Positions 1-64,000 of a DNA stretch of 64,000 nucleotides are shown here, in pieces. How positions within the stretch are numbered: position 1 is the first letter of the stretch; every line of letters starts with the position of its first letter. Both the position numbers and the translations under genes were made by a program. The notes beneath the pieces are model-generated. The model was not told the origin of the DNA, searched no databases, and saw nothing but the letters and a program-made list of their open reading frames with translations. The DNA lies in contig NZ_CP036426.1 of assembly GCF_007752535.1 (NCBI RefSeq), positions 5,766,001 to 5,830,000 on the forward strand, in the 5' to 3' direction. The stretch is from Tautonia plasticadhaerens. GTDB lineage: Bacteria > Planctomycetota > Planctomycetia > Isosphaerales > Isosphaeraceae.

Positions 1-128
1 CCGGATCCGTCCATGCCCTGCTCGGGGGCGAGGTCCCCCCGCACGGGATCGGCCGTGCCGAGGCCGCCGCGATCGTCGCCACCTCCCGGGCGATCCTCAA
101 CCTCGACGAGTTCATCACCCGGGAATGA
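1..128 (+). CDS. DUF1549/DUF1553 planctomycete protein, C-terminal end only
   Basis: This is a partial gene cut by the left window edge. Reading codons from position 3 gives 41 residues ending in LNLDEFITRE and a TGA at 126-128. An 'RA-[IL]-LNLDEFITRE' ending is characteristic of DUF1553-containing planctomycete cytochrome c proteins (family knowledge). The DUF1501 gene that normally follows such proteins starts 55 nt downstream, which supports the call. Nothing can be said about the heme or DUF1549 parts because they lie outside the window. Confidence 0.75.
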   Translation, partial: GSVHALLGGEVPPHGIGRAEAAAIVATSRAILNLDEFITRE

Positions 129-183
129 CGGGCCGGGTCCGGGCCGCCGGGCCCGGCCGATCGACCTCCCCTCGGAGCCCCCG

Positions 184-1677
184 ATGCACCCGATCCAAGA
201 GGCCCTCCACCGCTCCCGGAGGGAGTTCCTGACCGGCACTTCGAGCGGGATAGGCCTGGCGGCGCTCGCCTCGATGCTCGCCCAACAGGGGGCGATTGCC
301 TCCCCTGTCGGGCACCTGCCGACCGATCGGGACGACGACCCGCTCGCCCCCCGCCAACCGCCCCTCCCGGCGAAGGCGAGGGCGTGCATCTGCATCTACC
401 TGGAGGGGGGCCCCAGCCAGATCGACCTGTTCGACCCCAAGCCCGAATTGAACCGGCTCGACGGCCAGCCCCTGCCCGAGTCGTTCACGAAGAACGTCCG
501 GTTCGCCTTCATCCAGAAGGAGTCGGCCACCGTGATGGGCTGCCCCCGCGTCTTCTCCCGGTGGGGTGAGTGCGGGATGGAGCTCTCGGATTACCTGCCC
601 CACCTCGGGGGTTGTGCCGACGACCTCGCCCTGATCCGGTCGATGCATACCGACCAGTTCAACCACCACCCCGGGCAGTTGTTGATGAACACCGGCTCGG
701 CGGCGTTCGGCCGGCCGAGCGTCGGCTCCTGGCTGACGTACGGGCTGGGCAGCGAGGCGGACGACCTCCCCGGCTACGTCGTCCTCACGACCGGGCGGGG
801 GACCAGCGGCGGGGCGTCCAACTGGGGAGGCGGCTTCCTCCCCTCCACCTACTCCGGGGTCCTCTTCCGCGACTCGGGCGACCCGGTCCTCAACCTCGGG
901 AACCCGGCGGGCCTCTCCCCCCGGGTGCAACGCGAGACGATCGACGCCATCGGCTCCCTCAACGCCAGGCGATTCGACGCCGTCCGGGACGAGGAGATCC
1001 AGAGCCGGATCGCCTCCTACGAGCTGGCCTTCCGGATGCAATCATCCGCCCCGGAGCTGATCGACCTCTCGGGAGAGACCCCCGAGACGCTCGACCTCTA
1101 CGGCGTCGGCCGGGAAGACCCCGAGGGGGGCGGACGGGGGGGCGGGCCCGGGGTCTACGACCGCTTCGCCACCAACTGCCTGCTCGCCCGCCGGATGGTG
1201 GAGCGGGGCGTGCGATTCGTCAACATCTACCACGCCTCCTGGGACCACCACAGCAACATCGACTCCGAGCTGGAATTCAATTGCGGCATGGCCGATCGCC
1301 CCGTCGCCGCCCTGATCACCGACCTGAAGCGCCGGGGGCTGCTCGAAGACACCCTCGTGCTCTGGTGCTCCGAGTTCGGCCGCACCCCCCTGGGGGAGAA
1401 TCGCCCCGGCTTCAAGGCCGTCACCGGCCGGGACCACCACCCCTTCGCCTTCTCCCTCTTCCTCGCGGGAGGGGGCGTCCGCGGCGGCCAGGTCATCGGC
1501 AAGACGGACGAGATCGGCTGGAACGTGGTCGAGGACCCCGTCCACGTCCACGACTACCACGCGACCATCCTCAGGCTCTTCGGCTTCGACCACACGGAGC
1601 TTACCTACCGATACCAGGGGCGTGACTTCCGCCTGACGGACGTCGCCGGGCGGGTCGTCGACCGGCTGATCGCTTAA
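184..1677 (+). CDS. DUF1501 domain-containing protein, Tat-exported
   Basis: A 497-residue DUF1501 protein, a sulfatase/alkaline-phosphatase-fold family that is very abundant in planctomycetes and of unknown biochemical function. I chose the ATG at 184 because it places a twin-arginine signal (SRREFLTG, residues 10-17) and a hydrophobic stretch at the N-terminus. The reading frame is open upstream to position 13, but that extension is low-complexity Pro/Arg/Ser and overlaps the preceding gene. Family hallmarks are visible: a GGPSQIDLFDPKP segment near residue 75, WDHHSNID near residue 350, SEFGRTP near residue 395 and a C-terminal TYRYQGRDFRLTDV. It sits directly behind a DUF1553 gene, the usual two-gene arrangement. 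Expected location is periplasmic. Confidence 0.92.
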   Translation: MHPIQEALHRSRREFLTGTSSGIGLAALASMLAQQGAIASPVGHLPTDRDDDPLAPRQPPLPAKARACICIYLEGGPSQIDLFDPKPELNRLDGQPLPESFTKNVRFAFIQKESATVMGCPRVFSRWGECGMELSDYLPHLGGCADDLALIRSMHTDQFNHHPGQLLMNTGSAAFGRPSVGSWLTYGLGSEADDLPGYVVLTTGRGTSGGASNWGGGFLPSTYSGVLFRDSGDPVLNLGNPAGLSPRVQRETIDAIGSLNARRFDAVRDEEIQSRIASYELAFRMQSSAPELIDLSGETPETLDLYGVGREDPEGGGRGGGPGVYDRFATNCLLARRMVERGVRFVNIYHASWDHHSNIDSELEFNCGMADRPVAALITDLKRRGLLEDTLVLWCSEFGRTPLGENRPGFKAVTGRDHHPFAFSLFLAGGGVRGGQVIGKTDEIGWNVVEDPVHVHDYHATILRLFGFDHTELTYRYQGRDFRLTDVAGRVVDRLIA

Positions 1678-1792
1678 AAAAGGAATGGAGGGGGCCAGCC
1701 AGGCCGGGGGGGCCGCCCGCACGGGTACGATGGCGTCCCCGCCCGTCTCCCCCCTATATCTTCCTCTCTGGACAGGCCTACCTCGGGTCCGC

Positions 1793-2653
1793 TCAGGATC
1801 GGGATTTCGCGGCGCGCTCGGCACCGAGCGCCATCGCGAGCTTGGTCAACGCCTGGCACTCGAGCTGTCGGACTCGCTCCCGGGTCAGCCCGAGCCCCTC
1901 CCCGACCTCCCGGAGGGTCATCGCCATGTACGGGTCGAGGCCGAATCGCATCCGGAGGACGGTCCGCTCCCGGTCGTCGAGCTGGTCGATGCCGTTGAGG
2001 GTGCGTTCCAGGTCGTCGGCCTCGATCAGCAGGTCGTCGGGGGCGCGGACCCGTTCGTCGGTCAGCACGTCGTCGATGGCGAAGCCGTCGTCGCCGGCGC
2101 CGTCCGACTGGGGCGTCAGGCTGTTGGCATGCAAGGCCTTCTTGACGATGTTCAGCTTCTTGGTCGTGAGCTTCAGCTCCGAGGCCACCTCGTCCGGGGT
2201 CGGCAGGCGCCCGAGCTGATCGCTCAGCAGGGCCGTCGCCCGTCGCCACTTGGCCAGCAGGTTGACCATGTAGGCCGGCAGCCGGATCGGCTTGCCGTTG
2301 TTCATCACGGCCCGGCGGATCGACTGCTTGATCCAGTAGCTCGCGTACGTGCTGAAGCGGGTCTCCATCGAGCCGTCGAAACCCTCGACGGCGCGGAGCA
2401 GGCCGAGATTCCCCTCCTCGATCAGGTCCTCCAGCCCGAGGCCCTTGCCCAGGTAGCCCCGGGCGATGTTCACCACCAGGCGGAGGTTGGCCTTGACCAT
2501 GTGTTCCCGGGCTTCGGGGTCGCCCTCGGCGACCCGATATGCGAGCCTCCGCTCCTCGTCCGCGCTGAGCAGCGCGGTACCGTTGATGTCCTGGAGGTAG
2601 ATCTGCAGGGGAGTGCGGGAGATCAATTCCCGCCGAGGGGTGCGGGTCGGCAT
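1793..2653 (-). CDS. RNA polymerase sigma factor, RpoD/SigA family (group 2 type)
   Basis: A 286-residue sigma-70 protein with regions 1.2 to 4 and no region 1.1 or long non-conserved insert, so it is an alternative rather than the principal sigma factor. Region 1.2 begins at TPLQIYLQDI (about residue 14). Region 2 carries NLRLVVNIARGY, DLIEEGNLGLLRAVEGFD and RFSTYASYWIKQSIRRA. Region 3 has PDEVASEL. Region 4 has DERERTVLRMRFGL and the helix-turn-helix TLREVGEGLGLTRERVRQLE. It is a single gene with its own good promoter at 2749-2776, divergent from the DUF58 gene. The exact regulon cannot be read from sequence. Confidence 0.93.
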   Translation of the reverse strand: MPTRTPRRELISRTPLQIYLQDINGTALLSADEERRLAYRVAEGDPEAREHMVKANLRLVVNIARGYLGKGLGLEDLIEEGNLGLLRAVEGFDGSMETRFSTYASYWIKQSIRRAVMNNGKPIRLPAYMVNLLAKWRRATALLSDQLGRLPTPDEVASELKLTTKKLNIVKKALHANSLTPQSDGAGDDGFAIDDVLTDERVRAPDDLLIEADDLERTLNGIDQLDDRERTVLRMRFGLDPYMAMTLREVGEGLGLTRERVRQLECQALTKLAMALGAERAAKSRS

Positions 2654-2748
2654 GGGTGTAATTCCTTGAGCCCCTTCGATCGCTCGGAAACCCGATCCCT
2701 AGGCTGCACGCCTTCGGGCAGCTCACTCGTTGTCAGGCTCCATAGGGG

Positions 2749-2776
2749 ACCATAGGTTACAAGTCGGTGGTGTCAA
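2749..2776 (-). promoter_or_regulatory. Sigma-70 type promoter of the sigma factor gene
   Basis: On the minus strand a perfect -35 hexamer TTGACA (plus-strand 2771-2776) is followed by a 16-nt spacer and a -10 hexamer TATGGT (plus-strand 2749-2754). This is 4 of 6 matches to TATAAT. It predicts a 5' untranslated region of about 90 nt before the ATG at 2653. The surrounding 2730-2815 segment is much more A+T-rich than its neighbourhood, as expected for a promoter region between divergent genes. Confidence 0.6.
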
Positions 2777-2930
2777 CCGCCATACTAAGTAATGCGTGAT
2801 ATTCCAAATTAAGCCGCTTCGGTTCGGGGTGCCGGCGGTGGTCGCTCGGGGAGTTGGCCCCGGAGGCCGGGAGCGATAGAATCCCCGGGTCGCCTCGGGG
2901 GGGCGGCCGACGCGGGAGGGGGCGTTCCGA

Positions 2931-4277
2931 ATGATCTGGCCGGATCGGGGATTGGCGCTGGCGGCCCTCGTCCCGGGGCTGATCTCGCTGCTCCTGCTGT
3001 TGCCCCGACCCGGGGTCTTCTGGATGGCCCTGATGGCGCTCGACTCGGTACTCCTGGCCCTCGCGCTGATCGACCTCGCCAGCCTGATCGGGCCGGCCCG
3101 GCTGCGGGCCACCCGCGAGTGCGGGGGGACCGCCTCGATCGGCGAACCGCACCCGGTCGAGTTGACGATCGTCAACGAGGGCCGCCGCCCCAGGGGCTTT
3201 CGAGTCCGGGACGACGTGCCCGACCCGTTCGAGGCCGGGCCGCCTGAGTTCCTGGTCCGCATCCCTCCCGGTGGGCGGGCGACGCTCGACTATCGGATGA
3301 CCCCGCACCGAAGGGGGTCATTCGCCCTCCGCCGGGTCTACCTCCTGGAGCGGAGCCGGTGGGGCCTCTGGCAGCGTTCCCGGTGGCATCCGGTCGAGTC
3401 CGGGGTCCGCGTCTATCCCGACGTCCGCCAGATCGCCCGGTACACCCTGCTCGCCCGCCGGGACCGCCTCGGCGCGATCGGGTTGCGGCGATCCAGGAGG
3501 GTCGGCACCGACAACGAGTTCGAGCGCCTACGCGACTACTCGGAAGGGGACGAGCCGAGGCGGATCGACTGGAGGGCGACCGCCCGGAGGCGCCGGGTGA
3601 CGGTCCGAGACTATCAGAACAGCCAGAGTCAGCGGGTGATCTTCCTGATCGACAGCGGCCGGATGATGGCCGGGGACACGGGAGACGGACTCTCCCCCCT
3701 GGACCACGCGTTCAACGCGATGCTGATGCTGGCCCACGTCGCCCTGGTCCGTGGGGACCAGGTCGGCCTGATGGTCTACGCCGATCGGGTGCGGGCCTAC
3801 GTGCCGCCGACCGGCGGGCCTCGGCGGATCGAGCGGCTGGTGCACGCGATCCACGACGTCTTCCCGATGCTCGTCGAGCCGAGGCACGATCGGGCCGTCG
3901 TCGAGCTGGAACGCCGATGCCGGAAGCGTTCACTCCTGGTGATGATGACCAACGTCTTCGACGAGGTGGGGGCCCGCCAGGTGCTCGACCACCTCGGGAA
4001 CGTGGTGGGCCGCCACCTGCCCCTGGGTGTCTTCCTCAGGGATGCCGACCTGTTCGCGCTGGCCGATTCCGGGCTCGATCCGGCGGCCCTGCCGGGCTCG
4101 ACCCCCGAGGAGCGGCTCTTCGCCCCCGCCGCCGCCGCGGCGATGCTCAATTGGAGGGAGCGGGTGATCGCCTCGCTCCGGCGGCGGGGCGTCCTGGCCC
4201 TCGACGTCACGCCCGAGGAGCTTACGGCCCCCCTGATCAACGCGTACCTCGATGTGAAGGCCCGGCACCTCCTCTGA
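2931..4277 (+). CDS. DUF58 domain-containing protein (vWA-like, membrane-anchored)
   Basis: A 448-residue protein with two N-terminal membrane segments (about residues 8-50), a beta-rich middle region, and the DUF58 core. The core contains the characteristic GTDNEFERLRDYSEGDEPRRIDW-type signature near residues 190-210 and a vWA-like segment beginning VIFLIDSGRMM near residue 234. DUF58 proteins are usually partners of MoxR AAA ATPases and transglutaminase-like proteins in envelope or stress functions, but no MoxR gene is adjacent here. The ATG at 2931 is preceded by a GGGAGGGGG purine run and gives a natural hydrophobic N-terminus. It appears to be monocistronic and converges on the sugar kinase gene. 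Confidence 0.88.
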   Translation: MIWPDRGLALAALVPGLISLLLLLPRPGVFWMALMALDSVLLALALIDLASLIGPARLRATRECGGTASIGEPHPVELTIVNEGRRPRGFRVRDDVPDPFEAGPPEFLVRIPPGGRATLDYRMTPHRRGSFALRRVYLLERSRWGLWQRSRWHPVESGVRVYPDVRQIARYTLLARRDRLGAIGLRRSRRVGTDNEFERLRDYSEGDEPRRIDWRATARRRRVTVRDYQNSQSQRVIFLIDSGRMMAGDTGDGLSPLDHAFNAMLMLAHVALVRGDQVGLMVYADRVRAYVPPTGGPRRIERLVHAIHDVFPMLVEPRHDRAVVELERRCRKRSLLVMMTNVFDEVGARQVLDHLGNVVGRHLPLGVFLRDADLFALADSGLDPAALPGSTPEERLFAPAAAAAMLNWRERVIASLRRRGVLALDVTPEELTAPLINAYLDVKARHLL

Positions 4278-4338
4278 CCGGGCCTCGCCCCGTCGGCCCC
4301 TCGGCTCGACGCTCGTCTCGGCCGGTGTCGTCCGGCGA

Positions 4339-5376
4339 TCACCGGCGGCCGAATCGGCTGGTCGCCCTGCCGTAGACGCCGACCCGGAGGAACCCCTGGG
4401 AGTCGCCCGGCCGTTCGGGCTGCACTTCGCCCTGGTCCTCGACGGGTTCGAGCTCGACCTCGCCTTCGATCCGGGAGACGACGTCGGGGTCGATTTGCCC
4501 GGCCTCCCAGACCAGGGCATTGGCCGCCCCGCAGGCGATCGCCCGGCGGATCATCGGCTCGGCCTCGACGCCGGAGAGCCAGGAGTCGACCAGCCCGGCC
4601 AGCATCGAGTCCCCCGAGCCGATCGGGTTGACGACCTCGATCTCGGGCGGATAGGCGCGGAAGAACCGCCCTTCGGACTGGACCAGGGCGGCGTCGGGCC
4701 CGTCCGTCACGATGGCCAGTCGGACGCCGTGGCGGTTCCAGGTGCCGAGGAGCTCGAAGATCTGCTCGTCGGTCGGGTCGTCCCGGCGGAGGTGCCGGGC
4801 CAGTTCGGACCGGTTGAGCTGGATCACGTCGGGCCAGAAGCCCCAGATGTTCTCCAGCGGGGCGCCGTAGGTATCCAGGAACACGGGGAGCCGCCGCATC
4901 CGGGCCATCGAGATCAGGTCGAGGTAGAGGCCGTCGGTCGCCTCAGAGGGACTCGATCCGGACAGGGTGACCGCCTCGACCCGGCCCGTCGCGATGGCCG
5001 CCTCGACCCCCCGGAGCATGACCTCGGCCTCCTGGGAGGAGATCGCCGGGTCGGGGTCGAAGAAGGCCGTCTGACCTGGTTCGCCCTCGGCCCGGACGGT
5101 CAGGATCGTCCGGGTGGGCGCCTCGGTGGGGACGACGAGGGGGTCGAATCCCTCCCGCTCCCGGAGCAATGCGGCGCAATGCTCCCCGACCGGGCCGCCG
5201 AAGAAGGTCGCCGGCCGGGCTTCCTTCCCGAGCCGCTTCAGGGCGCGGGCGACGTTGTTCCCCTTGCCGCCGACGACCTCCGAGACGGCCTGGCCCCGGA
5301 CCGACTGGCCGGGCTTCCAGGGGGGGACGGTCAGGGTCTTGTCCAGGCAGGGATTCAGGGTGACGCAGAGGATCAT
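4339..5376 (-). CDS. PfkB-family sugar kinase, 1-phosphofructokinase/hexose-phosphate kinase type
   Basis: A 345-residue ribokinase-fold kinase. The N-terminus MILCVTLNPCLDKTL is typical of the 1-phosphofructokinase/tagatose-6-phosphate kinase branch, followed by VVGGKGNNVARALKRLG (substrate-binding GG signature, about residues 35-51). The C-terminal catalytic signature is NPIGSGDSMLAGL, with the anion-hole GxGD and catalytic Asp. The family phosphorylates a sugar phosphate using ATP in the cytoplasm. No PTS genes are adjacent, so the substrate (fructose-1-phosphate, tagatose-6-phosphate or other) is open. The last roughly 35 residues after VSRIEGEVELE extend past the usual domain end and are unlike the family. 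Confidence 0.85.
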   Translation of the reverse strand: MILCVTLNPCLDKTLTVPPWKPGQSVRGQAVSEVVGGKGNNVARALKRLGKEARPATFFGGPVGEHCAALLREREGFDPLVVPTEAPTRTILTVRAEGEPGQTAFFDPDPAISSQEAEVMLRGVEAAIATGRVEAVTLSGSSPSEATDGLYLDLISMARMRRLPVFLDTYGAPLENIWGFWPDVIQLNRSELARHLRRDDPTDEQIFELLGTWNRHGVRLAIVTDGPDAALVQSEGRFFRAYPPEIEVVNPIGSGDSMLAGLVDSWLSGVEAEPMIRRAIACGAANALVWEAGQIDPDVVSRIEGEVELEPVEDQGEVQPERPGDSQGFLRVGVYGRATSRFGRR

Positions 5377-5723
5377 CGTCGGCCTAGATCACGGCGGAGT
5401 AACGGGATCGGTCGGGGGGACGTCCGGCCCGACGGCGAGGGAGACCGGTCTCGGTCCGAGGCGGCGATCCGCGAGGGCCGCGGACGCCGGGTGATCGGTT
5501 CGCCCGTCGGGGCAGGCGGTCCGAGGGCGGCCGGTCCGGGGAGGCAATGGGAGTATTGTCCCCGGATCTCGATCAAGAGCAACGGCTTGGCCCGGAAAAA
5601 GCCGGGCGGGTGGGCCGGACGGGTCGGTTGTCCGCCCCGGAGCCGCTTGCATATCCTGGAAGGATTGCCCCGATTGACCCGGCGACCGGCCCCAGGGCCG
5701 GTCCCCGCCCGGAGCGCTGCCCG

Positions 5724-8700
5724 ATGTCGACGACCGGCCGGACCCTGGCCCGATCCCTGCCCTACGCGCTGGCCTTCTTCGCCAGCCTCTGCATCATGAC
5801 GCTGGAACTGGTCGCCTCCCGGCTGGTGGCCCGGCACGTCGGGGCGTCGCTGCACGTCTGGACGAGCGTCATCGGCGTCGTCCTGGGGGGCATCTGCCTG
5901 GGCAACTTCCTCGGCGGCCGGCTGGCCGACCGCACCGACGCCCGGCGGGCGATCGGGCCGCTGTTCGCCCTCGGGGCGGCGCTGACCCTGGGGAGCCTCT
6001 GGGTCAACGCCGTCGTCGGCGAGACGCCGGGGCTCGACGCCATGCCCTGGAGCCTCCGGACGCTGCTCGTCGTCTCGCTCGACTTCCTCGTACCCGCGAC
6101 GGTGCTCGGCCTGATCGGGCCCGTCGTCGCCACCGTCGCCGTCGAGCAGGCGAAGAAGACCGGCAGCGCCATCGGCGACGTCTACTTCTGGGGGGCGATC
6201 GGTTCGATCGTCGGGACCTTCCTTGCCGGGTTCGTGCTGATGTACCAGGCGCCGACCTCGGTGATCGTGACCGTGGTCGCCGCGGCCCTGCTCGTGCCGG
6301 CGGCCGGGTTGCTCGACGCCCGGCTCGGCGGCCTGGTCGCGCTGCTCGGGGCGGTTTGCCTCGGGGCGGGGTCGGTCTCCACGATCGATCGGGCCTTGCC
6401 GGGCCTGCCCTTCGAGGTCGGGTCGACGGCGTCGAATCCGCTGGTGCTGGCCGGCCACGGGCTGGCGGCGGTGGCCGGGCTGGTGGGCCTCGCCCGGCTC
6501 TGGGCCGCCCGAAGGCCCCGGGCGTCGTCCCCCCCGGGGGGCACCCGAGCCGACGACGGGCGGCCGACCCGGCTGTCCGACCTGGCCGCGCTGGCCTTCC
6601 TGATCAGCCTGGCGTTCATGACCCTGGAGATGGTGGCCGGCCGGATGGCCACCAGGCACCTGGGTTCGAGCATCTTCGGCTGGACGAGCATCATCGGCGT
6701 GATGCTCGGCGGCCTGAGCCTGGGGAACCTGATCGGCGGCAAGCTGGCCGACCGGATCTCCGGCGAGAAGCAGGCGAGCTGGCTGTTCCTGGCCGCCTCG
6801 GCGATGGTGCTGCTCATCCTCTTCCTGGAGACCCCCCCGGCCTTCCTGGGGGAGGAGTGGGCCGGGGCCTCCGTGCTCTCCTACACCCCCATGCTGACGG
6901 GGATGCCCTGGTCGCTCCGGGTGCTCGCGGTGGTGGCGCTGGTCTTCTTCCTGCCCTCGATCACGATGGGGACGGTCAGCCCGGTGGTCACGAAGCTGGC
7001 GATCGACCGGCTCCGCCGGGTCGACCGCACCGGGACGGCGATCGGCTCGGTCTACGCCTGGGGCATGGTCGGGTCGATCGCCGGGACGTTCCTGGCCGGG
7101 TTCCTGCTGATCGACGTCTTGGGGACCAAGGGGCTGATCCTCGGCATCTCGACGGCGATGGCCCTGGCGGCGACGGGGCTCGGCGGCATCGGCCATGCGG
7201 CCTGGGCGGGCATCCCGCTCGGCCTGACCTTCATCGCCCTGGCCCCGCTGCCGGCCCTCCAGCGCCAGGGAGTGGCCTGGGGAGTCCGCAACGTCAGAGG
7301 GGATCCCGGGACCGAGAGCGGCATCGCCCACCTCGACGAGAGCAACTACTACTACATCAAGGTCGAGAGCGAGGTCATGGACCTCCCCTCCCCCGGGACC
7401 GAGGCGTCCTCGGGCGAGGCCGACGCCCCCCCCGACGCCCTGAAGCGGACCCTGGTGCTGGACAACCTGATCCACGGCTACTTCGTCCTCGGGCACCCCG
7501 AGCACATCGAGTACGACTACGAGTTCATCTACGCCCAGGTCGCCCGCCGGGTCGCCGAGCAGAAGGCCGAGCGCCTGGGGATCGACGACCCGACCCGGGT
7601 CCCGCTCCGGGCCCTGTTCCTGGGGGGAGGCTCGTACACCTTCCCGAGGTACCTGCAACACGCCTTCCCGAACGCCGAGTGCGACGTGGCCGAGATCGAC
7701 CCGGCCGTCACCGAGGCCAACCACGTCGCCCTCGGCCTTCCCCGGGACACCCCGATCCGGACGCACTGGGGGGACGCCCGCCAGTTCGTCGAGCGGGCCC
7801 AGGGCGGCGAGCCGTACGACCTCGTCTTCGGCGACGCCTTCAACGACTTCTCCGTCCCCTGGCACCTGACCACACGGGAGTTCAACGAGCTGATCGCCGG
7901 GCTGCTCGACGAGCACGGCGCCTACCTGATCAACATCATCGACGTCTACCGGGCCGACGACGTGGCGGTCGAGGAGGCGGCCGAGGAGGCCCAGATCGAG
8001 GCCGTCGCCGCCGTCTTCCGGGAGGCCGGGAACGACGCCGATTCGGCCGACTCCATCGCCCGGGGGCTGCGGACCGCCTGGAACGGGGACGGCCTGGGCC
8101 TCCGCCCCTCGGCGATCGCCGAGGCGGTCTCCGGGACGCTCGCCGGGGTCGAGTCGCGGGACGCCGGGCCGATCGCGGCCGCGCTGCGGAGGCGGATCGC
8201 CGAGCTGGAAGACCGGTTCCGGGGCGGCCCGGAAGAGCTCGCCCGGCTCTCCCAGGAGACCCTGGAACGGGCCCAGTCCCAGCGGGACCAGGCCGCCGCC
8301 TCCGAGGCGCTCGCCGAGACGCTCGAACTCAAGAAGGCCCGGGCCGCGACGGCGATCCTCCGGGACGGCGGGCTCGGGGGGGAGTCCGAGGAGGTCGCCG
8401 AGGCGATCGCCGACGTCTGGTACGGGGATCCGGACGTGGTCGCCGGCCTCCTGGAGGTGGCCGCCCCCCAATCCGACGCGGACGGGATGGCCGAGCGGAT
8501 CGACGCCTCGTTCCGGGAACTGGAATCGGACCTGAGGGAGAGCCCGTCGCTGCTCTCCTTCCGGCTGGTCCACCCCATGGGGAAGGAGGCCAAGGCGACC
8601 GGCTCCCGAGATCCCCGGGCGCTCACCTCCCAGGGGATCGCCGGGACGCTTCGGGAAGTGGGCGTCCGCCGGGGAGTGGACGACTACGCCTCCGCCGTCT

Positions 8701-9167
8701 CGACCGAGATCAAGGAGCGCGAGATCCGGGGGGACCTCGAGGACCTCGCCCGGCGGGCCGCCCGGGCCGCCACCGACCTCGGCTCCGACCCCGACCGCCT
8801 CGCCCGGGACGCGGCCCGGGGGGTGGCGGAGGCCCGGGGGCTTGGCGCCTTCATCGGCTCCTGGACCGGGACGGCCGGGCAGACCTTCCGCGAGGTCGAG
8901 GTCTTCGGCACCGACGCCCCCGGGGCCGGCTTCCGGGAGACCTTCGTGGTCGTCGCCTCGGAGGCCCCCATCGACCTGGCGGACCTGGGGAGACGGCCCG
9001 ACGACCCCACCTTCGAGCAAGACGGGGAACCGTTCGAGCCCGACCCGTACCCCTCCGAGGACCGGGCCGCGCTCCGGCTCCGATCCCGGGGGATCACCCT
9101 GACCGACGACTACGCCCCCGTCGAGAACCTGCTCGCCCCCGTCGCCGCCACCCGGGCGACCGACTGA
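5724..9167 (+). CDS. Fused membrane transporter-like / spermidine-synthase-like protein with duplicated membrane module and large insertion
   Basis: A 1147-residue protein. I chose the ATG at 5724 (MSTTGRTLARSLPYALAF) because the open frame upstream to 5547 is Pro/Arg-rich and unlike a protein start. Residues about 10-200 form a multi-helix module containing TSVIGVVLGGICLGN. A second copy with TSIIGVMLGGLSLGN occupies about residues 285-500. A spermidine-synthase-like SAM-binding domain follows: LFLGGGSYTFPRYL, a CDVAEIDPAVTEAN acidic motif and HWGDARQFV, about residues 630-745. After NIIDVYRADDV (about 746) a helical, charged stretch of about 290 residues intervenes before the domain resumes at GAFIGSW (about 1038). 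The classical catalytic D-S-T-D-P motif is replaced by GDAFND, so true aminopropyl transfer is doubtful. Membrane location is expected. Confidence 0.85.
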   Translation: MSTTGRTLARSLPYALAFFASLCIMTLELVASRLVARHVGASLHVWTSVIGVVLGGICLGNFLGGRLADRTDARRAIGPLFALGAALTLGSLWVNAVVGETPGLDAMPWSLRTLLVVSLDFLVPATVLGLIGPVVATVAVEQAKKTGSAIGDVYFWGAIGSIVGTFLAGFVLMYQAPTSVIVTVVAAALLVPAAGLLDARLGGLVALLGAVCLGAGSVSTIDRALPGLPFEVGSTASNPLVLAGHGLAAVAGLVGLARLWAARRPRASSPPGGTRADDGRPTRLSDLAALAFLISLAFMTLEMVAGRMATRHLGSSIFGWTSIIGVMLGGLSLGNLIGGKLADRISGEKQASWLFLAASAMVLLILFLETPPAFLGEEWAGASVLSYTPMLTGMPWSLRVLAVVALVFFLPSITMGTVSPVVTKLAIDRLRRVDRTGTAIGSVYAWGMVGSIAGTFLAGFLLIDVLGTKGLILGISTAMALAATGLGGIGHAAWAGIPLGLTFIALAPLPALQRQGVAWGVRNVRGDPGTESGIAHLDESNYYYIKVESEVMDLPSPGTEASSGEADAPPDALKRTLVLDNLIHGYFVLGHPEHIEYDYEFIYAQVARRVAEQKAERLGIDDPTRVPLRALFLGGGSYTFPRYLQHAFPNAECDVAEIDPAVTEANHVALGLPRDTPIRTHWGDARQFVERAQGGEPYDLVFGDAFNDFSVPWHLTTREFNELIAGLLDEHGAYLINIIDVYRADDVAVEEAAEEAQIEAVAAVFREAGNDADSADSIARGLRTAWNGDGLGLRPSAIAEAVSGTLAGVESRDAGPIAAALRRRIAELEDRFRGGPEELARLSQETLERAQSQRDQAAASEALAETLELKKARAATAILRDGGLGGESEEVAEAIADVWYGDPDVVAGLLEVAAPQSDADGMAERIDASFRELESDLRESPSLLSFRLVHPMGKEAKATGSRDPRALTSQGIAGTLREVGVRRGVDDYASAVSTEIKEREIRGDLEDLARRAARAATDLGSDPDRLARDAARGVAEARGLGAFIGSWTGTAGQTFREVEVFGTDAPGAGFRETFVVVASEAPIDLADLGRRPDDPTFEQDGEPFEPDPYPSEDRAALRLRSRGITLTDDYAPVENLLAPVAATRATD

Positions 9168-9267
9168 ATCGAGTCCGGCCGAACGCCGGGGCGTCGCCCG
9201 CCGTATTGGCCCGGGGCCCCATAATCCCAGCCCCGCATCCGTCCCCCCCTACCCTCAGGAGCGTCCG

Positions 9268-9918
9268 ATGGCCGATCACACCCATCCCGAGCCGAATACC
9301 CCGGCCGGATCGCCGCCCTCGGGCCTGCCCGGATTCCTGGGGCGGTCGACGCCCGACCCGACGCTTCCGCCCCCGAGCGAAGGGGCCTCGATGGGAGTCC
9401 GGGCGCTGCTGATGGCCCTGGCGGTGCTGGTCGTCGGCTTCTTCCTCTACCGCGAGATCGCCGTCGACGCCGGGGAGGCGACCGGCGGCTCGGCCGCCAG
9501 CTTCGACTGGAAGGTCGTCGCCCCGGACGGCACCCCGGTCAACCTCGAGGACTACAAGGGTCGGCCGGTTTTGCTCAACGTCTGGGCGACCTGGTGCGGG
9601 CCGTGCATGATGGAAATGCCGTCGCTGATTGCCCTTGCGGATCGGCCCGAGTTGAAGGAGGCGGACGTCGCCGTGCTCCTGGTTTCCACCGACGGCGACC
9701 TCCAACCGGTCCAGCAGTTCCTCTCCCGGACCCCGACGGGCAACGCCGAAGTCCTGGTCGCCGCCGAGATGCCCCCGAAGGTCTTCTCCACGACCGGCAT
9801 CCCGGCCACCTTCCTGATCTCCCCCGACGGCACGATCGTCCGCAGGGAAGTCGGGGCGATGGACTGGAACACCCCGGAGGTCGTCGAGGAACTGGTCGGG
9901 CTGGCCGATCGGGGGTGA
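9268..9918 (+). CDS. TlpA-family thioredoxin-like protein, membrane-anchored
   Basis: A 216-residue protein with a cytoplasmic Pro-rich N-terminus, one membrane helix (about residues 44-60, LLMALAVLVVGFFLY) and an exported thioredoxin fold. The redox motif is WCGPC in NVWATWCGPCMMEMPSL (about residue 110), and the cis-Pro region is TTGIPATFLISPDGTIV. TlpA/ResA-type proteins reduce or isomerise disulfides in the periplasm, often for cytochrome maturation. No cytochrome maturation genes are adjacent. The ATG at 9268 has an AGGAG-type site just upstream (CAGGAGCGTCCG). It is followed by a hairpin at 9951-9973. Confidence 0.9.
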   Translation: MADHTHPEPNTPAGSPPSGLPGFLGRSTPDPTLPPPSEGASMGVRALLMALAVLVVGFFLYREIAVDAGEATGGSAASFDWKVVAPDGTPVNLEDYKGRPVLLNVWATWCGPCMMEMPSLIALADRPELKEADVAVLLVSTDGDLQPVQQFLSRTPTGNAEVLVAAEMPPKVFSTTGIPATFLISPDGTIVRREVGAMDWNTPEVVEELVGLADRG

Positions 9919-9950
9919 TCCCGGGACCCTCGGCCTCGGACCCTGGCAGG

Positions 9951-9973
9951 CCGGGGCCGTGATGCGGCCCCGG
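9951..9973 (+). terminator. G+C hairpin downstream of the TlpA gene
   Basis: A perfect 9-bp inverted repeat CCGGGGCCG / CGGCCCCGG with a 5-nt loop lies 33 nt after the stop codon. There is no U-tract, so intrinsic termination is only possible, not shown. Confidence 0.4.
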
Positions 9974-10153
9974 TCGGGAGGTTTCCCCTCGCGGGTTCCT
10001 TCAAGTGCATCGACCGCCGGGGCCGGTGCTCGTTCGGACCTGGCCCCGAGCCGGGGGATCGGTCGTCTGTCCCTCGAACCAGGGTCGGTGCGCCCCCGGT
10101 GCGCCGGGTCGGACCTTCGATTTCTCTGTCTCAGCTTCAACTTGCGCCGATCG

Positions 10154-10474
10154 CAATGGGTTCGTTCCGTCACAGACGCCGGCCCGATTGGGTTCGTTTG
10201 GTCGCGGCGGTTGCGAGCCCTTGCGCATCCTCCGGGCGGGCAACCCGTGTCGACCGCGATCGCGTCTCCTCGCACGGCGATGCGCCCGAGGTGCGCGGTC
10301 GGAGCGCCTGGGGTGCGCCGGTCGGGTCGGTGCGCCCACGCTGATCCGCCTTCCATCGGCACTTCTTCTGTTCCAATCAGGACTTGCGCCAATCGGGCGA
10401 GTTTCGTTTCGGACTCATGACGTCGTCCAATTGGGTTCGTTCCGCGCCACGTGCGTCGACCATTGGGTTCGTTT
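10154..10474 (+). repeat. Dispersed degenerate 13-nt repeats, consensus ATTGGGTTCGTTT
   Basis: Four clear copies are present at 10154-10166 (CAATGGGTTCGTT), 10187-10199, 10430-10441 and 10462-10474. A decayed copy lies in GAGTTTCGTTTCGG near 10399-10412. All are in the same orientation. Two copies are preceded by the same word ACTTGCGCC (10140-10148 and 10382-10390), so the ancestral unit is longer than 13 nt. Spacings of about 32 nt separate copies within a pair. The reverse complement reads AAACGAACCCAAT. Function is unknown. Confidence 0.6.
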
Positions 10475-10887
10475 CGCGCCGGGAGGACGGTGCCGATTCG
10501 AGGTCATTCAACACCCTCGATGGGCTTACTTCGCTCCCCAGAATGCCAAAGAGGCCCGGGCGGTCGACCATCGCCGTCCGGGACGGGGTACACGACCTCG
10601 TATCGAGAATATCGAGAAAAGTCCTCCCGGCAGTCACTCGAAACGGAAATTGACGGGTTCCGGGCGACCTCGGAGCGGTTGAAAACGCTCGGCCGGGGTG
10701 CACTTACCCCTCCTCCGTCAGCTGGAGTCGCCCGGCTCGTCCCGACCGGGGTCGGCACGACCCCGGCCGGATGACTCCCCGGGCACATCCGGATCGGCGG
10801 TCGTCGGGGGGCCTCCGCTTGGCCGCGCCGGGAGCTGGGATGGATCCGCAGTCGGATCGATCCGGATCCCGGCCGACGAACCCACGA

Positions 10888-13053
10888 TCACTGGTCAAAC
10901 GGATTCAGGTTCGGCTGGGGTCGGGACGTCGTGCCGACTCCTCCCCCCATACCGCCGACCGCCCCGAAGCCGGAGGTCCCTGTTCCGATCCGGCCTCCTC
11001 CCATCCCGAAGCCGCCTGCCGAGCCCCCGACCACGCCTCCCATCCCGCCGCCCATCCCCATCCCGAAGCCGTTGATCGTGCCAAAGTTCGGTCCTGATGG
11101 GGTGTCGGGGGGCGAATAGATGGGCTTCTCTGAGAGGAAGTCCTTGAGTTGTCCAGGTTCGGAGATGATCAGTACACCGTCGATCACGGTGTAGGCGAGG
11201 TCGAGTTGCTTGAGGGCCAACCAGAGTGTGGTCCGGAGCGGGATCCCCTCGAGGGTGATCTTCACGGGAGACTGGAGGGATTGCTCGGCTTGCTGGAGGC
11301 CGAACTCGTCGACATAGATCGGGATGCCTTGCCTGTGATTCTCGTCGGCCGTCGCCTGGCGTATGTAGTCCAGGACGTCGTCCAATGGAGTATCGTTCTC
11401 GAACGGCATGGCGATCGGCTGTTCGAGCCGGGCGATGACCTTCTGAGACGCGGGGTCGCTGCCTGGTCTGTCAGCACGACCGCCCATTCCAGGCTCCCCG
11501 AGTGACGGGATGAGGTCCGATCCGGCGAGAGGCATGCGGCCCGATCCCTCGAAAGGATTGCCCTCCGCGACGTTTGAAGTCCCGCTGGGAGCGGTCGTCC
11601 CGGTCCCGGGCGTCGAAGGGTCGCCCGATTGAGGAGGGGAACCGGCGGCGAACAGGACTTCGGCCTCGGAGAGGGCTTCTGCGACCTCGGCGAGATCAGC
11701 GTCGGAACCTGTGCCCTGACGCGTCTTCGCCTGTTCACCATCGCGGAGCATGACCAGGAAGTCGCGGTATTGCTCCAGGGAGGTCCGGCGCCACTTCGGC
11801 GTCTGCTCCACATCGAGCCGGGCGTCGAGCAATGCCCGAGCCGCTGCCAGTACGCGATCGATGTTGATCGTGCCCGCTTTGAAGAACGCCATCTGGGCCT
11901 GGAGTCGCTGCAAGGCGGCCGAGACCCGATCTGCCTTCAAGGAGTCGAGCACGGTTGGTTCCGCGAACGGATCGGGAGTATAGGACTCGTAGAAGGACGA
12001 GGGCTCTGAGGTCGATGCCGACGAATTGGCCGCCTCAAGGCCGCCCTCCGGTTTCACGTCCTGGCCGAGAGACGCTCCCGGTGCGTCCGTGAAGGTGCGA
12101 GGATTCGCCGGGGTCTTGGTCGTGGTTAAGGCGGTGCTCGCGGGCTTGGTTCGAGCCGTGATGTCCTGGCCCTGGCTGACGGCGACCAGGGAGTAACCTC
12201 CGGCCAGCGTGCCAGTGACGAAAGTCAGGGCGGCGGCGGAGATCGAGAGTTTGGCGAGAATCATGGTTCGGAGGGCTCCCCGGGCGAGGAGATACGAGCC
12301 GGCCGGGACCGTCCCGGCGAGGAACGCCGCACCGGTGGTGACGGCGACGGCCGAGGTCACTGTGGAGCCGATCACGGGAGGGGGGACGACCGCGGCCGAG
12401 GCTTCGGAGGCGAACCAGGCCGAGAGGCCGGCGACGGGGGCGGTGATGCCGCGGTGGGTGAGACGCTTCTGGAGCGTCTCCTTCGCGCGGTGCAGCCGGC
12501 CCTTGACCGTACCAACCGGCCATCGGAGGCGGTCGGCGGCCTCGTCGTATGAGTGGCCCTCGACCCAGCAGAGGATGACCGGGTCCCGGTACTTGCCGGG
12601 GAGGCGGTGGAGTTCCTCCCAGAGCACCGGGCCGAGGTCGATCGTGATGGGATCGGGGGCGTCGGTCGATTCGGGTCGACGGCCGGCGGCGACCCCCTCC
12701 CGGCGTCGGCGTCGGGCCGAGGCGACCCGGGCCTTGCGGGCGATCCGGTAGGCGACGCCGACGAGCCAGGGGCCGATCGGCCGCGATCGGCCGATCGAGC
12801 CGGCGCGGCGGGCCAGCACGAGGAAGGTGGCCTGGAAGGCGTCCTCGGCCTCGTGGGGGTCGCCGAGCAGGCGTCGACAGACAGCCATCACGGAGTTGCC
12901 GTGGCTTCGGACGATCGCCTCGAAGGCGGCGTCGTCGCCGGAGGCGGCGAAGCGGTCGAGGAGCTGGGCCTCGGTGAGGCCCGAGACCGTCCCCTCGCCG
13001 CCGAAGATCCGCTCGACCTGCCGCAATGCGGCCCCGACCGGTGCCCGAGCCAT
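10888..13053 (-). CDS. ECF sigma factor fused to a membrane segment and an extracytoplasmic STN-like region
   Basis: A 721-residue protein. I chose the ATG at 13053 (MARAPVGAALRQVERIF); the frame stays open upstream but is low complexity. Residues about 25-115 are sigma region 2 (DAAFEAIVRSHGNSVMAVC, HEAEDAFQATFLVLARR). Residues about 140-200 are region 4 (LPGKYRDPVILCWVEG, then SYDEAADRLRWPVGTVKGRLHRAK). One hydrophobic helix lies at about 265-293, followed by a Thr/Pro linker and a helical segment (365-470). A compact alpha/beta region at about 536-635 (FENDTPLDDVLDYIRQ ... ITLEGIPLRTTLWLALKQL) resembles STN/secretin N-terminal modules common in planctomycete proteins. The last 60 residues are Gly/Met-rich. 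No separate anti-sigma gene is adjacent. The topology suggests signal sensing by the same chain. Confidence 0.85.
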   Translation of the reverse strand: MARAPVGAALRQVERIFGGEGTVSGLTEAQLLDRFAASGDDAAFEAIVRSHGNSVMAVCRRLLGDPHEAEDAFQATFLVLARRAGSIGRSRPIGPWLVGVAYRIARKARVASARRRRREGVAAGRRPESTDAPDPITIDLGPVLWEELHRLPGKYRDPVILCWVEGHSYDEAADRLRWPVGTVKGRLHRAKETLQKRLTHRGITAPVAGLSAWFASEASAAVVPPPVIGSTVTSAVAVTTGAAFLAGTVPAGSYLLARGALRTMILAKLSISAAALTFVTGTLAGGYSLVAVSQGQDITARTKPASTALTTTKTPANPRTFTDAPGASLGQDVKPEGGLEAANSSASTSEPSSFYESYTPDPFAEPTVLDSLKADRVSAALQRLQAQMAFFKAGTINIDRVLAAARALLDARLDVEQTPKWRRTSLEQYRDFLVMLRDGEQAKTRQGTGSDADLAEVAEALSEAEVLFAAGSPPQSGDPSTPGTGTTAPSGTSNVAEGNPFEGSGRMPLAGSDLIPSLGEPGMGGRADRPGSDPASQKVIARLEQPIAMPFENDTPLDDVLDYIRQATADENHRQGIPIYVDEFGLQQAEQSLQSPVKITLEGIPLRTTLWLALKQLDLAYTVIDGVLIISEPGQLKDFLSEKPIYSPPDTPSGPNFGTINGFGMGMGGGMGGVVGGSAGGFGMGGGRIGTGTSGFGAVGGMGGGVGTTSRPQPNLNPFDQ

Positions 13054-13538
13054 CGGTTCGGCCCCCCTGCCCTGTGTCCGGGACTCCGCACGGTACTGCC
13101 CGCCCGAGGGGCGGCGGTTACAGCTTAACGGAGGAATTCGGGGCGGAGAAACGTGGGAGGGTGCGGAGTATGTCTTTGCAAGTTGGCCGGCCCGAGCCGA
13201 CCCGAGTCGGGTCGGCTGGTCGGGAGCCCCCCTCACCCGGGCTCCGCCCACCCTCTCCCCCGCAGACGTGGGCGAGGGACCGATTCCGTGAGGAGGGGGC
13301 GAGGGTCCGGATTCGTCCCGTCTCCCCGCTCGCGGGGAGAGGGCCGGGGTGAGGGGGCCCGGCGTCCGGACTCAAGCCCGTTGGATCGTCCGATTCCCCC
13401 TCAACCGGCCTCCGGACACCCTCGCCCCCGAGGACCGGGGCGAGGGTCGGAGTCCGTCCCCGGGCCGACTTGCCCGCCATCCGCCTGACGCCCAGCGCGG
13501 GGCCGACGACGGCCGATGAGCGGGCCCGGGGCGATCGA
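13054..13538. other. Intergenic region rich in G+C inverted repeats
   Basis: This 485-nt stretch separates the ECF fusion gene from the J-domain gene; both are read leftwards. It contains no supported gene. It is dominated by alternating CCCTC- and GAGGG-type words that form several hairpins (listed separately). An A+T-poor but less repetitive segment at 13110-13180 (upstream of the ECF gene) is the likely place for that gene's promoter, though no clear hexamers were seen. Confidence 0.55.
13195..13447. repeat. Cluster of REP-like G+C hairpins
   Basis: Three perfect inverted repeats lie close together: AGCCGACCCG / CGGGTCGGCT at 13195-13217 (3-nt loop), TCTCCCCGC / GCGGGGAGA at 13321-13340, and ACCCTCGCCCC / GGGGCGAGGGT at 13418-13447. 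The segments between them repeat the words CCCTCACCC, CCCTCTCCCC and GGGGGCGAGGG. Families of such 'CCCTCACCC...CTCCCCGC' palindromes occur as dispersed extragenic repeats in many high-G+C genomes, and this looks like a local cluster. Some may act as transcription stops for the J-domain operon that ends at 13539. Confidence 0.55.
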
Positions 13539-14279
13539 TTAGCGGGCCGGGCCCTCGGCCCCGTCCCGGGGGATGGTCAGCTCCCGGGTGAGCTGGCGGA
13601 CGCCGAGGGCGCCGGATTTGAGGAGGGGGCGGAGCGCGGTGAAGGCGTTCCAGGCGTCCCGTCCGGAGGGATAGGAGAGCCAGGCGTCGAAGCGGCCCCG
13701 GCCAGACTGGCTCCGGGCGTTGAGGACGCCGGGGCGGGCCCGGAGCTGGTCGAAGGCGGCGCCCAGCTCGTTGAGGACGGCGTGCAGCTCCTCCGGGTCG
13801 ACGGGCTGCTCGACGCCGGCCTCGGGGTCGGGCCAGCAGAGGTGCAGCGACCCGCTGAAGGAGCTGGGCTCGCGGCGGTCGAGCAGCGCGTAGATGTCGG
13901 CGACTTCCAGGCGGAGCCAGAGGACCTCGACGAGGACCATCCGGGTCGGCGGGAAATCCCGATCCCGGACCCCGGGTCGGACGCGTTCGGACTCGGCGGC
14001 CCAGTCGTGCGAGGGGCCGGGGTCGGGGTCCAGCTCGGAGTCGTCGAAGCGGACGCGGTCGCCCGGGGGAGGGCCGAAGGGCACCTGGGCGGGGACGTCG
14101 CTTCGTCGGGTCAGCTCTTCATAGGCCCGGACGACGATCCGGAAGGCCCACTCGTCCCCGCCGAGGTCGGGGTGGTGCTTCTTCGACTTGCGGCGGTAGG
14201 CCTCCTGGATGGCCGGGAGGTCGGCGTCGCGGTCGAGGCCGAGGACGGTGTGGGGATCGAGGTTCAGGCCTTCGAGCAT
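13539..14279 (-). CDS. J-domain (DnaJ-like) protein
   Basis: A 246-residue protein with an N-terminal J domain (about residues 8-60: TVLGLDRDADLPAIQEAYRRKSKKHHPDLGGDEWAFRIVVRAYEEL in two helices around the loop). It contains the invariant HPD tripeptide needed to stimulate Hsp70 ATPase. There is no Gly/Phe region, zinc finger or DnaJ C-terminal substrate domain. The remaining 170 residues (acidic linker, then an alpha/beta region from about residue 105) are not recognised. It follows mcsB by 63 nt on the same strand, so it is probably the last gene of a protein quality-control operon. I infer a specialised co-chaperone role. Confidence 0.85.
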   Translation of the reverse strand: MLEGLNLDPHTVLGLDRDADLPAIQEAYRRKSKKHHPDLGGDEWAFRIVVRAYEELTRRSDVPAQVPFGPPPGDRVRFDDSELDPDPGPSHDWAAESERVRPGVRDRDFPPTRMVLVEVLWLRLEVADIYALLDRREPSSFSGSLHLCWPDPEAGVEQPVDPEELHAVLNELGAAFDQLRARPGVLNARSQSGRGRFDAWLSYPSGRDAWNAFTALRPLLKSGALGVRQLTRELTIPRDGAEGPAR

Positions 14280-14342
14280 CGCGAGGGGCCAGCAAGGACG
14301 TCGGTCGGGGCGGGCCGAACCGGTTCGGGATCCCTCACAGTA

Positions 14343-15413
14343 TTAGTCGGCAGTCTCGTCGTCGTGACGGCCTTCGAGCAATCGTCGTCGGATATACCCG
14401 GCCCGGGCGATGTTCCGCTCGTCGACTTCGAGGGACTCGCCCTGGATCTTCTGGAGGTGGGCCGGCTGGGTGTGGATGAACAGCTCGTTGACGGTCCGGA
14501 TCTCCAGGTCGTCGATCAGGCCGAGGTTGATGCCCATCCGGACGCTGGAGAGCAGGTGCATGGTCTCGGAGCTGGAGATGGTGTGCGCCGTCTTGAGGAC
14601 GCCGTAGGCCCGGCTGACCTGATCGTGCAGGTGCTGGCGGCGCTGGCCGATCCACTCCTGCCGGGCCTGCCGCTCGTAGGAGATGATCTGGGGGATGACG
14701 TCGGAGAGGTTGCGGATCAGCTCCCGCTCGCTCTTGCCGAGGGTCTGCTGGTTGGAGATCTGGTAGAAGTCGCCGTCGGCCTGGGTCCCCTCGCCGTAGA
14801 GGCCCCGGACGGCGAGGTTGATCTTGTGGAGGGCCCGGAAAACCTTCTCGATCTGCTTGGTGTTGGCGAGGGCGGGCAGGTGGAGCATGACGCCGACCCG
14901 GATGCCGGTGCCGACGTTGGTGGGGCAGGCGGTGAGGTAGCCGAGCTGGGGGTTGAAGGCGTAGTGGAGCTGCTCCTCCAGGCGGTCGTCGAGGTCGTTG
15001 ATCTGCTCCCAGACGTCGGGCAGGCTGAAGCCGGAGTTCATGACCTGGATGCGGAGGTGGTCCTCCTCGTTGATCATGACCGACATGTTCTCCCTCGGCC
15101 CGATGGCGACGCCCCGGGGGCCGTCGCCGTTGGAAAGTTCCCGGCTGACGAGCTGGCGCTCGACCAGGAGCTGGCGGTCGAGGGGGCCGAGGTTGACGAG
15201 GGACTGGTAGTCGAGGTCGAGCCCGGCCTTGTCCATGGCCGATCGGCAGACGCGCTCGATCTCGGTCTTCTCGGCGTCGCTGGCCCGATTGGTGAAGGGG
15301 AAGTCGGCCAGGTTCCGGGCCAGTCGGATCCGGGAGCAGATGACGATGTCGCTCTCCGGCCCGGTGCCGCGGAGCCACTCGCCGGAGGTGCGGGTCAGGG
15401 CGTCGAGGTTCAT
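14343..15413 (-). CDS. mcsB: Protein-arginine kinase McsB
   Basis: A 356-residue phosphagen-kinase-fold protein. McsB phosphorylates arginine side chains on proteins, marking them for ClpC/ClpP degradation in Firmicutes. Visible hallmarks are DIVICSRIRLARNL (nucleotide-binding arginines, about residues 23-36), the INEEDHLRIQ segment (catalytic Glu region, about 130) and the active-site cysteine loop CPTNVGTGIRVGVMLHLP (about 177-194). Length matches the family. The start at 15413 overlaps the stop of the upstream McsA-like gene by 4 nt (ATGA), indicating translational coupling. The C-terminal RAGYIRRRLLEG resembles the phosphoarginine-binding tail of McsB. ClpC and CtsR are not in the window. 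Confidence 0.93.
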   Translation of the reverse strand: MNLDALTRTSGEWLRGTGPESDIVICSRIRLARNLADFPFTNRASDAEKTEIERVCRSAMDKAGLDLDYQSLVNLGPLDRQLLVERQLVSRELSNGDGPRGVAIGPRENMSVMINEEDHLRIQVMNSGFSLPDVWEQINDLDDRLEEQLHYAFNPQLGYLTACPTNVGTGIRVGVMLHLPALANTKQIEKVFRALHKINLAVRGLYGEGTQADGDFYQISNQQTLGKSERELIRNLSDVIPQIISYERQARQEWIGQRRQHLHDQVSRAYGVLKTAHTISSSETMHLLSSVRMGINLGLIDDLEIRTVNELFIHTQPAHLQKIQGESLEVDERNIARAGYIRRRLLEGRHDDETAD

Positions 15414-15901
15414 CGGTCGGCATCCTCCTGGCGGAGCTGGTCGCGCAGCGTCGCGGCGAGCTCGTAATCTTCTCGGGCGATGGCCTCCCGGAGCCGGGCG
15501 CGGAGCCTCAGGCCGGGGGACTTGCCCGGCGGGGTCCGGCGTCGGGGGGATTTGCCCACGTGCCGGGAGGCGCCGTGGGCGGTGCGCACGAGCGGCAGCA
15601 GGCCCGGGGCGAAGGCCTCGTAGTCGTTGGGGCATCCGAGCCGGCCGCCGGTCCGGAATTCCATGAAGGTCTGGCCGCAGAGCGGGCAGGAGGCCCGGGC
15701 CAGCTCGCCGACGAGTTCCCCGACGTGCTGGACGATCAGGTGGTCGACGATCGCCTCCAATGCGGCGTTGGGGGGCGGGTCGGGGGGGGCGAGTCCGGCC
15801 TTCCGGGCACAGGGGCCGCAGAGGTGCAGCTCCCGACGGCTGCCGTCGACGGTCTCGGAGAGGTGGACCGAGGCCTCCCGGGAGCAGCGCTGGCACGTCA
15901 T
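15410..15901 (-). CDS. mcsA: McsA-like zinc-binding adaptor with UvrB/UvrC motif (copy adjacent to mcsB)
   Basis: A 163-residue protein. Zinc-binding cysteine pairs occur at CQRC (residues 3-6), CGPC (about 28-31) and CPLC (about 71-74), with a further GCPNDYEAF motif, as in McsA. The C-terminal UvrB/UvrC-type helical motif is LREAIAREDYELAATLRDQLRQ (about 137-158). McsA activates McsB and delivers substrates. Four-nucleotide overlap with mcsB supports a functional pair. A second McsA-like gene lies 73 nt upstream. Confidence 0.88.
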   Translation of the reverse strand: MTCQRCSREASVHLSETVDGSRRELHLCGPCARKAGLAPPDPPPNAALEAIVDHLIVQHVGELVGELARASCPLCGQTFMEFRTGGRLGCPNDYEAFAPGLLPLVRTAHGASRHVGKSPRRRTPPGKSPGLRLRARLREAIAREDYELAATLRDQLRQEDADR

Positions 15902-15974
15902 GGCACCGGGCTCCGGGGGCGTGGGTTGGGGGGGGCGGTCTCGGGCTCGATGGGGAGGCGACGGGCCGGTCGGG

Positions 15975-16490
15975 TCAACGGCCCTGCTCCAGCTCGAGGG
16001 TGCGGATCTCGTCCCGGAGCCGGGCGGCGGCCTCGTAGTCCTCGGCGGCGATGGAGCGCTTGAGGTCGTTCCGGAGGCGGATCAGGGTATTCTGCTGCTT
16101 GCTGGTGCGGGGGGCGCGCTTGGGGGTCTTGCCGGAGTGCCGGACCTCGCCGTGGATGTTCTCCAGCAGGGGCATCAGCTCGTCCCGGAACGCCTCGTAA
16201 TCATAGGGGCAGCCGAGGCGGCCGGTGGAGCGGAACTCCGAAAAGCTGATCTGGCAGTTGGGGCAACTGAGCGAATCGGCGGGGGAGGGTTCCCGACCGG
16301 CCCCCGCGCCGGAGACGAGATCCTTGGCGAGCTGGCCGACGGGCAGGCTCTCGGGCTGGGAGGCGGCGGGGGCGAGGTGTTGCAGGGCGTGCTCGTCGCA
16401 GAAGTGGAAGATGGTGAATTTGCCGGGGACCTCGGGGTCGAGATCCGTGATGTGGTAGGTCGCCGGCTTGGAGCACTTCTGGCACTTCAT
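15975..16490 (-). CDS. Second McsA-like zinc-binding protein with UvrB/UvrC motif
   Basis: A 171-residue paralogue of the neighbouring McsA. It has the same layout: CQKC at residues 3-6, FCDEHA where the other copy has CGPC, SCPNCQISFSEF (about 74-85), GRLGCPYDYEAFRDELMPLLENIHG (two segments around the conserved GCPYDYEAF), a basic linker, and C-terminal LKRSIAAEDYEAAARLRDEIR (UvrB/UvrC motif). The second zinc pair is CDEH rather than CxxC, so its metal site differs. It is the first gene of the likely mcsA-mcsA-mcsB-J operon. The 4-nt spaced zinc pairs and the shared length argue for local duplication. Confidence 0.85.
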   Translation of the reverse strand: MKCQKCSKPATYHITDLDPEVPGKFTIFHFCDEHALQHLAPAASQPESLPVGQLAKDLVSGAGAGREPSPADSLSCPNCQISFSEFRSTGRLGCPYDYEAFRDELMPLLENIHGEVRHSGKTPKRAPRTSKQQNTLIRLRNDLKRSIAAEDYEAAARLRDEIRTLELEQGR

Positions 16491-16796
16491 CGCCGCGGTC
16501 CCCGGGCCCGATCCGAACCGGCAAACCCCGCCGACAAGCGGGCCGCACCGACGTCGGGGTGCCGGCCGAACTCGCGGCGGGGCCGTATTGCATCAGCATT
16601 GACGATCGCGTCCCATTGTAATGCCCCCCCTCCACCTGTCAAGCAACCCGGCGGCGCCCTAGCCGAGCCCGTCCGAAGTGCTTAGGCGCGTTGCCGGTCG
16701 CTTGTCGGGCGGCGGAGGGGGGGGGTAAGATCGGTCGATCGGGCCCCTCGGGGCCGGTCCGGCCTCCCCCCCCTCGACCCGACCCGATACCCGCCC
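16491..16796. other. Divergent intergenic region between the McsA-like operon and trpE
   Basis: This 306-nt stretch must hold promoters for both directions. The 16590-16650 part (GCATCAGCATTGACGATCGCG then TAATGCC in separate words) is the least G+C-rich and the best place for the leftward promoter. A purine run at 16712-16730 precedes trpE. I looked for a tryptophan-rich leader peptide or attenuator before trpE and saw none. Confidence 0.45.
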
Positions 16797-18401
16797 ATGA
16801 CGCCCCCCCGACCCGCCGGGCCGATCCTCCACCCCGGCCCCGACCGGCTGCTGGAACACCTGGGAGCCGCCCCCGCCCTGCCGGTCTACCGGGAACTGAC
16901 GGCCGACGGGCTGACCCCCGTCTCCGCCTTCTGCCGGGTCGCCCGCCCCGGCCCGTCGTTCCTATTCGAGAGCGTCGTCGGCGGGGAGAAGGTCGGCCGG
17001 TACAGTTTCCTCGGGACTGAGCCGTTCCTCCGCTTCGAGGCCCGGGGCAATCGCGTCACGGTCACCCCGGACGACGCCGTCGCACCGGCCCGGGAGTACG
17101 ACGCGCCCGACCCGTTCGAGGAGCTGAGGACGCTGGTCCGCCGGTACGGCTCGGCCCCCCTGCCCGGCCTGCCCCGCTTCAGCGGCGGGGCCGTCGGCTT
17201 CGCCTCGTATGACTCCGTCCGTTACACCGAACGCCTCCCCGACGCCCCACCCGACGATCGCGGCCTGCCGGATCTGGCCTTCGCCTTCTATGACCGGATG
17301 GTCCTCTTCGACAACATCCGCAAGACGGTGATCGTCGTGGCCCAGGCGCGCCCCTCCGGCCCGGGGGAGGCCGAGGCCCGCGAGGCCTACGAGCGTGCCG
17401 GGGCGAGCCTGGACGAGCTGGTCGCCCGCCTCTCGGGCCCCGGGCCCGAGCTGCCCCCGGTCGACATCGACACGGGGGGCATCCCGACGCTCCGGCCCTC
17501 CTCGAACATGTCCCGGGAGCAATTCGAGGACGTCGTCCGGAGGTGCCGGGAGTACATCAAGGCGGGGGACGTCTTCCAGGTGGTCCCCAGCCAGCGATTC
17601 CGGGTCGAGACGACCGCCGAGCCGTTCGACATCTACCGGGCGCTCCGGGTCGTCAACCCGAGCCCGTTCCTGTTCTACCTGCCGTTCGAGGACTACTGCC
17701 TGATCGGCTCCTCCCCCGAGATCCTGGTGCGGGTCGAGGACGGTGAGGTGACGATCCGCCCCCTGGCCGGCACCCGGAAGCGCGGCAAGGACGAGGACGA
17801 AGACCGGGCGCTGGCCGAGGAGCTGCTGGCCGACCCCAAGGAGCGGGCCGAGCACGTCATGCTCATCGACCTGGGCCGCAACGACGTGGGGCGCGTCTCC
17901 GAGCGGTCGAGCGTCCGGCTGACCGAGGTGATGAAGGTCGAGCGCTACAGCCACGTCATGCACATCTCCTCCAACGTCTCCGGCACGCTGGAGGCCGGGA
18001 AGGACTGCTTCGACGCCCTGAGGGCCGGGCTGCCGGCCGGGACCGTCAGCGGGGCGCCGAAGGTCCGGGCGATGGAGATCATCGACGAGGTGGAGCCGAC
18101 CCGCCGGGGGCCCTACGGCGGCGCCGTCGGCTACATCGACTCGACGGGCAACATGGACACCTGCATCGCGCTCCGGACCCTGGTCGTCCGGGGGGGTACG
18201 GCCGACATCCAGGCCGGGGCCGGGATCGTCTTCGACAGCGACCCGGCGACCGAGTACGAGGAGACCGTCAGCAAGGCCCGGGGGATGCTCAAGGCGATCG
18301 AACTTGCCCAGGACCGCCTCTCCCCCGCTCGACGCCACCAGGGCCCGGGCCCCGCGGCCGGGGGCGATCCCGCCGACGACGGCGGCCGCGGCGTGTCGTG
18401 A
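16797..18401 (+). CDS. trpE: Anthranilate synthase component I
   Basis: A 534-residue chorismate-utilising enzyme. TrpE converts chorismate and an amino donor to anthranilate, the first committed step of tryptophan synthesis. The N-terminal domain has SFLFESVVGGEKVGRYSFLG (about residues 55-75), the conserved tryptophan-binding region. The catalytic domain has FEDVVRRCREYIKAGDVFQVVPSQRF, PLAGTRKRG, EHVMLIDLGRNDVGRV, HVMHISSNVSG and the C-terminal GAPKVRAMEIIDE and GAVGYID motifs. The last roughly 35 residues after MLKAIELAQ are an unconserved Pro/Gly tail. No trpG or other trp gene is adjacent, so the amidotransferase subunit must be encoded elsewhere. Confidence 0.95.
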   Translation: MTPPRPAGPILHPGPDRLLEHLGAAPALPVYRELTADGLTPVSAFCRVARPGPSFLFESVVGGEKVGRYSFLGTEPFLRFEARGNRVTVTPDDAVAPAREYDAPDPFEELRTLVRRYGSAPLPGLPRFSGGAVGFASYDSVRYTERLPDAPPDDRGLPDLAFAFYDRMVLFDNIRKTVIVVAQARPSGPGEAEAREAYERAGASLDELVARLSGPGPELPPVDIDTGGIPTLRPSSNMSREQFEDVVRRCREYIKAGDVFQVVPSQRFRVETTAEPFDIYRALRVVNPSPFLFYLPFEDYCLIGSSPEILVRVEDGEVTIRPLAGTRKRGKDEDEDRALAEELLADPKERAEHVMLIDLGRNDVGRVSERSSVRLTEVMKVERYSHVMHISSNVSGTLEAGKDCFDALRAGLPAGTVSGAPKVRAMEIIDEVEPTRRGPYGGAVGYIDSTGNMDTCIALRTLVVRGGTADIQAGAGIVFDSDPATEYEETVSKARGMLKAIELAQDRLSPARRHQGPGPAAGGDPADDGGRGVS

Positions 18402-18682
18402 CGGCGGGCGACCGATCCGGGTGACCCCGCGGGCCCGGCGTTGACCCGGGGCAGCGATCCGGGGGCGGATGAGGCCGGATCGCAACCGGCGACGGCCGAG
18501 ACGTGTCGTTTATCGGCACGAATGCATCAGTGGGGTTGTTGGGATTTCGTCCCTCGCAAACGATCGTAGTTGACGCGAGTCGAGGGGCGAGGACGGGTCC
18601 GGGCCATGACGGGCCGGCCGTGCCCGAGACGATCGTCGCCGGTTGACTCGAACCCAACTCCCAACGAAGTGAGTGATCCTTG

Positions 18683-19447
18683 ATGATCGTCCCCAACCGC
18701 GCCCGCATCGCGGGGGCGCTGGCCCTCTGCGCGCTCAGCTTCTGCCCGGACCGCTCGGCCGACGCCGAGCTGATCACCTCGGCCGCCGCGCTGAGGTCGC
18801 CGTCGACCACGGTCGGCTTCGACCCGTTCGATTTCGACACGCCCCATTACCTGACCACGAGCCAGGTGGTCCACGTCGACCCCACCCCGGGCCTCGGCGG
18901 CGTCACCTGGGTCCCGGGCGCGGCCGACGGATCCGCCCTGATCGGCAACGGCCAGCTCGGGGCCGTCTACGAGCCCTTCGGCTTCGGCTCCAACGGCGCC
19001 TGGAACGACGTCGGCCGGGGCGGATTCACCGGGCTCGTCGGGCCGGACGGCTCCATGACCTTCGAATTCGATGCCCCGGTCTCCGGGGTCGGCGGCCTGA
19101 TCAACTACGCGCGCCCCGTGACCGGCTCCGGCCCGAGCATCGCCATCCTCGACGTCAACGGGTCGGTCCTGGAATCGGCCTTCCTCGACGACCCCGTCGA
19201 CGGCGCCCCGGTCGTCGTCGGCGACGTGCTCAATGAGGGCCGGTTCCGGGGCTTCCAGCTCGACTCGGCCGTGATCTACGGATTCCGACTCAGCGAGGGC
19301 CGGATCGCGCTGGACGACCTGGCGTTCACCCGGGTCGAGATCCCGTCGGCCGGGGTCGTCCCCGAGCCGTCGACCCTGGCGATGGCCGGCCTGGGCCTGG
19401 GAGTCGTGGTCGCCGGGCTCCGTCGCCGACGGCGGGCCCTCGCCTGA
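18683..19447 (+). CDS. PEP-CTERM sorting domain protein
   Basis: A 254-residue exported protein. I start it at the ATG at 18683 (MIVPNRARIAGALALCALSF), giving a signal peptide with probable cleavage near SADA. The in-frame TTG one codon earlier is less likely. The C-terminus is a textbook PEP-CTERM signal: VPEPSTLAMAG, a hydrophobic helix, then RRRRR. Exosortase recognises this tail, so the protein is probably processed and released or anchored outside the cell. The body is beta-rich with Gly/Asp-rich loops (about residues 25-225) and no recognised catalytic motif. The gene stands alone and no exosortase gene is in the window. Confidence 0.9.
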   Translation: MIVPNRARIAGALALCALSFCPDRSADAELITSAAALRSPSTTVGFDPFDFDTPHYLTTSQVVHVDPTPGLGGVTWVPGAADGSALIGNGQLGAVYEPFGFGSNGAWNDVGRGGFTGLVGPDGSMTFEFDAPVSGVGGLINYARPVTGSGPSIAILDVNGSVLESAFLDDPVDGAPVVVGDVLNEGRFRGFQLDSAVIYGFRLSEGRIALDDLAFTRVEIPSAGVVPEPSTLAMAGLGLGVVVAGLRRRRRALA

Positions 19448-19495
19448 GCCTCCGCCTGTCGATCGTCGCCCCCCTTCGATTCACGTTCGGGCGAT

Positions 19496-19538
19496 GCCCC
19501 GGGAACCGCTCGACCGATCGAGCGGGTCGCCCCGGGGC
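19496..19538 (+). terminator. Two-part hairpin after the PEP-CTERM gene
   Basis: An inner perfect stem CCGCTCGA / TCGAGCGG (19506-19525, 4-nt loop) is nested within an outer stem GCCCCGGG (19496-19503) / CCCGGGGC (19531-19538). It lies about 50 nt after the stop codon. There is no U-tract, so it is a terminator candidate or mRNA-protecting structure. Confidence 0.45.
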
Positions 19539-19714
19539 GTCTCTCGTCGAGGGACGTGCCCGTCGACCGTGCAGGCGCGACCGGGCATCACGCAGTCGCC
19601 GCAATACGGGCCATCGGGCGGAGATTTCGGATTCGGCTCAAGCGATGAAATACGAGAGGGTTATGGATTGTCCCCGGGTTCCGAATTCGGCCGGTCCCCG
19701 ATTCGCGTAGGGTC

Positions 19715-19734
19715 CCGCGTTCCCGGGAACGCGG
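19715..19734. promoter_or_regulatory. 20-nt perfect palindrome, possible operator
   Basis: CCGCGTTCCCGGGAACGCGG is perfectly self-complementary and lies 124 nt upstream of the VOC gene start. Being without a loop, it is more like a binding site for a dimeric protein than a terminator. No regulator gene is adjacent, so assignment is open. Confidence 0.35.
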
Positions 19735-19857
19735 CGCCGATTATCGCGGAGCCGAACGATCCGACCTTCCCCGTCGGCTCCCGATCGGCCGGTCCCGGAC
19801 GCAGCCCGGCGGGCCCTGCCCCCGGGCCCCCCCGAATCGCCCCTCAAGGACCGAAGC

Positions 19858-20319
19858 ATGAGTTTGAGCACGATGCCGACCGCCGCCGAGCCGATCGGCC
19901 TGGGGACGCGCACGTTCGAGACTCCCCCGGACGCCAGGTTCGGCGCGATCACCCCCGTCTTCCTGGTCGACCGGGTCGAGCCGTGCCTGGAATTCTGGGT
20001 CGATCGCCTCGGGTTCGAGGCGAGGATTCGAGTCGTCGGCGACGACGGCCTGGAGTTCGTCCAGCTGGCCCGGGACGAGGTCCGCCTCGCCTACCGGACC
20101 CGGGAGAGCGTCGGCCGGACGGCCCCCGAGCTGCTCGGGGGGCTCGACCACCTCCCCTGGGTGATCCTCTATCTGCCGGTCTCCGACCTCGACGCCCTGC
20201 TCCCCCGGCTCGACGGGGTCGAGGTCGTCGTGCCCCTGCGGGAAAACGACTTCGGGGTCCGGGAGCTGTACGTCCGGGAGCCCTCCGGCCGGCTGGTCGC
20301 CCTGGTCGAGCAGGGCTGA
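19858..20319 (+). CDS. VOC-superfamily (glyoxalase/bleomycin-resistance-like) protein
   Basis: A 153-residue single-domain vicinal oxygen chelate protein. The fold starts at ITPVFLVDRVEPCLEFWVDRLGFE (about residues 31-54 in two segments), the usual beta-alpha-beta opening. The closing part is NDFGVRELYVREPSGRLVALVEQG, where the Glu in 'RELYVREP' is the usual metal ligand position. An early His ligand is not obvious at the first-strand position, so catalytic activity is uncertain. A ribosome site AAGGA precedes the ATG at 19858. Neighbours give no pathway clue. Confidence 0.8.
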   Translation: MSLSTMPTAAEPIGLGTRTFETPPDARFGAITPVFLVDRVEPCLEFWVDRLGFEARIRVVGDDGLEFVQLARDEVRLAYRTRESVGRTAPELLGGLDHLPWVILYLPVSDLDALLPRLDGVEVVVPLRENDFGVRELYVREPSGRLVALVEQG

Positions 20320-20419
20320 GCGACGATCGGCGTCGATCTCATGTCGAGGGTCGCCGGCCGGGGCCCGTCCCGTCCGGCGATCGTGCCGAGGTGGGCCCCG
20401 ACCGGTCCTCCTTGGGGGA

Positions 20420-21076
20420 TCAACCGCGACGGGGCGGGGCCTCGTACTCCTTGCGGTATTCCGCCTCGTCCCCCGGCCTCCAGAACCAGCCGAAGAGCAG
20501 GCCGTCCAGCGAGAGGTAGTTGCTCGTCACCGGTGAGAGCCAGAGGATGCCCGCGTCAACGAGCAGATAAATCAGCATCTTGGGGTACATGTCCGCGTTC
20601 TCCAGGACCACCCAGCCGAAGAGCAGGCTCAGCAGCAGCAGCCCGGCCAGGGTCGAGGAGAGCGTGGTCAGCAGGCCGAGGATGAGCAGGCCGCCGACGG
20701 CCACCTCGGCATAGGGGAGCAGGCCCGTGTGCAGGTCCAGCAGGGGGCCGAGGTCCCGGGCGAGCCAGGTCTCGGCGAACATGCCCCGGATCGTGTCGGG
20801 GTAGCGGGGCGTCTCCGGGGGTTCGGTCGCCGCCCGGTCCACCGAGAACTCGTCCGGCGCCGATGCCTCCGGCCCCGGTCCTTCGGGCTCCGCCCCCGTG
20901 ACGGTCGGCCCCGGCTCGGCGACCGGCGGCGTGCCGACCACGCCCATCTCCTGGAGCTTGCCGAGGCCGGCCATCAGGAAGATCATGCCCAGGCCGAGCC
21001 GGAGCAGCAGGGCGGTGAGGCTGCGGACGAGGTGGCCGGGCTCCCGGCGCAGGGCGATCGACTCGGACGGTCGCAT
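20420..21076 (-). CDS. DoxX-family integral membrane protein
   Basis: A 218-residue protein with four predicted membrane helices: LTALLLRLGLGMIFLMAGLGKLQ (about 20-42, carrying the DoxX G-K-L signature), LLPYAEVAVGGLLILGLLTTLSS (about 125-147), LAGLLLLSLLFGWVVL and MLIYLLVDAGILWL. A soluble Pro/Glu-rich loop of about 75 residues sits between helix 1 and helix 2, longer than in typical DoxX proteins. DoxX members act in membrane redox or sulfur metabolism, but no specific role can be read here. It follows coaD by 47 nt on the same strand. Confidence 0.82.
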   Translation of the reverse strand: MRPSESIALRREPGHLVRSLTALLLRLGLGMIFLMAGLGKLQEMGVVGTPPVAEPGPTVTGAEPEGPGPEASAPDEFSVDRAATEPPETPRYPDTIRGMFAETWLARDLGPLLDLHTGLLPYAEVAVGGLLILGLLTTLSSTLAGLLLLSLLFGWVVLENADMYPKMLIYLLVDAGILWLSPVTSNYLSLDGLLFGWFWRPGDEAEYRKEYEAPPRRG

Positions 21077-21123
21077 GAACGGGGTCCTTCGATTCGGGTT
21101 GAGGGGTCGGGGGGGGCGAGGGG

Positions 21124-21630
21124 TCAGGGGGACGAGGCCCGGACCCGGGAGAGGATCGGGTCGACGAGGTCCTCCGGCACGAATCGGGCCAGCGCCTCGG
21201 GGCCGCCGTAGCGGGCGACCTGCTTGATGAGCGAGCTGGAGACGTGGGCGTACTCGCCGTCGGCCATGAGGAAGACGGTCTCGATGCCCGGGTCGAGCCG
21301 GTGATTGGTCAGCGTCATGCTGAACTCGTATTCCATGTCGGAGAGCGTCCGCAGCCCCCGGAGGATCACCCGGGCGCCGATGGACCGGACGAAGTCGACC
21401 GTCAGCCCCTCGAAGGCCCGGACCTCGACGTTGTCGAAGCGGGACAGCACCCGACCGGCCAGGTCGACGCGCTCCTCGATGGGGAAGAGCACCTGCTTGT
21501 TCGGGTTGACGCCGATGGCGACCACAAGGCGCTCGAACAGCAGGTGGCCGCGGTCGATCACGTCGAGGTGGCCCAGGGTGAGGGGGTCGAACGTGCCGGT
21601 GAAGACGGCCGATCGGGACGACAGTTCCAT
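21124..21630 (-). CDS. coaD: Phosphopantetheine adenylyltransferase
   Basis: A 168-residue enzyme that transfers AMP from ATP to 4'-phosphopantetheine, the penultimate step of coenzyme A synthesis. The nucleotidyltransferase motif is FTGTFDPLTLGHLDVI (about residues 10-25, TxxH-type with the HxGH-like GHLD). The C-terminal signature is YAHVSSSLIKQVARYGG, equivalent to the ISSS motif. Length is normal for the family. It sits between a class V aminotransferase (52 nt upstream) and the DoxX gene, with no other CoA gene nearby. Confidence 0.95.
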   Translation of the reverse strand: MELSSRSAVFTGTFDPLTLGHLDVIDRGHLLFERLVVAIGVNPNKQVLFPIEERVDLAGRVLSRFDNVEVRAFEGLTVDFVRSIGARVILRGLRTLSDMEYEFSMTLTNHRLDPGIETVFLMADGEYAHVSSSLIKQVARYGGPEALARFVPEDLVDPILSRVRASSP

Positions 21631-21682
21631 GGTCGGGCGCTCCGCCGGGGCCGGGATCTAGGTCGGGATGGGCGAGGAGGGG

Positions 21683-22816
21683 TCAGGGGCGAGTCCGGAG
21701 CCCCTCGGCCAGCCGGTCGAGGTCGTCGTCCCCGTTGTAGAGGTGGGGGCTGACGCGGAGCTTCCCCCTCCGGCAGCTGACCGAGACCCCCCGACCCTTC
21801 AGGGAGCGGACCACGGCGTTGTTGTCCGACCCTTCCCGGTCGAGCACGACGATCCCGGATCGGTCCCCGGGTCGGTCCGATCCGACCACCTCCCAGCCGG
21901 CCGACCGGGCCCGCTCCCGGACCCCCTCGGCCCGGTCGAGGATGCGCCCGGAGACGCGATCGGGCCCGAGTTCCAGGAACAGCTCCAAACTCTTGCCGAG
22001 CCCGAGCAGGCCGGCGAAGTTGTAGCATCCCCCCTCCCATCGCCCCGCGTCGGGCTTCAGGTCGAAGGCGGGCTCGGGGTCGTTGTAGGAGCTGGTCACG
22101 CTGTTCGAGCCGACGAGGATCGGCCGGAGCCGGTCGATCCAGTCCTCACGGACGAACATCAACCCCGCCCCCTCGGGGCCGAGCAGCCACTTGTGGCCGT
22201 CGGCGGCGAGGAAGTCGATCGGCGTCCGCCTCACGTCGATCGTCAGCGGGCCGAGTCCCTGGATCGCGTCGACGAACAGGGCCACCCCCCGGGCGTGGCA
22301 CAGCTCGGCCAGCGTGTCCAGGTCGTTGCGGAACCCCGAGGCGAACTCGACGTGGCTGATCGCCAGCACCCGGGTCCGGTCGTCCATGGCCTCGACGAGA
22401 TCTTCGGGCCGGATCCGACCCTCCCGGGAGCGGACCAGGCGCGTCTCGACCCCCCGGGACTCGAGGTTCTTCCAGGGGAAGAGGTTCGAGGGATATTCCT
22501 CGCTCGCCGAGACGACGTTGTCGCCGGGAACCCAGGGGAACCCCTCGGCGACCAGGCCGATCCCCATGGTCGTGCTCGTGACGAAGGCGACCTCGCCCGG
22601 CTCGGCGTTGATCAGCGCGGCGGCCCGGCGGCGGATCCGCTCCAGCTCCTCCCGCCAGCCGAGCCAGTTGACGCAGCCGTTCGCCTCCTGCTCGGCCACC
22701 CAGGACCGCATTGCGTCGCCGCTCCGGCGCGGCAAGGGGGCGATCGCGGCGTGGTCGAGGTACGCCCACCGGCCGGTCACCGGGAATTCTGCCCTCGCGA
22801 CTTCCGTCCAGTCCAT
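21683..22816 (-). CDS. Class V aminotransferase (cysteine desulfurase / isopenicillin-N epimerase-like)
   Basis: A 377-residue PLP enzyme. I chose the ATG at 22816 (MDWTEVARAEFP); the longer open frame upstream overlaps the neighbouring membrane protein and is low complexity. Visible motifs are YLDHAAIAPLP near the N-terminus, VAFVTSTTMGIG (PLP phosphate region), DAIQGLGPLTIDV (Asp plus Gln) and the Schiff-base lysine in AADGHKWLLGPEG (about residue 196). The cysteine-containing loop required by sulfur-mobilising desulfurases is not apparent, and the sequence is closer to the epimerase/kynureninase-like branch. Substrate is unknown. It likely shares a transcript with coaD. Confidence 0.88.
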   Translation of the reverse strand: MDWTEVARAEFPVTGRWAYLDHAAIAPLPRRSGDAMRSWVAEQEANGCVNWLGWREELERIRRRAAALINAEPGEVAFVTSTTMGIGLVAEGFPWVPGDNVVSASEEYPSNLFPWKNLESRGVETRLVRSREGRIRPEDLVEAMDDRTRVLAISHVEFASGFRNDLDTLAELCHARGVALFVDAIQGLGPLTIDVRRTPIDFLAADGHKWLLGPEGAGLMFVREDWIDRLRPILVGSNSVTSSYNDPEPAFDLKPDAGRWEGGCYNFAGLLGLGKSLELFLELGPDRVSGRILDRAEGVRERARSAGWEVVGSDRPGDRSGIVVLDREGSDNNAVVRSLKGRGVSVSCRRGKLRVSPHLYNGDDDLDRLAEGLRTRP

Positions 22817-22926
22817 CTCGATCCCCCGTCGCCGGTCGGAGTGTCCGCCACCGACCGCAAGCCTACCGCCCGGCCCGTCCCCGGGCCAGTTCTCCTCGCA
22901 GGCTCCGGGGGATCGATCGGCCCGGG

Positions 22927-23304
22927 TCAGAGCCAGGACGAGGACCAGAGCAGCAGCAACCCCTCGGCCGCCATCGCCATCCCCGCCGCCATCGGGCTGA
23001 CGACCGCCAGCAGGCCGATCCCGGCGACGGAGCCGACCACCAGGAACGCATGCAAGAGCCCGGTCATGGCGGATGAGCCCACCCATCCCCGCCTCATCTC
23101 GATGGCCGACGCCGCGCCGTAGAGCCCCGCGAGGACCGGCAGCATCAGCAGGGCCAGCCCCGCCGCCGTCCTCCCGAATTCCCCGGGGGCGATCGCCAGG
23201 ATCGACTTGAATCCGGCCATGACGAACGAGGCCACCACCACCGAGACCAGCAGGTCGACGACGACCGGCTTCCGGGCGCCTCGGACGGAACGACGGTCGA
23301 GCAT
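22927..23304 (-). CDS. Small integral membrane protein of unknown function
   Basis: A 125-residue protein with four hydrophobic segments: VVVDLLVSVVVASFVMAGF, AAGLALLMLPVLAGLYGAAS, GLLHAFLVVGSVAGIGLLAVV and AAGMAMAAEGLLLLW. There are short basic loops and no recognisable motif. The start ATG at 23304 is supported by the hydrophobic pattern beginning at residue 14. It lies 110 nt upstream of the aminotransferase gene on the same strand and may be cotranscribed. I do not recognise a family. Confidence 0.65.
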   Translation of the reverse strand: MLDRRSVRGARKPVVVDLLVSVVVASFVMAGFKSILAIAPGEFGRTAAGLALLMLPVLAGLYGAASAIEMRRGWVGSSAMTGLLHAFLVVGSVAGIGLLAVVSPMAAGMAMAAEGLLLLWSSSWL

Positions 23305-23496
23305 GAGCCTGCTCCCGGATCGGGGATGACGGCCCCCCGATTCGGGAAGCCGGGATGCGGCCGGAGGCGAGACGGGACGAGGGCTGGGCCCGACCCGCCG
23401 GGGCTGCCTACACTATCAGAAGAGCGTCCGGGGCCGGTCGTCCGGCCCCGGGACGCCCGGAATTCCGTCCATCCCGGTGGATCGCCCCCCTGACCG

Positions 23497-25605
23497 ATGG
23501 CACGAGACGCGAACGCCCCCACCCCCCGGCACCTCTTCTGTTACGGGACGCTCGGCCCCGGGGACGCCCGGGAGGCCGGGCGGCCCGGGTGGGAGGCCGA
23601 CGCCGTCCGGGGGCGGCTCTACGACACGGGCCCGTACCCGATCCTGGTCGGCTGGGACGACCCGGGGGCGTCCTGGGTGGAGGGGCACGTCCGCCCGGTC
23701 ACCCGGGCCGAACTGGAGGGGACCCTGGACCCGTATGAAGGGGTGGACGAGGGGCTGTTCGCCCGGGTCGCGTTGCGGACGCGGTCGGGGCTCCTGGCCT
23801 GGGCGTACGCCTATCCGCATCCCATCCCGGCCGGGGCGGCCGGGCCGATCACCCGATGGACGGGCCCCCGGGTCGACCCCGGGCCGACCCGGACCCCCAC
23901 GCAGGCCCCTGGAGGGAGGACGCCGATGGCCACCGACGCCGCATCGCCGGCCCGGGACGGATCGAGGGCACAGCCGGAGCCGATCACGGTCGGCCGATAC
24001 CTGGTCGACCGGCTCCAGTCGCTCGGGGTCGAGCACATCTTCGGGATCCCGGGGGACTACATCCTGAACCTGTACAAGATGCTCGACGACAGCCCGATCG
24101 AGGTGGTCGGCATGACCCGGGAGGACAACGCCGGGTACGCGGCCGACGCCTACGCCCGGGTCCGGGGCCTCGGCTGCGTGGCCCTGACCTACTGCGTCGG
24201 CGGGCTGAGCGCCTGCAACAGCATCGCGGGGGCGTACGCGGAGAAGTCCCCGGTGGTGGTGCTCACGGGCTCCCCGGGGCTCTCGGAGCGCGAGCGGAAC
24301 CCGCTGCTGCACCACAAGGTGAAGGACTTCGACACGCAGTTTCAGGTGTTCAAGCAGTTCACCGCCGCCGCCACGGTGCTGGACGACCCGCTGACCGCCT
24401 TCTCGGAGATCGACCGCGTGTTGAACGCGGCCCTGCGCTACAAGCGGCCGGTCTACATCGAGGTCCCGAGGGACATGGTCCACGCCCGGCAGGTCCACCC
24501 CCACCCCCACCCTGCCCCCCTGCCCCCCAGCGACCCGGATGCGCTCCGGGAGGCGATCGACGAGGCCGAGGCGATGCTCCGGCGCTCCTCCCGGCCGATG
24601 ATCCTGGCCGACGTGGAGATTCACCGATTCAACCTCCAGGACGAGCTACTCAGCTTCGCCGAGGGGGCCGGGCTGCCGATCGCCACCACCCTGCTGGGCA
24701 AGAGCGTGATCAGCGAGGAGCACCCGCTCTTCGCCGGGATCTACGAGGGGGCGATGGGCCGGGCGGGGGTGACGGAGTTCGTCGAAGAGTCGGATTGCCT
24801 GCTGATGCTCGGCTGCTTCATGACCGACATCAACCTCGGCATCTTCACCGCCAAGCTCGACCCGTCCCGCTGCATCGACGCGACGAGCGAGGACCTGCGG
24901 ATCCGGCACCATCACTACCGAGAGGTCCGGCTGGACGACTTCCTCCGGGGGCTCCGGGCCCGGGGGCTCGTGCTCGACGCCCCGGGGCCGCCGCCCCGGC
25001 CGATGCCCGTCGAATCGTGGGCCGCGAGGCCCGGCGAGCCGATGACCTCGGCCCGGCTGTTCGCCCGGCTCAACGGGCTGATCGACGAGAACTTCATGGT
25101 CATCGCCGACATCGGCGACTCGCTGTTCGGCTCGGCCGACCTGAGGATCAGCCGGCGGACCGAGTTCCTCAGCCCGGCCTACTATACCTCGATGGGGTTC
25201 GCCGTGCCGGCCTCCGTCGGGGCCGGCCTGGCGAACCGGGGGCTCCGGCCCCTGGTGATCGTGGGGGACGGCGCCTTCCAGATGACCGGCATGGAGCTGT
25301 CGACCGCCGTCCGCAACGGCCTGGCGCCGATCGTCGTCGTTCTGAACAACAAGGGGTACACGACCGAGCGGTTCATCCTCGACGGGCCGTTCAACGACAT
25401 CCTGGACTGGGCGTACCACCGGCTTCCGGAGCTGCTGGGCGCCGGGCTCGGCCTGGAGGCCCGCACCGAGGACGAGCTGGACGACGCCCTGTCCCGGGCC
25501 GTCGCCCACAACTCCGGCTTCAGCCTGATCAACGTCCACCTCGACCCGATGGACCGGAGCCCCGCCCTGGAGCGTCTGGCCGAGCGGCTGGCGAGCAAGG
25601 TCTGA
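23497..25605 (+). CDS. In-frame fusion: gamma-glutamylcyclotransferase-like domain plus thiamine-diphosphate decarboxylase
   Basis: The 702-codon frame has no stop between two domains. Residues 8-120 are GGCT/AIG2-like: FCYGTLGPGD (YGTL loop) and YEGVDEGLFARV (catalytic Glu region). Residues 155-700 are a pyruvate/indolepyruvate decarboxylase-type enzyme: FGIPGDYILNLY, REDNAGYAADAYAR (essential Glu), NPLLHHKVKDFDTQ (the paired catalytic histidines), and GDGAFQMTGMEL with LNNKGYTTER (thiamine diphosphate/Mg motif and Glu). The family decarboxylates 2-oxo acids to aldehydes. An ATG at 23926 (residue 144) has a GGAGGGAGG site 6 nt upstream and would make a normal-length 559-residue decarboxylase. 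Both a fusion and an internally initiated short form are therefore plausible. The linker (121-150) is Pro/Thr-rich. Confidence 0.85.
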   Translation: MARDANAPTPRHLFCYGTLGPGDAREAGRPGWEADAVRGRLYDTGPYPILVGWDDPGASWVEGHVRPVTRAELEGTLDPYEGVDEGLFARVALRTRSGLLAWAYAYPHPIPAGAAGPITRWTGPRVDPGPTRTPTQAPGGRTPMATDAASPARDGSRAQPEPITVGRYLVDRLQSLGVEHIFGIPGDYILNLYKMLDDSPIEVVGMTREDNAGYAADAYARVRGLGCVALTYCVGGLSACNSIAGAYAEKSPVVVLTGSPGLSERERNPLLHHKVKDFDTQFQVFKQFTAAATVLDDPLTAFSEIDRVLNAALRYKRPVYIEVPRDMVHARQVHPHPHPAPLPPSDPDALREAIDEAEAMLRRSSRPMILADVEIHRFNLQDELLSFAEGAGLPIATTLLGKSVISEEHPLFAGIYEGAMGRAGVTEFVEESDCLLMLGCFMTDINLGIFTAKLDPSRCIDATSEDLRIRHHHYREVRLDDFLRGLRARGLVLDAPGPPPRPMPVESWAARPGEPMTSARLFARLNGLIDENFMVIADIGDSLFGSADLRISRRTEFLSPAYYTSMGFAVPASVGAGLANRGLRPLVIVGDGAFQMTGMELSTAVRNGLAPIVVVLNNKGYTTERFILDGPFNDILDWAYHRLPELLGAGLGLEARTEDELDDALSRAVAHNSGFSLINVHLDPMDRSPALERLAERLASKV

Positions 25606-25632
25606 GCCGTGCCCGGGTGGACGGTCAACGGA

Positions 25633-25671
25633 CGAGGCCGGGCCGCCCCCCGGGGGAGCGGTCCGGCCTCG
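25633..25671. terminator. Hairpin between convergent decarboxylase and FG-GAP genes
   Basis: CGAGGCCGG (25633-25641) pairs with CCGGCCTCG (25663-25671), and the intervening G+C segment can extend the stem (CCCC / GGGG). It sits 28 nt after one stop codon and 26 nt from the other, so it could serve both genes. There is no U-tract. Confidence 0.5.
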
Positions 25672-25696
25672 ACGGCATCCGTCGGGAGTATCGGCC

Positions 25697-28252
25697 TCAG
25701 ACCCGTCGGGCCCTGAGCGCGGCGAGCTGGGCCCGGAGCCCGGTGGCGCCGGGCGCCCGGAACTCGCCCAGGGGGATCGTCCGGACGCCGTGGTTGATCG
25801 AGCCCGTCCGCTCCCCGACCTTGAATCGGCCCCGGGTGAAGACTTCCTTGGGCAGGGTGTAGATGCCCCGGTTGCCGTGCTTGCTGGCCGCGAAGTTGCG
25901 GTCGACCGCCTGATCCGGGAAGAAGAAGTTCCGGGTCCTCAGCGCGAAGCCGGGCCGGGAGAGGAACTGCTGGTAGGTCGCCCGGGAGAACGGCAGGGGC
26001 CGGTAGAAGGGCAGCCCGGAGAGGGCCTCCGGCGTGGGGGCCAGGGCCTCGCCGTAGGCCGGGGCCGCGGCATTCGGCGGCGGGAAGCCGATGTTGGCGA
26101 CGCCGGACGCACCCCCGCCGGGCGGCGGCGGCGGCGGCGGCGGGGGAGGCGGCGGGGGCGTCGGGGTGGCCAGGTCGACGAACGAGCCTTCGATGACGAA
26201 GGCGCCGCCGGAAAATGAGGTGCCGTTGGCTGCGCTGTTATAGACGGGGTTGTCCAGCGGCGCCCCGACGATGAAGTCGCCGAAGTCGTCGTTGTCGACG
26301 GTGATCGTGGGCGTGAACGGCGAGGCGTTGAAGGGGGACGTGCCCGAGACGCTCGTGCCGAGGTACGCGGTCACGGACCCGGGCCCGGTCCGGAAGTTCT
26401 GGGCGCCGAGGAACCGGGAGACGGGCGGGTTGGTCGGAGTGGTGTTCCGGGACCTCGACTCCGTGTTAGCGAAGACGTCGAGGGGGACCAGCACTGGGAC
26501 TTCCTGCCCGGTGCCGGCGACGAGGTAGACCGCCCCCCGCCGGTTCTGGCCGCCGAAGCCCGGGGCCCCGATGAGCAGCTCCGGCAGGGCGTCGTTGTTC
26601 ATCGTGATGGTCACGCCGACCGACGCACCGGTCAGGTCCCCGGGGTTCGCCCCGGCGAAGGTGACCGTTCGGAGGACATCGGGTTCGATCGAGCCGATCG
26701 TGAAGATCCGCTCGTCGATCGGGGGCCTGGTCTCGTTGCCGTAGACGAGGGTGGCGATCCCGACGGAGTTCCCGAAGCCGGGGGCCCCGAAGATGAGGTC
26801 GAAGTTGCCGTCGCCGTCGTAATCCCCCGCCGTCGAGACGTCGTACCCGACCAGGTCGCCGTTGTTGACGCCCGCGAACACCAGGCCCTCGATCAGCGTG
26901 TCGTTGTCCTGCGTGAGGTTGAGCTGCCCCAGCGAGTAGAAGGGGACGGCGGTGGTGCCGAACTGATTGAGCAGGTCGCTCGCCCCAAAGATCAGGTACG
27001 TGCGGCCCTGCCCCAGGACGCCGCCGAGGGGAGCGGGGGCGCCGATGAGGAGGTCGCCGTTGGAGGCGTCGTTGTCGACGTTCCCCGCCCGGGCCAGCGA
27101 GAATCCGGCCTGGCTGCCGGCGGCGGCCCCGGCGAAGAGGATGCCCCGGTCGTCCCCGGCGATCGTGCCGAAGTCGTCGAGGGAGATCGTGGCGGGGGGG
27201 TCGACCGGGAAAATGTCGCCGCTGAGCAGGAAGACGCCGCCGTTGTCGACGATGACCTGGCCCTGGGCCAGCGGGATGTCGGCCAGCGGCGCCCCGATCG
27301 CCAGGTCGGGGATGCCGTCGGCAATCACGTCGCCGGCCTGGGAGATCGCCTGGCCGAACCGGGAGGCGACCAGACCGGTGGGCGGGGTGATGATGGTGAA
27401 ATCCAGGTTCGGGTCGATGCCCGAGGGCTGGTCGAAGTCGACGTCCCTCGCCCCTTCCGGCAGGCCGGAGATGGTCGAGGAGCCGTAAATGACGTAGACC
27501 CGGCCCGAATCGCCGTTGGCGCCCGGGGCCCCGATCAGGATGTCGGCGAACCCGTCCCGGTTGATGTCGCCGGCCGCCCCGACGGAGGCGCCGAACTCGT
27601 CGTCGTTGGTGGCGCTGGTCCGGAACGTGACGCCGTTGAAGGCGTAGATGTCGCCGCCGGCGTTGTCGGCCGGGTCGACCGTGGCCGGCCTGGGGCTGGT
27701 CTGCTGGGCGTTGCCGAGCTGCTGGAGGTCTGCGACCCGGTTGTTCTGCGCGGTGATCGAATCGTCTTCGACGTCGAAGGTGTTCGTCAGCTCGAGGTAA
27801 TCGATATCGGCGTCCGCCGGGTTGGCCGACTGCGACCCGAAGACCAGGAAGACCTGACCGGTGCCCTCGGTGACGACGGGGATGCCGGTCTGCGCCGAGA
27901 TGGAGACGCTGGTCGGGGCGCCGATGACGAAGTCGTTGAAGCCGTCGCCGTTGACGTCCCCCACGAAGGTCACGTCGAAGCCGGTGTCCAGCCCCGTCGT
28001 CGAGGGGATCGTGAACTGGACCCCGAGCGGCTGCTGGGGCTGGACGGGGGTGTCGTTCGGGTCGGTCGGGATGCCGTCGATGAAGGGGGGCGGAGGGGTC
28101 GTGTCGTCGGTGGGGGCGTCGAACACGCCGTTGTCGAGCGGGAAGTTGGTGAGCAGATCACGCCGCTCCAGCGGGGTGACGCCGACGCGGAGCGATCGGG
28201 AGCGTCCCCGGCGACTGGTCATCGATCCTGGCTTCGGGAAGCCGAAACGCAT
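25697..28252 (-). CDS. FG-GAP (integrin alpha beta-propeller) repeat surface protein
   Basis: An 851-residue secreted protein. The start at 28252 has a perfect AGGAG 6 nt upstream. The N-terminus has RSRSLRVGVTPLERRDLLT, the 'LE-R-LL' element common near the start of large secreted planctomycete proteins. Seven FG-GAP blades are visible, each with a calcium-loop D-x-[ND]-x-D and an IGAP-type ending: DVNGDGFNDFVIGAP, DINRDGFADILIGAP, ADGIPDLAIGAP, GDLLIGAP, DYDGDGNFDLIFGAP, NNDALPELLIGAP and DNDDFGDFIVGAP. A polyproline run (about residues 698-712) separates the propeller from an unrecognised C-terminal region of about 135 residues. I infer a cell-surface or matrix adhesion-type propeller; the ligand is unknown. 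Confidence 0.9.
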   Translation of the reverse strand: MRFGFPKPGSMTSRRGRSRSLRVGVTPLERRDLLTNFPLDNGVFDAPTDDTTPPPPFIDGIPTDPNDTPVQPQQPLGVQFTIPSTTGLDTGFDVTFVGDVNGDGFNDFVIGAPTSVSISAQTGIPVVTEGTGQVFLVFGSQSANPADADIDYLELTNTFDVEDDSITAQNNRVADLQQLGNAQQTSPRPATVDPADNAGGDIYAFNGVTFRTSATNDDEFGASVGAAGDINRDGFADILIGAPGANGDSGRVYVIYGSSTISGLPEGARDVDFDQPSGIDPNLDFTIITPPTGLVASRFGQAISQAGDVIADGIPDLAIGAPLADIPLAQGQVIVDNGGVFLLSGDIFPVDPPATISLDDFGTIAGDDRGILFAGAAAGSQAGFSLARAGNVDNDASNGDLLIGAPAPLGGVLGQGRTYLIFGASDLLNQFGTTAVPFYSLGQLNLTQDNDTLIEGLVFAGVNNGDLVGYDVSTAGDYDGDGNFDLIFGAPGFGNSVGIATLVYGNETRPPIDERIFTIGSIEPDVLRTVTFAGANPGDLTGASVGVTITMNNDALPELLIGAPGFGGQNRRGAVYLVAGTGQEVPVLVPLDVFANTESRSRNTTPTNPPVSRFLGAQNFRTGPGSVTAYLGTSVSGTSPFNASPFTPTITVDNDDFGDFIVGAPLDNPVYNSAANGTSFSGGAFVIEGSFVDLATPTPPPPPPPPPPPPPGGGASGVANIGFPPPNAAAPAYGEALAPTPEALSGLPFYRPLPFSRATYQQFLSRPGFALRTRNFFFPDQAVDRNFAASKHGNRGIYTLPKEVFTRGRFKVGERTGSINHGVRTIPLGEFRAPGATGLRAQLAALRARRV

Positions 28253-28682
28253 GAGAGACTCCTTCCGTGTACTCCGAGACCGCTCCCGCGAATACCTCGG
28301 ACGGCGGTCGGCTTCGTCCGGGGCCGAGGGACGGCCGGGGCCGGGGCGGGAATGGCGTGGTTCCCGGTATCGACCGGGGCGATCGGCGAAACCATTCGCG
28401 CCGACCCGCCGCAGGACCCCGCACGGTCCTCCGATTCCGCTGTCTATTTCGGCCCCGGCGGCGTCGGGGCTCCACGGCCCGACCCCGGGGCGGGCCGGCC
28501 CCGCCGGCGCAATCGGCTCATCCCGAACAACCCGGTCGTCCGATACCCAAGACCGTGACGCGATCGGGGTCGGGTCGTCGGCGGACCCGTGCCGTCGTCG
28601 GATCCCTGTCTATAACGTCCCCGGGGCCGGTCTCGGACCGGCCGGGCAAACCGGGGCCCCCGGGAACTCGGAGGATCGAATC
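28253..28682. other. Divergent intergenic region between FG-GAP gene and export operon
   Basis: This 430-nt region must contain the promoter of the TolC-type operon and that of the FG-GAP gene. A -10-like TATAAC is at 28611-28616 on the plus strand, 66 nt before the GTG start, but a matching -35 is poor. Open frames crossing the region are Arg/Pro-rich and not supported. Confidence 0.45.
28611..28616 (+). promoter_or_regulatory. Possible -10 element of the TolC-adaptor-ABC operon
   Basis: TATAAC matches 5 of 6 positions of the sigma-70 -10 consensus in otherwise very G+C-rich DNA. The -35 position 17 nt upstream (CGTGCC) is poor. It is suitably placed, about 66 nt before the first gene of the operon. 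Confidence 0.35.
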
Positions 28683-31613
28683 GTGAGCACGTCCAAGACG
28701 CGGAGGGCATCGGGCAGCCGGTCGGCTCGGCTGGCCCTGGCCATCGCGGCCCTGGCCGCCTCGCCCGGCTGCACCCGGGAATTCTTCCGGAACTGGGCGG
28801 ACCAGGACGTCACCGAGGCGATCTTCGAGAAGAGCCGGGACCCCCGGCACCGGATCGACCTCTTCACGATCACCCCGCCGCCGACGTCCCGGTTCTCCGA
28901 CCCCTACGACCCGGACCGGCCCCCGGCCCCGCCCGACGACTACGTGGCCCAGGAGCTCAACCCGCAGCCGCAGCGGCCCCGGCACCGGCTGATCACCCCG
29001 GCCGAGGGGACCGGCTACCTCGACCTGCTGGAGCAGTGGCGCCGGGAGCGCGGCCCCAGGCGTCGGCCGGTCGACGTCACCGTCGACACCGGCCCGAGCA
29101 TGGACGAGGCGGCCCCCCCGCCGAGCCGGACCCCCTCCCCCTTCCCCCCGGATCCGAATCGGGGGCCGGGCGAGCCCGGGATGTCGCCTATTCCAGGGGA
29201 GACGCCCGGGGAGGTCGCCCCGCCCGACCCCCGCCGCCTCGCCCCGGACGCGGACGCCCCGCCCGAACCCCTTTCCTCCTCCTCGATTCGGGACAATTCC
29301 GTGCTGACGGCCTCGCTCCAGATTCCCGAACCGGTGATCCCCGGCCTCGAGCCGGAGCAGTCGCCGTCCGGGGTCGAGGACGTCCCGCCCCCGCAGGTCC
29401 CCCCCGATTTCGAGCCGGGCCCGTCCCTGTTCGGGGATGAAGGTGACTCCCCCGAGGCGATCTCCGGCCTCTCCGAGAGTGCGGCCGAGGGGGCCGGCGG
29501 CGACCGGGACCTGATCGAGATCCTCAAGCCCGACGCGGTCGTCTTCGACGAGGCCCGCGCCGCCGGCCTCGGCGCGGGGATCGACCCCTACATCGTCGAC
29601 GGCCGCCAGATCCTCACCCTGGCCCTTCAGAACAGCCGGGCCTACCAGTTCCGGCTGGAAGACCTGTACCTGCAAGCATTGAACGTGACGCTCCAGCGGT
29701 TCCAGTTCACGCCGCAGTTCGCCGCCGGGCTGAATCCCGGGGCCCCGGCCTTCGGCGGGTTCACGGGCCCGACCCCGGGCAATTCCTACATCTACCGGAC
29801 CGAGGAAACGGGCTCCCCGTCGTCCTTGCTGAGCGTGGGCGGGCTGGCCGGCTTCGGCAAGCTGCTCTCCTTCGGCACGTCGGTCACCGGCAACTTCGCC
29901 AACCAGACGGTGATCAACTTCGGCGGCCCCAACGCGGTGGAGACGACCTCCCAGTCGTTCCTGCCGCTGAACCTGGTGATCCCGTTCCTCCGGGGGGGCG
30001 GCCGGGCCGTCACCCTGGAGCCGCTGACCCAGCAGGAGCGGGCCCTGCTCTACGAGGTCCGGGACTTCGCCCGGTTCCGCAAGGAGTTCTTCGTCAGCGT
30101 GCTGGCCGGCGGGGGCATCACCGGCGGCGGCGGCGACCCGCTCGTGGGCTTCCTGGAAATCCTCCGGCAGATTCAGGCCCTGGAGAACAATACCAAGAAC
30201 GTCGCCGCCTACGAGCGCGTGCTGGAGGTCTTCCAGGAGCTCTCCCGGGGGGCCGCCTCGACGGTCCGCCCGCTCGACCTGGTGAACGTCGAGATCGACC
30301 TCCAGAATCAGCGCCTGAGCCTGCTCTCGTCGAGCGTCCAGTACCGCAACCAGCTCGACAACTTCAAGCAGCAGCTCGGCCTGCCGCCGGACGTGCCCAT
30401 GGTCCCGGCGACCGACCTGCTGGAGGGCTTCCGCCGGGTCTTCGACGAGATCGACGCCCTGAAGACCAAGCCCCGGCCGGTGCTCGAGGAGCTCATCGGT
30501 CGCCTGCCCGCGCTGGAAGACGTGGTCATCAACGGCCGGCCCGTCATCGCCCGGTTCCGGGAGGCGGCCGAGATCGCCCGACGCCGGCAGCCCCTCCAGC
30601 AACGGCTGGCCGACCGCCAGCTCGCCCGCAGTTCGGCCGAGCAGCAGATCACCCTGCTGACCGACACGCTGAGGCAGGGACTGGGCATCCTCAGCGACGA
30701 GGAGATCCGGACCTACGAGCGGGAACTCGACCAGGCCCGCGAGGTGCTGGCCGGGCTCGGCCCGGAGCTCGACCGCCGCGACCAGCAGGAGATCTCCGAC
30801 CTGATCGAGGCCGAGCGTGAGGTGTACAATCAGGCCAACGACCAGCTCGAGGACCTGCTCCGCTCCGGCCAGCGGGTCGCCCTGGAGAACCGGCTCGACT
30901 TGATGAACGCCCGGGCGACGCTTTATGATGCATGGCGCCAACTGGCCGTCACGGCCAACGCCCTGCAGGGCATCTTCACCGCGACGCTCTCCAACCAGTA
31001 CCTCACGCCGCTCGCCACCAGCAACAACCCGTTCGGCTTCGACGAGCAGACCAAGCAGTTCAACCTGGCCCTGCGGGCCGAGCTGCCGCTGATCCGGCTC
31101 TCCGAGCGGAACCAGTACGTCGCCTCCCTGATCGCCTACCAGCGGGCCCGGCGCTCACTGATGCAGGTCGAGGACTCCCTGAAGAATCAGCTCCGCCAGA
31201 ACCTCCGCCAGCTCCAGGTGCAGTATCAGGGGTACGAAATCCAGAAGACGTCCTACATCGCCGCCCTGGTGACCCTGGACCAGTCGTTCCAGAGCTTCCT
31301 GGAACCCCCCCGGAGCACCGGCGGCAGCTCGGGGGGCAGCCAGCTCGTCCTGACTTTGCTCCGAGGCCTCAACGGCGTGAACAACGCCCAGAACGGCCTG
31401 ATCTCCAGCTGGGTCCAGTACCAGACGACCCGCCTTGCCCTGTATCGCGACCTCGGCATCATGCCATACGACGAGTGGGAGGCCTTTTATGAACTTTTCC
31501 CTGCAGCAAGCCCCTCAGCATCCCTCGGCGACGGCGCCGGAGGAGTCGAACGTGCCCCCGCTCCGCCGATCGTCCTCGGGCCAGACGCCGGCCCCGAAGC
31601 GTCGGGGCTCTAA
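28683..31613 (+). CDS. TolC-family outer membrane efflux protein with long Pro-rich N-terminus
   Basis: A 976-residue protein starting with GTG at 28683, preceded by GGAGG 8 nt upstream. The frame is open further upstream, but that part overlaps the divergent gene's leader and is low complexity. The N-terminus VSTSKTRRASGSRSARLAL leads to a hydrophobic stretch ending in SPGC, a weak lipoprotein box. Residues about 40-290 are Pro/Glu/Asp-rich and unlike TolC. The outer-membrane-factor core begins near residue 305 (DGRQILTLALQNSRAYQFRL). It has long helices (for example RSLMQVEDSLKNQLRQNLRQ, about 820-840) and ends YDEWEAFYELF. It would form the outer membrane channel for the adaptor and ABC transporter that follow. 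Its last 125 nt overlap the adaptor gene. Confidence 0.85.
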   Translation: MSTSKTRRASGSRSARLALAIAALAASPGCTREFFRNWADQDVTEAIFEKSRDPRHRIDLFTITPPPTSRFSDPYDPDRPPAPPDDYVAQELNPQPQRPRHRLITPAEGTGYLDLLEQWRRERGPRRRPVDVTVDTGPSMDEAAPPPSRTPSPFPPDPNRGPGEPGMSPIPGETPGEVAPPDPRRLAPDADAPPEPLSSSSIRDNSVLTASLQIPEPVIPGLEPEQSPSGVEDVPPPQVPPDFEPGPSLFGDEGDSPEAISGLSESAAEGAGGDRDLIEILKPDAVVFDEARAAGLGAGIDPYIVDGRQILTLALQNSRAYQFRLEDLYLQALNVTLQRFQFTPQFAAGLNPGAPAFGGFTGPTPGNSYIYRTEETGSPSSLLSVGGLAGFGKLLSFGTSVTGNFANQTVINFGGPNAVETTSQSFLPLNLVIPFLRGGGRAVTLEPLTQQERALLYEVRDFARFRKEFFVSVLAGGGITGGGGDPLVGFLEILRQIQALENNTKNVAAYERVLEVFQELSRGAASTVRPLDLVNVEIDLQNQRLSLLSSSVQYRNQLDNFKQQLGLPPDVPMVPATDLLEGFRRVFDEIDALKTKPRPVLEELIGRLPALEDVVINGRPVIARFREAAEIARRRQPLQQRLADRQLARSSAEQQITLLTDTLRQGLGILSDEEIRTYERELDQAREVLAGLGPELDRRDQQEISDLIEAEREVYNQANDQLEDLLRSGQRVALENRLDLMNARATLYDAWRQLAVTANALQGIFTATLSNQYLTPLATSNNPFGFDEQTKQFNLALRAELPLIRLSERNQYVASLIAYQRARRSLMQVEDSLKNQLRQNLRQLQVQYQGYEIQKTSYIAALVTLDQSFQSFLEPPRSTGGSSGGSQLVLTLLRGLNGVNNAQNGLISSWVQYQTTRLALYRDLGIMPYDEWEAFYELFPAASPSASLGDGAGGVERAPAPPIVLGPDAGPEASGL

Positions 31614-33438
31614 GCTGGGCCGCCGTCTGGCCGTGCTGACGATGGGATGCGCCGTCGTCGGCACCGCCGGCTACTTCGCCCTGACCCAGGCCGACTCGGC
31701 CGGCGGCGCCACCCTCTCCTCGATCCCGGGCCTGGCCAAGTGGCTGGGCCCGGCGGCGCCGACCGTCCTGACGTATGAGGCCAAGCGCGGCCCGCTGATC
31801 GTCACCGTCAAGGAGCGCGGCAACCTCGAGAGCACCAACAACCTGGAGGCCAAGAGCGAGGTCGAGGGGCAGACCACCATCATCATGATCCTGCCCGAGG
31901 GGACCAAGGTGGTGAAGGACCAGCTCGTCTGCGAGCTGGACTCGGCGGCCCTGACCGACAACCTGGCCAACCAGCAGATCGCCACCGAGCGGGCCCAGGC
32001 CGACTACGCCAACGCGATCAAGACCCGCGAGGTCGCCGAGATCAACGTCGAGGAATACAAGAAGGGCATCTACCCCCAGGAAGAGAAGACGGTAATGGGC
32101 GAGATCAAGCTCGCCCAGTCGGAGCTGGAACGCTCCAAGGACCGCCTCGACTGGTCCAACGACATGCTCGGCCTGGGCTACATCAGCCAGGCCCAGAACC
32201 TCAGCGACAAGTACGACCTGCAGCGGGCCACCTTCAACCTGGAGCAGGCCGAGAAGAAGCTCGAGGTGCTCAAGCAGTACACCTACGAGAAGCAGATCAA
32301 GTCGCTCGAGGGCGACGTCGAGAAGGCCAAGGCCGACGAGCTGGCCAAGAAGTCGACCTTCGAGCTGGAGAAGGAGAAGGAGGAGCGGCTGCGGCGGATG
32401 ATCGAGAAGTGCAAGATCTACGCCCCCGGCCCCGGCATCGTCGTCTATCACCAGGAGGAAGGCCGCTGGGGCAGCCAGGAAGGCCCCTCGATCATGGAAG
32501 GGGCCACCGTCCGCGAGCGGCAGACGATCTTCAAGCTCCCCGACATCGACAACATGCAGGTCAATACGAAGGTGCATGAGTCGATGATCGACAAGGTCAA
32601 GCCGGGCATGAGCTCCCGGATCCGGATCGACGCGTTCCCCAACAACGAGCTCAGCGGCACGCTGCTGGAAGTCAAGCCGCTGCCCGACCCCACCAGCTTC
32701 TTCAGCTCCGACGTGAAGGTCTACACCACGCTGGTCAAGGTCGAGAACGCCCACGAGGGGCTCCGCCCCGGCATGACGGCCGAGGTGACGATCCTCATCG
32801 CCCGGATGGAGGACGTGGTCAGCGTCCCGGTCCAGGCGATCATCGAGTACGGCGGCCGGCACCACGTCTGGGTCGTCCGCCCCGACGGGGGCTGGGAGAA
32901 CCGGCCGGTCGAGGTCGGCATGTCCAACACCAAGTACGTCGAGATCGACGAGGGGCTGGTCGAGGGCGAGCGCGTGGCCCTGGATCCCCGGTCGATCATG
33001 ACCGAGGCCGAGAAGCGGGACGCCTTCGGGGCCGGCGGCGACCGGAAGTCCGCCGAGGACCTGGGCAGCTGGAACGACGAGGACGCCGCCAAGGCCAAGG
33101 CCGCCAGCGAGCAGCCCTCCGCCAGGGCCGCCGCCGGTGCCGGCGGGGCCGCCGGCGGGATGCGCGAGATGTTCTCCAAGATCAGCGCGGAGGACCGCCA
33201 GAAGCTCTTCACCGGCACCGACGACGAGAAGAAGGAAATCCTCAAGAAGGCGGGCATGGACGACGCGGCCGCCCAGCAGGCCCTCGATCGGATGAAGTCG
33301 ATGGGCGGGGCCGGCGGCCCTCCCGGTGGCTTCGGCGGGCCCGGTGGCGGCGGACCCGGCGGAGGTGGCCCCGGCGGGCCCGGCGGCGGTCGTCGAGGCG
33401 GCCAGGGTGGCCCCGGCGGCGGAGGTGCCCAGCAGTGA
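31489..33438 (+). CDS. HlyD/MacA-type periplasmic adaptor of the export system
   Basis: A 649-residue membrane fusion protein. It has one N-terminal membrane helix (LAVLTMGCAVVGTAGYFAL, about 47-65) and a split lipoyl domain: GPLIVTVKERGNLES and TTIIMILPEGTKVVKDQLVCELD. A long coiled coil runs over about 150-305, followed by the second lipoyl half (CKIYAPGPGIVVYH) and beta-barrel. The C-terminal 90 residues contain a helical pair and a Gly/Pro-rich tail. The ATG at 31489 overlaps the TolC gene by 125 nt. An in-frame GTG at 31552 has GGAGGAG just upstream and may be the true start (628 residues), still overlapping by 62 nt. The adaptor should link the MacB-like pump to the TolC channel. Confidence 0.88.
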   Translation: MNFSLQQAPQHPSATAPEESNVPPLRRSSSGQTPAPKRRGSKLGRRLAVLTMGCAVVGTAGYFALTQADSAGGATLSSIPGLAKWLGPAAPTVLTYEAKRGPLIVTVKERGNLESTNNLEAKSEVEGQTTIIMILPEGTKVVKDQLVCELDSAALTDNLANQQIATERAQADYANAIKTREVAEINVEEYKKGIYPQEEKTVMGEIKLAQSELERSKDRLDWSNDMLGLGYISQAQNLSDKYDLQRATFNLEQAEKKLEVLKQYTYEKQIKSLEGDVEKAKADELAKKSTFELEKEKEERLRRMIEKCKIYAPGPGIVVYHQEEGRWGSQEGPSIMEGATVRERQTIFKLPDIDNMQVNTKVHESMIDKVKPGMSSRIRIDAFPNNELSGTLLEVKPLPDPTSFFSSDVKVYTTLVKVENAHEGLRPGMTAEVTILIARMEDVVSVPVQAIIEYGGRHHVWVVRPDGGWENRPVEVGMSNTKYVEIDEGLVEGERVALDPRSIMTEAEKRDAFGAGGDRKSAEDLGSWNDEDAAKAKAASEQPSARAAAGAGGAAGGMREMFSKISAEDRQKLFTGTDDEKKEILKKAGMDDAAAQQALDRMKSMGGAGGPPGGFGGPGGGGPGGGGPGGPGGGRRGGQGGPGGGGAQQ

Positions 33439-34280
33439 CCGTGATGGACGACTTCCCGCTCATGGACGAACGGCCGGGTACCTCCGGGGCCCAGCCGATC
33501 GTCCGCCTCCGGGACATCCGCAAGCAGTACGTGATGGGCAAGGCCGGCGGTCGCCACGAGGCGATCGTCGTCCACGCCCTCCGCGGGGTCTCGGTCGACT
33601 TCTACCCCGGCGAGTACGTGGCGATCATGGGCGCCTCGGGGTCGGGCAAGAGCACCATGCTCAACCTGCTCGGCTGCCTCGACCGCCCCACCAGCGGCCA
33701 GTACCTGCTCGGCGACCAGGACGTGGCCCAGCTCACCGACGACGAGCTCTCGGAGATCCGGAGCCGATACATCGGCTTCATCTTCCAGGCCTACAACCTG
33801 ATCCAGCAGTACACGGTCCACGAGAACATCCAGCTCCCGCTGACCTACCAGGGCTCGGGGAAAGTCTCCGAGGAGGACGACGCCCGGACGCTGGAACTGG
33901 CCGAGATGGTCGGGCTCGGCGACCGGATGGATCACCGCCCCAACCAGCTCTCCGGCGGCCAGCAGCAGCGGGTGGCGATCGCCCGGTCGCTGGTCAACGA
34001 CCCCTACATCATCCTGGCCGACGAGGCCACCGGCAACCTCGACAGCGCCACCAGCGACGAGATCATGGCGATGCTGGAGCGGCTCAACCAGACGGGCAAG
34101 ACCATCATCATGGTCACCCACGAGGACGACATCGCCGAGCACGCCCGGCGGGTCATCCGGATGCGGGACGGACAGATCATCACCGACGCCCCGAGCGAGC
34201 GGATGAAGGGCGAGCCGCCGGAGGTCGTCGGCCTCGGCCTCGGCACCGGCCTGCCCGGCGCGGCGCTGGCCCCGGCCTGA
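33435..34280 (+). CDS. ABC transporter ATP-binding protein, MacB/LolD type
   Basis: A 281-residue ATPase. Walker A is GASGSGKST (about residues 66-74), the Q-loop is FIFQAYNL, the ABC signature is NQLSGGQQQRVAIARSL and Walker B is IILADEATGNLD, with the switch His in MVTHEDDI. The arrangement matches ATPases that work with FtsX/MacB-type permeases. The GTG at 33435 overlaps the adaptor's TGA (GTGA); an ATG three codons later at 33444 is an equally good start. About 25 residues precede and 30 follow the usual domain. Translational coupling with the adaptor is likely. Confidence 0.95.
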   Translation: MTVMDDFPLMDERPGTSGAQPIVRLRDIRKQYVMGKAGGRHEAIVVHALRGVSVDFYPGEYVAIMGASGSGKSTMLNLLGCLDRPTSGQYLLGDQDVAQLTDDELSEIRSRYIGFIFQAYNLIQQYTVHENIQLPLTYQGSGKVSEEDDARTLELAEMVGLGDRMDHRPNQLSGGQQQRVAIARSLVNDPYIILADEATGNLDSATSDEIMAMLERLNQTGKTIIMVTHEDDIAEHARRVIRMRDGQIITDAPSERMKGEPPEVVGLGLGTGLPGAALAPA

Positions 34281-34305
34281 CCACTCACGGCGAGAGAACC
34301 GAGCG

Positions 34306-35589
34306 ATGGGACGCATCTGGCGAAGCGTGAATCTGGGCGTCAAGAGCCTGCTGCTGCACAAGCTCCGGTCGTCCCTGACGATCCTGGGCGTGGTCTTCGG
34401 CGTCGCCGCCGTGATCATGATGCTGGCCGTCGGCGAGGGGGCGGCCCGGGACGCCCAGGAGCAGATCGCCCAGCTCGGCGCCACCAACATCATCTACCGG
34501 TCGGTCAAGCCGAGCCAGGACGCCCAGAGCCAGGGCACCGGCGGCCGCCCCTCCCGGGTGCTCAACTACGGCCTGAAGTACGAGGATTACGACCGGATCC
34601 TCGCCACCGTGCCCACCATCACCCGGGCCCTGCCGATCCGGGAGATCCGCCGGGAGGTCCGCCGGGCGAACCACGCGATCGAGGCCCGTGTGGTCGGCAC
34701 CACGCACGACTACCTGGAATTCAACCGCCTCCAGATCGAGCGCGGCCGGTTCCTGCTCCCCTCGGACAACGAGCACTACGAGAACTACTGCGTGCTCGCC
34801 GCCGAGACCGCCAGCCAGCTCTTCCCGTTCGAGAACCCGCTCCGGCAGTCGGTGAAGATCGGCAACGACTACTACACGGTGGTGGGCGTGACCCGGCGAC
34901 GCGGCTCGACGGCCGCCATCGGCGGCAGCCTCGCCGCCCAGGAGTACGACAAGGACGTCTACATCCCGCTGAACACCTGCCGGGTCCGCTTCGGCGAGCG
35001 GATCCTCTCCAGCCGGGCGGGCTCGCAGGAGGCCGAGGAGACGCAACTCTCCCAGATCACCCTGCAGGTCAGCGAGATCGAGGAGGTCCCCATCACCGCC
35101 CCGGTGATCGAGGCCGCCGTGAAGCCGTTCCACGAGGAGAAGAAGGACGTCGACATGGTGGTGCCGTACGACCTGCTGGAGCAGGCCAAGCGGCAGGCGG
35201 CCATCTTCAGCCTGGTGCTGGGCTCGATCGCGGCCATCTCGCTGATCGTCGGCGGCATCGGCATCATGAACATCATGCTGGCGACCGTGACCGAGCGGAC
35301 CCGGGAGATCGGCATCCGCCGCGCCCTGGGGGCCAAGCGTCGGGACATCACCCAGCAGTTCCTCATCGAGACGGTCGTGCTCTCGGGCATCGGCGGCCTG
35401 ATCGGCGTCGCGATCGGCGTCTTCGTCCCCCCCCTGATCACCCAGTTCTCCGAGATCAAGGCGGTGGTGACGCCGGAGTCGGTGATCCTCTCGTTCGGCG
35501 TCTCGGTGCTCGTCGGCATCGTGGCCGGGCTCTACCCGGCGAACCGGGCGGCCAAGATGGACCCGATCGAGGCCCTCCGGCACGAGTGA
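34306..35589 (+). CDS. ABC transporter permease, MacB/FtsX type
   Basis: A 427-residue permease. It has an N-terminal membrane helix (LRSSLTILGVVFGVAAVIMMLAVGEGA, about 18-44), a periplasmic domain of about 240 residues and three C-terminal helices: FSLVLGSIAAISLIVGGIGIMNIMLA, FLIETVVLSGIGGLIGVAIGVFV and SVILSFGVSVLVGIVAGLYPANRAA. The cytoplasmic segment TERTREIGIRRALGAKRRDI and the ending MDPIEALRHE are hallmarks of MacB/FtsX permeases. These pumps use mechanotransmission to expel substrates from the periplasm through TolC. It is 25 nt downstream of the ATPase gene and is the last gene of the operon. Substrate is unknown. Confidence 0.94.
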   Translation: MGRIWRSVNLGVKSLLLHKLRSSLTILGVVFGVAAVIMMLAVGEGAARDAQEQIAQLGATNIIYRSVKPSQDAQSQGTGGRPSRVLNYGLKYEDYDRILATVPTITRALPIREIRREVRRANHAIEARVVGTTHDYLEFNRLQIERGRFLLPSDNEHYENYCVLAAETASQLFPFENPLRQSVKIGNDYYTVVGVTRRRGSTAAIGGSLAAQEYDKDVYIPLNTCRVRFGERILSSRAGSQEAEETQLSQITLQVSEIEEVPITAPVIEAAVKPFHEEKKDVDMVVPYDLLEQAKRQAAIFSLVLGSIAAISLIVGGIGIMNIMLATVTERTREIGIRRALGAKRRDITQQFLIETVVLSGIGGLIGVAIGVFVPPLITQFSEIKAVVTPESVILSFGVSVLVGIVAGLYPANRAAKMDPIEALRHE

Positions 35590-35671
35590 TGCATGCCGGG
35601 CCGGGCGGCCGACGGGGGCTTGCGTCCCCGTCGGCCAGGCACTACGCTCATCCGTACGGAAACGCCCCCAG

Positions 35672-35708
35672 CCGCGACCCGGAACCTTACTCCGGGTCGC
35701 GGTCTTTT
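35672..35708 (+). terminator. Intrinsic terminator of the export operon
   Basis: A perfect 12-bp stem CCGCGACCCGGA (35672-35683) / TCCGGGTCGCGG (35691-35702) with a 7-nt loop is followed directly by TCTTTT. It is the clearest Rho-independent terminator in the window, 83 nt after the permease stop codon. Confidence 0.9.
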
Positions 35709-35858
35709 GCATTAACGTGATCGAGGTTTCCGAGATCCACCGGGCCATCTCGGTCGGCCCGGAATCTCACCCCACTTCGGCGGCGTCGGCCGCCCCGACC
35801 CGTCGTCGCTCGCCGTCCCCCGGCCGGGGGACGTCAGACGCATCAGGAGACTCGCGGC

Positions 35859-36344
35859 ATGTCCACGGACCGCATCCCCGTGTCGAAGGAAGGCTACGAG
35901 AAGAAGAAGGCCGAACTCGACCACCTGAAGAACGTCGAGATGACCAAGATCACCGAGCAAGTGGCCGAGGCTCGGGCCTTCGGGGACCTGTCCGAGAACG
36001 CCGAGTACCACGCCGCCCGGGAGAAGCAGGGGGAGCTCCAGGCCAAGATCGTCCTGCTCGAGGACCAGCTCGGCCGCGCCTACATCGTCGACCGCTCGAA
36101 CCTGCCCACCGACCGCGTCGTCTTCGGCTCGAAGGTGAAGGTGCTGGACATGGACCTCGACGACGAGGAGGAGTTCACCCTCGTCGGCCCCGGGGACGAG
36201 GACTACGACCGCAACCGGATCCTCACGAGCAGCCCGATCGGCGAGGGCCTCATCGGCAAGAAGGTGGGCGAGGTGGCCGAGATCGCCGTCCCGCAGGGGA
36301 CGATCAAGTTCAAGGTCCTGGAGATCGGCATCGGCGAGGACTGA
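35859..36344 (+). CDS. greA: Transcription elongation factor GreA
   Basis: A 161-residue Gre factor. It rescues backtracked RNA polymerase by stimulating transcript cleavage. The N-terminal coiled coil carries ARAFGDLSENAEYHAAREKQ (about residues 40-59), with the catalytic acidic pair at its tip. The C-terminal FKBP-like domain has VVFGSKVKVLDMDLDDEEEFTLVG, SSPIGEGLIGKKVGE and PQGTIKFKVLEIG. The ATG at 35859 has an AGGAG site 9 nt upstream. It follows the operon terminator and converges with the pseudouridine synthase gene. Confidence 0.97.
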   Translation: MSTDRIPVSKEGYEKKKAELDHLKNVEMTKITEQVAEARAFGDLSENAEYHAAREKQGELQAKIVLLEDQLGRAYIVDRSNLPTDRVVFGSKVKVLDMDLDDEEEFTLVGPGDEDYDRNRILTSSPIGEGLIGKKVGEVAEIAVPQGTIKFKVLEIGIGED

Positions 36345-36360
36345 GCGACGCCCCCGGCGT

Positions 36361-37083
36361 TCAGTCCCCGGGCGGCGTGAACCCGGCCTCCGACCAGTGC
36401 CCCGGCACCGGGGCCCGGAATGAAAGCTCGGTCCGGAGCATGGGGTGCCGGATCGCCAGCGACCGCGAATGCAAGGCGATCCCGACCGGGAAGGCCCGGT
36501 CGGAGCCGTACGCCCGGTCCCCCAGGATCGGCCACCCCCGGGACGACGCCTGGACCCGGAGCTGATGCGTCCGGCCGGTCCTCGGCCAGAGCCTGAGCCA
36601 GGAGCAGCCCTCGGGGGCGGCGCCCGGCGGCTCGACCCGGTAGCGGGTGAGCGCGTGTCGGGCCCGGGGGGCGTCGGCGAGGCAGACCTGGACCACCGGC
36701 CCGAGGCCGGTGTCCTCCTCGCAGAGCCAGTCGTCCCAGAGCCCTTCGGGGGGGGCCGGACGGCCGGGGACGATCGCCCAGTACTGCTTCTCGACCTCCC
36801 GCCCGGAGAACTGCTCGTGCAGGCGACGGGCGGCCTTGGGCGTCTTGCCCCAGATCATCACGCCCGAGACGGGCCGGTCGAGCCGGTGGACGGCGGCGAG
36901 GTAGACCTCGTCCGGGCCCTGCGGCGCGAGGTAGCCGCGGAGCACCCCTTCCAGGCTTATCCCCTCCCTCGGGCGCCCCTGGGTGAGCATGCCCGCCGGC
37001 TTGACCACGACGAGGCAATGGACGTCCTCGTAGAGGATCGTCGGGGTCGGCGTCGATGGCGTGTCGGGGTCGGTTGGGGCCAT
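36361..37083 (-). CDS. RluA-family pseudouridine synthase
   Basis: A 240-residue enzyme that isomerises uridine to pseudouridine in RNA. The catalytic Asp is in HRLDRPVSGVMIWGKT (about residues 66-81), preceded by VVVKPAGMLTQG. LWPRTGRTHQLRVQASSRG is the second family motif, followed by ILGDRAYGS. There is no N-terminal S4 domain, so it resembles short RluA/RluC-like or TruC-like members. The rRNA or tRNA target cannot be deduced. The ATG at 37083 gives the normal family start. Confidence 0.92.
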   Translation of the reverse strand: MAPTDPDTPSTPTPTILYEDVHCLVVVKPAGMLTQGRPREGISLEGVLRGYLAPQGPDEVYLAAVHRLDRPVSGVMIWGKTPKAARRLHEQFSGREVEKQYWAIVPGRPAPPEGLWDDWLCEEDTGLGPVVQVCLADAPRARHALTRYRVEPPGAAPEGCSWLRLWPRTGRTHQLRVQASSRGWPILGDRAYGSDRAFPVGIALHSRSLAIRHPMLRTELSFRAPVPGHWSEAGFTPPGD

Positions 37084-37189
37084 TAGGGGTGGGATCGACC
37101 AGGGGGGCGCCCCCGCGATCGGTCGCGAGGAGACACCCCCCGGACGGGTACCTCGGGTCGGGGTCCGGCCCTCGGGGGGCCGGTCGGGG

Positions 37190-37777
37190 TCAAGGCATCG
37201 GGGGCAGGTCGCCGGGGACCGGGGGCGCCGTGATGCCGCCGTCGATGGCGGGCAGGTCGGCCGGGCCCGCCGAGTAGGAGGAGCCGAAATCGGAGACGTC
37301 GGCCGGCCCGGCGGCCATCCCGGCGCTCATGGGGTCGTATCCCGACGCCGACGAGGGAGACGCGAAGACCCCGGCGGAGGAGGCCGACGGGTCGTAGGAC
37401 ATCGGGGCGGTCGATGCCGACGGGGAGGCGCCGTAGGGCGACCCGGCCGGGTCGGCATAGGCGTCGGCCCCGGCCGGGGCCGCGTACGGGTCATACCCGC
37501 CGGCGACGGGGTCGTACGAGCCGGAGGTCGGGGCCGCGGCGGGGTCGTAGCTGCCGGCGGCCGCCCCGTAGGGGCTGCCCGCGTAGGGGTCGATCGCAGT
37601 CGGGTCGAGCGCGGGGGCGGCGTAGCCGGCCTCGGGCACGGCGGCCCCGCCGTCGGAATAGTGGGTCGGCGGCGGGACCCGGAGGTTCCGGTCGCGACAC
37701 CCCGTAGCGGCCAAGATCAGGGCCATGCCGCCCAGGGCGACCAGGCCTCGCTGCATCAGAAGCCGATCCATCGGCAT
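37190..37777 (-). CDS. Low-complexity lipoprotein rich in Tyr-Asp-Pro
   Basis: A 195-residue protein with a lipoprotein signal: LVALGGMALILAATGC, with the lipidation Cys at about residue 27. The mature part is almost entirely Ala/Gly/Ser/Pro/Tyr/Asp, with repeated YDP, SYDP and PYGA words. No folded domain is apparent. A purine-rich AGGAAGGGAGGGA site immediately precedes the ATG at 37777. Its closest neighbours, the pseudouridine synthase downstream and superoxide dismutase upstream, give no functional clue. I infer an envelope-anchored disordered protein. Confidence 0.7.
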   Translation of the reverse strand: MPMDRLLMQRGLVALGGMALILAATGCRDRNLRVPPPTHYSDGGAAVPEAGYAAPALDPTAIDPYAGSPYGAAAGSYDPAAAPTSGSYDPVAGGYDPYAAPAGADAYADPAGSPYGASPSASTAPMSYDPSASSAGVFASPSSASGYDPMSAGMAAGPADVSDFGSSYSAGPADLPAIDGGITAPPVPGDLPPMP

Positions 37778-38076
37778 TCCCTCCCTTCCTGAATGGCGCC
37801 GGGCGGGCGAAGCACCCCGAAGACGGAAGCCGGTCGGGGGCGTCGAGCGTCCCGGTTCGCCCGGGCCGGGCGGGTGTCGATCGGAGGGAGCGGCTCGGTC
37901 GAGCGAGCGTCAACGGGGCCCGGGGCGTCACGGACGTGGAACCTCCCCGGACGGGTCCGACCCGCGGGGCGATCGGGATCATAGCCGATCCTCCCCGGCG
38001 GTCAAGCCGGGCCGCCCCGCCCCCCCGAGGCGGGGGGCGGGGCCCGGTGATCGGGTCGGACCGCCCGGGGGGACGA
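37778..38076. other. Intergenic region upstream of the lipoprotein gene, with SOD terminator-like hairpin
   Basis: This stretch of about 300 nt holds the 38007-38047 hairpin on its right side. The rest is G+C-rich without recognised motifs. It must contain the lipoprotein promoter, but no clear hexamer pair was seen. Confidence 0.4.
38007..38047 (-). terminator. Very G+C-rich hairpin downstream of the superoxide dismutase gene
   Basis: CCGGGCC followed by GCCCCGCCCCCC pairs with GGGGGGCGGGG followed by CCCGG across a short loop, with one bulge. It lies 30 nt past the SOD stop codon on the transcribed strand. There is no U-tract, so it is a strong structure but not a canonical intrinsic terminator. 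Confidence 0.5.
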
Positions 38077-38694
38077 TTAGCCCTTGGCGGCCCGGAAACG
38101 GCGGTCGACCTCGTCCCAGTTGATCGTGTTCCACCAGGCGGCGACGTAGTCGGGCCGCTTGTTCTGGTACTTCAGGTAGTAGGCATGCTCCCAGACGTCG
38201 AGGCCGAGGATGGGGGTCCCCGAGCCGTCCATCAGGGGGTTGTCCTGGTTCGGGGTGGAGGTGATGGCGAGCTTGCCCCCCTTCACCACCAGCCAGGCCC
38301 AGCCGGAGCCGAATCGGCCGGCGGCGGCCTTGGAGAACTCGTCCTTGAAGGCGTCGAAGCCGCCGAAGGCGTCGTCGATCGCCTGGGCCACCGCCCCGGT
38401 CGGCGGGCCGCCGCCTCCCGGCTTCATGATCGTCCAGAAGAGGGAATGGTTGGCGTGGCCCCCGCCGTTATTCCGGACGGCCCCCCGGGCCGACTCGGGC
38501 AGGGCGTCCAGGTCGGAGATCAACTCCTCGATCGGCTTCCCCTGGTGGTCGGGGTGATCCTTCAGGGCGTCGTTGAGCTTGGTGACGTAGGTGTTGTGGT
38601 GTTTGCCGTGGTGGATCTCCATCGTCTGGGCGTCGATGTTCGGCTCCAGGGCGTTGGAGGGGTAGGGCAGCGGCGGCAGGCTGTACTCGGCCAT
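38077..38694 (-). CDS. Superoxide dismutase, Fe/Mn family
   Basis: A 205-residue cytoplasmic-type enzyme that dismutates superoxide. Metal ligands are visible: the first His in [14 protein letters not shown] (about residues 24-37), the second in [11 protein letters not shown] (about 74-84), and Asp and His in [20 protein letters not shown] (about 163-182). There is no signal peptide. Length is normal for the family. Mn versus Fe use cannot be decided with certainty by eye. The gene is monocistronic. Confidence 0.96.
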
Positions 38695-39119
38695 GGGTGT
38701 CGTTCCTCTGGAGTGGCAAGAAATCTCGGCTTCGGGAGGCCTCGCGTGGACCTCGACCCGGGCGGCGTCGACCTCGACCCGGGCCCGTGTCCGACCCCTC
38801 GATGCTCATGGCATGCCGGGACGCCTCGATCGCCCGTACCTTACCACAGCGGGACTCGGGCCTACAGGCCGTCGAACGTCCGGGGCGGCCACCCCGCCGG
38901 GCGGCCCCGGGCCCGGACGCCGCAGGCCCCCGATTCGACCTCACGACACATCCATCCATCGCGATCGGATCGGGGGCCGACGCTTGACCAGGCCCCCAGT
39001 CGCCGGTAAGACTGTTGATAGATCGAACGAGCCAATTTCTCGACGGCCGATCCCCGGGCCGTCCGATCCGTCCTCCCGGATCGTTTGACCGATCTCCTCC
39101 TGTCACTCGGAGCGGCTTG
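38695..39119. other. Divergent intergenic region between superoxide dismutase and adaptor genes
   Basis: This 425-nt region contains a 15-nt direct repeat GACCTCGACCCGGGC at 38749-38763 and 38770-38784, spaced 21 nt start to start, in front of the superoxide dismutase gene. A candidate promoter for the adaptor gene is at 38984-39012 (separate entry). No coding sequence is supported. Confidence 0.45.
38984..39012 (+). promoter_or_regulatory. Possible promoter of the orphan adaptor gene
   Basis: TTGACC (5 of 6 to the -35 consensus) is followed by a 17-nt spacer and TAAGAC (weak -10, 3 of 6). It predicts a leader of about 100 nt before the ATG at 39120. Confidence 0.35.
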
Positions 39120-41135
39120 ATGTCGACGGGCGCCCCCCCCACGGTCGTCACGCGTGCGCCGCATCCCCGGCCCTCCCGCCGGCGATCGACGTTCGTCCGC
39201 CTGGTCGTGGCCCTCGTCCTACTGGGGTCGGCCGGCGCCGCGGCCTTCGCCTTCCGAAACCAGATCAGCTCGATGCCCCTGCTGGCGGCGGACGACGATC
39301 GGGGGTTGCCCAGCGTCCTGGTCGATCAGGGGACGATCCGTTCCTACCTCGTCGAGAGCGGGTCGCTGGAGAGCGCCAACAATACCACGATTTATTGCGA
39401 GGTCGAGGCCCTGCTCGGCACCGTCGGCGGCCCGGACGGCGGCTCGATGGGTGGGCGGGGCGGCGGCGGGGGGGGCGGCGGATCTTCCCGGGGTTCGGGC
39501 GGCACTTCGGGAGGGACGCGCGGCGGGACGTCCTCGACGGGAGGGGTCGGCGGGACCGGGGGAACGGGAGGGATCGGCGGGACCGGGGGAACGGGAGGGG
39601 CCGGCGGTACGGGAGCCGCCGGGGGAATGGGTGGCTCGGGCGGGGCCTCGGGGGGAAGTGGGGGTAGGGGCGGCTCGGGCGGCGGCTCTGGTGGGGGCGG
39701 GGGCGGCGCGGGCGGCGGCGGCGGCGGAATGGGAGGTGGCTCCCAAGCTTCGGCCCTCGCGGATCGACCGAATATCCGCAGCTTCTCCTTCCGCGCCACC
39801 CCTCATATGCCCTTGAATCCGGGAGGGATGTCCGGCTCCGGCAGCTCGACGACGATCGCGACCCTGGGCGGAGCCGGTGGCGGCGGAGGTAGCGGCGGCG
39901 GCGGAGGCGGCGGTCGAGGCGACGAGGAAAATGAGCGGGCCGGGGCGACTCGGATCATCTGGATCATCGACGAGGGCAGCCGGGTCGAGCCCGGTACGCT
40001 CGTCTGCGAACTGGACAGCGCCGCCTTCTTCGACGAGCTCCAGTTGCAGCGGATCCGACACGCCCAGGCGCTCTCCTCGGTCGTGCAGGCCGAGACGATC
40101 CTCCAGGTCGCCGAGATCGAACTCCGGGAATACCGCGACGGCATCTACCCGCAGGACATCAAGCTCGTCGAGCAATACCTCACCAATTGCCGGACCAAGC
40201 AGCAGGAGGCCAAGCTGACCTACGAGTGGGCGCTGGACCTCAATCGCAAGGGCCTCAACTCCGACTCCCAACTCCTCGGCGACCGATTGCTGCTGGAGCA
40301 GTGGCAGATCGAGCTGGAGAACGCCCGGGAGATGCAGCGCCGCCTCATCGACTACACCGGCCGTCGGATCATCACGAGTCTCGAGGCCAAGGTCGAGGCG
40401 GTGAAGGCCGACCTGTTGAGCCAGAAGGCCGCCTTCCAGGTCGAGGACGATCGGCTCAAGCGGCTGGAGCGGGCGATCGCCAATTGCAAGCTCTACGCCC
40501 CGGCCACCGGGGTGGTCGTCTACGCCCGCAACACCAACTCCTGGGGCAGCGTCGAGGACGAGATCGCGGAAGGCTCCACCGTCCGGGAGAACCAGGCCGT
40601 CATCCAGCTGCCCGACCCGGACAACATGCAGGTCCTGGTCAAGATCAACGAGTCCAAGATCAACTCGGTGAGGGAGGGGATGGAGGCGTCGATCCGGATC
40701 GACGCCTTCCCCGACCGTCCCCTCCGGGGCGTGGTCAAGGAGATCAAGCCGATCCCGGTGCCGGCCAACATCGTCTCCGACGTGAAGCTCTACAACGCCA
40801 CGGTGGTCATCACCGGGGGCTTCGAGGGCCTCCGCCCTGGGCTCAGCGCCGAGGTGGCGTTCCACCTGGGGGAGCGGTCCGAGGTGACCAGGGTCCCGCT
40901 CCAGGCGATCCGGTGGGTCGAGCAGACCCCCTTCGCGGCGATCTCGTCCCGAGACGGCAGCGTCACCTGGAAGAAGCTCGACGTCGGCCTGAGGAACCCG
41001 GTCTATGCCGAGATCCTGGGCGGCCTGGAGCCCGGCGACCGGATCGTGGCCGACCCCCTGGCCCTGCCGGCCCCCGACTACGCCGCCCCGCCGGACGGTG
41101 CGCGGATCGCCCTGGCCCCCCCGGCGGGGGGGTGA
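39120..41135 (+). CDS. Orphan HlyD-type adaptor with large glycine-rich insertion
   Basis: A 671-residue membrane fusion protein paralogous to the adaptor at 31489. I use the ATG at 39120 (MSTGAPPTVVTRAPH), just before a basic stretch and a membrane helix (about 26-45). The first lipoyl half ends at IYCEVEALLG (about residue 100). It resumes at TRIIWIIDEGSRVEPGTLVCELD (about 277-299, in two pieces). The intervening roughly 175 residues are mostly Gly/Ser/Thr, including a 9-residue unit duplicated exactly at nucleotide level (27 nt, 39547-39573 and 39574-39600). The rest is normal: a coiled coil (about 305-450) with the shared word GIYPQD, LYAPATGVVVYAR, then the barrel. No transporter, ATPase or TolC gene is adjacent. 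The partner pump is unknown. Confidence 0.85.
   Translation: MSTGAPPTVVTRAPHPRPSRRRSTFVRLVVALVLLGSAGAAAFAFRNQISSMPLLAADDDRGLPSVLVDQGTIRSYLVESGSLESANNTTIYCEVEALLGTVGGPDGGSMGGRGGGGGGGGSSRGSGGTSGGTRGGTSSTGGVGGTGGTGGIGGTGGTGGAGGTGAAGGMGGSGGASGGSGGRGGSGGGSGGGGGGAGGGGGGMGGGSQASALADRPNIRSFSFRATPHMPLNPGGMSGSGSSTTIATLGGAGGGGGSGGGGGGGRGDEENERAGATRIIWIIDEGSRVEPGTLVCELDSAAFFDELQLQRIRHAQALSSVVQAETILQVAEIELREYRDGIYPQDIKLVEQYLTNCRTKQQEAKLTYEWALDLNRKGLNSDSQLLGDRLLLEQWQIELENAREMQRRLIDYTGRRIITSLEAKVEAVKADLLSQKAAFQVEDDRLKRLERAIANCKLYAPATGVVVYARNTNSWGSVEDEIAEGSTVRENQAVIQLPDPDNMQVLVKINESKINSVREGMEASIRIDAFPDRPLRGVVKEIKPIPVPANIVSDVKLYNATVVITGGFEGLRPGLSAEVAFHLGERSEVTRVPLQAIRWVEQTPFAAISSRDGSVTWKKLDVGLRNPVYAEILGGLEPGDRIVADPLALPAPDYAAPPDGARIALAPPAGG
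39547..39600 (+). repeat. Perfect 27-nt tandem duplication inside the adaptor gene
   Basis: Two consecutive 27-nt units beginning TCGGCGGGACCGGGGGAACG are identical except for the last base. They encode a nine-residue Gly/Thr/Ile-rich repeat within the glycine-rich insert. This suggests recent slippage-type expansion. Confidence 0.8.
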
Positions 41136-41171
41136 CCGCGGCCGCCCGGCCGTCGGGGATCCCTTGGGATC

Positions 41172-42428
41172 TCAGGGGACGTAGGGCACGGCCAACGCAT
41201 GCTCGGGGTGGACGTCGAGGTAGCGTCGGACCCGGTCTACTCGGGTCATCGCCTCCGGCAGGAACGCGAGGGCCCGGTCGATCTGCTCGTCGGGCTCGGC
41301 GCAACTGAACCGGAGGAATCCGGCCCCCTCCGGCCCGAAGCATTCGCCGCCGAGGCAGGCGACCCCGAAGCGGTCGTCGGCCCCTTGCAGCAGGTACATC
41401 GCCAGGCCGTGTGAGGTCAGGCCCAGGCGATTGCAGGCCTGCCGGACGTCCGGGAAGACGTAGAAGGTGCCCGCCGGCCGGTCGACGGAGACGCCCTCGA
41501 TCGTCGCCAGGCCGTCGGAGAGGCGCTCGACCTTGCGGCGGAAGCGCCCCATGTACTCGTCCCTCGTCTCGGCGTCCCGCTCCAGGGCGGCCACCGCGCC
41601 GAGCTGGGCGAACGGCGGGCTGCAGGAGGACGAGGTGTTGATCAGCTTCCCCATCGCCTGGATCACGTCCGGGTGGGCGACCGCGAAGCCGATCCGCCAG
41701 CCGCTCATGCTGTAGGACTTGCTCATCGTGTACGCGGCGACGACGTGCTCCATCATCCCCGGTCGGGAGAGCAGCGACTCGTGGGTCCCCTCCCAGACCA
41801 TGTGGCAGTATGGCTCATCCGAGAGGACCACCAGCTCCGTGCCCCGGACCAAGTCGGCGATCGCGTCGAGGTCAGCCCCGGTCGCCACGCCGCCGGTGGG
41901 GTTGTGGGGGGAATTGAGGATGACGGCCCGGGGGCGATGGTCCTCCCGGAGGAAGGCGGCGACGTGCTCGGCCCGGGGGCGGAAGCGGTCCTCGGCCCGG
42001 AGCGGGACCACGACCGGCCTGGCCCCCACCCGATTGAGGTTCGGCACGTAGGTCGGGAACTGGGGGCCGAAGATCAAGACCCCGTCGTCGGGCTCCATCA
42101 GCGCCTCGGCGAAGTACGTCTCGAAGGGCTTGGCCCCGGACGCGACGATCACGTGATCCGCGTCGGCCTCGATGCCGAATTCCCCCACGAATCCCGCCGC
42201 GGCCCTGCGAAGCTCCGGCAGCCCGAGGCTGGGGCAGTATCCGGTCCGGTTCTCCTGGATCGCCCGGATGCCCGCCTCCTTGGCGTTCGGCGTGCTCGGG
42301 AACGGGCTGTCGCCGATCTCCAGCTCGACCACCTCCTTGCCGGTCGCCTTGAGCGACCGGGCGACGGCCAGGACGCTGAAGGCCGTCTCGGTGGTCAGGT
42401 TCCGGGCCAGGGAGCTGAGGCGGGGCAT
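41172..42428 (-). CDS. Class I/II pyridoxal-phosphate aminotransferase
   Basis: A 418-residue fold-type I aminotransferase. I chose the ATG at 42428 (MPRLSSLARNLTTETAFSVL); the longer open frame upstream is Arg/Pro-rich. Motifs are VIVASGAKPFETYF (PLP phosphate region), NSPHNPTGGV (Asn plus Pro), LSDEPYCHMVW (Asp/Tyr pair) and the Schiff-base lysine in YTMSKSYSMSGWRIGF (about residue 240). The carboxylate-binding Arg is in GFLRFSCAEPDE near the C-terminus. This pattern fits aspartate aminotransferase-like enzymes. The amino donor and product are not determinable from context. Confidence 0.92.
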   Translation of the reverse strand: MPRLSSLARNLTTETAFSVLAVARSLKATGKEVVELEIGDSPFPSTPNAKEAGIRAIQENRTGYCPSLGLPELRRAAAGFVGEFGIEADADHVIVASGAKPFETYFAEALMEPDDGVLIFGPQFPTYVPNLNRVGARPVVVPLRAEDRFRPRAEHVAAFLREDHRPRAVILNSPHNPTGGVATGADLDAIADLVRGTELVVLSDEPYCHMVWEGTHESLLSRPGMMEHVVAAYTMSKSYSMSGWRIGFAVAHPDVIQAMGKLINTSSSCSPPFAQLGAVAALERDAETRDEYMGRFRRKVERLSDGLATIEGVSVDRPAGTFYVFPDVRQACNRLGLTSHGLAMYLLQGADDRFGVACLGGECFGPEGAGFLRFSCAEPDEQIDRALAFLPEAMTRVDRVRRYLDVHPEHALAVPYVP

Positions 42429-42594
42429 GGGAAGGACATCCGGGTCGGGGAGGCGGGTCTCGGGTTCGCTCCGCGCAGGGAAGCGGCCCCTGCCGGCCCT
42501 CTGGGAGGGGACCGGCCCGGGGCCGCGCTCGATTCTCGATGGATCCGACCGGTGGGGCAAGTCCCCCGCCCCGGCCCGGCCCGCAGGGCCCGGG

Positions 42595-43338
42595 TCACCG
42601 CGAGGCGATCGCCTGCGCCAGGGGCTGCACGATCCGGGGGATCACCTTCTCCTGGACCAGTTCCTCGCCGATCTCGCACTGGCGGCGGAACGAGTCGACG
42701 AAGCTCCGCTCCGGCCCCGTGCCCCAGTATTGCCGGACCGTGAAGTAGACGCTGATCTGGTCCTCGGCGTACTCGCCGGTCCGGATCTGATAGGCGTTGG
42801 TCCGGGTCTCGACGCTCAGCCGGCACTGCAGCCGGCACGACTCCTCCAGGGCCAGGGTGACCGACGGCTCATAGTGGATCACCCGGCCGCCGGCCACGTC
42901 GAGCAGGCCTTCCGGCCCCCAACCGATGCCGAGGGCCTCCGCCACGACCTCGTCGTGGTTCCCCTCGTAGGTCAGGTCGAAGCCGAACATCACGTCCAGG
43001 GCCTCGCAGTCCAGGACGCTGATCGTCAGCAGGTGGGGGGCCAGGTCCAGCACCATCTCGTGCTGCCGGTAGACCTCCTCGGGGGTCGGCGGGTTGACGA
43101 AGCCGGAGCAGAGCCGACGCTGTTCGATCGCCAACCAGCGGTAGCTGCCCCGATCCTTGTCCCCCTCCAGCACCAGGTCGCCGTTCTCCCTCGTGTAGAA
43201 ATTCTGGAGCTCGGGGAACCCCTTCTTCATCTGCTCGAAGAAGTGCAGCACCGTGTCCCGGGCGGTGGGGAGCTCCATTTCCGTATTCAAATTGACATTG
43301 ATATAAAAATCGTCCGCGTTGGATTGCAACCGATTCAT
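42595..43338 (-). CDS. Uncharacterised soluble protein, probably lineage-conserved
   Basis: A 247-residue protein starting at the ATG at 43338 (MNRLQSNADDFYINVNLNTE). I do not recognise a family. It has mixed alpha/beta composition, no signal peptide and no membrane segment. Notable segments are HFFEQMKKGFPELQNFYTRENGDLVLEG (two halves), SYRWLAIEQRRLCSGFVNPP and DVMFGFDLTYEGNHDEVVAEAL. The first 20 codons are less G+C-rich than the surroundings. It has a perfect -10 box upstream (43439-43444). The composition and the normal codon pattern argue that it is a real, expressed protein. Confidence 0.75.
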   Translation of the reverse strand: MNRLQSNADDFYINVNLNTEMELPTARDTVLHFFEQMKKGFPELQNFYTRENGDLVLEGDKDRGSYRWLAIEQRRLCSGFVNPPTPEEVYRQHEMVLDLAPHLLTISVLDCEALDVMFGFDLTYEGNHDEVVAEALGIGWGPEGLLDVAGGRVIHYEPSVTLALEESCRLQCRLSVETRTNAYQIRTGEYAEDQISVYFTVRQYWGTGPERSFVDSFRRQCEIGEELVQEKVIPRIVQPLAQAIASR

Positions 43339-43736
43339 GGTCTTCTGGTCCTGCCGCTTGGGGAGCCCGGCTCGCCCCCCCGACGGGGACGGTCGGAGGA
43401 GACCGGGCGAGAGCCGCCGTCCGTGCTCGATCCGATCCATTATAGCGGTTCCGGGTGCCGAAGTAATGCGACCGGACCGCCCCTGGCCCCGATCCCGCCC
43501 CGGGACACCCCTCCCCTCCCCGTCGAGTAACGGGACGGCGATCGCCGCAACCCATAATCGTGCAATGGGTTCGGGAGCGCATTCCCTCGGAGGCACGGAT
43601 CCCATCCGAGACCATTTCGGGCACGCTTGCATGTGTGGTTGGGTCGCGTGCCTCGAACGACCGTCCTCGCCGCCCATCGGAGCGTAAGTCCCTGCCCTGC
43701 AAGGACCAAGCGACAGGCGTCTGCGGGCGATGGGGA
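43339..43736. other. Intergenic region upstream of the unknown 247-residue gene
   Basis: This 398-nt region holds the promoter listed at 43439-43444. Its right half (43560-43736) has a single GCAATGGGTTCG word at 43562-43573 that matches 12 nt of the repeat family seen at 10.2 kb, possibly by chance. Short Arg-rich open frames on either strand are not supported. Confidence 0.4.
43439..43444 (-). promoter_or_regulatory. Perfect -10 box upstream of the unknown 247-residue protein gene
   Basis: On the minus strand the sequence reads TATAAT, identical to the sigma-70 consensus, in strongly G+C-rich surroundings. The -35 region 17 nt upstream (ATTACT) is weak. The predicted leader is about 95 nt. 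Confidence 0.5.
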
Positions 43737-46700
43737 TCAGACGCGCGTCCGCTCCGCTTCGGGGTGACGGAGGCGGATTGGGGGAATCTGGTCGATGGGG
43801 AGAGTGGGATCAACAAAGAGGCGGAGGCGGAAATCGCTGATTCGGTGAACTGGGGGGATCCGGAAGGAATCACCCCCGCGGCCCGAGGGGATCGCCGCGA
43901 TCAGCTCGCCGTCGTCGGCCGTCAGGGGGACGGTCCGGGGGTGGCCGACGAGGACCATCGGCGGGACCGGGGAGCCGGGAGGGTCGGTTTGCACGGCGAG
44001 GGCCCAGGGGCGGCCGGGGAGCCGAGGCCGTCGGATGCTGTAAGAGACGCTGACCTCCGGGGAGGGGCCGGGGACGACGGTCCGGGCGGTCGGTTCGACC
44101 CCGGGGGAGTGGAGGATCCGGCCGTCGACCTCGGCGAGGCCCAGGACGGTGATGTGGTACGGCGCGACCTCGCCGGGGGGGAGGTCCAGCGGGGCGAACC
44201 CCTGGCGGCCGTATTCCAGTTCGGAGACGACCAGCCGATCGGCGGCGGGGTCGTCCGGGCCGTCGGCGGGGGCCCCGGCCTTGAGCAGCACGAGCGACTG
44301 GGAGGTCGCCGGGCTCCATCGCCATCGCAGGTGCACGCGGCCCGAACCGCCGATCCGGACGGCCCGGAGCTCGCTCGGGTCGGGGATCCGGGTCGACGCC
44401 ACGGGGCGGCCGACGGCGCAGGTGCCGGCCCAGAAGGTGAAGGGGGTGTAATAGCAGAGGCCCGAGGTCGGCGGCCGGGCGTCGACGGCGTGGTCCGTCG
44501 CGGTGGTCGCCAGCCAGTGACCTTCGAGGGCGTCGGCCTGCCCGGCCGGGATCCGCTGGCCTTCCAGCAGGGCCGGGGGCCGATCGGACCGGAGGATCTT
44601 GACCTGGCCCCGCTCGGGCTCCTCCCAGGAGAAGTGGACCCGGCCGTCGGGCATCGGGGCCGGCACCAGGGAGATCAGGCCGGAGACGGGCGGGTGGGGC
44701 ATCGCGGCGATCGAGACCCCCCGGGAGAGGCGTTCCTTCCCCTCGGGGGTCCGGTAGCAGGCGAAGATGCGGTAATGGTAGACGCGGTCGTCGTCCAGCC
44801 CCCGGTCACCGGCCCCGTCGGGGAGGGCGTCGACCCGGACCCCGTCGTCGGGCCCGGTCGGGGGGGACCCCTGCTTCCGGGCGACACGGACGCCGGTCGC
44901 GCCCCGGGGCAGCCGCCAGGAGAGGCCGACCTCGCCGCTCCGGGCGTCGACCCGGACGTCCTGCACGTCGGCCAGCACGAGGACCGGCCCGACGACGGCC
45001 GGGGCCACCGAGTCGACCCCGTCCCTCCGGCCGAAGGCCGCATAGCCGACGACCTCGCCGGGGGAGGCGGCCGGGTCCCGGCACTCGGTCGCGTCCGTCT
45101 CGGCGATGACGGTGCCGTCGGCCGGGGAGGCCGGGACCCCCCGAGCCTTGCGGACGACCCGGATGCTCACCGGCCCGAGCCCGTCGGGGGCCGGCGGGGT
45201 CCATCGCAGGACCACGGCATCGCGCTCGACCTCGGCCCTTAGGTCGGTCGGGGGGTCGGGGGGGCATCGCCGGAGGGCGTCGCGGGCCTCGTCCAGGTCG
45301 GCGGACCACTCCAGGGCGCGTCGGAGCAGCGTCCGGGCCTCGGCCGGGTCGCTGCCGAGCAGCGACGAGCCCCGGGCCGAGAGGGAACGGGCTTCCCGGA
45401 GCCCCCGGTTGACCTCGTCGAACGCCTTGCGGACCTCGGGGTCGGTGGGGTCGACCATCGAGGCCCAGGCCCTCAGGGCGGACTGGGCCTTGAGCAGGTG
45501 CCGACGGGAGAGTTCCTGCTCGAAGCCCGACCGGGCCCGCTCGATCTCCGAGAGGCGCTGCTTGACCCGCTCGACCGCCTTCCTCGTCCCGGCGTGGTCG
45601 GGGGCGAATTCCTGGATGCGATGCAGGTGGGCCAGGGCCGAGGCGTAGTCCCGGGCCTTGTGGGCGCGGCGGGCGGCCTCGAAGTGGCGGAGCATCGGCT
45701 CCCGGAGCTCAAGCCGGAAGCCGCAGGCGCATCGGGGCTCGTCGACCCAGCGGCCCCGCTTGCAGATCGGGCATTCCCAGCGGAGGGAATCCCCGCAATG
45801 CCGGCAGGCCCGGCCGTTCTTCTCCGCGTCCCGATGCTGGGTGACGCCCCGGCAGGACCGGCACCGCAGCAGCCGGATCGGCCCGGCCGGCTCGGTCCGG
45901 GCTTCCGGCGCCTCCCCCGAGGCGACTCCCATCCCCCGGCAGGCGCGGCGGATCAGCCGATCGGCCCGGTCGGGGCCGATGCCGAGGCTCTCCCCCTCGA
46001 CCACCAGGGCCGCCTTCGCCCCGGACGCGAGCCTCGCCTCCCCCTCGAGGCAGAAGCGGACGGCGCCGAGGAACCGCTCCTCGGCCTCGAACTCCAGGGT
46101 CCGGTCGTACCGGGCCCGGGCCCCGGGGGTGCCCAGGTGGGACTGGGCGTAGGAGACGGCCTCCAGCCAGGCGGTCATCTCGGCCGTGACCCGGGACTTC
46201 TGCCGCCATCGCCGGCGTTCGTCGTCGGCCCGGGAGACGACCTCGGCCTGGGGGGCATCGCGCTGGAGCCCCAGGGCGTCGTAGAGATCCCGGCGGCCGA
46301 GGTGTTCGAGGGTCCTGCGGATCTGGCCCCGGGTGGCGGAGTCGATCACGTCGGGGGTGGGCTCGTCGGGCTCGTCGGCCTCGGCGGGGGCCTCGGGCAT
46401 CGGCGCGATCGGTTCCAGGAGCCGGTCCAGCTCCTCGGCCGGGACGCCGATCCGGTCGGCCTCGCGCCGGAGGCGGTCGCGGTCGGAGACGGTCAAACCG
46501 CCTTTGGAGGCCCGGAGGCGGACGAGTCGCTGGATCTCGTCGAGCTTGCGGTCCAGCTCGGCCCGGCGGAGCGCGGCCAGCTCGGCGTCGTACGACGCCC
46601 TGGCGGTGGGGTCGCCCAGCAGCGTGGCCCGGATGGCGGGGATTTGGTCGAGGTACGAGTGATAGGTATGCCGGTGCTTCGGGTTGCGGGCCCCGGCCGA

Positions 46701-46793
46701 CCACTTCGGCTGGCAGCGCGCAAGGGCCTCCTCGACGGCGGCCCGATCGGCCCCCTGGGGGATGCCGAGCATCTCGTAGTAATCGGCGACCAT
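43737..46793 (-). CDS. Large intracellular protein: two J-like modules, two zinc ribbons, helical region and FN3-like repeats
   Basis: A 1018-residue protein without signal peptide or membrane segment. I chose the ATG at 46793 (MVADYYEMLGIPQGADRAAV). Residues 4-72 and 169-233 look like J domains (YYEMLGIPQGAD..., LYDALGLQRDAP..., each ending near a RASYD or RARYD box), but the HPD tripeptide is absent in both. Each is followed by a short helical pair (GLTVSDRDRLRREADRIGVP and LGIGPDRADRLIRRACRG). Two zinc ribbons lie at 311-357: CRSC and CRHC, then CPIC and CAC. A helical, TPR-like part spans 365-510. Four beta-sandwich repeats resembling fibronectin type III follow (about 513-605, 606-698, 703-802 and 806-905), then a C-terminal beta domain. 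I infer a cytoplasmic scaffold; function is unknown. Confidence 0.8.
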   Translation of the reverse strand: MVADYYEMLGIPQGADRAAVEEALARCQPKWSAGARNPKHRHTYHSYLDQIPAIRATLLGDPTARASYDAELAALRRAELDRKLDEIQRLVRLRASKGGLTVSDRDRLRREADRIGVPAEELDRLLEPIAPMPEAPAEADEPDEPTPDVIDSATRGQIRRTLEHLGRRDLYDALGLQRDAPQAEVVSRADDERRRWRQKSRVTAEMTAWLEAVSYAQSHLGTPGARARYDRTLEFEAEERFLGAVRFCLEGEARLASGAKAALVVEGESLGIGPDRADRLIRRACRGMGVASGEAPEARTEPAGPIRLLRCRSCRGVTQHRDAEKNGRACRHCGDSLRWECPICKRGRWVDEPRCACGFRLELREPMLRHFEAARRAHKARDYASALAHLHRIQEFAPDHAGTRKAVERVKQRLSEIERARSGFEQELSRRHLLKAQSALRAWASMVDPTDPEVRKAFDEVNRGLREARSLSARGSSLLGSDPAEARTLLRRALEWSADLDEARDALRRCPPDPPTDLRAEVERDAVVLRWTPPAPDGLGPVSIRVVRKARGVPASPADGTVIAETDATECRDPAASPGEVVGYAAFGRRDGVDSVAPAVVGPVLVLADVQDVRVDARSGEVGLSWRLPRGATGVRVARKQGSPPTGPDDGVRVDALPDGAGDRGLDDDRVYHYRIFACYRTPEGKERLSRGVSIAAMPHPPVSGLISLVPAPMPDGRVHFSWEEPERGQVKILRSDRPPALLEGQRIPAGQADALEGHWLATTATDHAVDARPPTSGLCYYTPFTFWAGTCAVGRPVASTRIPDPSELRAVRIGGSGRVHLRWRWSPATSQSLVLLKAGAPADGPDDPAADRLVVSELEYGRQGFAPLDLPPGEVAPYHITVLGLAEVDGRILHSPGVEPTARTVVPGPSPEVSVSYSIRRPRLPGRPWALAVQTDPPGSPVPPMVLVGHPRTVPLTADDGELIAAIPSGRGGDSFRIPPVHRISDFRLRLFVDPTLPIDQIPPIRLRHPEAERTRV

Positions 46794-47247
46794 GTTCCGA
46801 CGCGATAGGGTCCCCGCCCCGGTCGCCCCCCTCGGCCCCGGGGGGGGCCCGGAAGCCGCGTCGCGTCCTGCCGGGGCCGTTGTCCGAGGCATTGTTGCGC
46901 CCCGGCCGATCGCTGTCCAGTCGGGGGGATCCTCGGGGCCCGGGAAATGACCGCGATTCCCGGCCGATCGGGGTCGTGATTCATCAACTACCGTAGTGGA
47001 AGAGTCCTCGACCAGGACCTGCGGAGGGTCACCATGGACGCGTCTCGAGCTAGACGGACCCGGGATCCCGCCCGGAGGGCGTGGTACGCCCGATATCGGC
47101 AATGGCGGTTCGCCCGGCACTACGGTTTCCTGGAGCGGCTCCCCCCCGATCCGGCGTCGACCTTGACGTCGAGGGCCAGGCCCTGCTCGCCCTCGACCTC
47201 CTGAGGCCCGGCCGGCCCGGCCGAGTCGAGGCCCCTCGGACCGCCCC
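46794..47247. other. Region between the J-like gene and the small membrane protein gene
   Basis: This 454-nt region carries the promoter for the J-like gene and a possible 56-codon plus-strand ORF (47034-47204, separate entry). A less G+C-rich patch at 46970-47000 (TTCATCAACTACCGTAGTGG) is a possible promoter location, without clear hexamers. Confidence 0.4.
47034..47204 (+). CDS. Possible small Arg/Tyr-rich protein (56 residues), uncertain
   Basis: An ATG at 47034 has GGAGG 7 nt upstream (GCGGAGGGTCACC). It encodes a basic, aromatic peptide with RRAWYARYRQWRFARHYGFL in its centre (residues 14-33). After about residue 38 the composition turns to Ser/Pro/Arg noise. A plus-one frame from there reads DVEGQALLALDLL, which looks more protein-like. 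A frameshifted remnant is possible. There is no family match I can name. Confidence 0.3.
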   Translation: MDASRARRTRDPARRAWYARYRQWRFARHYGFLERLPPDPASTLTSRARPCSPSTS

Positions 47248-47628
47248 TCAGGCCTTCAGGAACGCGATCCGGAGGATCTCCGCGACGACCAGCACCAGGG
47301 CCGCGACCCCGACTGCGCCGAGGACGATCCCCCGGACGGCCCGACGCCCGGGGTGGAACCGCTGCTCCGTCAGGCTCAGGAACAGGCCGACCGCCGCGAC
47401 GATTGAGGAGAGGAACACCCCGAGCGAGCCGACCACGAAGACCAGGACGACCTGGATCGCCTTCGGGCGCGACACCGGATCCCCCGGCATCGCCTCCTCC
47501 GGTTTGAGCATCAGATACAGGGCGATCGTGACGACCCAGCAGGCCAGGCCCAGGAGCGAGAGGCTCGGGCCGAGCCGGCTGGACTGCCGAGACGCCCCGG
47601 TCCCGGGGGTCCGCTCGGGTTCGGGCAT
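47248..47628 (-). CDS. Small integral membrane protein of unknown function
   Basis: A 126-residue protein starting at the ATG at 47628 (MPEPERTPGTGASRQ), preceded by GGGGAGC. It has three hydrophobic segments: LSLLGLACWVVTIALYLML (about 24-42), IQVVLVFVVGSLGVFLSSIVAAVGLFLSL (about 58-86) and GIVLGAVGVAALVLVVAEILRIAFL (about 101-125). There is no recognised family. The pattern resembles small DUF4190-like or inner membrane helper proteins, but this is only a topology resemblance. Confidence 0.6.
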   Translation of the reverse strand: MPEPERTPGTGASRQSSRLGPSLSLLGLACWVVTIALYLMLKPEEAMPGDPVSRPKAIQVVLVFVVGSLGVFLSSIVAAVGLFLSLTEQRFHPGRRAVRGIVLGAVGVAALVLVVAEILRIAFLKA

Positions 47629-47763
47629 GTTCAGCTCCCCTCGTCGATCGATTGCAAGGCGACGCCCGGCCCCGGCGTCCCGAGGTGCTCGGCCGCGGCC
47701 ACCCCTCCCCACTGTACACGAAATTCGGCGACACGTGGCCGAGCGATCCGCCCCTCCTCGGCA

Positions 47764-48888
47764 TCAGGGCGCGGGATCCCCCGATCCGCCGACATCCCGG
47801 TAGAACGCCCCGAGGCGTCCCACCTTGTCCCAGTCACTGGCGAGGCCGCCCCAGGCGAACACCGTGACTCCGGTCGACGGCCCCCGGGTCCCGTGATCGA
47901 GCACCTCCCCGACCTGATCGACGGGGACCGCCTCGCCCCAGTCGGAGAGCTGGACGATCGGCCAGACCCTCGGGCGCCCCCCGCCTTCGCCTTCGACCCC
48001 GAGGTGGCCTCCCAGCCAGGAAAGTTGTCGGGAGATCCAACCCGGGTCGTCGGCGTGGCCGAATCGGGCGTGGTAGGGCATCGGGCTGAGCACGTCGAAT
48101 AGCGGTGCCTGCGCGTGCAGGTCGATGGCCAGCGTGCGGCGGAGGGCGCCGTCGAAGTCGTCCTCGGACCAGGGGCAATGGAAGGTGCCGAGCAGGGCGT
48201 CGGGCCGGACCTCGTCCCGGATGCGGCCGAACTGGCGGACCCAGTCCGTGAACAGGTCGCATCGCCAGCGGACCCACTCGTCTCGGAGGGGGCCGAGCAG
48301 CCGGGCGGAATTCTCCGCGGTGGGCGCCTCGGGAAGGCCGACGCCGGTCTGGTCCCGGAATAGGTCGAGGCAGCGGTCGCAGAAGCAGGTGTCCGGCAGG
48401 ATCGGCTCCTCCCGCTCCCAGTTGGCCTGGGCGTGGTGATAGTCGAGCCAGATGCCGTCGACCTCGAAGGTCTCCAGGACCCTCCGGAACTCGTCCATCC
48501 GGGACCGCCGATAGCCCGGGTGCGACGGGCAGACCCCCTGCCAGCCGTCGGGAGGGGGACTCGGCTCGCCGTCGGGTCCGACCGGCGCGGCGTCGGGGTG
48601 CTGCTCGACGAACGAGGCGACGTGCATCGAGTTGAACTCGGCGAAGACCGACGCCCCCTCGGCTTTCAGCAGGGCGATGTCCTCGTCTCGGAGGGCCCCC
48701 GAGCCGATCCAGACGGCGTTGATGCCGTAGTCGTCCAGGGTTTCGCCCCGCTCGAAGATCTGCCTCGGCACCCCGCCGTAGATCCCCCGGATCTCGATCG
48801 GCCGGGAGGCGATCGGCACCGGCTCTTCGGCCGGGGCGGTGGGTGCCGAGGAAAGGCATGAGAGCAGGGCGATCAGGGGGCGACTCAT
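47764..48888 (-). CDS. Exported glycosidase-like (TIM-barrel) protein
   Basis: A 374-residue protein with a short signal peptide (MSRPLIALLSCLSSAPTAPAEE). The body reads as a glycoside-hydrolase-like barrel: DDYGINAVWIGSGALRDED, FAEFNSMHVASFVEQHP, VDGIWLDYHHAQANWE (strand-end Asp, about residue 149) and CFCDRCLDLFRDQTG, a motif seen in putative glycosyl hydrolases that act on bacterial or extracellular glycans. Later strands include LLGTFHCPWSEDDF and DVLSPMPYHARFG. The substrate is unknown. Its start overlaps the upstream CPBP protease gene by 4 nt, so the two are cotranslated. Confidence 0.75.
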   Translation of the reverse strand: MSRPLIALLSCLSSAPTAPAEEPVPIASRPIEIRGIYGGVPRQIFERGETLDDYGINAVWIGSGALRDEDIALLKAEGASVFAEFNSMHVASFVEQHPDAAPVGPDGEPSPPPDGWQGVCPSHPGYRRSRMDEFRRVLETFEVDGIWLDYHHAQANWEREEPILPDTCFCDRCLDLFRDQTGVGLPEAPTAENSARLLGPLRDEWVRWRCDLFTDWVRQFGRIRDEVRPDALLGTFHCPWSEDDFDGALRRTLAIDLHAQAPLFDVLSPMPYHARFGHADDPGWISRQLSWLGGHLGVEGEGGGRPRVWPIVQLSDWGEAVPVDQVGEVLDHGTRGPSTGVTVFAWGGLASDWDKVGRLGAFYRDVGGSGDPAP

Positions 48889-49499
48889 GGGTTCGTCTCC
48901 TCCGGGGCGGGCTCGATGGGGCCGATCGTATCGCCCGAAGCGGTCCGGAGGAAGTAGATCAGCGCGACCAGGTCGTACAGCCCGTGGGCGACGACCGGCA
49001 CGGTGAGGTCCCCGGTCAGCAGGTACAGCGCCCCCAGATATGCGCCGATCAGCCCGGCGATCAACGCATAGGCGGGCGTCAGCGCGTGGACCAGGCCGAA
49101 CGTCACCGACGCCAGGATCAGCCCCGAGGCCGGGCCGAGCCGGTCCGCCGTCCCGGCCTGGATCAGACCGCGGAACAGCGTCTCCTCGCCGATCCCCGCC
49201 GCCGCGGCGAGCGCCGCGAGCTGGAACGCGGGTCGCCCCCTCAGGAAGGGCAGGATCACTTCTCCCAGGATTTCCCGGATCCGTCGCATCGGCCGGAATG
49301 AATCCCGGTCGCAGAGCACCAGCAGGAGGACCAGGGGCGCCGTCGCGAGGATGCCGGTCGCCAGCCCCCGGCCGGTGGGGTCGAAATCCCGCAGCGGGTC
49401 GATGCCCAGCGGCCTGCCGACGAGCCAGGCCACGCCCGCCAGCCCCAGCTCGAAGGCCAGGGCCGCCGCGAGGAAGCCGTCCCGGGGGCGGCCGCTCAT
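48885..49499 (-). CDS. CPBP-family intramembrane glutamic endopeptidase
   Basis: A 204-residue multi-spanning protein. The CPBP (ABI/Rce1-like) signature is visible: AAGIGEETLFRGLIQAG (EExxxR, about residues 102-118), FGLVHAL (FxxxH, about 138-144) and the third motif VVAHGLYDLVALI (HxxxD-type, about 175-187). There are six or so membrane helices. Members cleave or modify prenylated or other membrane peptides and often confer resistance or processing functions. It overlaps the exported glycosidase-like gene by 4 nt, and is divergent from mscL. Confidence 0.88.
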   Translation of the reverse strand: MSGRPRDGFLAAALAFELGLAGVAWLVGRPLGIDPLRDFDPTGRGLATGILATAPLVLLLVLCDRDSFRPMRRIREILGEVILPFLRGRPAFQLAALAAAAGIGEETLFRGLIQAGTADRLGPASGLILASVTFGLVHALTPAYALIAGLIGAYLGALYLLTGDLTVPVVAHGLYDLVALIYFLRTASGDTIGPIEPAPEETNP

Positions 49500-49598
49500 G
49501 GCCGATCATCCGGCCGGCCGGGTGGGATCGGCCCCGGTACGTCGCGTGCGGGGCGGAGAGGTCGGTCGAAACCGGAGTTCCCGATCGGGAGGCCGCTC

Positions 49599-50072
49599 AT
49601 GCGATGGCTGTCACGCTGGTGGGGGGAGTTCACGGGGTTCGCCCTGAAGGGCAACGTGCTGGAGCTGGCCGTGGCGGTCGTGCTCGGCGGGGCGTTCCAG
49701 GGGGTGGTCGACGGGCTGGTCACGCACATCATCATGCCGACGCTCAGTTACGTGACGCCGGGGGCGGATTCCTACGCCTCCTGGAAGATCGGCCGAGTCG
49801 AGGTCGGCGGCTTCCTGGCCTCGGTGGTCAACTTCGCCCTGATCGCGCTGGCGATGTTCCTTGTCATCAGGAAGGTCGTCGGCTCGATCCGCAAGGCCGT
49901 CGATCCCCCGGATCCCTCCGGGCCGACCACCAAGGAATGCCCCTACTGCCTCTCCAAGATCCCCGACCCCGCCACCAGGTGCGCCTATTGTACCGCGGAT
50001 CTCCCGGCCCCCCCGGCAAGCCCGAAGGGCCGATCACCTTCGAGAGGGTCGGGGAGGAAATCGAAGCCCTGA
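49599..50072 (+). CDS. mscL: Large-conductance mechanosensitive channel with C-terminal zinc ribbon
   Basis: A 157-residue protein. MscL opens under membrane tension to release solutes during osmotic downshock. The family N-terminus is EFTGFALKGNVLELAVAVVLGGAF (about 10-33, two segments) with the pore-lining helix, then THIIMPTLSYV. The second helix is GGFLASVVNFALIALAMFLVIRKVV (about 70-94). Instead of the usual C-terminal amphipathic bundle the tail has CPYC and CAYC (about residues 113-130), a zinc ribbon, then a basic end. A GGGAGG site precedes the ATG at 49599. Confidence 0.9.
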   Translation: MRWLSRWWGEFTGFALKGNVLELAVAVVLGGAFQGVVDGLVTHIIMPTLSYVTPGADSYASWKIGRVEVGGFLASVVNFALIALAMFLVIRKVVGSIRKAVDPPDPSGPTTKECPYCLSKIPDPATRCAYCTADLPAPPASPKGRSPSRGSGRKSKP

Positions 50073-50162
50073 CCCGACGCGCCGAGTTGACGAGGGCCCG
50101 GACGAGGATCAGACTCGGGGCCGTCCCCCGCCCTGGCCCGACCGCCCCCCGCCGAGGACGCG

Positions 50163-51623
50163 ATGCGCTACAGCCTGAAGGAGTCCCGGCTCGGCCTGAG
50201 GAACTCGACCACCCGGATCCCCTTCCGCTACGGCGCCGCCACCCTGAGCCGATGCCCGCAGGCGGTCCTCGAGGTGGACATCGAGGTCGACGGCCGCGTG
50301 CATCGGGGTTGGTCGGGCGACTGCCTCCCCCCCGGCTGGTTCGACAAGACCCCGGGCCGATCGTATCGCGACCAGGTCACCGACCAGCTCTCCTCGATCC
50401 GCCTGGCCCGGACGGCTCTCTCCGAGCGGGCCGGGCGGCCGGGCGCGTTCTTCGAATCCTGGGTCGACGCGAACCTCGAAGTCCGTCACGCGGCGGCCGG
50501 CCTGGGGTTCAACCCGCTGCTTGCCTCCTTCGGGATCAGCCTGGTGGAGCGGGCCGTGATGGATGCCCTGGCGAGGGCGAGCGGGCTGAGCTTCGCCGAC
50601 GCGGTCCGGGGCGACCTCTATGGGATCGACCTGGGGGTCGTCGAGCCCTCGATGTCCGGGACGAGGCCCGCCGACTGGCTGCCCGGGGCGCCGAGGCGGT
50701 GGGTCTTCGTCCGTCACACCGTCGGCCTCGGCGACCCGCTCACCCGGGCCGAGATCCCCGAGGAGGATCGGGTCGACGACGGGCTCCCGCAGGCGCTGGA
50801 GACCTACGTGGAACGGGCCGGGCTCCGCTACTTCAAGGTCAAGCTGTCGGCCGACCCGGACGCGGATCGGGCCCGGCTCGTCGCCGTGGCCGGGGTCGTC
50901 GAGCGGCATCGGGGCCCGGATTACGCCGTCACGCTCGACGGCAACGAGCAGTTCACGTCCGCCGACGCGTTGCTCGGCCTGTTCGAGGTCCTTCGCAGCG
51001 AGGCCCGGCTGCAAACCCTCCTGAACAACGTCGTCGCGATCGAGCAGCCCCTGGAGCGGTCGATCGCGCTCGACGAGTCGGCCGCCGAGGGCGTGCGGTC
51101 GCTCTCGGCCTGGCGTCCGGTGATCATCGACGAGTCGGACGGGACGACCGACGCCTACCGGCGGGCCCTGAAGGTCGGCTACCGCGGCGTGAGCAGCAAG
51201 AATTGCAAGGGGCCGACGAAGGCGATCCTCAACTCCGGCCTGACCTGGCTCCGGAACGACCGGGGCCGGCGGTCGGGCTTCCTGATGACGGGGGAGGACC
51301 TCTGCTCCGTCGGCGTGGTCCCGGTCCAGGCCGACCTCTGCCTGGTGGCGACCCTCGGCCTGGGGCATGTCGAGCGGAACGGCCACCACTACCATCCCGG
51401 GCTCTCCTACCTGCCGGAGGCCGATCGCCGGGCCGCCCTGGCCGCCCACCCCGACTTCCTCGCCGAGCAGGGCACGATCATCGGCCCGGTCGTCCGGGGC
51501 GGACGGTTCGAGATCGGCTCGATCGTCGACTGCGTGGGCTTCGGCTTCGCCGTCGAGCCGGATCCCGGCTCATACACCGGCGAGGAGGTCTGGGACTTCG
51601 ATTCGCTCGGCCTCGGCGGTTGA
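50163..51623 (+). CDS. Enolase-superfamily (mandelate racemase/muconate cycloisomerase-like) protein
   Basis: A 486-residue protein. The barrel shows the superfamily catalytic layout: a Lys pair in YFKVKLS (about residue 223), the metal ligands Asp in VTLDGNEQ (about 259), Glu in VAIEQPLER (about 293) and Asp/Glu in VIIDESDG (about 322), and a final Lys in SSKNCKG (about 343). The N-terminal capping domain is longer than usual (about 200 residues). Which acid is the substrate cannot be inferred. It is 90 nt downstream of mscL with a GAGG site. Confidence 0.82.
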   Translation: MRYSLKESRLGLRNSTTRIPFRYGAATLSRCPQAVLEVDIEVDGRVHRGWSGDCLPPGWFDKTPGRSYRDQVTDQLSSIRLARTALSERAGRPGAFFESWVDANLEVRHAAAGLGFNPLLASFGISLVERAVMDALARASGLSFADAVRGDLYGIDLGVVEPSMSGTRPADWLPGAPRRWVFVRHTVGLGDPLTRAEIPEEDRVDDGLPQALETYVERAGLRYFKVKLSADPDADRARLVAVAGVVERHRGPDYAVTLDGNEQFTSADALLGLFEVLRSEARLQTLLNNVVAIEQPLERSIALDESAAEGVRSLSAWRPVIIDESDGTTDAYRRALKVGYRGVSSKNCKGPTKAILNSGLTWLRNDRGRRSGFLMTGEDLCSVGVVPVQADLCLVATLGLGHVERNGHHYHPGLSYLPEADRRAALAAHPDFLAEQGTIIGPVVRGGRFEIGSIVDCVGFGFAVEPDPGSYTGEEVWDFDSLGLGG

Positions 51624-51634
51624 AGGGTCGCGGG

Positions 51635-52384
51635 TCAGTCGGACAATCCGCGGCGCCGGAGCGAGGGGCGACAATATTCGAGCAGGCCGAGGTCGGCGAG
51701 CTCCTCCTGGATCGACCCCCGGGTGGGTATCTCGAGCGAGGCCCGGACCCCGTCGACGAGGGCCCCGACGTACAGGTCCCGGGCCCTGGACAGGTTCTCC
51801 CGGACCCAGCCGGCCGAGACGGGCTTCCCCATCGCCCGGGTGAGGAGGGACGCCAGCCCGGGGGACTTCTCCTCGGGGTGCTTCATCCGGTGCTGGAGCA
51901 CCGTGTGCAGCGGCTGCCCGGTCTGCTCCTGGTGCCGGGCGAGGGAGGCCCAGGCCTGGGCCATCAGCTCCCGCTTCCAGCTCTCGGTGAACTGGCGGTC
52001 GAAGTCGGGTAGGCCGCCATCCGGGTCGGGCGGCTCGGGGACGCCCCCTTCGCCGATCGGCACCTCGACCCGGCGGCGCTTCCGGTGGTGGTCGACCATC
52101 AGGTTGCGCAGGGCCCGCTTGATGAAGTCCCGGAATCGGCCCCGGCTCGGGTCGGCGCGGTGGAAGTCGCCCCGGAGGAACCGGAGGGCGAATTCCTGGT
52201 CGAGATCGGCCGCGAGGTCCGGATCCCGGACCGCCCCCAGCAGATAGCGATGAACGGCGCCGGCGTATCGGGCCATCAGCTTCGTCTGGGCCGAAGAGAC
52301 GACGTCGGGGGGCCCGTTGTGGGCCTGGAAGACGAGATCCCACTCCGTCGAGATGCGGCTGAGGTGGACGGACTCGTCCCGCAT
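51635..52384 (-). CDS. Sigma-70 family (ECF-like, planctomycete type) sigma factor
   Basis: A 249-residue protein. I chose the ATG at 52384 (MRDESVHLSRISTEWD), which has GGGAGGGCG upstream; an in-frame ATG 60 nt earlier is less likely. Region 2 spans about 35-105: LMARYAGAVHRYLLGAVRDP, DLDQEFALRFLRGDFHRADPSRGRFRDFI, then LRNLMVDHHRKRRR. The C-terminal helices (about 160-230, LHTVLQHRMKHPEE and GKPVSAGWVRENLSRARDLYVGALVDGV) match region 4 of planctomycete ECF-like sigma factors. No anti-sigma gene is adjacent. It is divergent from a truncated response-regulator-like gene. Confidence 0.8.
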   Translation of the reverse strand: MRDESVHLSRISTEWDLVFQAHNGPPDVVSSAQTKLMARYAGAVHRYLLGAVRDPDLAADLDQEFALRFLRGDFHRADPSRGRFRDFIKRALRNLMVDHHRKRRRVEVPIGEGGVPEPPDPDGGLPDFDRQFTESWKRELMAQAWASLARHQEQTGQPLHTVLQHRMKHPEEKSPGLASLLTRAMGKPVSAGWVRENLSRARDLYVGALVDGVRASLEIPTRGSIQEELADLGLLEYCRPSLRRRGLSD

Positions 52385-52803
52385 CGCTCGCCCTCCCGGA
52401 CCGGCACTCGGGGATTCATGGACGCCGCGCAGCAGAGAAGCCATCCCAATTCTACAGGATCGCCGAGCCCATGTGATGCGCGGAGCGGTCGCCCCGACTC
52501 CGCCATTTTTCTGCAAACCGAAAGTCGTTTATCGAGAATGACTTGCGAAAATCTCCCGTCTTAAGACTCCCCGATTGCGTTAAAAAAATGACACCGAATC
52601 CTGACACTCCGGGAGGGAGACCGTACGGGGAATGGGGAGAGTCGGCCCCGGGGACGTCCCCGGGGCCGCCGGGCCGGGACGGACGATCGCGAAGGCCCGC
52701 CGAGGACGGATCAGGACGCATCAGCCCACCGGGCATCCGGCGGGGAGGGTCGTCGTCCGCCCGCTTCGGGGCGGGTCCCGAACCCAGACGAGAGGGCAAG
52801 CCT
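52385..52803. other. Divergent regulatory region between the ECF-like sigma gene and truncated regulator
   Basis: This 419-nt region has a pronounced A+T-rich core at 52500-52600, containing the 10-nt palindrome GTCTTAAGAC (52558-52567) and a run of seven A at 52582-52588. An in-frame ATG at 52588 could extend the regulator gene, but the resulting 70 residues are low complexity. It is the best candidate promoter/operator region in this part of the window. Confidence 0.5.
52558..52567. promoter_or_regulatory. 10-nt palindrome in divergent promoter region
   Basis: GTCTTAAGAC is perfectly self-complementary and lies in the A+T-rich core between two regulator genes. It could be an operator, but a 10-nt palindrome may also arise by chance. 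Confidence 0.3.
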
Positions 52804-53445
52804 GTGGAGACGGTCTCTCTGGTGCTGCCGGACGATCACCCGCTGGTCCAGCTCGGCTTCCGCGGGAAACTCCGGCTGGTGCACGGCGTCCAGGTCCGGG
52901 TGGCCGGCGTCTCGAGGCGGCCGAGGCACCGCCGACGGCTGCCGCCGACGAAGCGTCGGGCCCTGGTTTTAATGGCCTTCGGTTTCGGCCCGGTCGAGCT
53001 GGCCGAGCGTCTCGACCTCTGCCTGGAACGGGCCGAGGCGCTCCACGAGGAGCTGACCCGGAAGCTGGGGCTGGACCGGATCGCCCGGCAGGTCCGATCT
53101 GCGATCCTCGCCGGGATGGTCACGCCGATCGGCCCGCAGCCCCCCGAGATCCCGAACCGGCAGCACCCATCCTCCGACCTATCCCGGCCGACCGGCGAGG
53201 GGGCTTCGATGATCGACGAGGACCTGGTCCGGGTCTTCTTCCCGGACGCCCTGGCCGCCTCCCGGGGCGATCGGGGCTGGCAGATCGTGCTCAACTCCGC
53301 CGCCCGGCCCCGGACGATCGGCGAGGGGACGACCGAACGCGAGGCCTGGGCCGACGCCTCCCTCCATCTCTGGGAGGACGAGTGGTTCCGGCCGATCCTC
53401 GTGCAACTGCGGACCATGTGGTCGGAGCAGCCGGGGCAGGCTTGA
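52804..53445 (+). CDS. Truncated NarL-type response regulator-like protein
   Basis: A 213-residue protein using a GTG start at 52804 (VETVSLVLPDDHPLVQLGF). Residues 4-30 look like the opening of a receiver domain, including the DDHPLV acidic pair, but the phosphorylated Asp, Thr/Ser and Lys strands are missing. Residues 48-103 resemble a LuxR/GerE helix-turn-helix: LPPTKRRALVLMAFGFGPVELAERL then RAEALHEELTRKLGLDRIARQVRSAIL, in two parts. Residues 136-213 (from MIDEDLVRVFF) form a separate small domain with AWADASLHLWEDEWFRP. An in-frame ATG at 53209 with a GAGGGGG site could express that part alone. The assignment is by pattern only. Confidence 0.55.
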   Translation: METVSLVLPDDHPLVQLGFRGKLRLVHGVQVRVAGVSRRPRHRRRLPPTKRRALVLMAFGFGPVELAERLDLCLERAEALHEELTRKLGLDRIARQVRSAILAGMVTPIGPQPPEIPNRQHPSSDLSRPTGEGASMIDEDLVRVFFPDALAASRGDRGWQIVLNSAARPRTIGEGTTEREAWADASLHLWEDEWFRPILVQLRTMWSEQPGQA

Positions 53446-53514
53446 CCCACCACCCCCGGCCGGGCGATCCTCGACCCCTCGGCGCCCCCATCGGGCCCGA
53501 GGGGAACCCCCGCC

Positions 53515-54507
53515 ATGATCCTCAGCACCGTCGTCGGCAGCTATCCCGTCCCGTCCTGGCTCCGCGCCTTCCCCTCGCTGGAGGCGAAACGGGACGCGAT
53601 GCTCGCGGTCCTGAAGATCCAGGAACTCGCCGGGCTCGACCTGATCGGGGACGGCGAGCTGGGCCGCTTCGACCCGAACCATCCCGAGACCAACGGGATG
53701 ATCGACGCCTTCATCCGGCCGATGGGGGGGATCTCCACCTCGCCGACCACCGCCCAGGTCCGTCGATGGCGGGCCGACCCGGCGATGCGCTACCGCTCCC
53801 GCCCCGCCGGGGTGGTCCTCGGGCCGATCGACGAGGGCTCCCTCGACCTGCCCGCCGAGGACGCCGAGGCGGCCGGGATGACCGACCGCCCCCGCAAGTT
53901 CACCGTCACCAGCCCCTACATGCTCGCCCGGGTCCTCCTCGACGACCACTACGGCGACCGGGAGGCCCTGGTCGACGCCCTCGCCGGGGCGCTCGCCCGG
54001 CAGGTCGAGGGGATCTCGGCCCGAGTCCTCCAGGTCGACGAGGCGAACGTCACCGGCAACCCCGACGACGGGCCGATCGCCGCCTCCGGGATCAACCGCG
54101 TCCTGCGGGCGTTCGCGGGGGAGAAGGCCGTCCACCTCTGCTTCGGCAATTACGGCGGCCAGGTGATCCAGCGCGGGACCTACGAGAAACTGGTCGCCTT
54201 CCTCAACGCCCTGGAGGCCGACCACGTCGTCCTCGAACTCGCCCGGAGGCCCGGCGACGACCTGGAAGCCCTGAAGGGGGTGGAACCCCGGATCGGCCTC
54301 GGCCTGGGGGTGATCGACATCAAGGACAACGTCGTCGAGGCGCCGGAGGAAGTCGCCCGACGGATCGAGCGGGCCTCGGAGGCGATCGGTCCGGATCGGA
54401 TCCGCTACGTCCACCCGGATTGCGGCTTCTGGATGTTGCCCCGGGCCGTCGCCGATGCCAAGATGCGATCACTCGTGCTCGGACGGGACCTGTTCGAGGG
54501 CCGCTGA
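53515..54507 (+). CDS. Cobalamin-independent methionine synthase (MetE) C-terminal-like protein
   Basis: A 330-residue protein matching the catalytic C-terminal half of MetE-type enzymes: TVVGSYPVPSWL at the start, LIGDGELGRF (about 43-52), LQVDEANV (about 180-187), HLCFGNYGG (His and Cys metal ligands, about 201-209) and RYVHPDCGFWMLPRAVADAK near the C-terminus with the last zinc Cys. Short homologues like this act on methylated thiols or methylcobamide derivatives rather than methyltetrahydrofolate. The partner is unknown. The gene stands between the regulator and the PqaA-like gene. Confidence 0.88.
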   Translation: MILSTVVGSYPVPSWLRAFPSLEAKRDAMLAVLKIQELAGLDLIGDGELGRFDPNHPETNGMIDAFIRPMGGISTSPTTAQVRRWRADPAMRYRSRPAGVVLGPIDEGSLDLPAEDAEAAGMTDRPRKFTVTSPYMLARVLLDDHYGDREALVDALAGALARQVEGISARVLQVDEANVTGNPDDGPIAASGINRVLRAFAGEKAVHLCFGNYGGQVIQRGTYEKLVAFLNALEADHVVLELARRPGDDLEALKGVEPRIGLGLGVIDIKDNVVEAPEEVARRIERASEAIGPDRIRYVHPDCGFWMLPRAVADAKMRSLVLGRDLFEGR

Positions 54508-54568
54508 GCCGAGGTCCCCTCGACGCGACGTCGCCTCGCCCCGACCCATCGAATCGGAGTCCCCCTCC

Positions 54569-55906
54569 ATGCCTCGTGCCCTGATCGCCCCCACCTTGTT
54601 CTTGCTGATGAGCGGCGCGGTGAAGGCCGACCTCACGTCCTACGTCCTGGCCCCCGACCCCAGCTTCTCCTGGGAGCTCTCGAAGAACGACACGACCCCG
54701 ACCGGCACCGTCAACCACATCGACCTGACCTCCCAGACCTGGCGGGGGATCCCCTGGACCCACCAGTTCCGCATCTATGAGCCGACCCGGGTCGACCACG
54801 AGGATTTCATGGTGCTGTTCATCACCGGCGGGAGCAGCCGGTCGGAGCATAAGCCGTCGGACGACCTCATGGCCTTCGCGTTGGCCAATGCCGCCGGCTG
54901 CCGGGTCGCCGTGCTGCCCCAGGTGCCGAATCAGCCCCTACTGGGGGACCGCTACGAGGACGACCTCATCAGCGAGACGTTCATGAACTTCCTCAAGACC
55001 GGCGAGCACGACTGGCCGCTCCTGCAACCGATGGTCAAGAGCGCCGTCCGGGCGATGGACGCCGCCCAGGAGTTCGCCGCGTCGAAGGGCAAACCCGTCG
55101 AGCGGTTCGTCGTCACCGGGGCGTCGAAGCGGGGCTGGACCACCTGGCTGACCGGCGCCGTCGACGACCGGGTCGCCGCCATCGCCCCGATGGTCATCCC
55201 GACCCTGAACATGAAGGAGAACGTCCGGAACCAGCTGGAACTCTGGGGCAAGTACAGCGAGCAGATCGAGGACTACACCCGGAGGGGCCTGACCGAGACC
55301 TTCGACACCGAGGACGGCCGCAAGCTCTGGCGGATCGTCGACCCTTATTTCTACCTCGACGCGATCGACGTCCCCGTGGTCCAGATCAACGGCACGAACG
55401 ACCGCTACTGGGCGCACGACTCGATGCGGTTCTACTGGGACGACATCCGGGGGGCCAAGTACGTCGTCAACCTGCCCAACGCCGGCCACGGGCTGGAGGA
55501 GCACCGCGAGTACGCGATCAACGGCGTCGGCGCCCTGGTCCGCCACGTCGCCACCGGCCAGGACGGCCCGGAGTTCTCCTGGAAGACGATCGACGGGGAC
55601 GGCGAGGCCGGCCTGGAGCTGAGCACCCCCCCCGGCCGACGGCCGAAGGCCGTGACCGTCTGGGTCGCCCGGTCCGCCGACCGCGACCTGCGGGACGACG
55701 CCTACGAGCCCTCGACGGTCGAAGCGGAGGGCACCGGGGGCGAGACGACCTGGACCTATCGGGTCGCGCGCCCCGATTCCGGTTCCGTCGCCGCGTTCTT
55801 CGACCTGACTTACGAGATCGAGGGGATCGACTTCCACCTCTCCACCCCGATCCACGAATTCCGGGCCGACCCCGCAGAGGACACCGGAGTGGGGGGGGCC
55901 GACTGA
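54569..55906 (+). CDS. PhoPQ-activated pathogenicity-related (PqaA-type) alpha/beta-hydrolase-like protein
   Basis: A 445-residue exported protein with signal peptide MPRALIAPTLFLLMSGAVKA. The family architecture is clear: YVLAPDPSFSWEL, TWRGIPWTHQFRIYEP, MVLFITGG, FVVTGASKRGWTTWL (nucleophile-elbow-like region, about residues 190-204), DPYFYLDAIDVPVVQINGTNDRYW and LPNAGHGL (His region). Ser sits in GASKRG rather than GxSxG, so hydrolase activity is unproven. PqaA homologues are under PhoPQ control in enterobacteria, but no such regulation can be inferred here. Its stop codon overlaps the MOSC start. Confidence 0.88.
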   Translation: MPRALIAPTLFLLMSGAVKADLTSYVLAPDPSFSWELSKNDTTPTGTVNHIDLTSQTWRGIPWTHQFRIYEPTRVDHEDFMVLFITGGSSRSEHKPSDDLMAFALANAAGCRVAVLPQVPNQPLLGDRYEDDLISETFMNFLKTGEHDWPLLQPMVKSAVRAMDAAQEFAASKGKPVERFVVTGASKRGWTTWLTGAVDDRVAAIAPMVIPTLNMKENVRNQLELWGKYSEQIEDYTRRGLTETFDTEDGRKLWRIVDPYFYLDAIDVPVVQINGTNDRYWAHDSMRFYWDDIRGAKYVVNLPNAGHGLEEHREYAINGVGALVRHVATGQDGPEFSWKTIDGDGEAGLELSTPPGRRPKAVTVWVARSADRDLRDDAYEPSTVEAEGTGGETTWTYRVARPDSGSVAAFFDLTYEIEGIDFHLSTPIHEFRADPAEDTGVGGAD

Positions 55907-56580
55907 TGGGATCGGTCGTCTCGGTCAACGTCGGCCGCCCCCGGCTCAAGCAATGGCGGGGGCGGACCACCTCGACCGGCATCTTCAAGGCGCCGGTCGC
56001 GGGCCGGGTCGCCGTCCGGCTCGAGAACCTCGACGGCGACCGCCAGGCCGACCTCTCCGTCCACGGCGGCCCGGACAAGGCGGTCTACGCCTACCCGGTC
56101 GAGCACTACGACGCCTGGCGGGCCGACCTGCCGGGCGTCGACCTCCCCTGGGGCGTCTTCGGCGAAAACCTCTCCTGCTCCGGCGGCTGGCTCGAAGACG
56201 GCGTCCGCATCGGCGATCGCTTCCGGATCGGCGACGCCGAATTCGAGGTCTCCCAGCCCCGGCTCCCCTGCGCGAAGCTCAACCTCCGCTTCGAGCGCAC
56301 CGACATGGTCAAGCGGATGCTCGCCTCCGGCCGGTTCGGCTTCTACTTCCGAGTCCTCCGGGAGGGCACGGTCGGGGCGGGGGATGCCATGGATCGGATC
56401 GCCGAATCCCCCTCCGACCTGACGGTCGCCGAGGCCGCCCGCCTGATGGCGATCGACCGGCGGGACCCCCGACTCCTCCGCCGGGCGGTCGGGGTCGAGG
56501 CCCTGCCCCGGGACTGGATCCGGGAATTCCGGGACCGGCTGGCGACGCTCGACGAGGAGCCTGCGACCCCGTCCGATTGA
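55906..56580 (+). CDS. MOSC domain-containing protein (YiiM-like)
   Basis: A 224-residue MOSC protein. The domain contains LSVHGGPDKAVYAYPVEHYD (about residues 48-67), WGVFGENLSCSG (about 84-95) and the conserved Cys in SQPRLPCAKLNLRF (about 120-133), which handles sulfur or hydroxylamine-type reductions with molybdenum cofactor in this superfamily. A C-terminal helical extension resembles the 3-alpha domain of YiiM. The start ATG overlaps the preceding stop by one nucleotide (TGATG), which implies coupled translation with the PqaA-like gene, an unusual pairing. Confidence 0.9.
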   Translation: MGSVVSVNVGRPRLKQWRGRTTSTGIFKAPVAGRVAVRLENLDGDRQADLSVHGGPDKAVYAYPVEHYDAWRADLPGVDLPWGVFGENLSCSGGWLEDGVRIGDRFRIGDAEFEVSQPRLPCAKLNLRFERTDMVKRMLASGRFGFYFRVLREGTVGAGDAMDRIAESPSDLTVAEAARLMAIDRRDPRLLRRAVGVEALPRDWIREFRDRLATLDEEPATPSD

Positions 56581-56674
56581 CGCCCGAGTCGCCTTGCCCT
56601 CCGCGACCGCTTCCGTTAACGTCCCGCCCGGAGCCCGGGCGGGATGGTCCCGGCGCGAGGAGCGGAGCGGAACG

Positions 56675-57370
56675 ATGAGCACGATCGCCCCGGAAGACGA
56701 ACTGGCGACGATCCCCTGGTTCCACCGGATCGACCTGGGAGGCGGCGTCACCACGCCCGGGATCGACGACACCGCGACCAAGCTCTCCCAGATCCGCATG
56801 CCCAGGGATCTGGGCGGCAAGACCGTCCTCGACGTCGGCGCCTGGGACGGCTTCTTCTCCTTCGAGGCCGAGCGCCGCGGCGCCTCCCGCGTCGTCGCCC
56901 TCGACGGGGGCGTCTGGAACGCCCCCCAGATCGGCCGCCGCGGGTTCGACTACGCCCGCCATGCCCTGGGCTCGAAGGTCGAGGACGTCACGCTCGAGGT
57001 CCTGGAGATGGGCCCCGGCAACCCCGGCGTCTTCGACGTGGTCTTTTTCCTGGGGGTGCTCTACCACCTGCCCCACCCCCTGACGGGCATCCTCCACGTC
57101 GCCTCCTGCACCCGGGAGATGCTCATCCTGGAGACGCACGTCGACCTGCTCGACATCGACCGCCCCGCCGTCGCCTACTACGGCCGGGACGAGTGCGCCA
57201 ACGACCCGACCAACTGGTGCGGCCCCAACGGGCTTGCCGTCGAGGAGATGCTCCGCACCGCCGGATTCGGCCGGGTCGTCGCCTTCCCCCCGATCCTGGA
57301 CGTGCATTACCCGGTCCGGGGGGCACAACCGGGCACCTTCGGTCGGATGGTCTTCCACGCCTGGAAGTGA
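56675..57370 (+). CDS. SAM-dependent methyltransferase (CmoB/DUF1698-like)
   Basis: A 231-residue Rossmann methyltransferase. I chose the ATG at 56675 (MSTIAPEDELATIPWFH), with GGAGCGG upstream. Motif I is KTVLDVGAWDGFFSFEAERRG (two halves, about 47-67) and the acidic position is VVALD. The segment VFFLGVLYHLPHPLTGILHV (about 123-142) matches the CmoB/tRNA-modification-like branch, as does NWCGPNGLAVEEML. The substrate (tRNA, lipid or sugar) is not determined. Confidence 0.8.
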   Translation: MSTIAPEDELATIPWFHRIDLGGGVTTPGIDDTATKLSQIRMPRDLGGKTVLDVGAWDGFFSFEAERRGASRVVALDGGVWNAPQIGRRGFDYARHALGSKVEDVTLEVLEMGPGNPGVFDVVFFLGVLYHLPHPLTGILHVASCTREMLILETHVDLLDIDRPAVAYYGRDECANDPTNWCGPNGLAVEEMLRTAGFGRVVAFPPILDVHYPVRGAQPGTFGRMVFHAWK

Positions 57371-57389
57371 CCGAGGAGGGCTTCCCCGC

Positions 57390-58289
57390 TCACCGACACG
57401 CCGAGACGAGCGCCCGGACGTAGTCTTCGAGCTGCGCCCGGCCGCCGAAGTCCATGCCCAGCGCCCGCAGCGTGCCCGTCTCGATCTGGTGCTTCGGGCG
57501 GGTCTGCTCGCCGAGGATCCGCCCCCCGGCGCCCGCCTCCCGGGCGATCGAGGCGACGTCGTATTCCGAGACGTAGAGGTCGTAGCAGTTGAACGACCGC
57601 CCCGCGACCGCCTCCGCCGGGGCGTCCAGCAGCACGCCGACGGCCCGCGCCACGTCGGCGGCGTGGACCTCCTTGCCGCCCGTCCGGCACGACACCTCGC
57701 GGCCTTCCACGAGGTCGCGGACGAGGCCGAACCACTTGCTCCGCTCGACCGGCCGGGCCAGCCCGTAGATGCCCGTCGGCCTCAGGGAGCAGATCGGCAT
57801 CCCGCCCTTGCCGAAACTGTGGACGAACGCCTCCAGGGCCGCCTTGTGGGCCCCGTAGTGGCTCCCCGGCCAGGTCGGGTGCGCCTCGTCGAGCGGGCGA
57901 TCGTCGAGGATCGAGTCGTAGACCGCACAGGTCGAGACGAACACGAACCGGCCGATCCCCGCCTGCTGTGCGGCCTGGAAGAGGCGGAGCGAGCCCATCA
58001 GGTTCGCCTCGGCGAAGGGGATCAGGTCCCCCTCGGCGCCGATGAAGCCGGGGCCCGGGCGGTCGAGCGCCGCGTGGACGACGCCGTCGCAGCCGTCCAG
58101 CAGCGGCAGCTCGCTCCCCTTGTCCCGGAGCGAGCCGGGGACCCACTCGATCGACTTCTCGAAGGGCTCGAATCCGCCCCGGTCGCTGCTCATCCGGTAC
58201 CAGCAGCGGAGCGAGTGGCCCCGCTCGGCGAGGAGGGAGACGACGTATCGGCCGAGGAAGCCGGTCGCCCCCGTGACGGCGATGTGCAT
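57390..58289 (-). CDS. NAD-dependent epimerase/dehydratase (extended SDR) protein
   Basis: A 299-residue Rossmann oxidoreductase. The NAD motif is MHIAVTGATGFLGRYVVSLL (residues 1-20, TGxxGxxG). The catalytic Ser is in FVFVSTCAVYDS. The YxxxK pair is in HYGAHKAAL (about residues 140-148), and LRPTGIYGLARP follows. It lies 29 nt downstream of the DUF1501 gene on the same strand and is probably part of that transcript. The substrate is unknown; sugar nucleotide or steroid-like substrates are both known in the family. Confidence 0.9.
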   Translation of the reverse strand: MHIAVTGATGFLGRYVVSLLAERGHSLRCWYRMSSDRGGFEPFEKSIEWVPGSLRDKGSELPLLDGCDGVVHAALDRPGPGFIGAEGDLIPFAEANLMGSLRLFQAAQQAGIGRFVFVSTCAVYDSILDDRPLDEAHPTWPGSHYGAHKAALEAFVHSFGKGGMPICSLRPTGIYGLARPVERSKWFGLVRDLVEGREVSCRTGGKEVHAADVARAVGVLLDAPAEAVAGRSFNCYDLYVSEYDVASIAREAGAGGRILGEQTRPKHQIETGTLRALGMDFGGRAQLEDYVRALVSACR

Positions 58290-58318
58290 GGTCGGCCAAC
58301 CCCCGGGGTCGGGACGGA

Positions 58319-59785
58319 TCAGGCGATGATGTCGTGGACGACGTTCCCGTGGACGTCGGTCAGGCGGAAGTCCCGGCCGGCGTAACGGTAGGTGAACTGC
58401 TCGTGGTCGAAGCCGAGCAGGTGGAGGACCGTCGCGTGCAGGTCGTGGACGTGCACCGGCTTCTCCACGGCCTTGAAGCCGAATTCGTCGGTCGCGCCGT
58501 GCACGTGACCGCCCTTCACGCCGCCGCCGGCCATCCACATGGTGAAGCCGTAGTGGTTGTGGTCCCGGCCGTTCATCTTGCCCTGGTTGGCGCCGGGCGT
58601 GGGCAGCTCGACGGTGGGGGTGCGACCGAATTCCCCCCCCCAGATGACGAGCGTGTCCTCGAGCATCCCCGTCCGCTTCAGGTCCGCCAGCAGGGCGGCG
58701 ATGGGCCGGTCGCACTGGCCGGCGAGGTGGCGGTGGCCCGACTCGATGTCGTCGTGGTTGTCCCAGGGCTGGCCGTTGCCGTGGTAGACCTGGACGTAGC
58801 GGACCCCGCGCTCCAGAAGCCTCCGGGCGATGAGGAGCTGACGGCCGTGCACGTCGTCGCCGTAGCGTGACCGGACGTGCTCCGGCTCCCGGCCCACGTC
58901 GAAGGCGTCGGCCGCCTCGGATTGCATCCGGAAGGCCAGCTCGAACGACTGGATCCGGGCCTCCAGCTCGGCGTCCCGGCTCCGGCGTTCCAGGTGCTGG
59001 CGGTTGAGCTCCTGGAGCAGGTCGAGCTGAGCCCGCTGGGCGGGGGTGGCGAGGCGGTCGTTGCGGATGTACTCGATGAGCCGGTCCAGCTCGGTATGCT
59101 CCGAGTCGATGTGCGTGCCCTGGTAGATCCCGGGCAGGAACGCCGACTTCCAGTTCGACGACTCCGCGATCGGATAACCGCCGGGGCAGAGCACCACGAA
59201 CCCGGGCAGGTTCTGGTTCTCGGTCCCGAGGCCGTAGAGCACCCACGAGCCGACGCTCGGCCTCGGCAGCCGGGCGTCCCCGCAGTTCATGAGCATCAGC
59301 GAGGGCTCATGATTGGGCACGTCGGCGTGCATCGAGCGGATGACGCAGATGTCGTCGATGTGCTCGGCGACGTTGGAGAAGATCTCGCTGACCTCGATCC
59401 CGCTCTCGCCGTACTTCTTGAACTTGAACGGCGAGCCGAACGCCGAGCCGGTGCGACGCTCGGTGCGGAGGTTCTCCGTCGGCAGCTCCTGGCCGGCGTA
59501 CTTCTGGAGCATCGGCTTGGGGTCGAACGTGTCGACCTGCGACGGCCCCCCGTTCATGAAGAGGTGGATGATCCGCTTCGCCTTCGGGGCCATCGGCGGC
59601 ACCTTCGGCGCGAGCGATGTCCCCCCCGGCGCCGCCGAGGCGGCGGCCGTCGCGGGCCGGGTGGCCAGGCCGGAGCCGGCCATCAGGCCGCCGAGGGCCA
59701 TCGCGCCGAAGCCCATCCCGGATCGGCAGAGCAGCTCCCGGCGGGTCACGGGCAGGTCACCCGGGTTCGGTCGGTCGTGGGGCAT
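58319..59785 (-). CDS. DUF1501 domain-containing protein, Tat-exported
   Basis: A 488-residue protein with the same features as the left-edge DUF1501 gene. I chose the ATG at 59785 (MPHDRPNPGDLPVTRRELLC), giving a Tat signal TRRELLCRSGMGFGAMALGGL. Hallmarks are FMNGGPSQVDTFDPKPML (about 77-94), MHADVPNHEPS, WDNHDDIESGH and WGGEFGRTPTVE, ending TYRYAGRDFRLTDVHGNVVHD. It follows the DUF1549/DUF1553 gene by 47 nt. Expected periplasmic. Confidence 0.93.
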   Translation of the reverse strand: MPHDRPNPGDLPVTRRELLCRSGMGFGAMALGGLMAGSGLATRPATAAASAAPGGTSLAPKVPPMAPKAKRIIHLFMNGGPSQVDTFDPKPMLQKYAGQELPTENLRTERRTGSAFGSPFKFKKYGESGIEVSEIFSNVAEHIDDICVIRSMHADVPNHEPSLMLMNCGDARLPRPSVGSWVLYGLGTENQNLPGFVVLCPGGYPIAESSNWKSAFLPGIYQGTHIDSEHTELDRLIEYIRNDRLATPAQRAQLDLLQELNRQHLERRSRDAELEARIQSFELAFRMQSEAADAFDVGREPEHVRSRYGDDVHGRQLLIARRLLERGVRYVQVYHGNGQPWDNHDDIESGHRHLAGQCDRPIAALLADLKRTGMLEDTLVIWGGEFGRTPTVELPTPGANQGKMNGRDHNHYGFTMWMAGGGVKGGHVHGATDEFGFKAVEKPVHVHDLHATVLHLLGFDHEQFTYRYAGRDFRLTDVHGNVVHDIIA

Positions 59786-59832
59786 CGGCTCGACTCCACT
59801 CCGCGGGCCTTCAGGATCCCGGCCCGGGTCAT

Positions 59833-62800
59833 TCAATCGACGTACAGGAATTCGTTGGTCATGAGCAGGGCCTGGGCATACTGCTCCTCCGGGCTCGGGG
59901 GCGGGGAGGGCGGCCCGCCGAAGTCGGCCCGGGCGTCGAAGCGGGCGACCGAGCCGTCGGGGGCCTCGGCCTGCACCTCGGGGGCCCACTCGAACGAGTC
60001 GAAGCCGGCTCCCCCGATGCAGTCGACCACGAAGTCGATCGCCTCGCCGGCCTTCACCTCGTAGCGGTCGACGATCGTCCGCTCCCGCCCGTCGTGCGCG
60101 GTCCACTCGCCGAGCAGGCCGCCGTCCCCGGCGACGACCCGGGCCCGGACGCCGTCCCCCTCGGCCGACCGGTGGGCCAGCCGGCCTTCGATCCGGACGA
60201 CGGCGTCGCTCTGCGCGACCCATCGGCGGATCGCGGCCTGTTCCCGGCTGCTGCCGGCGTGCCCGCCGGCCTCTTGCAGGCGGAGATAGTGCCCTTCGGG
60301 GTGGGGATACTCGGGGCCGAATTGGTACGCCTCGCCGGTCCAGTGCGCCAGGGGGCGGAATGCGACGACCCTGGCCGATCCCTCGTCGAACGCGCCGAAC
60401 CCGTAGGTCCAGGGGGAGACGGGGGCCTCGGTCCGATCGGCCTGGGTGGAGAGGAACCGGACGCCGACCTCGACCTCGCCCGGCTCGGGCGGCCGGCCGA
60501 GCAGGTGGCGGTAGAGCCATTGGATCCGGGCCTCGGGGTCGGTCGACCCGGGCTCCTCGGCCGACCGGCGGGCCAGGTGTCGCGCCTGCTCGGCCACGAA
60601 CGGGCTGTTCATCAGGAAGAGGGCCTGCTGGGGGACGATCGTCGTCGGCCGGCTCGGGTTCGAGACCTCGGTGCTGCCGAAGTCGAAGGTGCGGTAGACG
60701 CCGTCCAGGAACGTGCGGTCGATCATCGAGTAGAGCGTCCGCCTGGTCCCGCCCGGGTCCGAGGGCGAGGGCGTCGGCCGCCCGCCGAAGCTGGGGTCGA
60801 GTCGCCCGGCGGCGGCGAGCATGGCGTCGCGCATCGGCTCCAGCTCCAGCCGACGGCGGTTCTGGCGCCAGAGGAGCAGGTTCTCGGGGTCGACCCGGGC
60901 CGCCTCGGGACGGTCGACGCTGGATTGGCGATAGGCGTTCGAGTTGACGATGAGCCGGTGCATGGCCTTGACCGACCAGCCCCCCTCGACGAATCGCCGG
61001 GCGAGGAAGTCGAGCAATTCGGGGTGGGTCGGCGGGTCGCTCCGGGTGCCGAAGTCGCTCGGCGTGCCGACGATCGGCCGGCCGAAGTGGTGCATCCAGA
61101 TCCGATTGACCATGACCCTGGCCGTCAGCGGGTTCTCGGGGTCGGCGATCTTCCGGGCCAGCTCCAGCCGCCCGCTCCCCTCGGAGAAGGGCTGGCGGTC
61201 GTCGCCCTCGATCAGCCTGAGGAACCGGCGGGGCACCTCCGGCCCCCGATTCCCGGCGTTGCCCCGGAGGAAGATCACCGGCTCGCTCGGCCGCTCCGAG
61301 TCGACCATCACCATCGCCCGGGGGGGGGCGCCGGGGTGCCGGACCTGCAGCTCGTCGATCTTCCGTTCGAGGCCCCGGTGCTCGTCCCGCTCGTCCCGCT
61401 CCAGGTATCGAGTGACCTCGTCCCGGGCGATGGCCAGGGGCCCCCCGTCCCGGTCGAACAGGGCCGCGATCCGGTCCCGGCCCGGGTCCTCGGCATCGCC
61501 CGACTCGGCGAGGGCCCCGCCGTATCGGGCGACGACCTCGGCGAAGGTGGCCGGCGGGCCCGGCTCCCGCAGGGCCCGGGTGATGACCGGGTTGATCGGG
61601 CGTCCCTGGTCGGCTTCCAGGGCGTCGAGCACGCCGGGGGCCTCCTCGGCGAACCGCTCGGCGGGCAACTCGGCCAGTGCATGCCAGGGGGAGAAGATCG
61701 GGTCGTGGCCTCCCCGGGTCCGTTCGAGCAGGCCCGACCACTTCGCGAGGAAGGCGGTTAGCCTCCTGGTCGAGAGCTCCCGGGCCCGGGCCTCGGTGTC
61801 GACCTTCTGATCCCGGCCCCGGCCTTCGAGATTCAAGCCCTCGCCGAAGTCGAGCGCGAGGGCGGCGTCGAGATACCTCGGCAGGCGATCCTGGAAGTCC
61901 GCGTTGAACGCCTCCCATTTCGACCGCTCGAAGTCGGCGACGACGGCCTGCCGCTCGGCGAGTTGCTTTTGGAAGTCCTCCCGATCCGGGCCGCCGGCCT
62001 CGCCCGCCTCGGCGATCAGCGGCAGGGACTCCGGCTCGGTCGAGCTGTCGAAGACGCCGTAGAACGAGTAGTAATCGGCCGTGGGGATGGGATCATATTT
62101 GTGGTCGTGGCAGCGGGCGCAGGAGATCGTCAGCCCCATCAGGCCCCGGCCGACCACGTCGATCCGGTCGTCGATGATGTCGTGCTTGCTGTTGAGGAAC
62201 CGCTGCCCGACGGTCAGGAAGCCCATCGCGGCCAGCGCCGGGTCGCCCTCGGGGAGGTCCAGTGCGTCGGCGGCGAGTTGCTCGACGACGAAGCGGTCGA
62301 ACGGCTTGTCCTCGTTGAAGGCCCGGACGACGTAATCCCGGTAGGTGTAGGCGTAGGGGTAGCGGCGCTCCTCGGTGAAGACATACCCCTTGGTGTCGGC
62401 GTACCGGGCCACGTCGAGCCAGTGCCGGCCCCAGCGCTCGCCGTAGTGCGGGCTGGCCAGCAGGCGGTCGACGACCTCGGCGAACGCCTCGTCGTCCGGG
62501 CGGGGGTCGTCCAGGAACGCGTCGATCTCTCCCGGGGTCGGCGGCAGGCCGATCAGGTCGAAGCTGGCCCGACGCAACAGCGTCCGTCGATCGGCCGGGG
62601 GGGAGGGGGCGATCCCCTCCTCGTCGAGGCGATCGAGGATGAAGGCGTCGATCGGCGACTCCACCCAGGACGGGTCGGAGACCGCCGGCGGCTCGGGGTC
62701 GCCGACGGGCTGGAACGCCCAGTGGGCCTCCCCCGCGTCGGCGGCGTCCTCGGGCGTGGGGATGGTGGCGTCGTCGGGCCAGGGCATCCCCATCCCGACC

Positions 62801-63177
62801 CACCGGGTCAGGTCGGCGATCTCGCGGTCGTCGAGCTTGCCGTCGGGGGGCATCTTCAGGTCGATCTCATGCCGGACGGCCAGCAGCAACGGGCTCGCGT
62901 CCGGGTCGTCGAGGTAGACGCCCGGCCCCTCGATGAACCCGCCGTCCAGGATCGCCCCCCTCGAATCGAGCCGGAGGCCGGAATTCTGCTTCGAGGCACC
63001 GTGGCAGGAGAGGCAGTTCTCGGCCAGGACCGGCCGGACCCGGGCCTCGAAGAACGCGATCGCCTCCGGAGATCGGTCGACGGCCGCCGCCTCCTGGGCG
63101 CCAGCCGGGACGGGCAAGAGGCCCAGGGCGACGGCGATCAGGCCGATCCGAGGCGGGTTCGTGGCGATCGCGATCAT
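59833..63177 (-). CDS. Planctomycete cytochrome c protein with DUF1549 and DUF1553 domains
   Basis: A 1114-residue exported protein; the start at 63177 gives a signal peptide MIAIATNPPRIGLIAVALGL. The heme c motif CLSCH in ENCLSCHGASKQNSGLRLDS (about residues 54-73) is the planctomycete-type cytochrome c module. DUF1549 follows (DAFILDRLDEEGIAPSPPADR and FDLIGLPPTPGEIDAFLD), and a second CXXCH is CARCHDHKYDP. A coiled, charged middle region precedes DUF1553 (GSGRLELARKIADPENPLTA and NRIWMHHFGRPIVGTPSDFG). A jelly-roll-like segment lies near the C-terminus, ending NEFLYVD. Such proteins, with DUF1501 partners, are thought to act in extracellular or periplasmic polymer degradation, but this is unproven. 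Confidence 0.93.
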   Translation of the reverse strand: MIAIATNPPRIGLIAVALGLLPVPAGAQEAAAVDRSPEAIAFFEARVRPVLAENCLSCHGASKQNSGLRLDSRGAILDGGFIEGPGVYLDDPDASPLLLAVRHEIDLKMPPDGKLDDREIADLTRWVGMGMPWPDDATIPTPEDAADAGEAHWAFQPVGDPEPPAVSDPSWVESPIDAFILDRLDEEGIAPSPPADRRTLLRRASFDLIGLPPTPGEIDAFLDDPRPDDEAFAEVVDRLLASPHYGERWGRHWLDVARYADTKGYVFTEERRYPYAYTYRDYVVRAFNEDKPFDRFVVEQLAADALDLPEGDPALAAMGFLTVGQRFLNSKHDIIDDRIDVVGRGLMGLTISCARCHDHKYDPIPTADYYSFYGVFDSSTEPESLPLIAEAGEAGGPDREDFQKQLAERQAVVADFERSKWEAFNADFQDRLPRYLDAALALDFGEGLNLEGRGRDQKVDTEARARELSTRRLTAFLAKWSGLLERTRGGHDPIFSPWHALAELPAERFAEEAPGVLDALEADQGRPINPVITRALREPGPPATFAEVVARYGGALAESGDAEDPGRDRIAALFDRDGGPLAIARDEVTRYLERDERDEHRGLERKIDELQVRHPGAPPRAMVMVDSERPSEPVIFLRGNAGNRGPEVPRRFLRLIEGDDRQPFSEGSGRLELARKIADPENPLTARVMVNRIWMHHFGRPIVGTPSDFGTRSDPPTHPELLDFLARRFVEGGWSVKAMHRLIVNSNAYRQSSVDRPEAARVDPENLLLWRQNRRRLELEPMRDAMLAAAGRLDPSFGGRPTPSPSDPGGTRRTLYSMIDRTFLDGVYRTFDFGSTEVSNPSRPTTIVPQQALFLMNSPFVAEQARHLARRSAEEPGSTDPEARIQWLYRHLLGRPPEPGEVEVGVRFLSTQADRTEAPVSPWTYGFGAFDEGSARVVAFRPLAHWTGEAYQFGPEYPHPEGHYLRLQEAGGHAGSSREQAAIRRWVAQSDAVVRIEGRLAHRSAEGDGVRARVVAGDGGLLGEWTAHDGRERTIVDRYEVKAGEAIDFVVDCIGGAGFDSFEWAPEVQAEAPDGSVARFDARADFGGPPSPPPSPEEQYAQALLMTNEFLYVD

Positions 63178-63586
63178 GGCGGCCGATCCTCCAGGCGGGG
63201 GCAAGGGGCGGGAGCCCGGGGGGCCCTCGGGATGGTCGGGGGCGGATGCGGGGCGAGGCGGGACGGTCGCACGAGGCCCGGGGAGGGCCGGGCCGCCCCC
63301 CGGGGGGTATCGGGCGAGCATTGATTTATTATTGAACGCCGACGGCCTCCGGATCAAGGTGAGCCCGGCCCAGACGACCCGAGCCCCTCCCCCCGAACGG
63401 CCCCTGAAGTCGGCCCCGCGACGGGGTTTCCCGGCCATTTCGGGCCGCGAATCCGCACTGGTTTTCCTTTACTCGGCGGATCTCATCGGTTAAAGAATTG
63501 ATGGAGGCGACGGCGGGACCCCCGCCTCGTCGTGCCCGAACTCCTCGACCCGCCGGACCTCCAGCCGACCCCAGGAGCGTGCCGTC
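63178..63586. other. Divergent promoter region between two cytochrome c genes
   Basis: This 409-nt region holds the leftward promoter at 63328-63357. On the right a less G+C-rich patch at 63455-63505 (GGTTTTCCTTTACTCGG to TTAAAGAATTG) may drive the rightward gene, with TTTACT and TTAAAG spaced 16 nt as weak hexamers. No coding sequence is supported. Confidence 0.45.
63328..63357 (-). promoter_or_regulatory. Promoter of the DUF1549/DUF1553 operon
   Basis: On the minus strand TTGATC (-35, plus-strand 63352-63357, 5 of 6) is followed by an 18-nt spacer and AATAAT (-10, plus-strand 63328-63333, 5 of 6). The predicted leader is about 140 nt. The A+T-rich island stands out in this G+C-rich DNA. 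Confidence 0.5.
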
Positions 63587-64000
63587 GTGCGACGACTTCC
63601 CATCGCCATCGGGGGGCTGATCCTGGTCCTCGCGCATCCCGGATCCCAAATGCAGGCCCGAGCCATGGGGGGAGGGCCGGACTTCGAGGCGGTCCGGGTC
63701 GTCTTCAAGACGCGATGCCTCCGATGCCACGGCGCGGACGACCCCGCGGCCGGGCTCGACCTCAGGACGCTCGACACCCTCAACCTCGGTTCCGAGCTTG
63801 GCCCGGTCGTCGAGCCCGGGTCGCCCGAGGGCAGCGTCCTCTGGGATCGCGTCTCGATCGGCGAGATGCCCCCTGACGGCCCGCCCCTGCCCGACCGGCA
63901 AATTCAGCTCATCCGTTCCTGGATCGCCGCCGGCGCCCCCGGCGGGGATCGCGGTGGCGGCGCGGGCGACCTCGATCGGGTCCCGGACGCCCGGGCGATC
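63587..64000 (+). CDS. Planctomycete-type cytochrome c protein, N-terminal part (runs off the window)
   Basis: A partial gene with a GTG start at 63587, preceded by CAGGAG at 63572-63577. The first 138 codons are present. The signal peptide is VRRLPIAIGGLILVLAHPGS. The heme motif CLRCH is in KTRCLRCHGADDPAAGLDLR (about residues 41-60), followed by VEPGSPEGSVLWDRV and EMPPDGPPLPDRQIQLIRSWIAAGAP, the usual planctomycete cytochrome c module. Whether DUF1549/DUF1553 domains follow cannot be seen. It is divergent from the complete gene at 59833-63177. Confidence 0.85.
   Translation, partial: MRRLPIAIGGLILVLAHPGSQMQARAMGGGPDFEAVRVVFKTRCLRCHGADDPAAGLDLRTLDTLNLGSELGPVVEPGSPEGSVLWDRVSIGEMPPDGPPLPDRQIQLIRSWIAAGAPGGDRGGGAGDLDRVPDARAI

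Follow-up and report, generated by a model that had tools for sequence, protein, structure and literature searches.

The gene studied here occupies positions 43737 to 46793 of the window, by which we mean the whole 64,000-nucleotide stretch of Tautonia plasticadhaerens DNA that was analysed, and encodes a protein of 1018 residues in an open frame on the minus strand. It is a real, conserved gene: the start methionine at 46793 is kept in homologues, and the protein was found, mostly at full length, in 30 of 37 sampled genomes of its own family. No full-length homologue was present in 22 other relatives outside the family, where a partial match in one genome (G040, residues 35–131, E 3.9e-4) was dropped as being of J-domain scale. 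In a phylum sample of 294 genomes, with two candidates scored per genome, T. plasticadhaerens itself was the sole match at 1e-8, and no homologue was found in plasmids, phages or viral contigs. A class-wide search with the J1 profile matched 25 genomes outside the family (1.8e-6 to 9.5e-5); most of these matches lay in ORFs of 300–400 aa, and they were presumed collectively to be ordinary DnaJ or CbpA proteins. Pfam, NCBIfam and PADLOC gave no full-length match above cut-off, in agreement with an earlier note on this DNA that expected no well-described family over the full length. The architecture which that note proposed, with two J-like modules, zinc ribbons, a helical region and FN3 repeats, is borne out by profiles and alignments (Table 1).

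Table 1. Features of the locus, with positions in the window and the evidence for each
Feature	Residues	Positions	Strand	Evidence
Whole gene, 1018 aa (J1, J2, zinc ribbons, helical region, four FN3 repeats, C-terminal domain)		43737..46793	(-)	open frame, homologues, alignment
J1, predicted HPD-less J-domain	3–72	46578..46787	(-)	profile matches
J1 helix II–III loop signature replacing HPD, W-[SA]-x-G-[TA]-R-N-P-K	31–39	46677..46703	(-)	28/28 genomes with Hsp70a
Helical pair after J1	73–128	46410..46577	(-)	model helices; aligns with J2 part
J2, predicted HPD-less J-domain	166–235	46089..46298	(-)	J fold in model; hhalign to J1
J2 loop signature, W-x-x-x-[SAT]-[QR]-[VT]-[TS]-A-E-[KM]-T-A-W-L	within 193–210	46164..46217	(-)	27/28 genomes with Hsp70a
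Helical pair after J2	236–290	45924..46088	(-)	hhalign and model
Two zinc ribbons, 8 conserved Cys	308–360	45714..45872	(-)	alignment
Helical, TPR-like region	366–508	45270..45698	(-)	Pfam TPR_19, weak, 5/22 members
FN3 repeat 1	511–603	44985..45263	(-)	Pfam, titin profile match, hhalign
FN3 repeat 2	604–700	44694..44984	(-)	titin profile match, hhalign
FN3-like repeat 3	703–803	44385..44687	(-)	hhalign to repeats 1 (weak) and 2
FN3-like repeat 4	804–908	44070..44384	(-)	hhalign to repeats 1 and 2
Conserved C-terminal domain	909–1018	43740..44069	(-)	alignment, hhalign
Downstream gene without Pfam match (start possibly lower)		42595..43440	(-)	near gene in 11/21 loci; separate in G009

Both N-terminal modules are predicted to have the J fold, J1 by profile and J2 by a model of moderate confidence. 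Pfam DnaJ scored 18.5 bits against J1 of the protein itself, under the curated cut-off of 27.8, and was matched by all 22 aligned members (E up to 0.1, best 2.5e-9); a J1 profile matched the J-domains of DNAJB6 and DnaJ in the PDB at 3e-6 to 4e-5. The AlphaFold model of the J1–J2 part, built from a two-sequence alignment, had a pTM of 0.41, with pLDDT values of 71–87 over residues 161–290 and about 48–68 in the J1 part. The J fold that had been proposed for the second module is present in this model: nearly all the leading structural matches, over residues about 153–240, were J-domains, with Z up to 8.7 for VIA and 7.3 for the DnaJ of 5NRO (rmsd 1.9 over 61), values that fall under the limit of about 13 below which, as the tool warns, scores can arise by chance for helical models. 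Foldseek on the J2 model by itself was weak (best E 0.054). J1 with its helices aligned with J2 and its helices over 113 columns (hhalign probability 94.9, E 4.7e-8), and this profile–profile match confirms the internal duplication suggested in the earlier note.

In the aligned homologue rows examined, the HPD tripeptide was absent from both modules, as had been claimed, and we therefore call the protein J-like and not a canonical member of the Hsp40 family. The sequence QPKW at residues 28–31, previously given as the HPD site, is slightly upstream of it, since alignment places the HPD position at about residues 32–35. The protein has the J fold in common with Hsp40/DnaJ proteins but differs from them in that the HPD loops have been replaced by strongly conserved sequences, with cores WSxG[TA]RNPK in J1 and VTAEKTAWL in J2, and have not decayed. 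The earlier suggestion that the modules probably lack the ordinary stimulating effect on Hsp70 is better restated: because the replacement loops are so strongly conserved, we prefer to read the modules as suited to an Hsp70 that is itself unusual.

The zinc ribbons contain eight cysteines (311, 314, 330, 333, 341, 344, 355 and 357) that are invariant in the 22-row alignment. One homologue beyond that alignment (L022) appears to lack the zinc ribbon. Titin was matched by profile over residues 513–764 (E 1.4e-13), and 10 of the 22 aligned members had a match to Pfam fn3 (best 0.0015). By hhalign, FN3 repeats 1 and 2, 2 and 4, 1 and 4, and 2 and 3 are similar, 1 and 3 are less so, and no likeness was found between 3 and 4; FN3 was not recognisable in the last 110 residues. 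A separate AlphaFold model of the FN3 part had a pLDDT of 34, and the assignment of these repeats stands on sequence.

Elsewhere in the T. plasticadhaerens genome lies a cluster of two Hsp70s, GrpE, double-GTPase and vWA genes, with GAP1 about 13 kb further. Hsp70a (555 aa) adjoins an Hsp70–vWA fusion and is about 466 kb from the gene described here. Genes for FHA and vWA proteins are found near Hsp70a across the family; in its surroundings in 22 genomes GrpE was near in 7 and a double-GTPase in 4, and a home-made J profile detected no J-like ORF in 24 stretches from 22 genomes. According to the earlier note, a system would be indicated if the gene were consistently linked to one for an Hsp70, an ATPase or a vWA protein. 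Such linkage was not seen in any of 21 loci: with eight proteins of the Hsp70 cluster as queries, tblastn (E 1e-6) matched nothing in the window or the 20 homologous loci (372 kb). Genome G030 has the two genes 17 kb apart, outside the stretch examined for linkage; among several genomes with both genes on one contig, this proximity is not compelling as linkage. In part of the family the gene has just two near neighbours, the downstream gene, which has no Pfam match, and an aminotransferase (13 of 21 loci). Since this pair is also present without the 1018-residue gene in G009, it was rejected as a system, and the downstream gene is kept out of the mechanism proposed below.

Hsp70a keeps the ATP-binding loops and apparently lacks the alpha lid. 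Of the 27 orthologues that cover the position of DnaK R167, 25 have A there and 2 have S, with an Arg one residue before, and Asn replaces the linker Asp (DVTP) in all 28 orthologues covering that site. R is retained in 11 of 11 Hsp70s of the family whose length and linker led us to class them as DnaK. R167 pairs with the linker Asp and is acted on by the Asp of HPD (PMC7289447, PMC5519331), a contact that PMC7289447 describes as essential to Hsp70 machines and invariant among them. The same two elements as in the canonical DnaK–DnaJ contact (5NRO; D35–R167), a J loop and the NBD Arg with the linker Asp, can be compared here, but both sides are changed. Loss of R167 is shared by a wider family of short Hsp70s, where it was seen in 12 of 13 ORFs examined and where 6 of 12 loci had no J-like gene by the home-made J profile. 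In five genomes of another family (f2) and in G367, HPD-less J genes adjoin Hsp70s in which R167 is replaced by D.

The 1018-residue protein goes with the distant Hsp70a both in phyletic pattern and in loop conservation. Among the 37 genomes of the family, 28 have both, 2 the protein only, 1 Hsp70a only (G012, 81% complete) and 6 neither (Fisher 8e-5 at the tips, uncorrected for relatedness). Three independent starred pairs go the same way, none the opposite way and one shows no difference, a number too small to test. Neither gene is present in G009 or G015, though both occur in the two further members sampled from each genus; the loss of the 1018-residue gene in G009 is probably real, because a short stretch resembling the gene end (E 0.04) remains at the syntenic site. 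When the seven negative genomes were searched again with the profile, only fragments came up (best 1.6e-6, residues 468–513, in G009), and these were not counted as presence. The loop signatures, found in all or nearly all genomes with Hsp70a (Table 1), are both lost in G013 and G014, which have the protein and no Hsp70a; J1 is absent in G013. In a post hoc comparison G014 keeps 7 of 18 invariant positions in the loops, compared with 31 of 34 elsewhere in residues 1–300 (p 1.1e-4), and it keeps 17 of 17 in the zinc-ribbon region. As these two genomes are sisters, the loop loss counts as one event; they lie on long branches and are also without other cluster genes.

We consider it moderately probable that the protein is an unlinked cytoplasmic co-chaperone or scaffold of an HPD-independent Hsp70. 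J1 and J2 would dock on the dedicated Hsp70a via their replaced helix II–III loops in place of the HPD–Arg contact, and the zinc ribbons, helical region and FN3 repeats may bring a client or partner to it. We infer physical contact with Hsp70a, and likewise the direction of regulation, the GTPase link and the biological role. The assembly or sensing scaffold envisaged in the earlier note is still plausible. General gene loss could also account for the joint absence of the two genes, as genomes without both measure 4.2–6.2 Mb and those with both reach 10.9 Mb. J1 and J2 might then be protein-binding modules like Pam16-type J-like domains, possibly pairing with each other, that hold a complex together independently of Hsp70, and the absence of HPD would fit this. 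Pam16/Tim16-type J-like proteins, which share the J fold without HPD with the 1018-residue protein, are mitochondrial and have a J-protein as partner. Such a scaffold is rather unlikely in our judgement, since the divergence in G014 is concentrated in the Hsp70-facing loops and a control zinc-ribbon GTPase of 299 aa, present in 14 of 30 protein-positive genomes and 1 of 7 others, does not track the protein significantly (p 0.20). We think it very improbable that the partner is canonical DnaK, with the protein as a non-stimulating decoy or client-delivery factor: the J fold is retained and DnaK-like Hsp70s with R167 are available, but these also occur in genomes without the protein, which tracks Hsp70a, and an intact R167 would face modules without HPD.

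The domain set also fits the HSP70/GrpE GAP1-N2 systems, in which, as described by Kaur et al. (2020, eLife, PMC7159879), an FNIII protein is ‘typically fused’ to DnaJ or TPR, so that J domain, TPR-like region and FN3 occur in one protein as they do here (FN3 by profile and hhalign, residues 513–764; TPR weakly). In that account the HSP70 theme is placed predominantly in actinobacteria and firmicutes. The T. plasticadhaerens genome likewise has an Hsp70, a second Hsp70, GrpE, a double-GTPase and GAP1-N2/M, but unlike the theme as described there its cluster contains no FNIII–DnaJ protein. Compared by description, the present protein differs in its unlinked gene, its two J modules, both without HPD, and its two zinc ribbons. 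It could be an unlinked counterpart of the FNIII–DnaJ protein; because neither the window nor the 20 loci place it beside GAP1 or double-GTPase genes, we do not file it as a member of these systems. A 1096-aa GAP1 occurs in 17 of the 30 protein-positive genomes, and all 17 genomes with it have the protein (Fisher 0.009). Yet 13 protein-positive genomes lack this GAP1, seven of them lacking any GAP1-M, and one protein-negative genome has a GAP1-M. Another double-GTPase is present in all 37 genomes, which counts in favour of such a system, and is uninformative on co-loss. Genes of about 970–1000 aa beside five planctomycetal GAP1-M genes were considered as the FNIII component; none of the five matched the profile, and one that was scanned had no fn3. 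Given these absences, the missing linkage and an FN3 part whose positions show lower average conservation in the homologue alignment than those of the J loops, we believe it improbable that the protein belongs to a GTPase/GAP1-N2 conflict system in which the FN3 part senses and the J part is secondary. The cluster in this genome hints weakly at a connection with GrpE, double-GTPase and GAP1, which is not general.

Returning to the reading as a co-chaperone of Hsp70a, we suggest tentatively that Planctomycetes may possess orthogonal Hsp70/J pairs, in which both sides of the HPD–Arg167 contact have been replaced together to form private channels insulated from DnaK/DnaJ. An A/S Hsp70 would be matched here to the WSxGTRNPK loop of J1, and a D Hsp70 in another family to a basic RKYATGK-like loop; the channel in the present family would be wired to vWA/FHA proteins, with GrpE and double-GTPases added in some genomes. 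If both sides of the contact are replaced in a natural pair, it would become directly testable whether J-domains can drive Hsp70 without HPD, and the lineage in which absence of the Hsp70 accompanies loop loss would open the same question, and that of avoidance of cross-talk, to test. An HPD-independent pair would also hint at what one class of degenerate J-domains does in planctomycetes.

We found HPD to be missing from both J1 and J2, the J-like modules of P0001, as had been read from the sequence. The Pfam DnaJ model matches J1 in all 22 members (best 2.5e-9), and the J1 profile matched DNAJB6 and DnaJ in the PDB (3e-6 to 4e-5); the J1 segment of the predicted model is of low confidence. 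For J2, a predicted model of moderate confidence gave J-domains as its leading structural matches, with Z values (up to 8.7) for which the tool advises caution when models are helical, and a best Foldseek E-value of 0.054. The internal duplication proposed in the earlier note is supported, J1 plus helices aligning with J2 plus helices over 113 columns (probability 94.9), and the predicted zinc ribbons are borne out by eight cysteines invariant across 22 rows. These are followed by a TPR-like region, four FN3-like repeats and a C-terminal domain; the FN3 region (residues 513-764) matches titin at 1.4e-13, and its predicted model has a pLDDT of 34.

At the HPD position, the J1 loop reads W-[SA]-x-G-[TA]-R-N-P-K and the J2 loop W-x-x-x-[SAT]-[QR]-[VT]-[TS]-A-E-[KM]-T-A-W-L, both nearly invariant. 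Since the replaced loops are almost unchanged across homologues, the loss of HPD does not look like decay.

P0001 is single-copy in its own genome and has homologues in 30 of the 37 genomes sampled from the host's family (f1), including one from the same genus that is 77% identical (matching a Tautonia sociabilis record). Some are not one intact full-length frame: several are contig fragments, G013 has no start and G014 is split. Among 22 relatives outside f1 no full-length match was found, and one partial match (G040) was dropped. P0001 gave nothing above the curated cut-offs of Pfam, NCBIfam or PADLOC, and the open-licence literature yielded no publication on it or on paired HPD and R167 loss, which is weak evidence of absence. 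When ORFs of the window were clustered with those of 20 homologous loci, the chief recurrent neighbours were an uncharacterised gene (11/21) and an aminotransferase (13/21). Linkage to an Hsp70 gene, which the earlier note would have taken to indicate a system, was not found, as none of eight Hsp70 cluster proteins has a match in these loci.

Locations of the P0001 gene, the Hsp70a cluster and other features observed
Feature	Location	Strand	Description
P0001 gene	window 46793 down to 43737	minus	1018 aa
MscL-type channel-like protein	window 49599-50072	plus	C-terminal CPYC/CAYC zinc-ribbon-like tail (by eye)
Secretion-adaptor-like protein	window 39015-41135	plus	very long glycine-rich insert (by eye)
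Hsp70a cluster	C1 (T. plasticadhaerens contig), ~6.276-6.291 Mb		Hsp70-vWA fusion (696 aa), Hsp70a (555 aa), VIT-vWA, GrpE, double-GTPase (424 aa)
GAP1-N2/M protein	C1, ~13 kb beyond Hsp70a cluster		1096 aa
Hsp70a locus	L155:325-14930		Hsp70a, Hsp70-vWA fusion, GrpE, VIT-vWA, double-GTPase; FHA and vWA genes added in relatives
Double-GTPase, 787 aa	L104:9297-12425		orthologues in 37/37 f1, 0/22 others
Double-GTPase, 299 aa	L105:8329-9899		zinc-ribbon-like start (by eye); with GAP1-N2-only protein (214 aa)
R167D Hsp70 and HPD-less J-like gene	f2 loci L231, L236-L239 (e.g. L237:10227-13289)	same strand	
HPD-less J + Ig-like + FGE-sulfatase protein	L114:8098-12103 (G367)	divergent from R167D Hsp70	

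Two papers (PMC7289447, PMC5519331) describe R167 of DnaK as the partner of D393 in the linker and D481 in the SBD, and as the residue on which the aspartate of HPD acts; DnaJ D35N is suppressed by R167H. In Hsp70a this position is A in 25 and S in 2 of the 27 orthologues covering it; the residue immediately before it is Arg. By comparison, R is present in all 11 f1 Hsp70s that we class as DnaK from their length and linker, and in 16 of 18 Hsp70-vWA fusions, the other two, including that of T. plasticadhaerens, having G. The Hsp70a linker is NVLS where the DnaK type has DVTP; its ATP-binding loops are intact.

Orthologues of Hsp70a (identity 70% or more) occur in 29 of the 37 f1 genomes, and the 22 outside relatives have only Hsp70s at about 35-46% identity. 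Both genes are present in 28 f1 genomes and neither in six; P0001 is alone in G013 and G014, and Hsp70a in G012, a genome 81% complete (Fisher test at the tips, 8e-5). Independent pairs, too few for significance, gave three agreeing, none disagreeing and one without difference, on a quick-method tree of a double-GTPase that occurs in all 37 genomes, with some long branches, including G013 and G014. A profile re-search of the seven P0001-negative genomes confirmed absence apart from fragments; G009 retains, beside the downstream gene, a short stretch like the last P0001 residues (E 0.04), whereas each of its congeners, G026 and G035, carries both genes. Where Hsp70a is present, the loop signatures are kept (J1 28/28; J2 27/28, G004 being off by one residue).

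G013 and G014, sisters (SH-aLRT 98), have lost both signatures. G013 lacks J1: its frame begins shortly before residue 80, and the frame that precedes it is unrelated. In G014 the gene is broken into two frames, one with J1 and J2 and the other with the zinc ribbons and FN3 part. At positions invariant in 22 other homologues, with loop limits set after inspection, G014 keeps 7/18 in the loops versus 31/34 in the rest of residues 1-300, 17/17 in the zinc-ribbon region and 97/116 outside the loops overall. G013 keeps 4/18 versus 17/34 (p 0.08, J1 being gone) and 89/116, respectively. This loop loss counts as one evolutionary event.

According to Kaur et al. (2020; PMC7159879), an FNIII protein belongs to GAP1-N2 double-GTPase systems, and where these follow the HSP70/GrpE theme it is 'typically fused to' DnaJ or TPR. 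We therefore searched the T. plasticadhaerens genome for these components, and both GAP1-M and double-GTPase-2 were found; the double-GTPase of the Hsp70a cluster has a zinc-ribbon-like N-terminus (by eye). In this genome the 787-residue double-GTPase has a weak GAP1-N2-like neighbour. The GAP1-N2/M protein occurs in 17/30 P0001-positive versus 0/7 negative genomes (p 0.009); of the 13 positives that lack it, six encode a different GAP1-M and seven have no GAP1-M, and a GAP1-M occurs in one negative genome. The 299-residue zinc-ribbon GTPase occurs in 14/30 versus 1/7 (p 0.20). The surroundings of Hsp70a were compared across 22 genomes (5 to 20 kb each). The Hsp70-vWA fusion shares the stretch in 18 of them and an FHA membrane protein does so in 16 (one edge-cut); counts were lower for an FHA protein (14), GrpE (7) and the double-GTPase of the cluster (4). 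The FHA and vWA domains were scanned in one genome. From these counts the core is Hsp70a, Hsp70-vWA, FHA and vWA; GrpE and the GTPase are linked to Hsp70a only in part of f1. A home-made profile detected no J-like ORF near Hsp70a in 24 stretches from these genomes; in G030 P0001 reaches into the stretch, 17 kb from Hsp70a.

Elsewhere in the class, 13 Hsp70 ORFs were compared from L114 and 12 other loci, a non-random sample chosen because they match Hsp70a well. At the R167 position 11 of these ORFs have D and one has A; the remaining one, of DnaK size, has R. A J-like gene without HPD adjoins 6 of the 12 short Hsp70s, in five genomes of another family (f2) and one of a further family; of these J-like proteins, two from f2 were scanned, and both have an MshEN domain as well.

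Overall, being without HPD and without linkage to GTPase genes, P0001 is classed here neither as a canonical J-protein nor as a member of a GAP1-N2 system. Most likely it acts as a J-FNIII-like co-chaperone of a dedicated, HPD-independent Hsp70.
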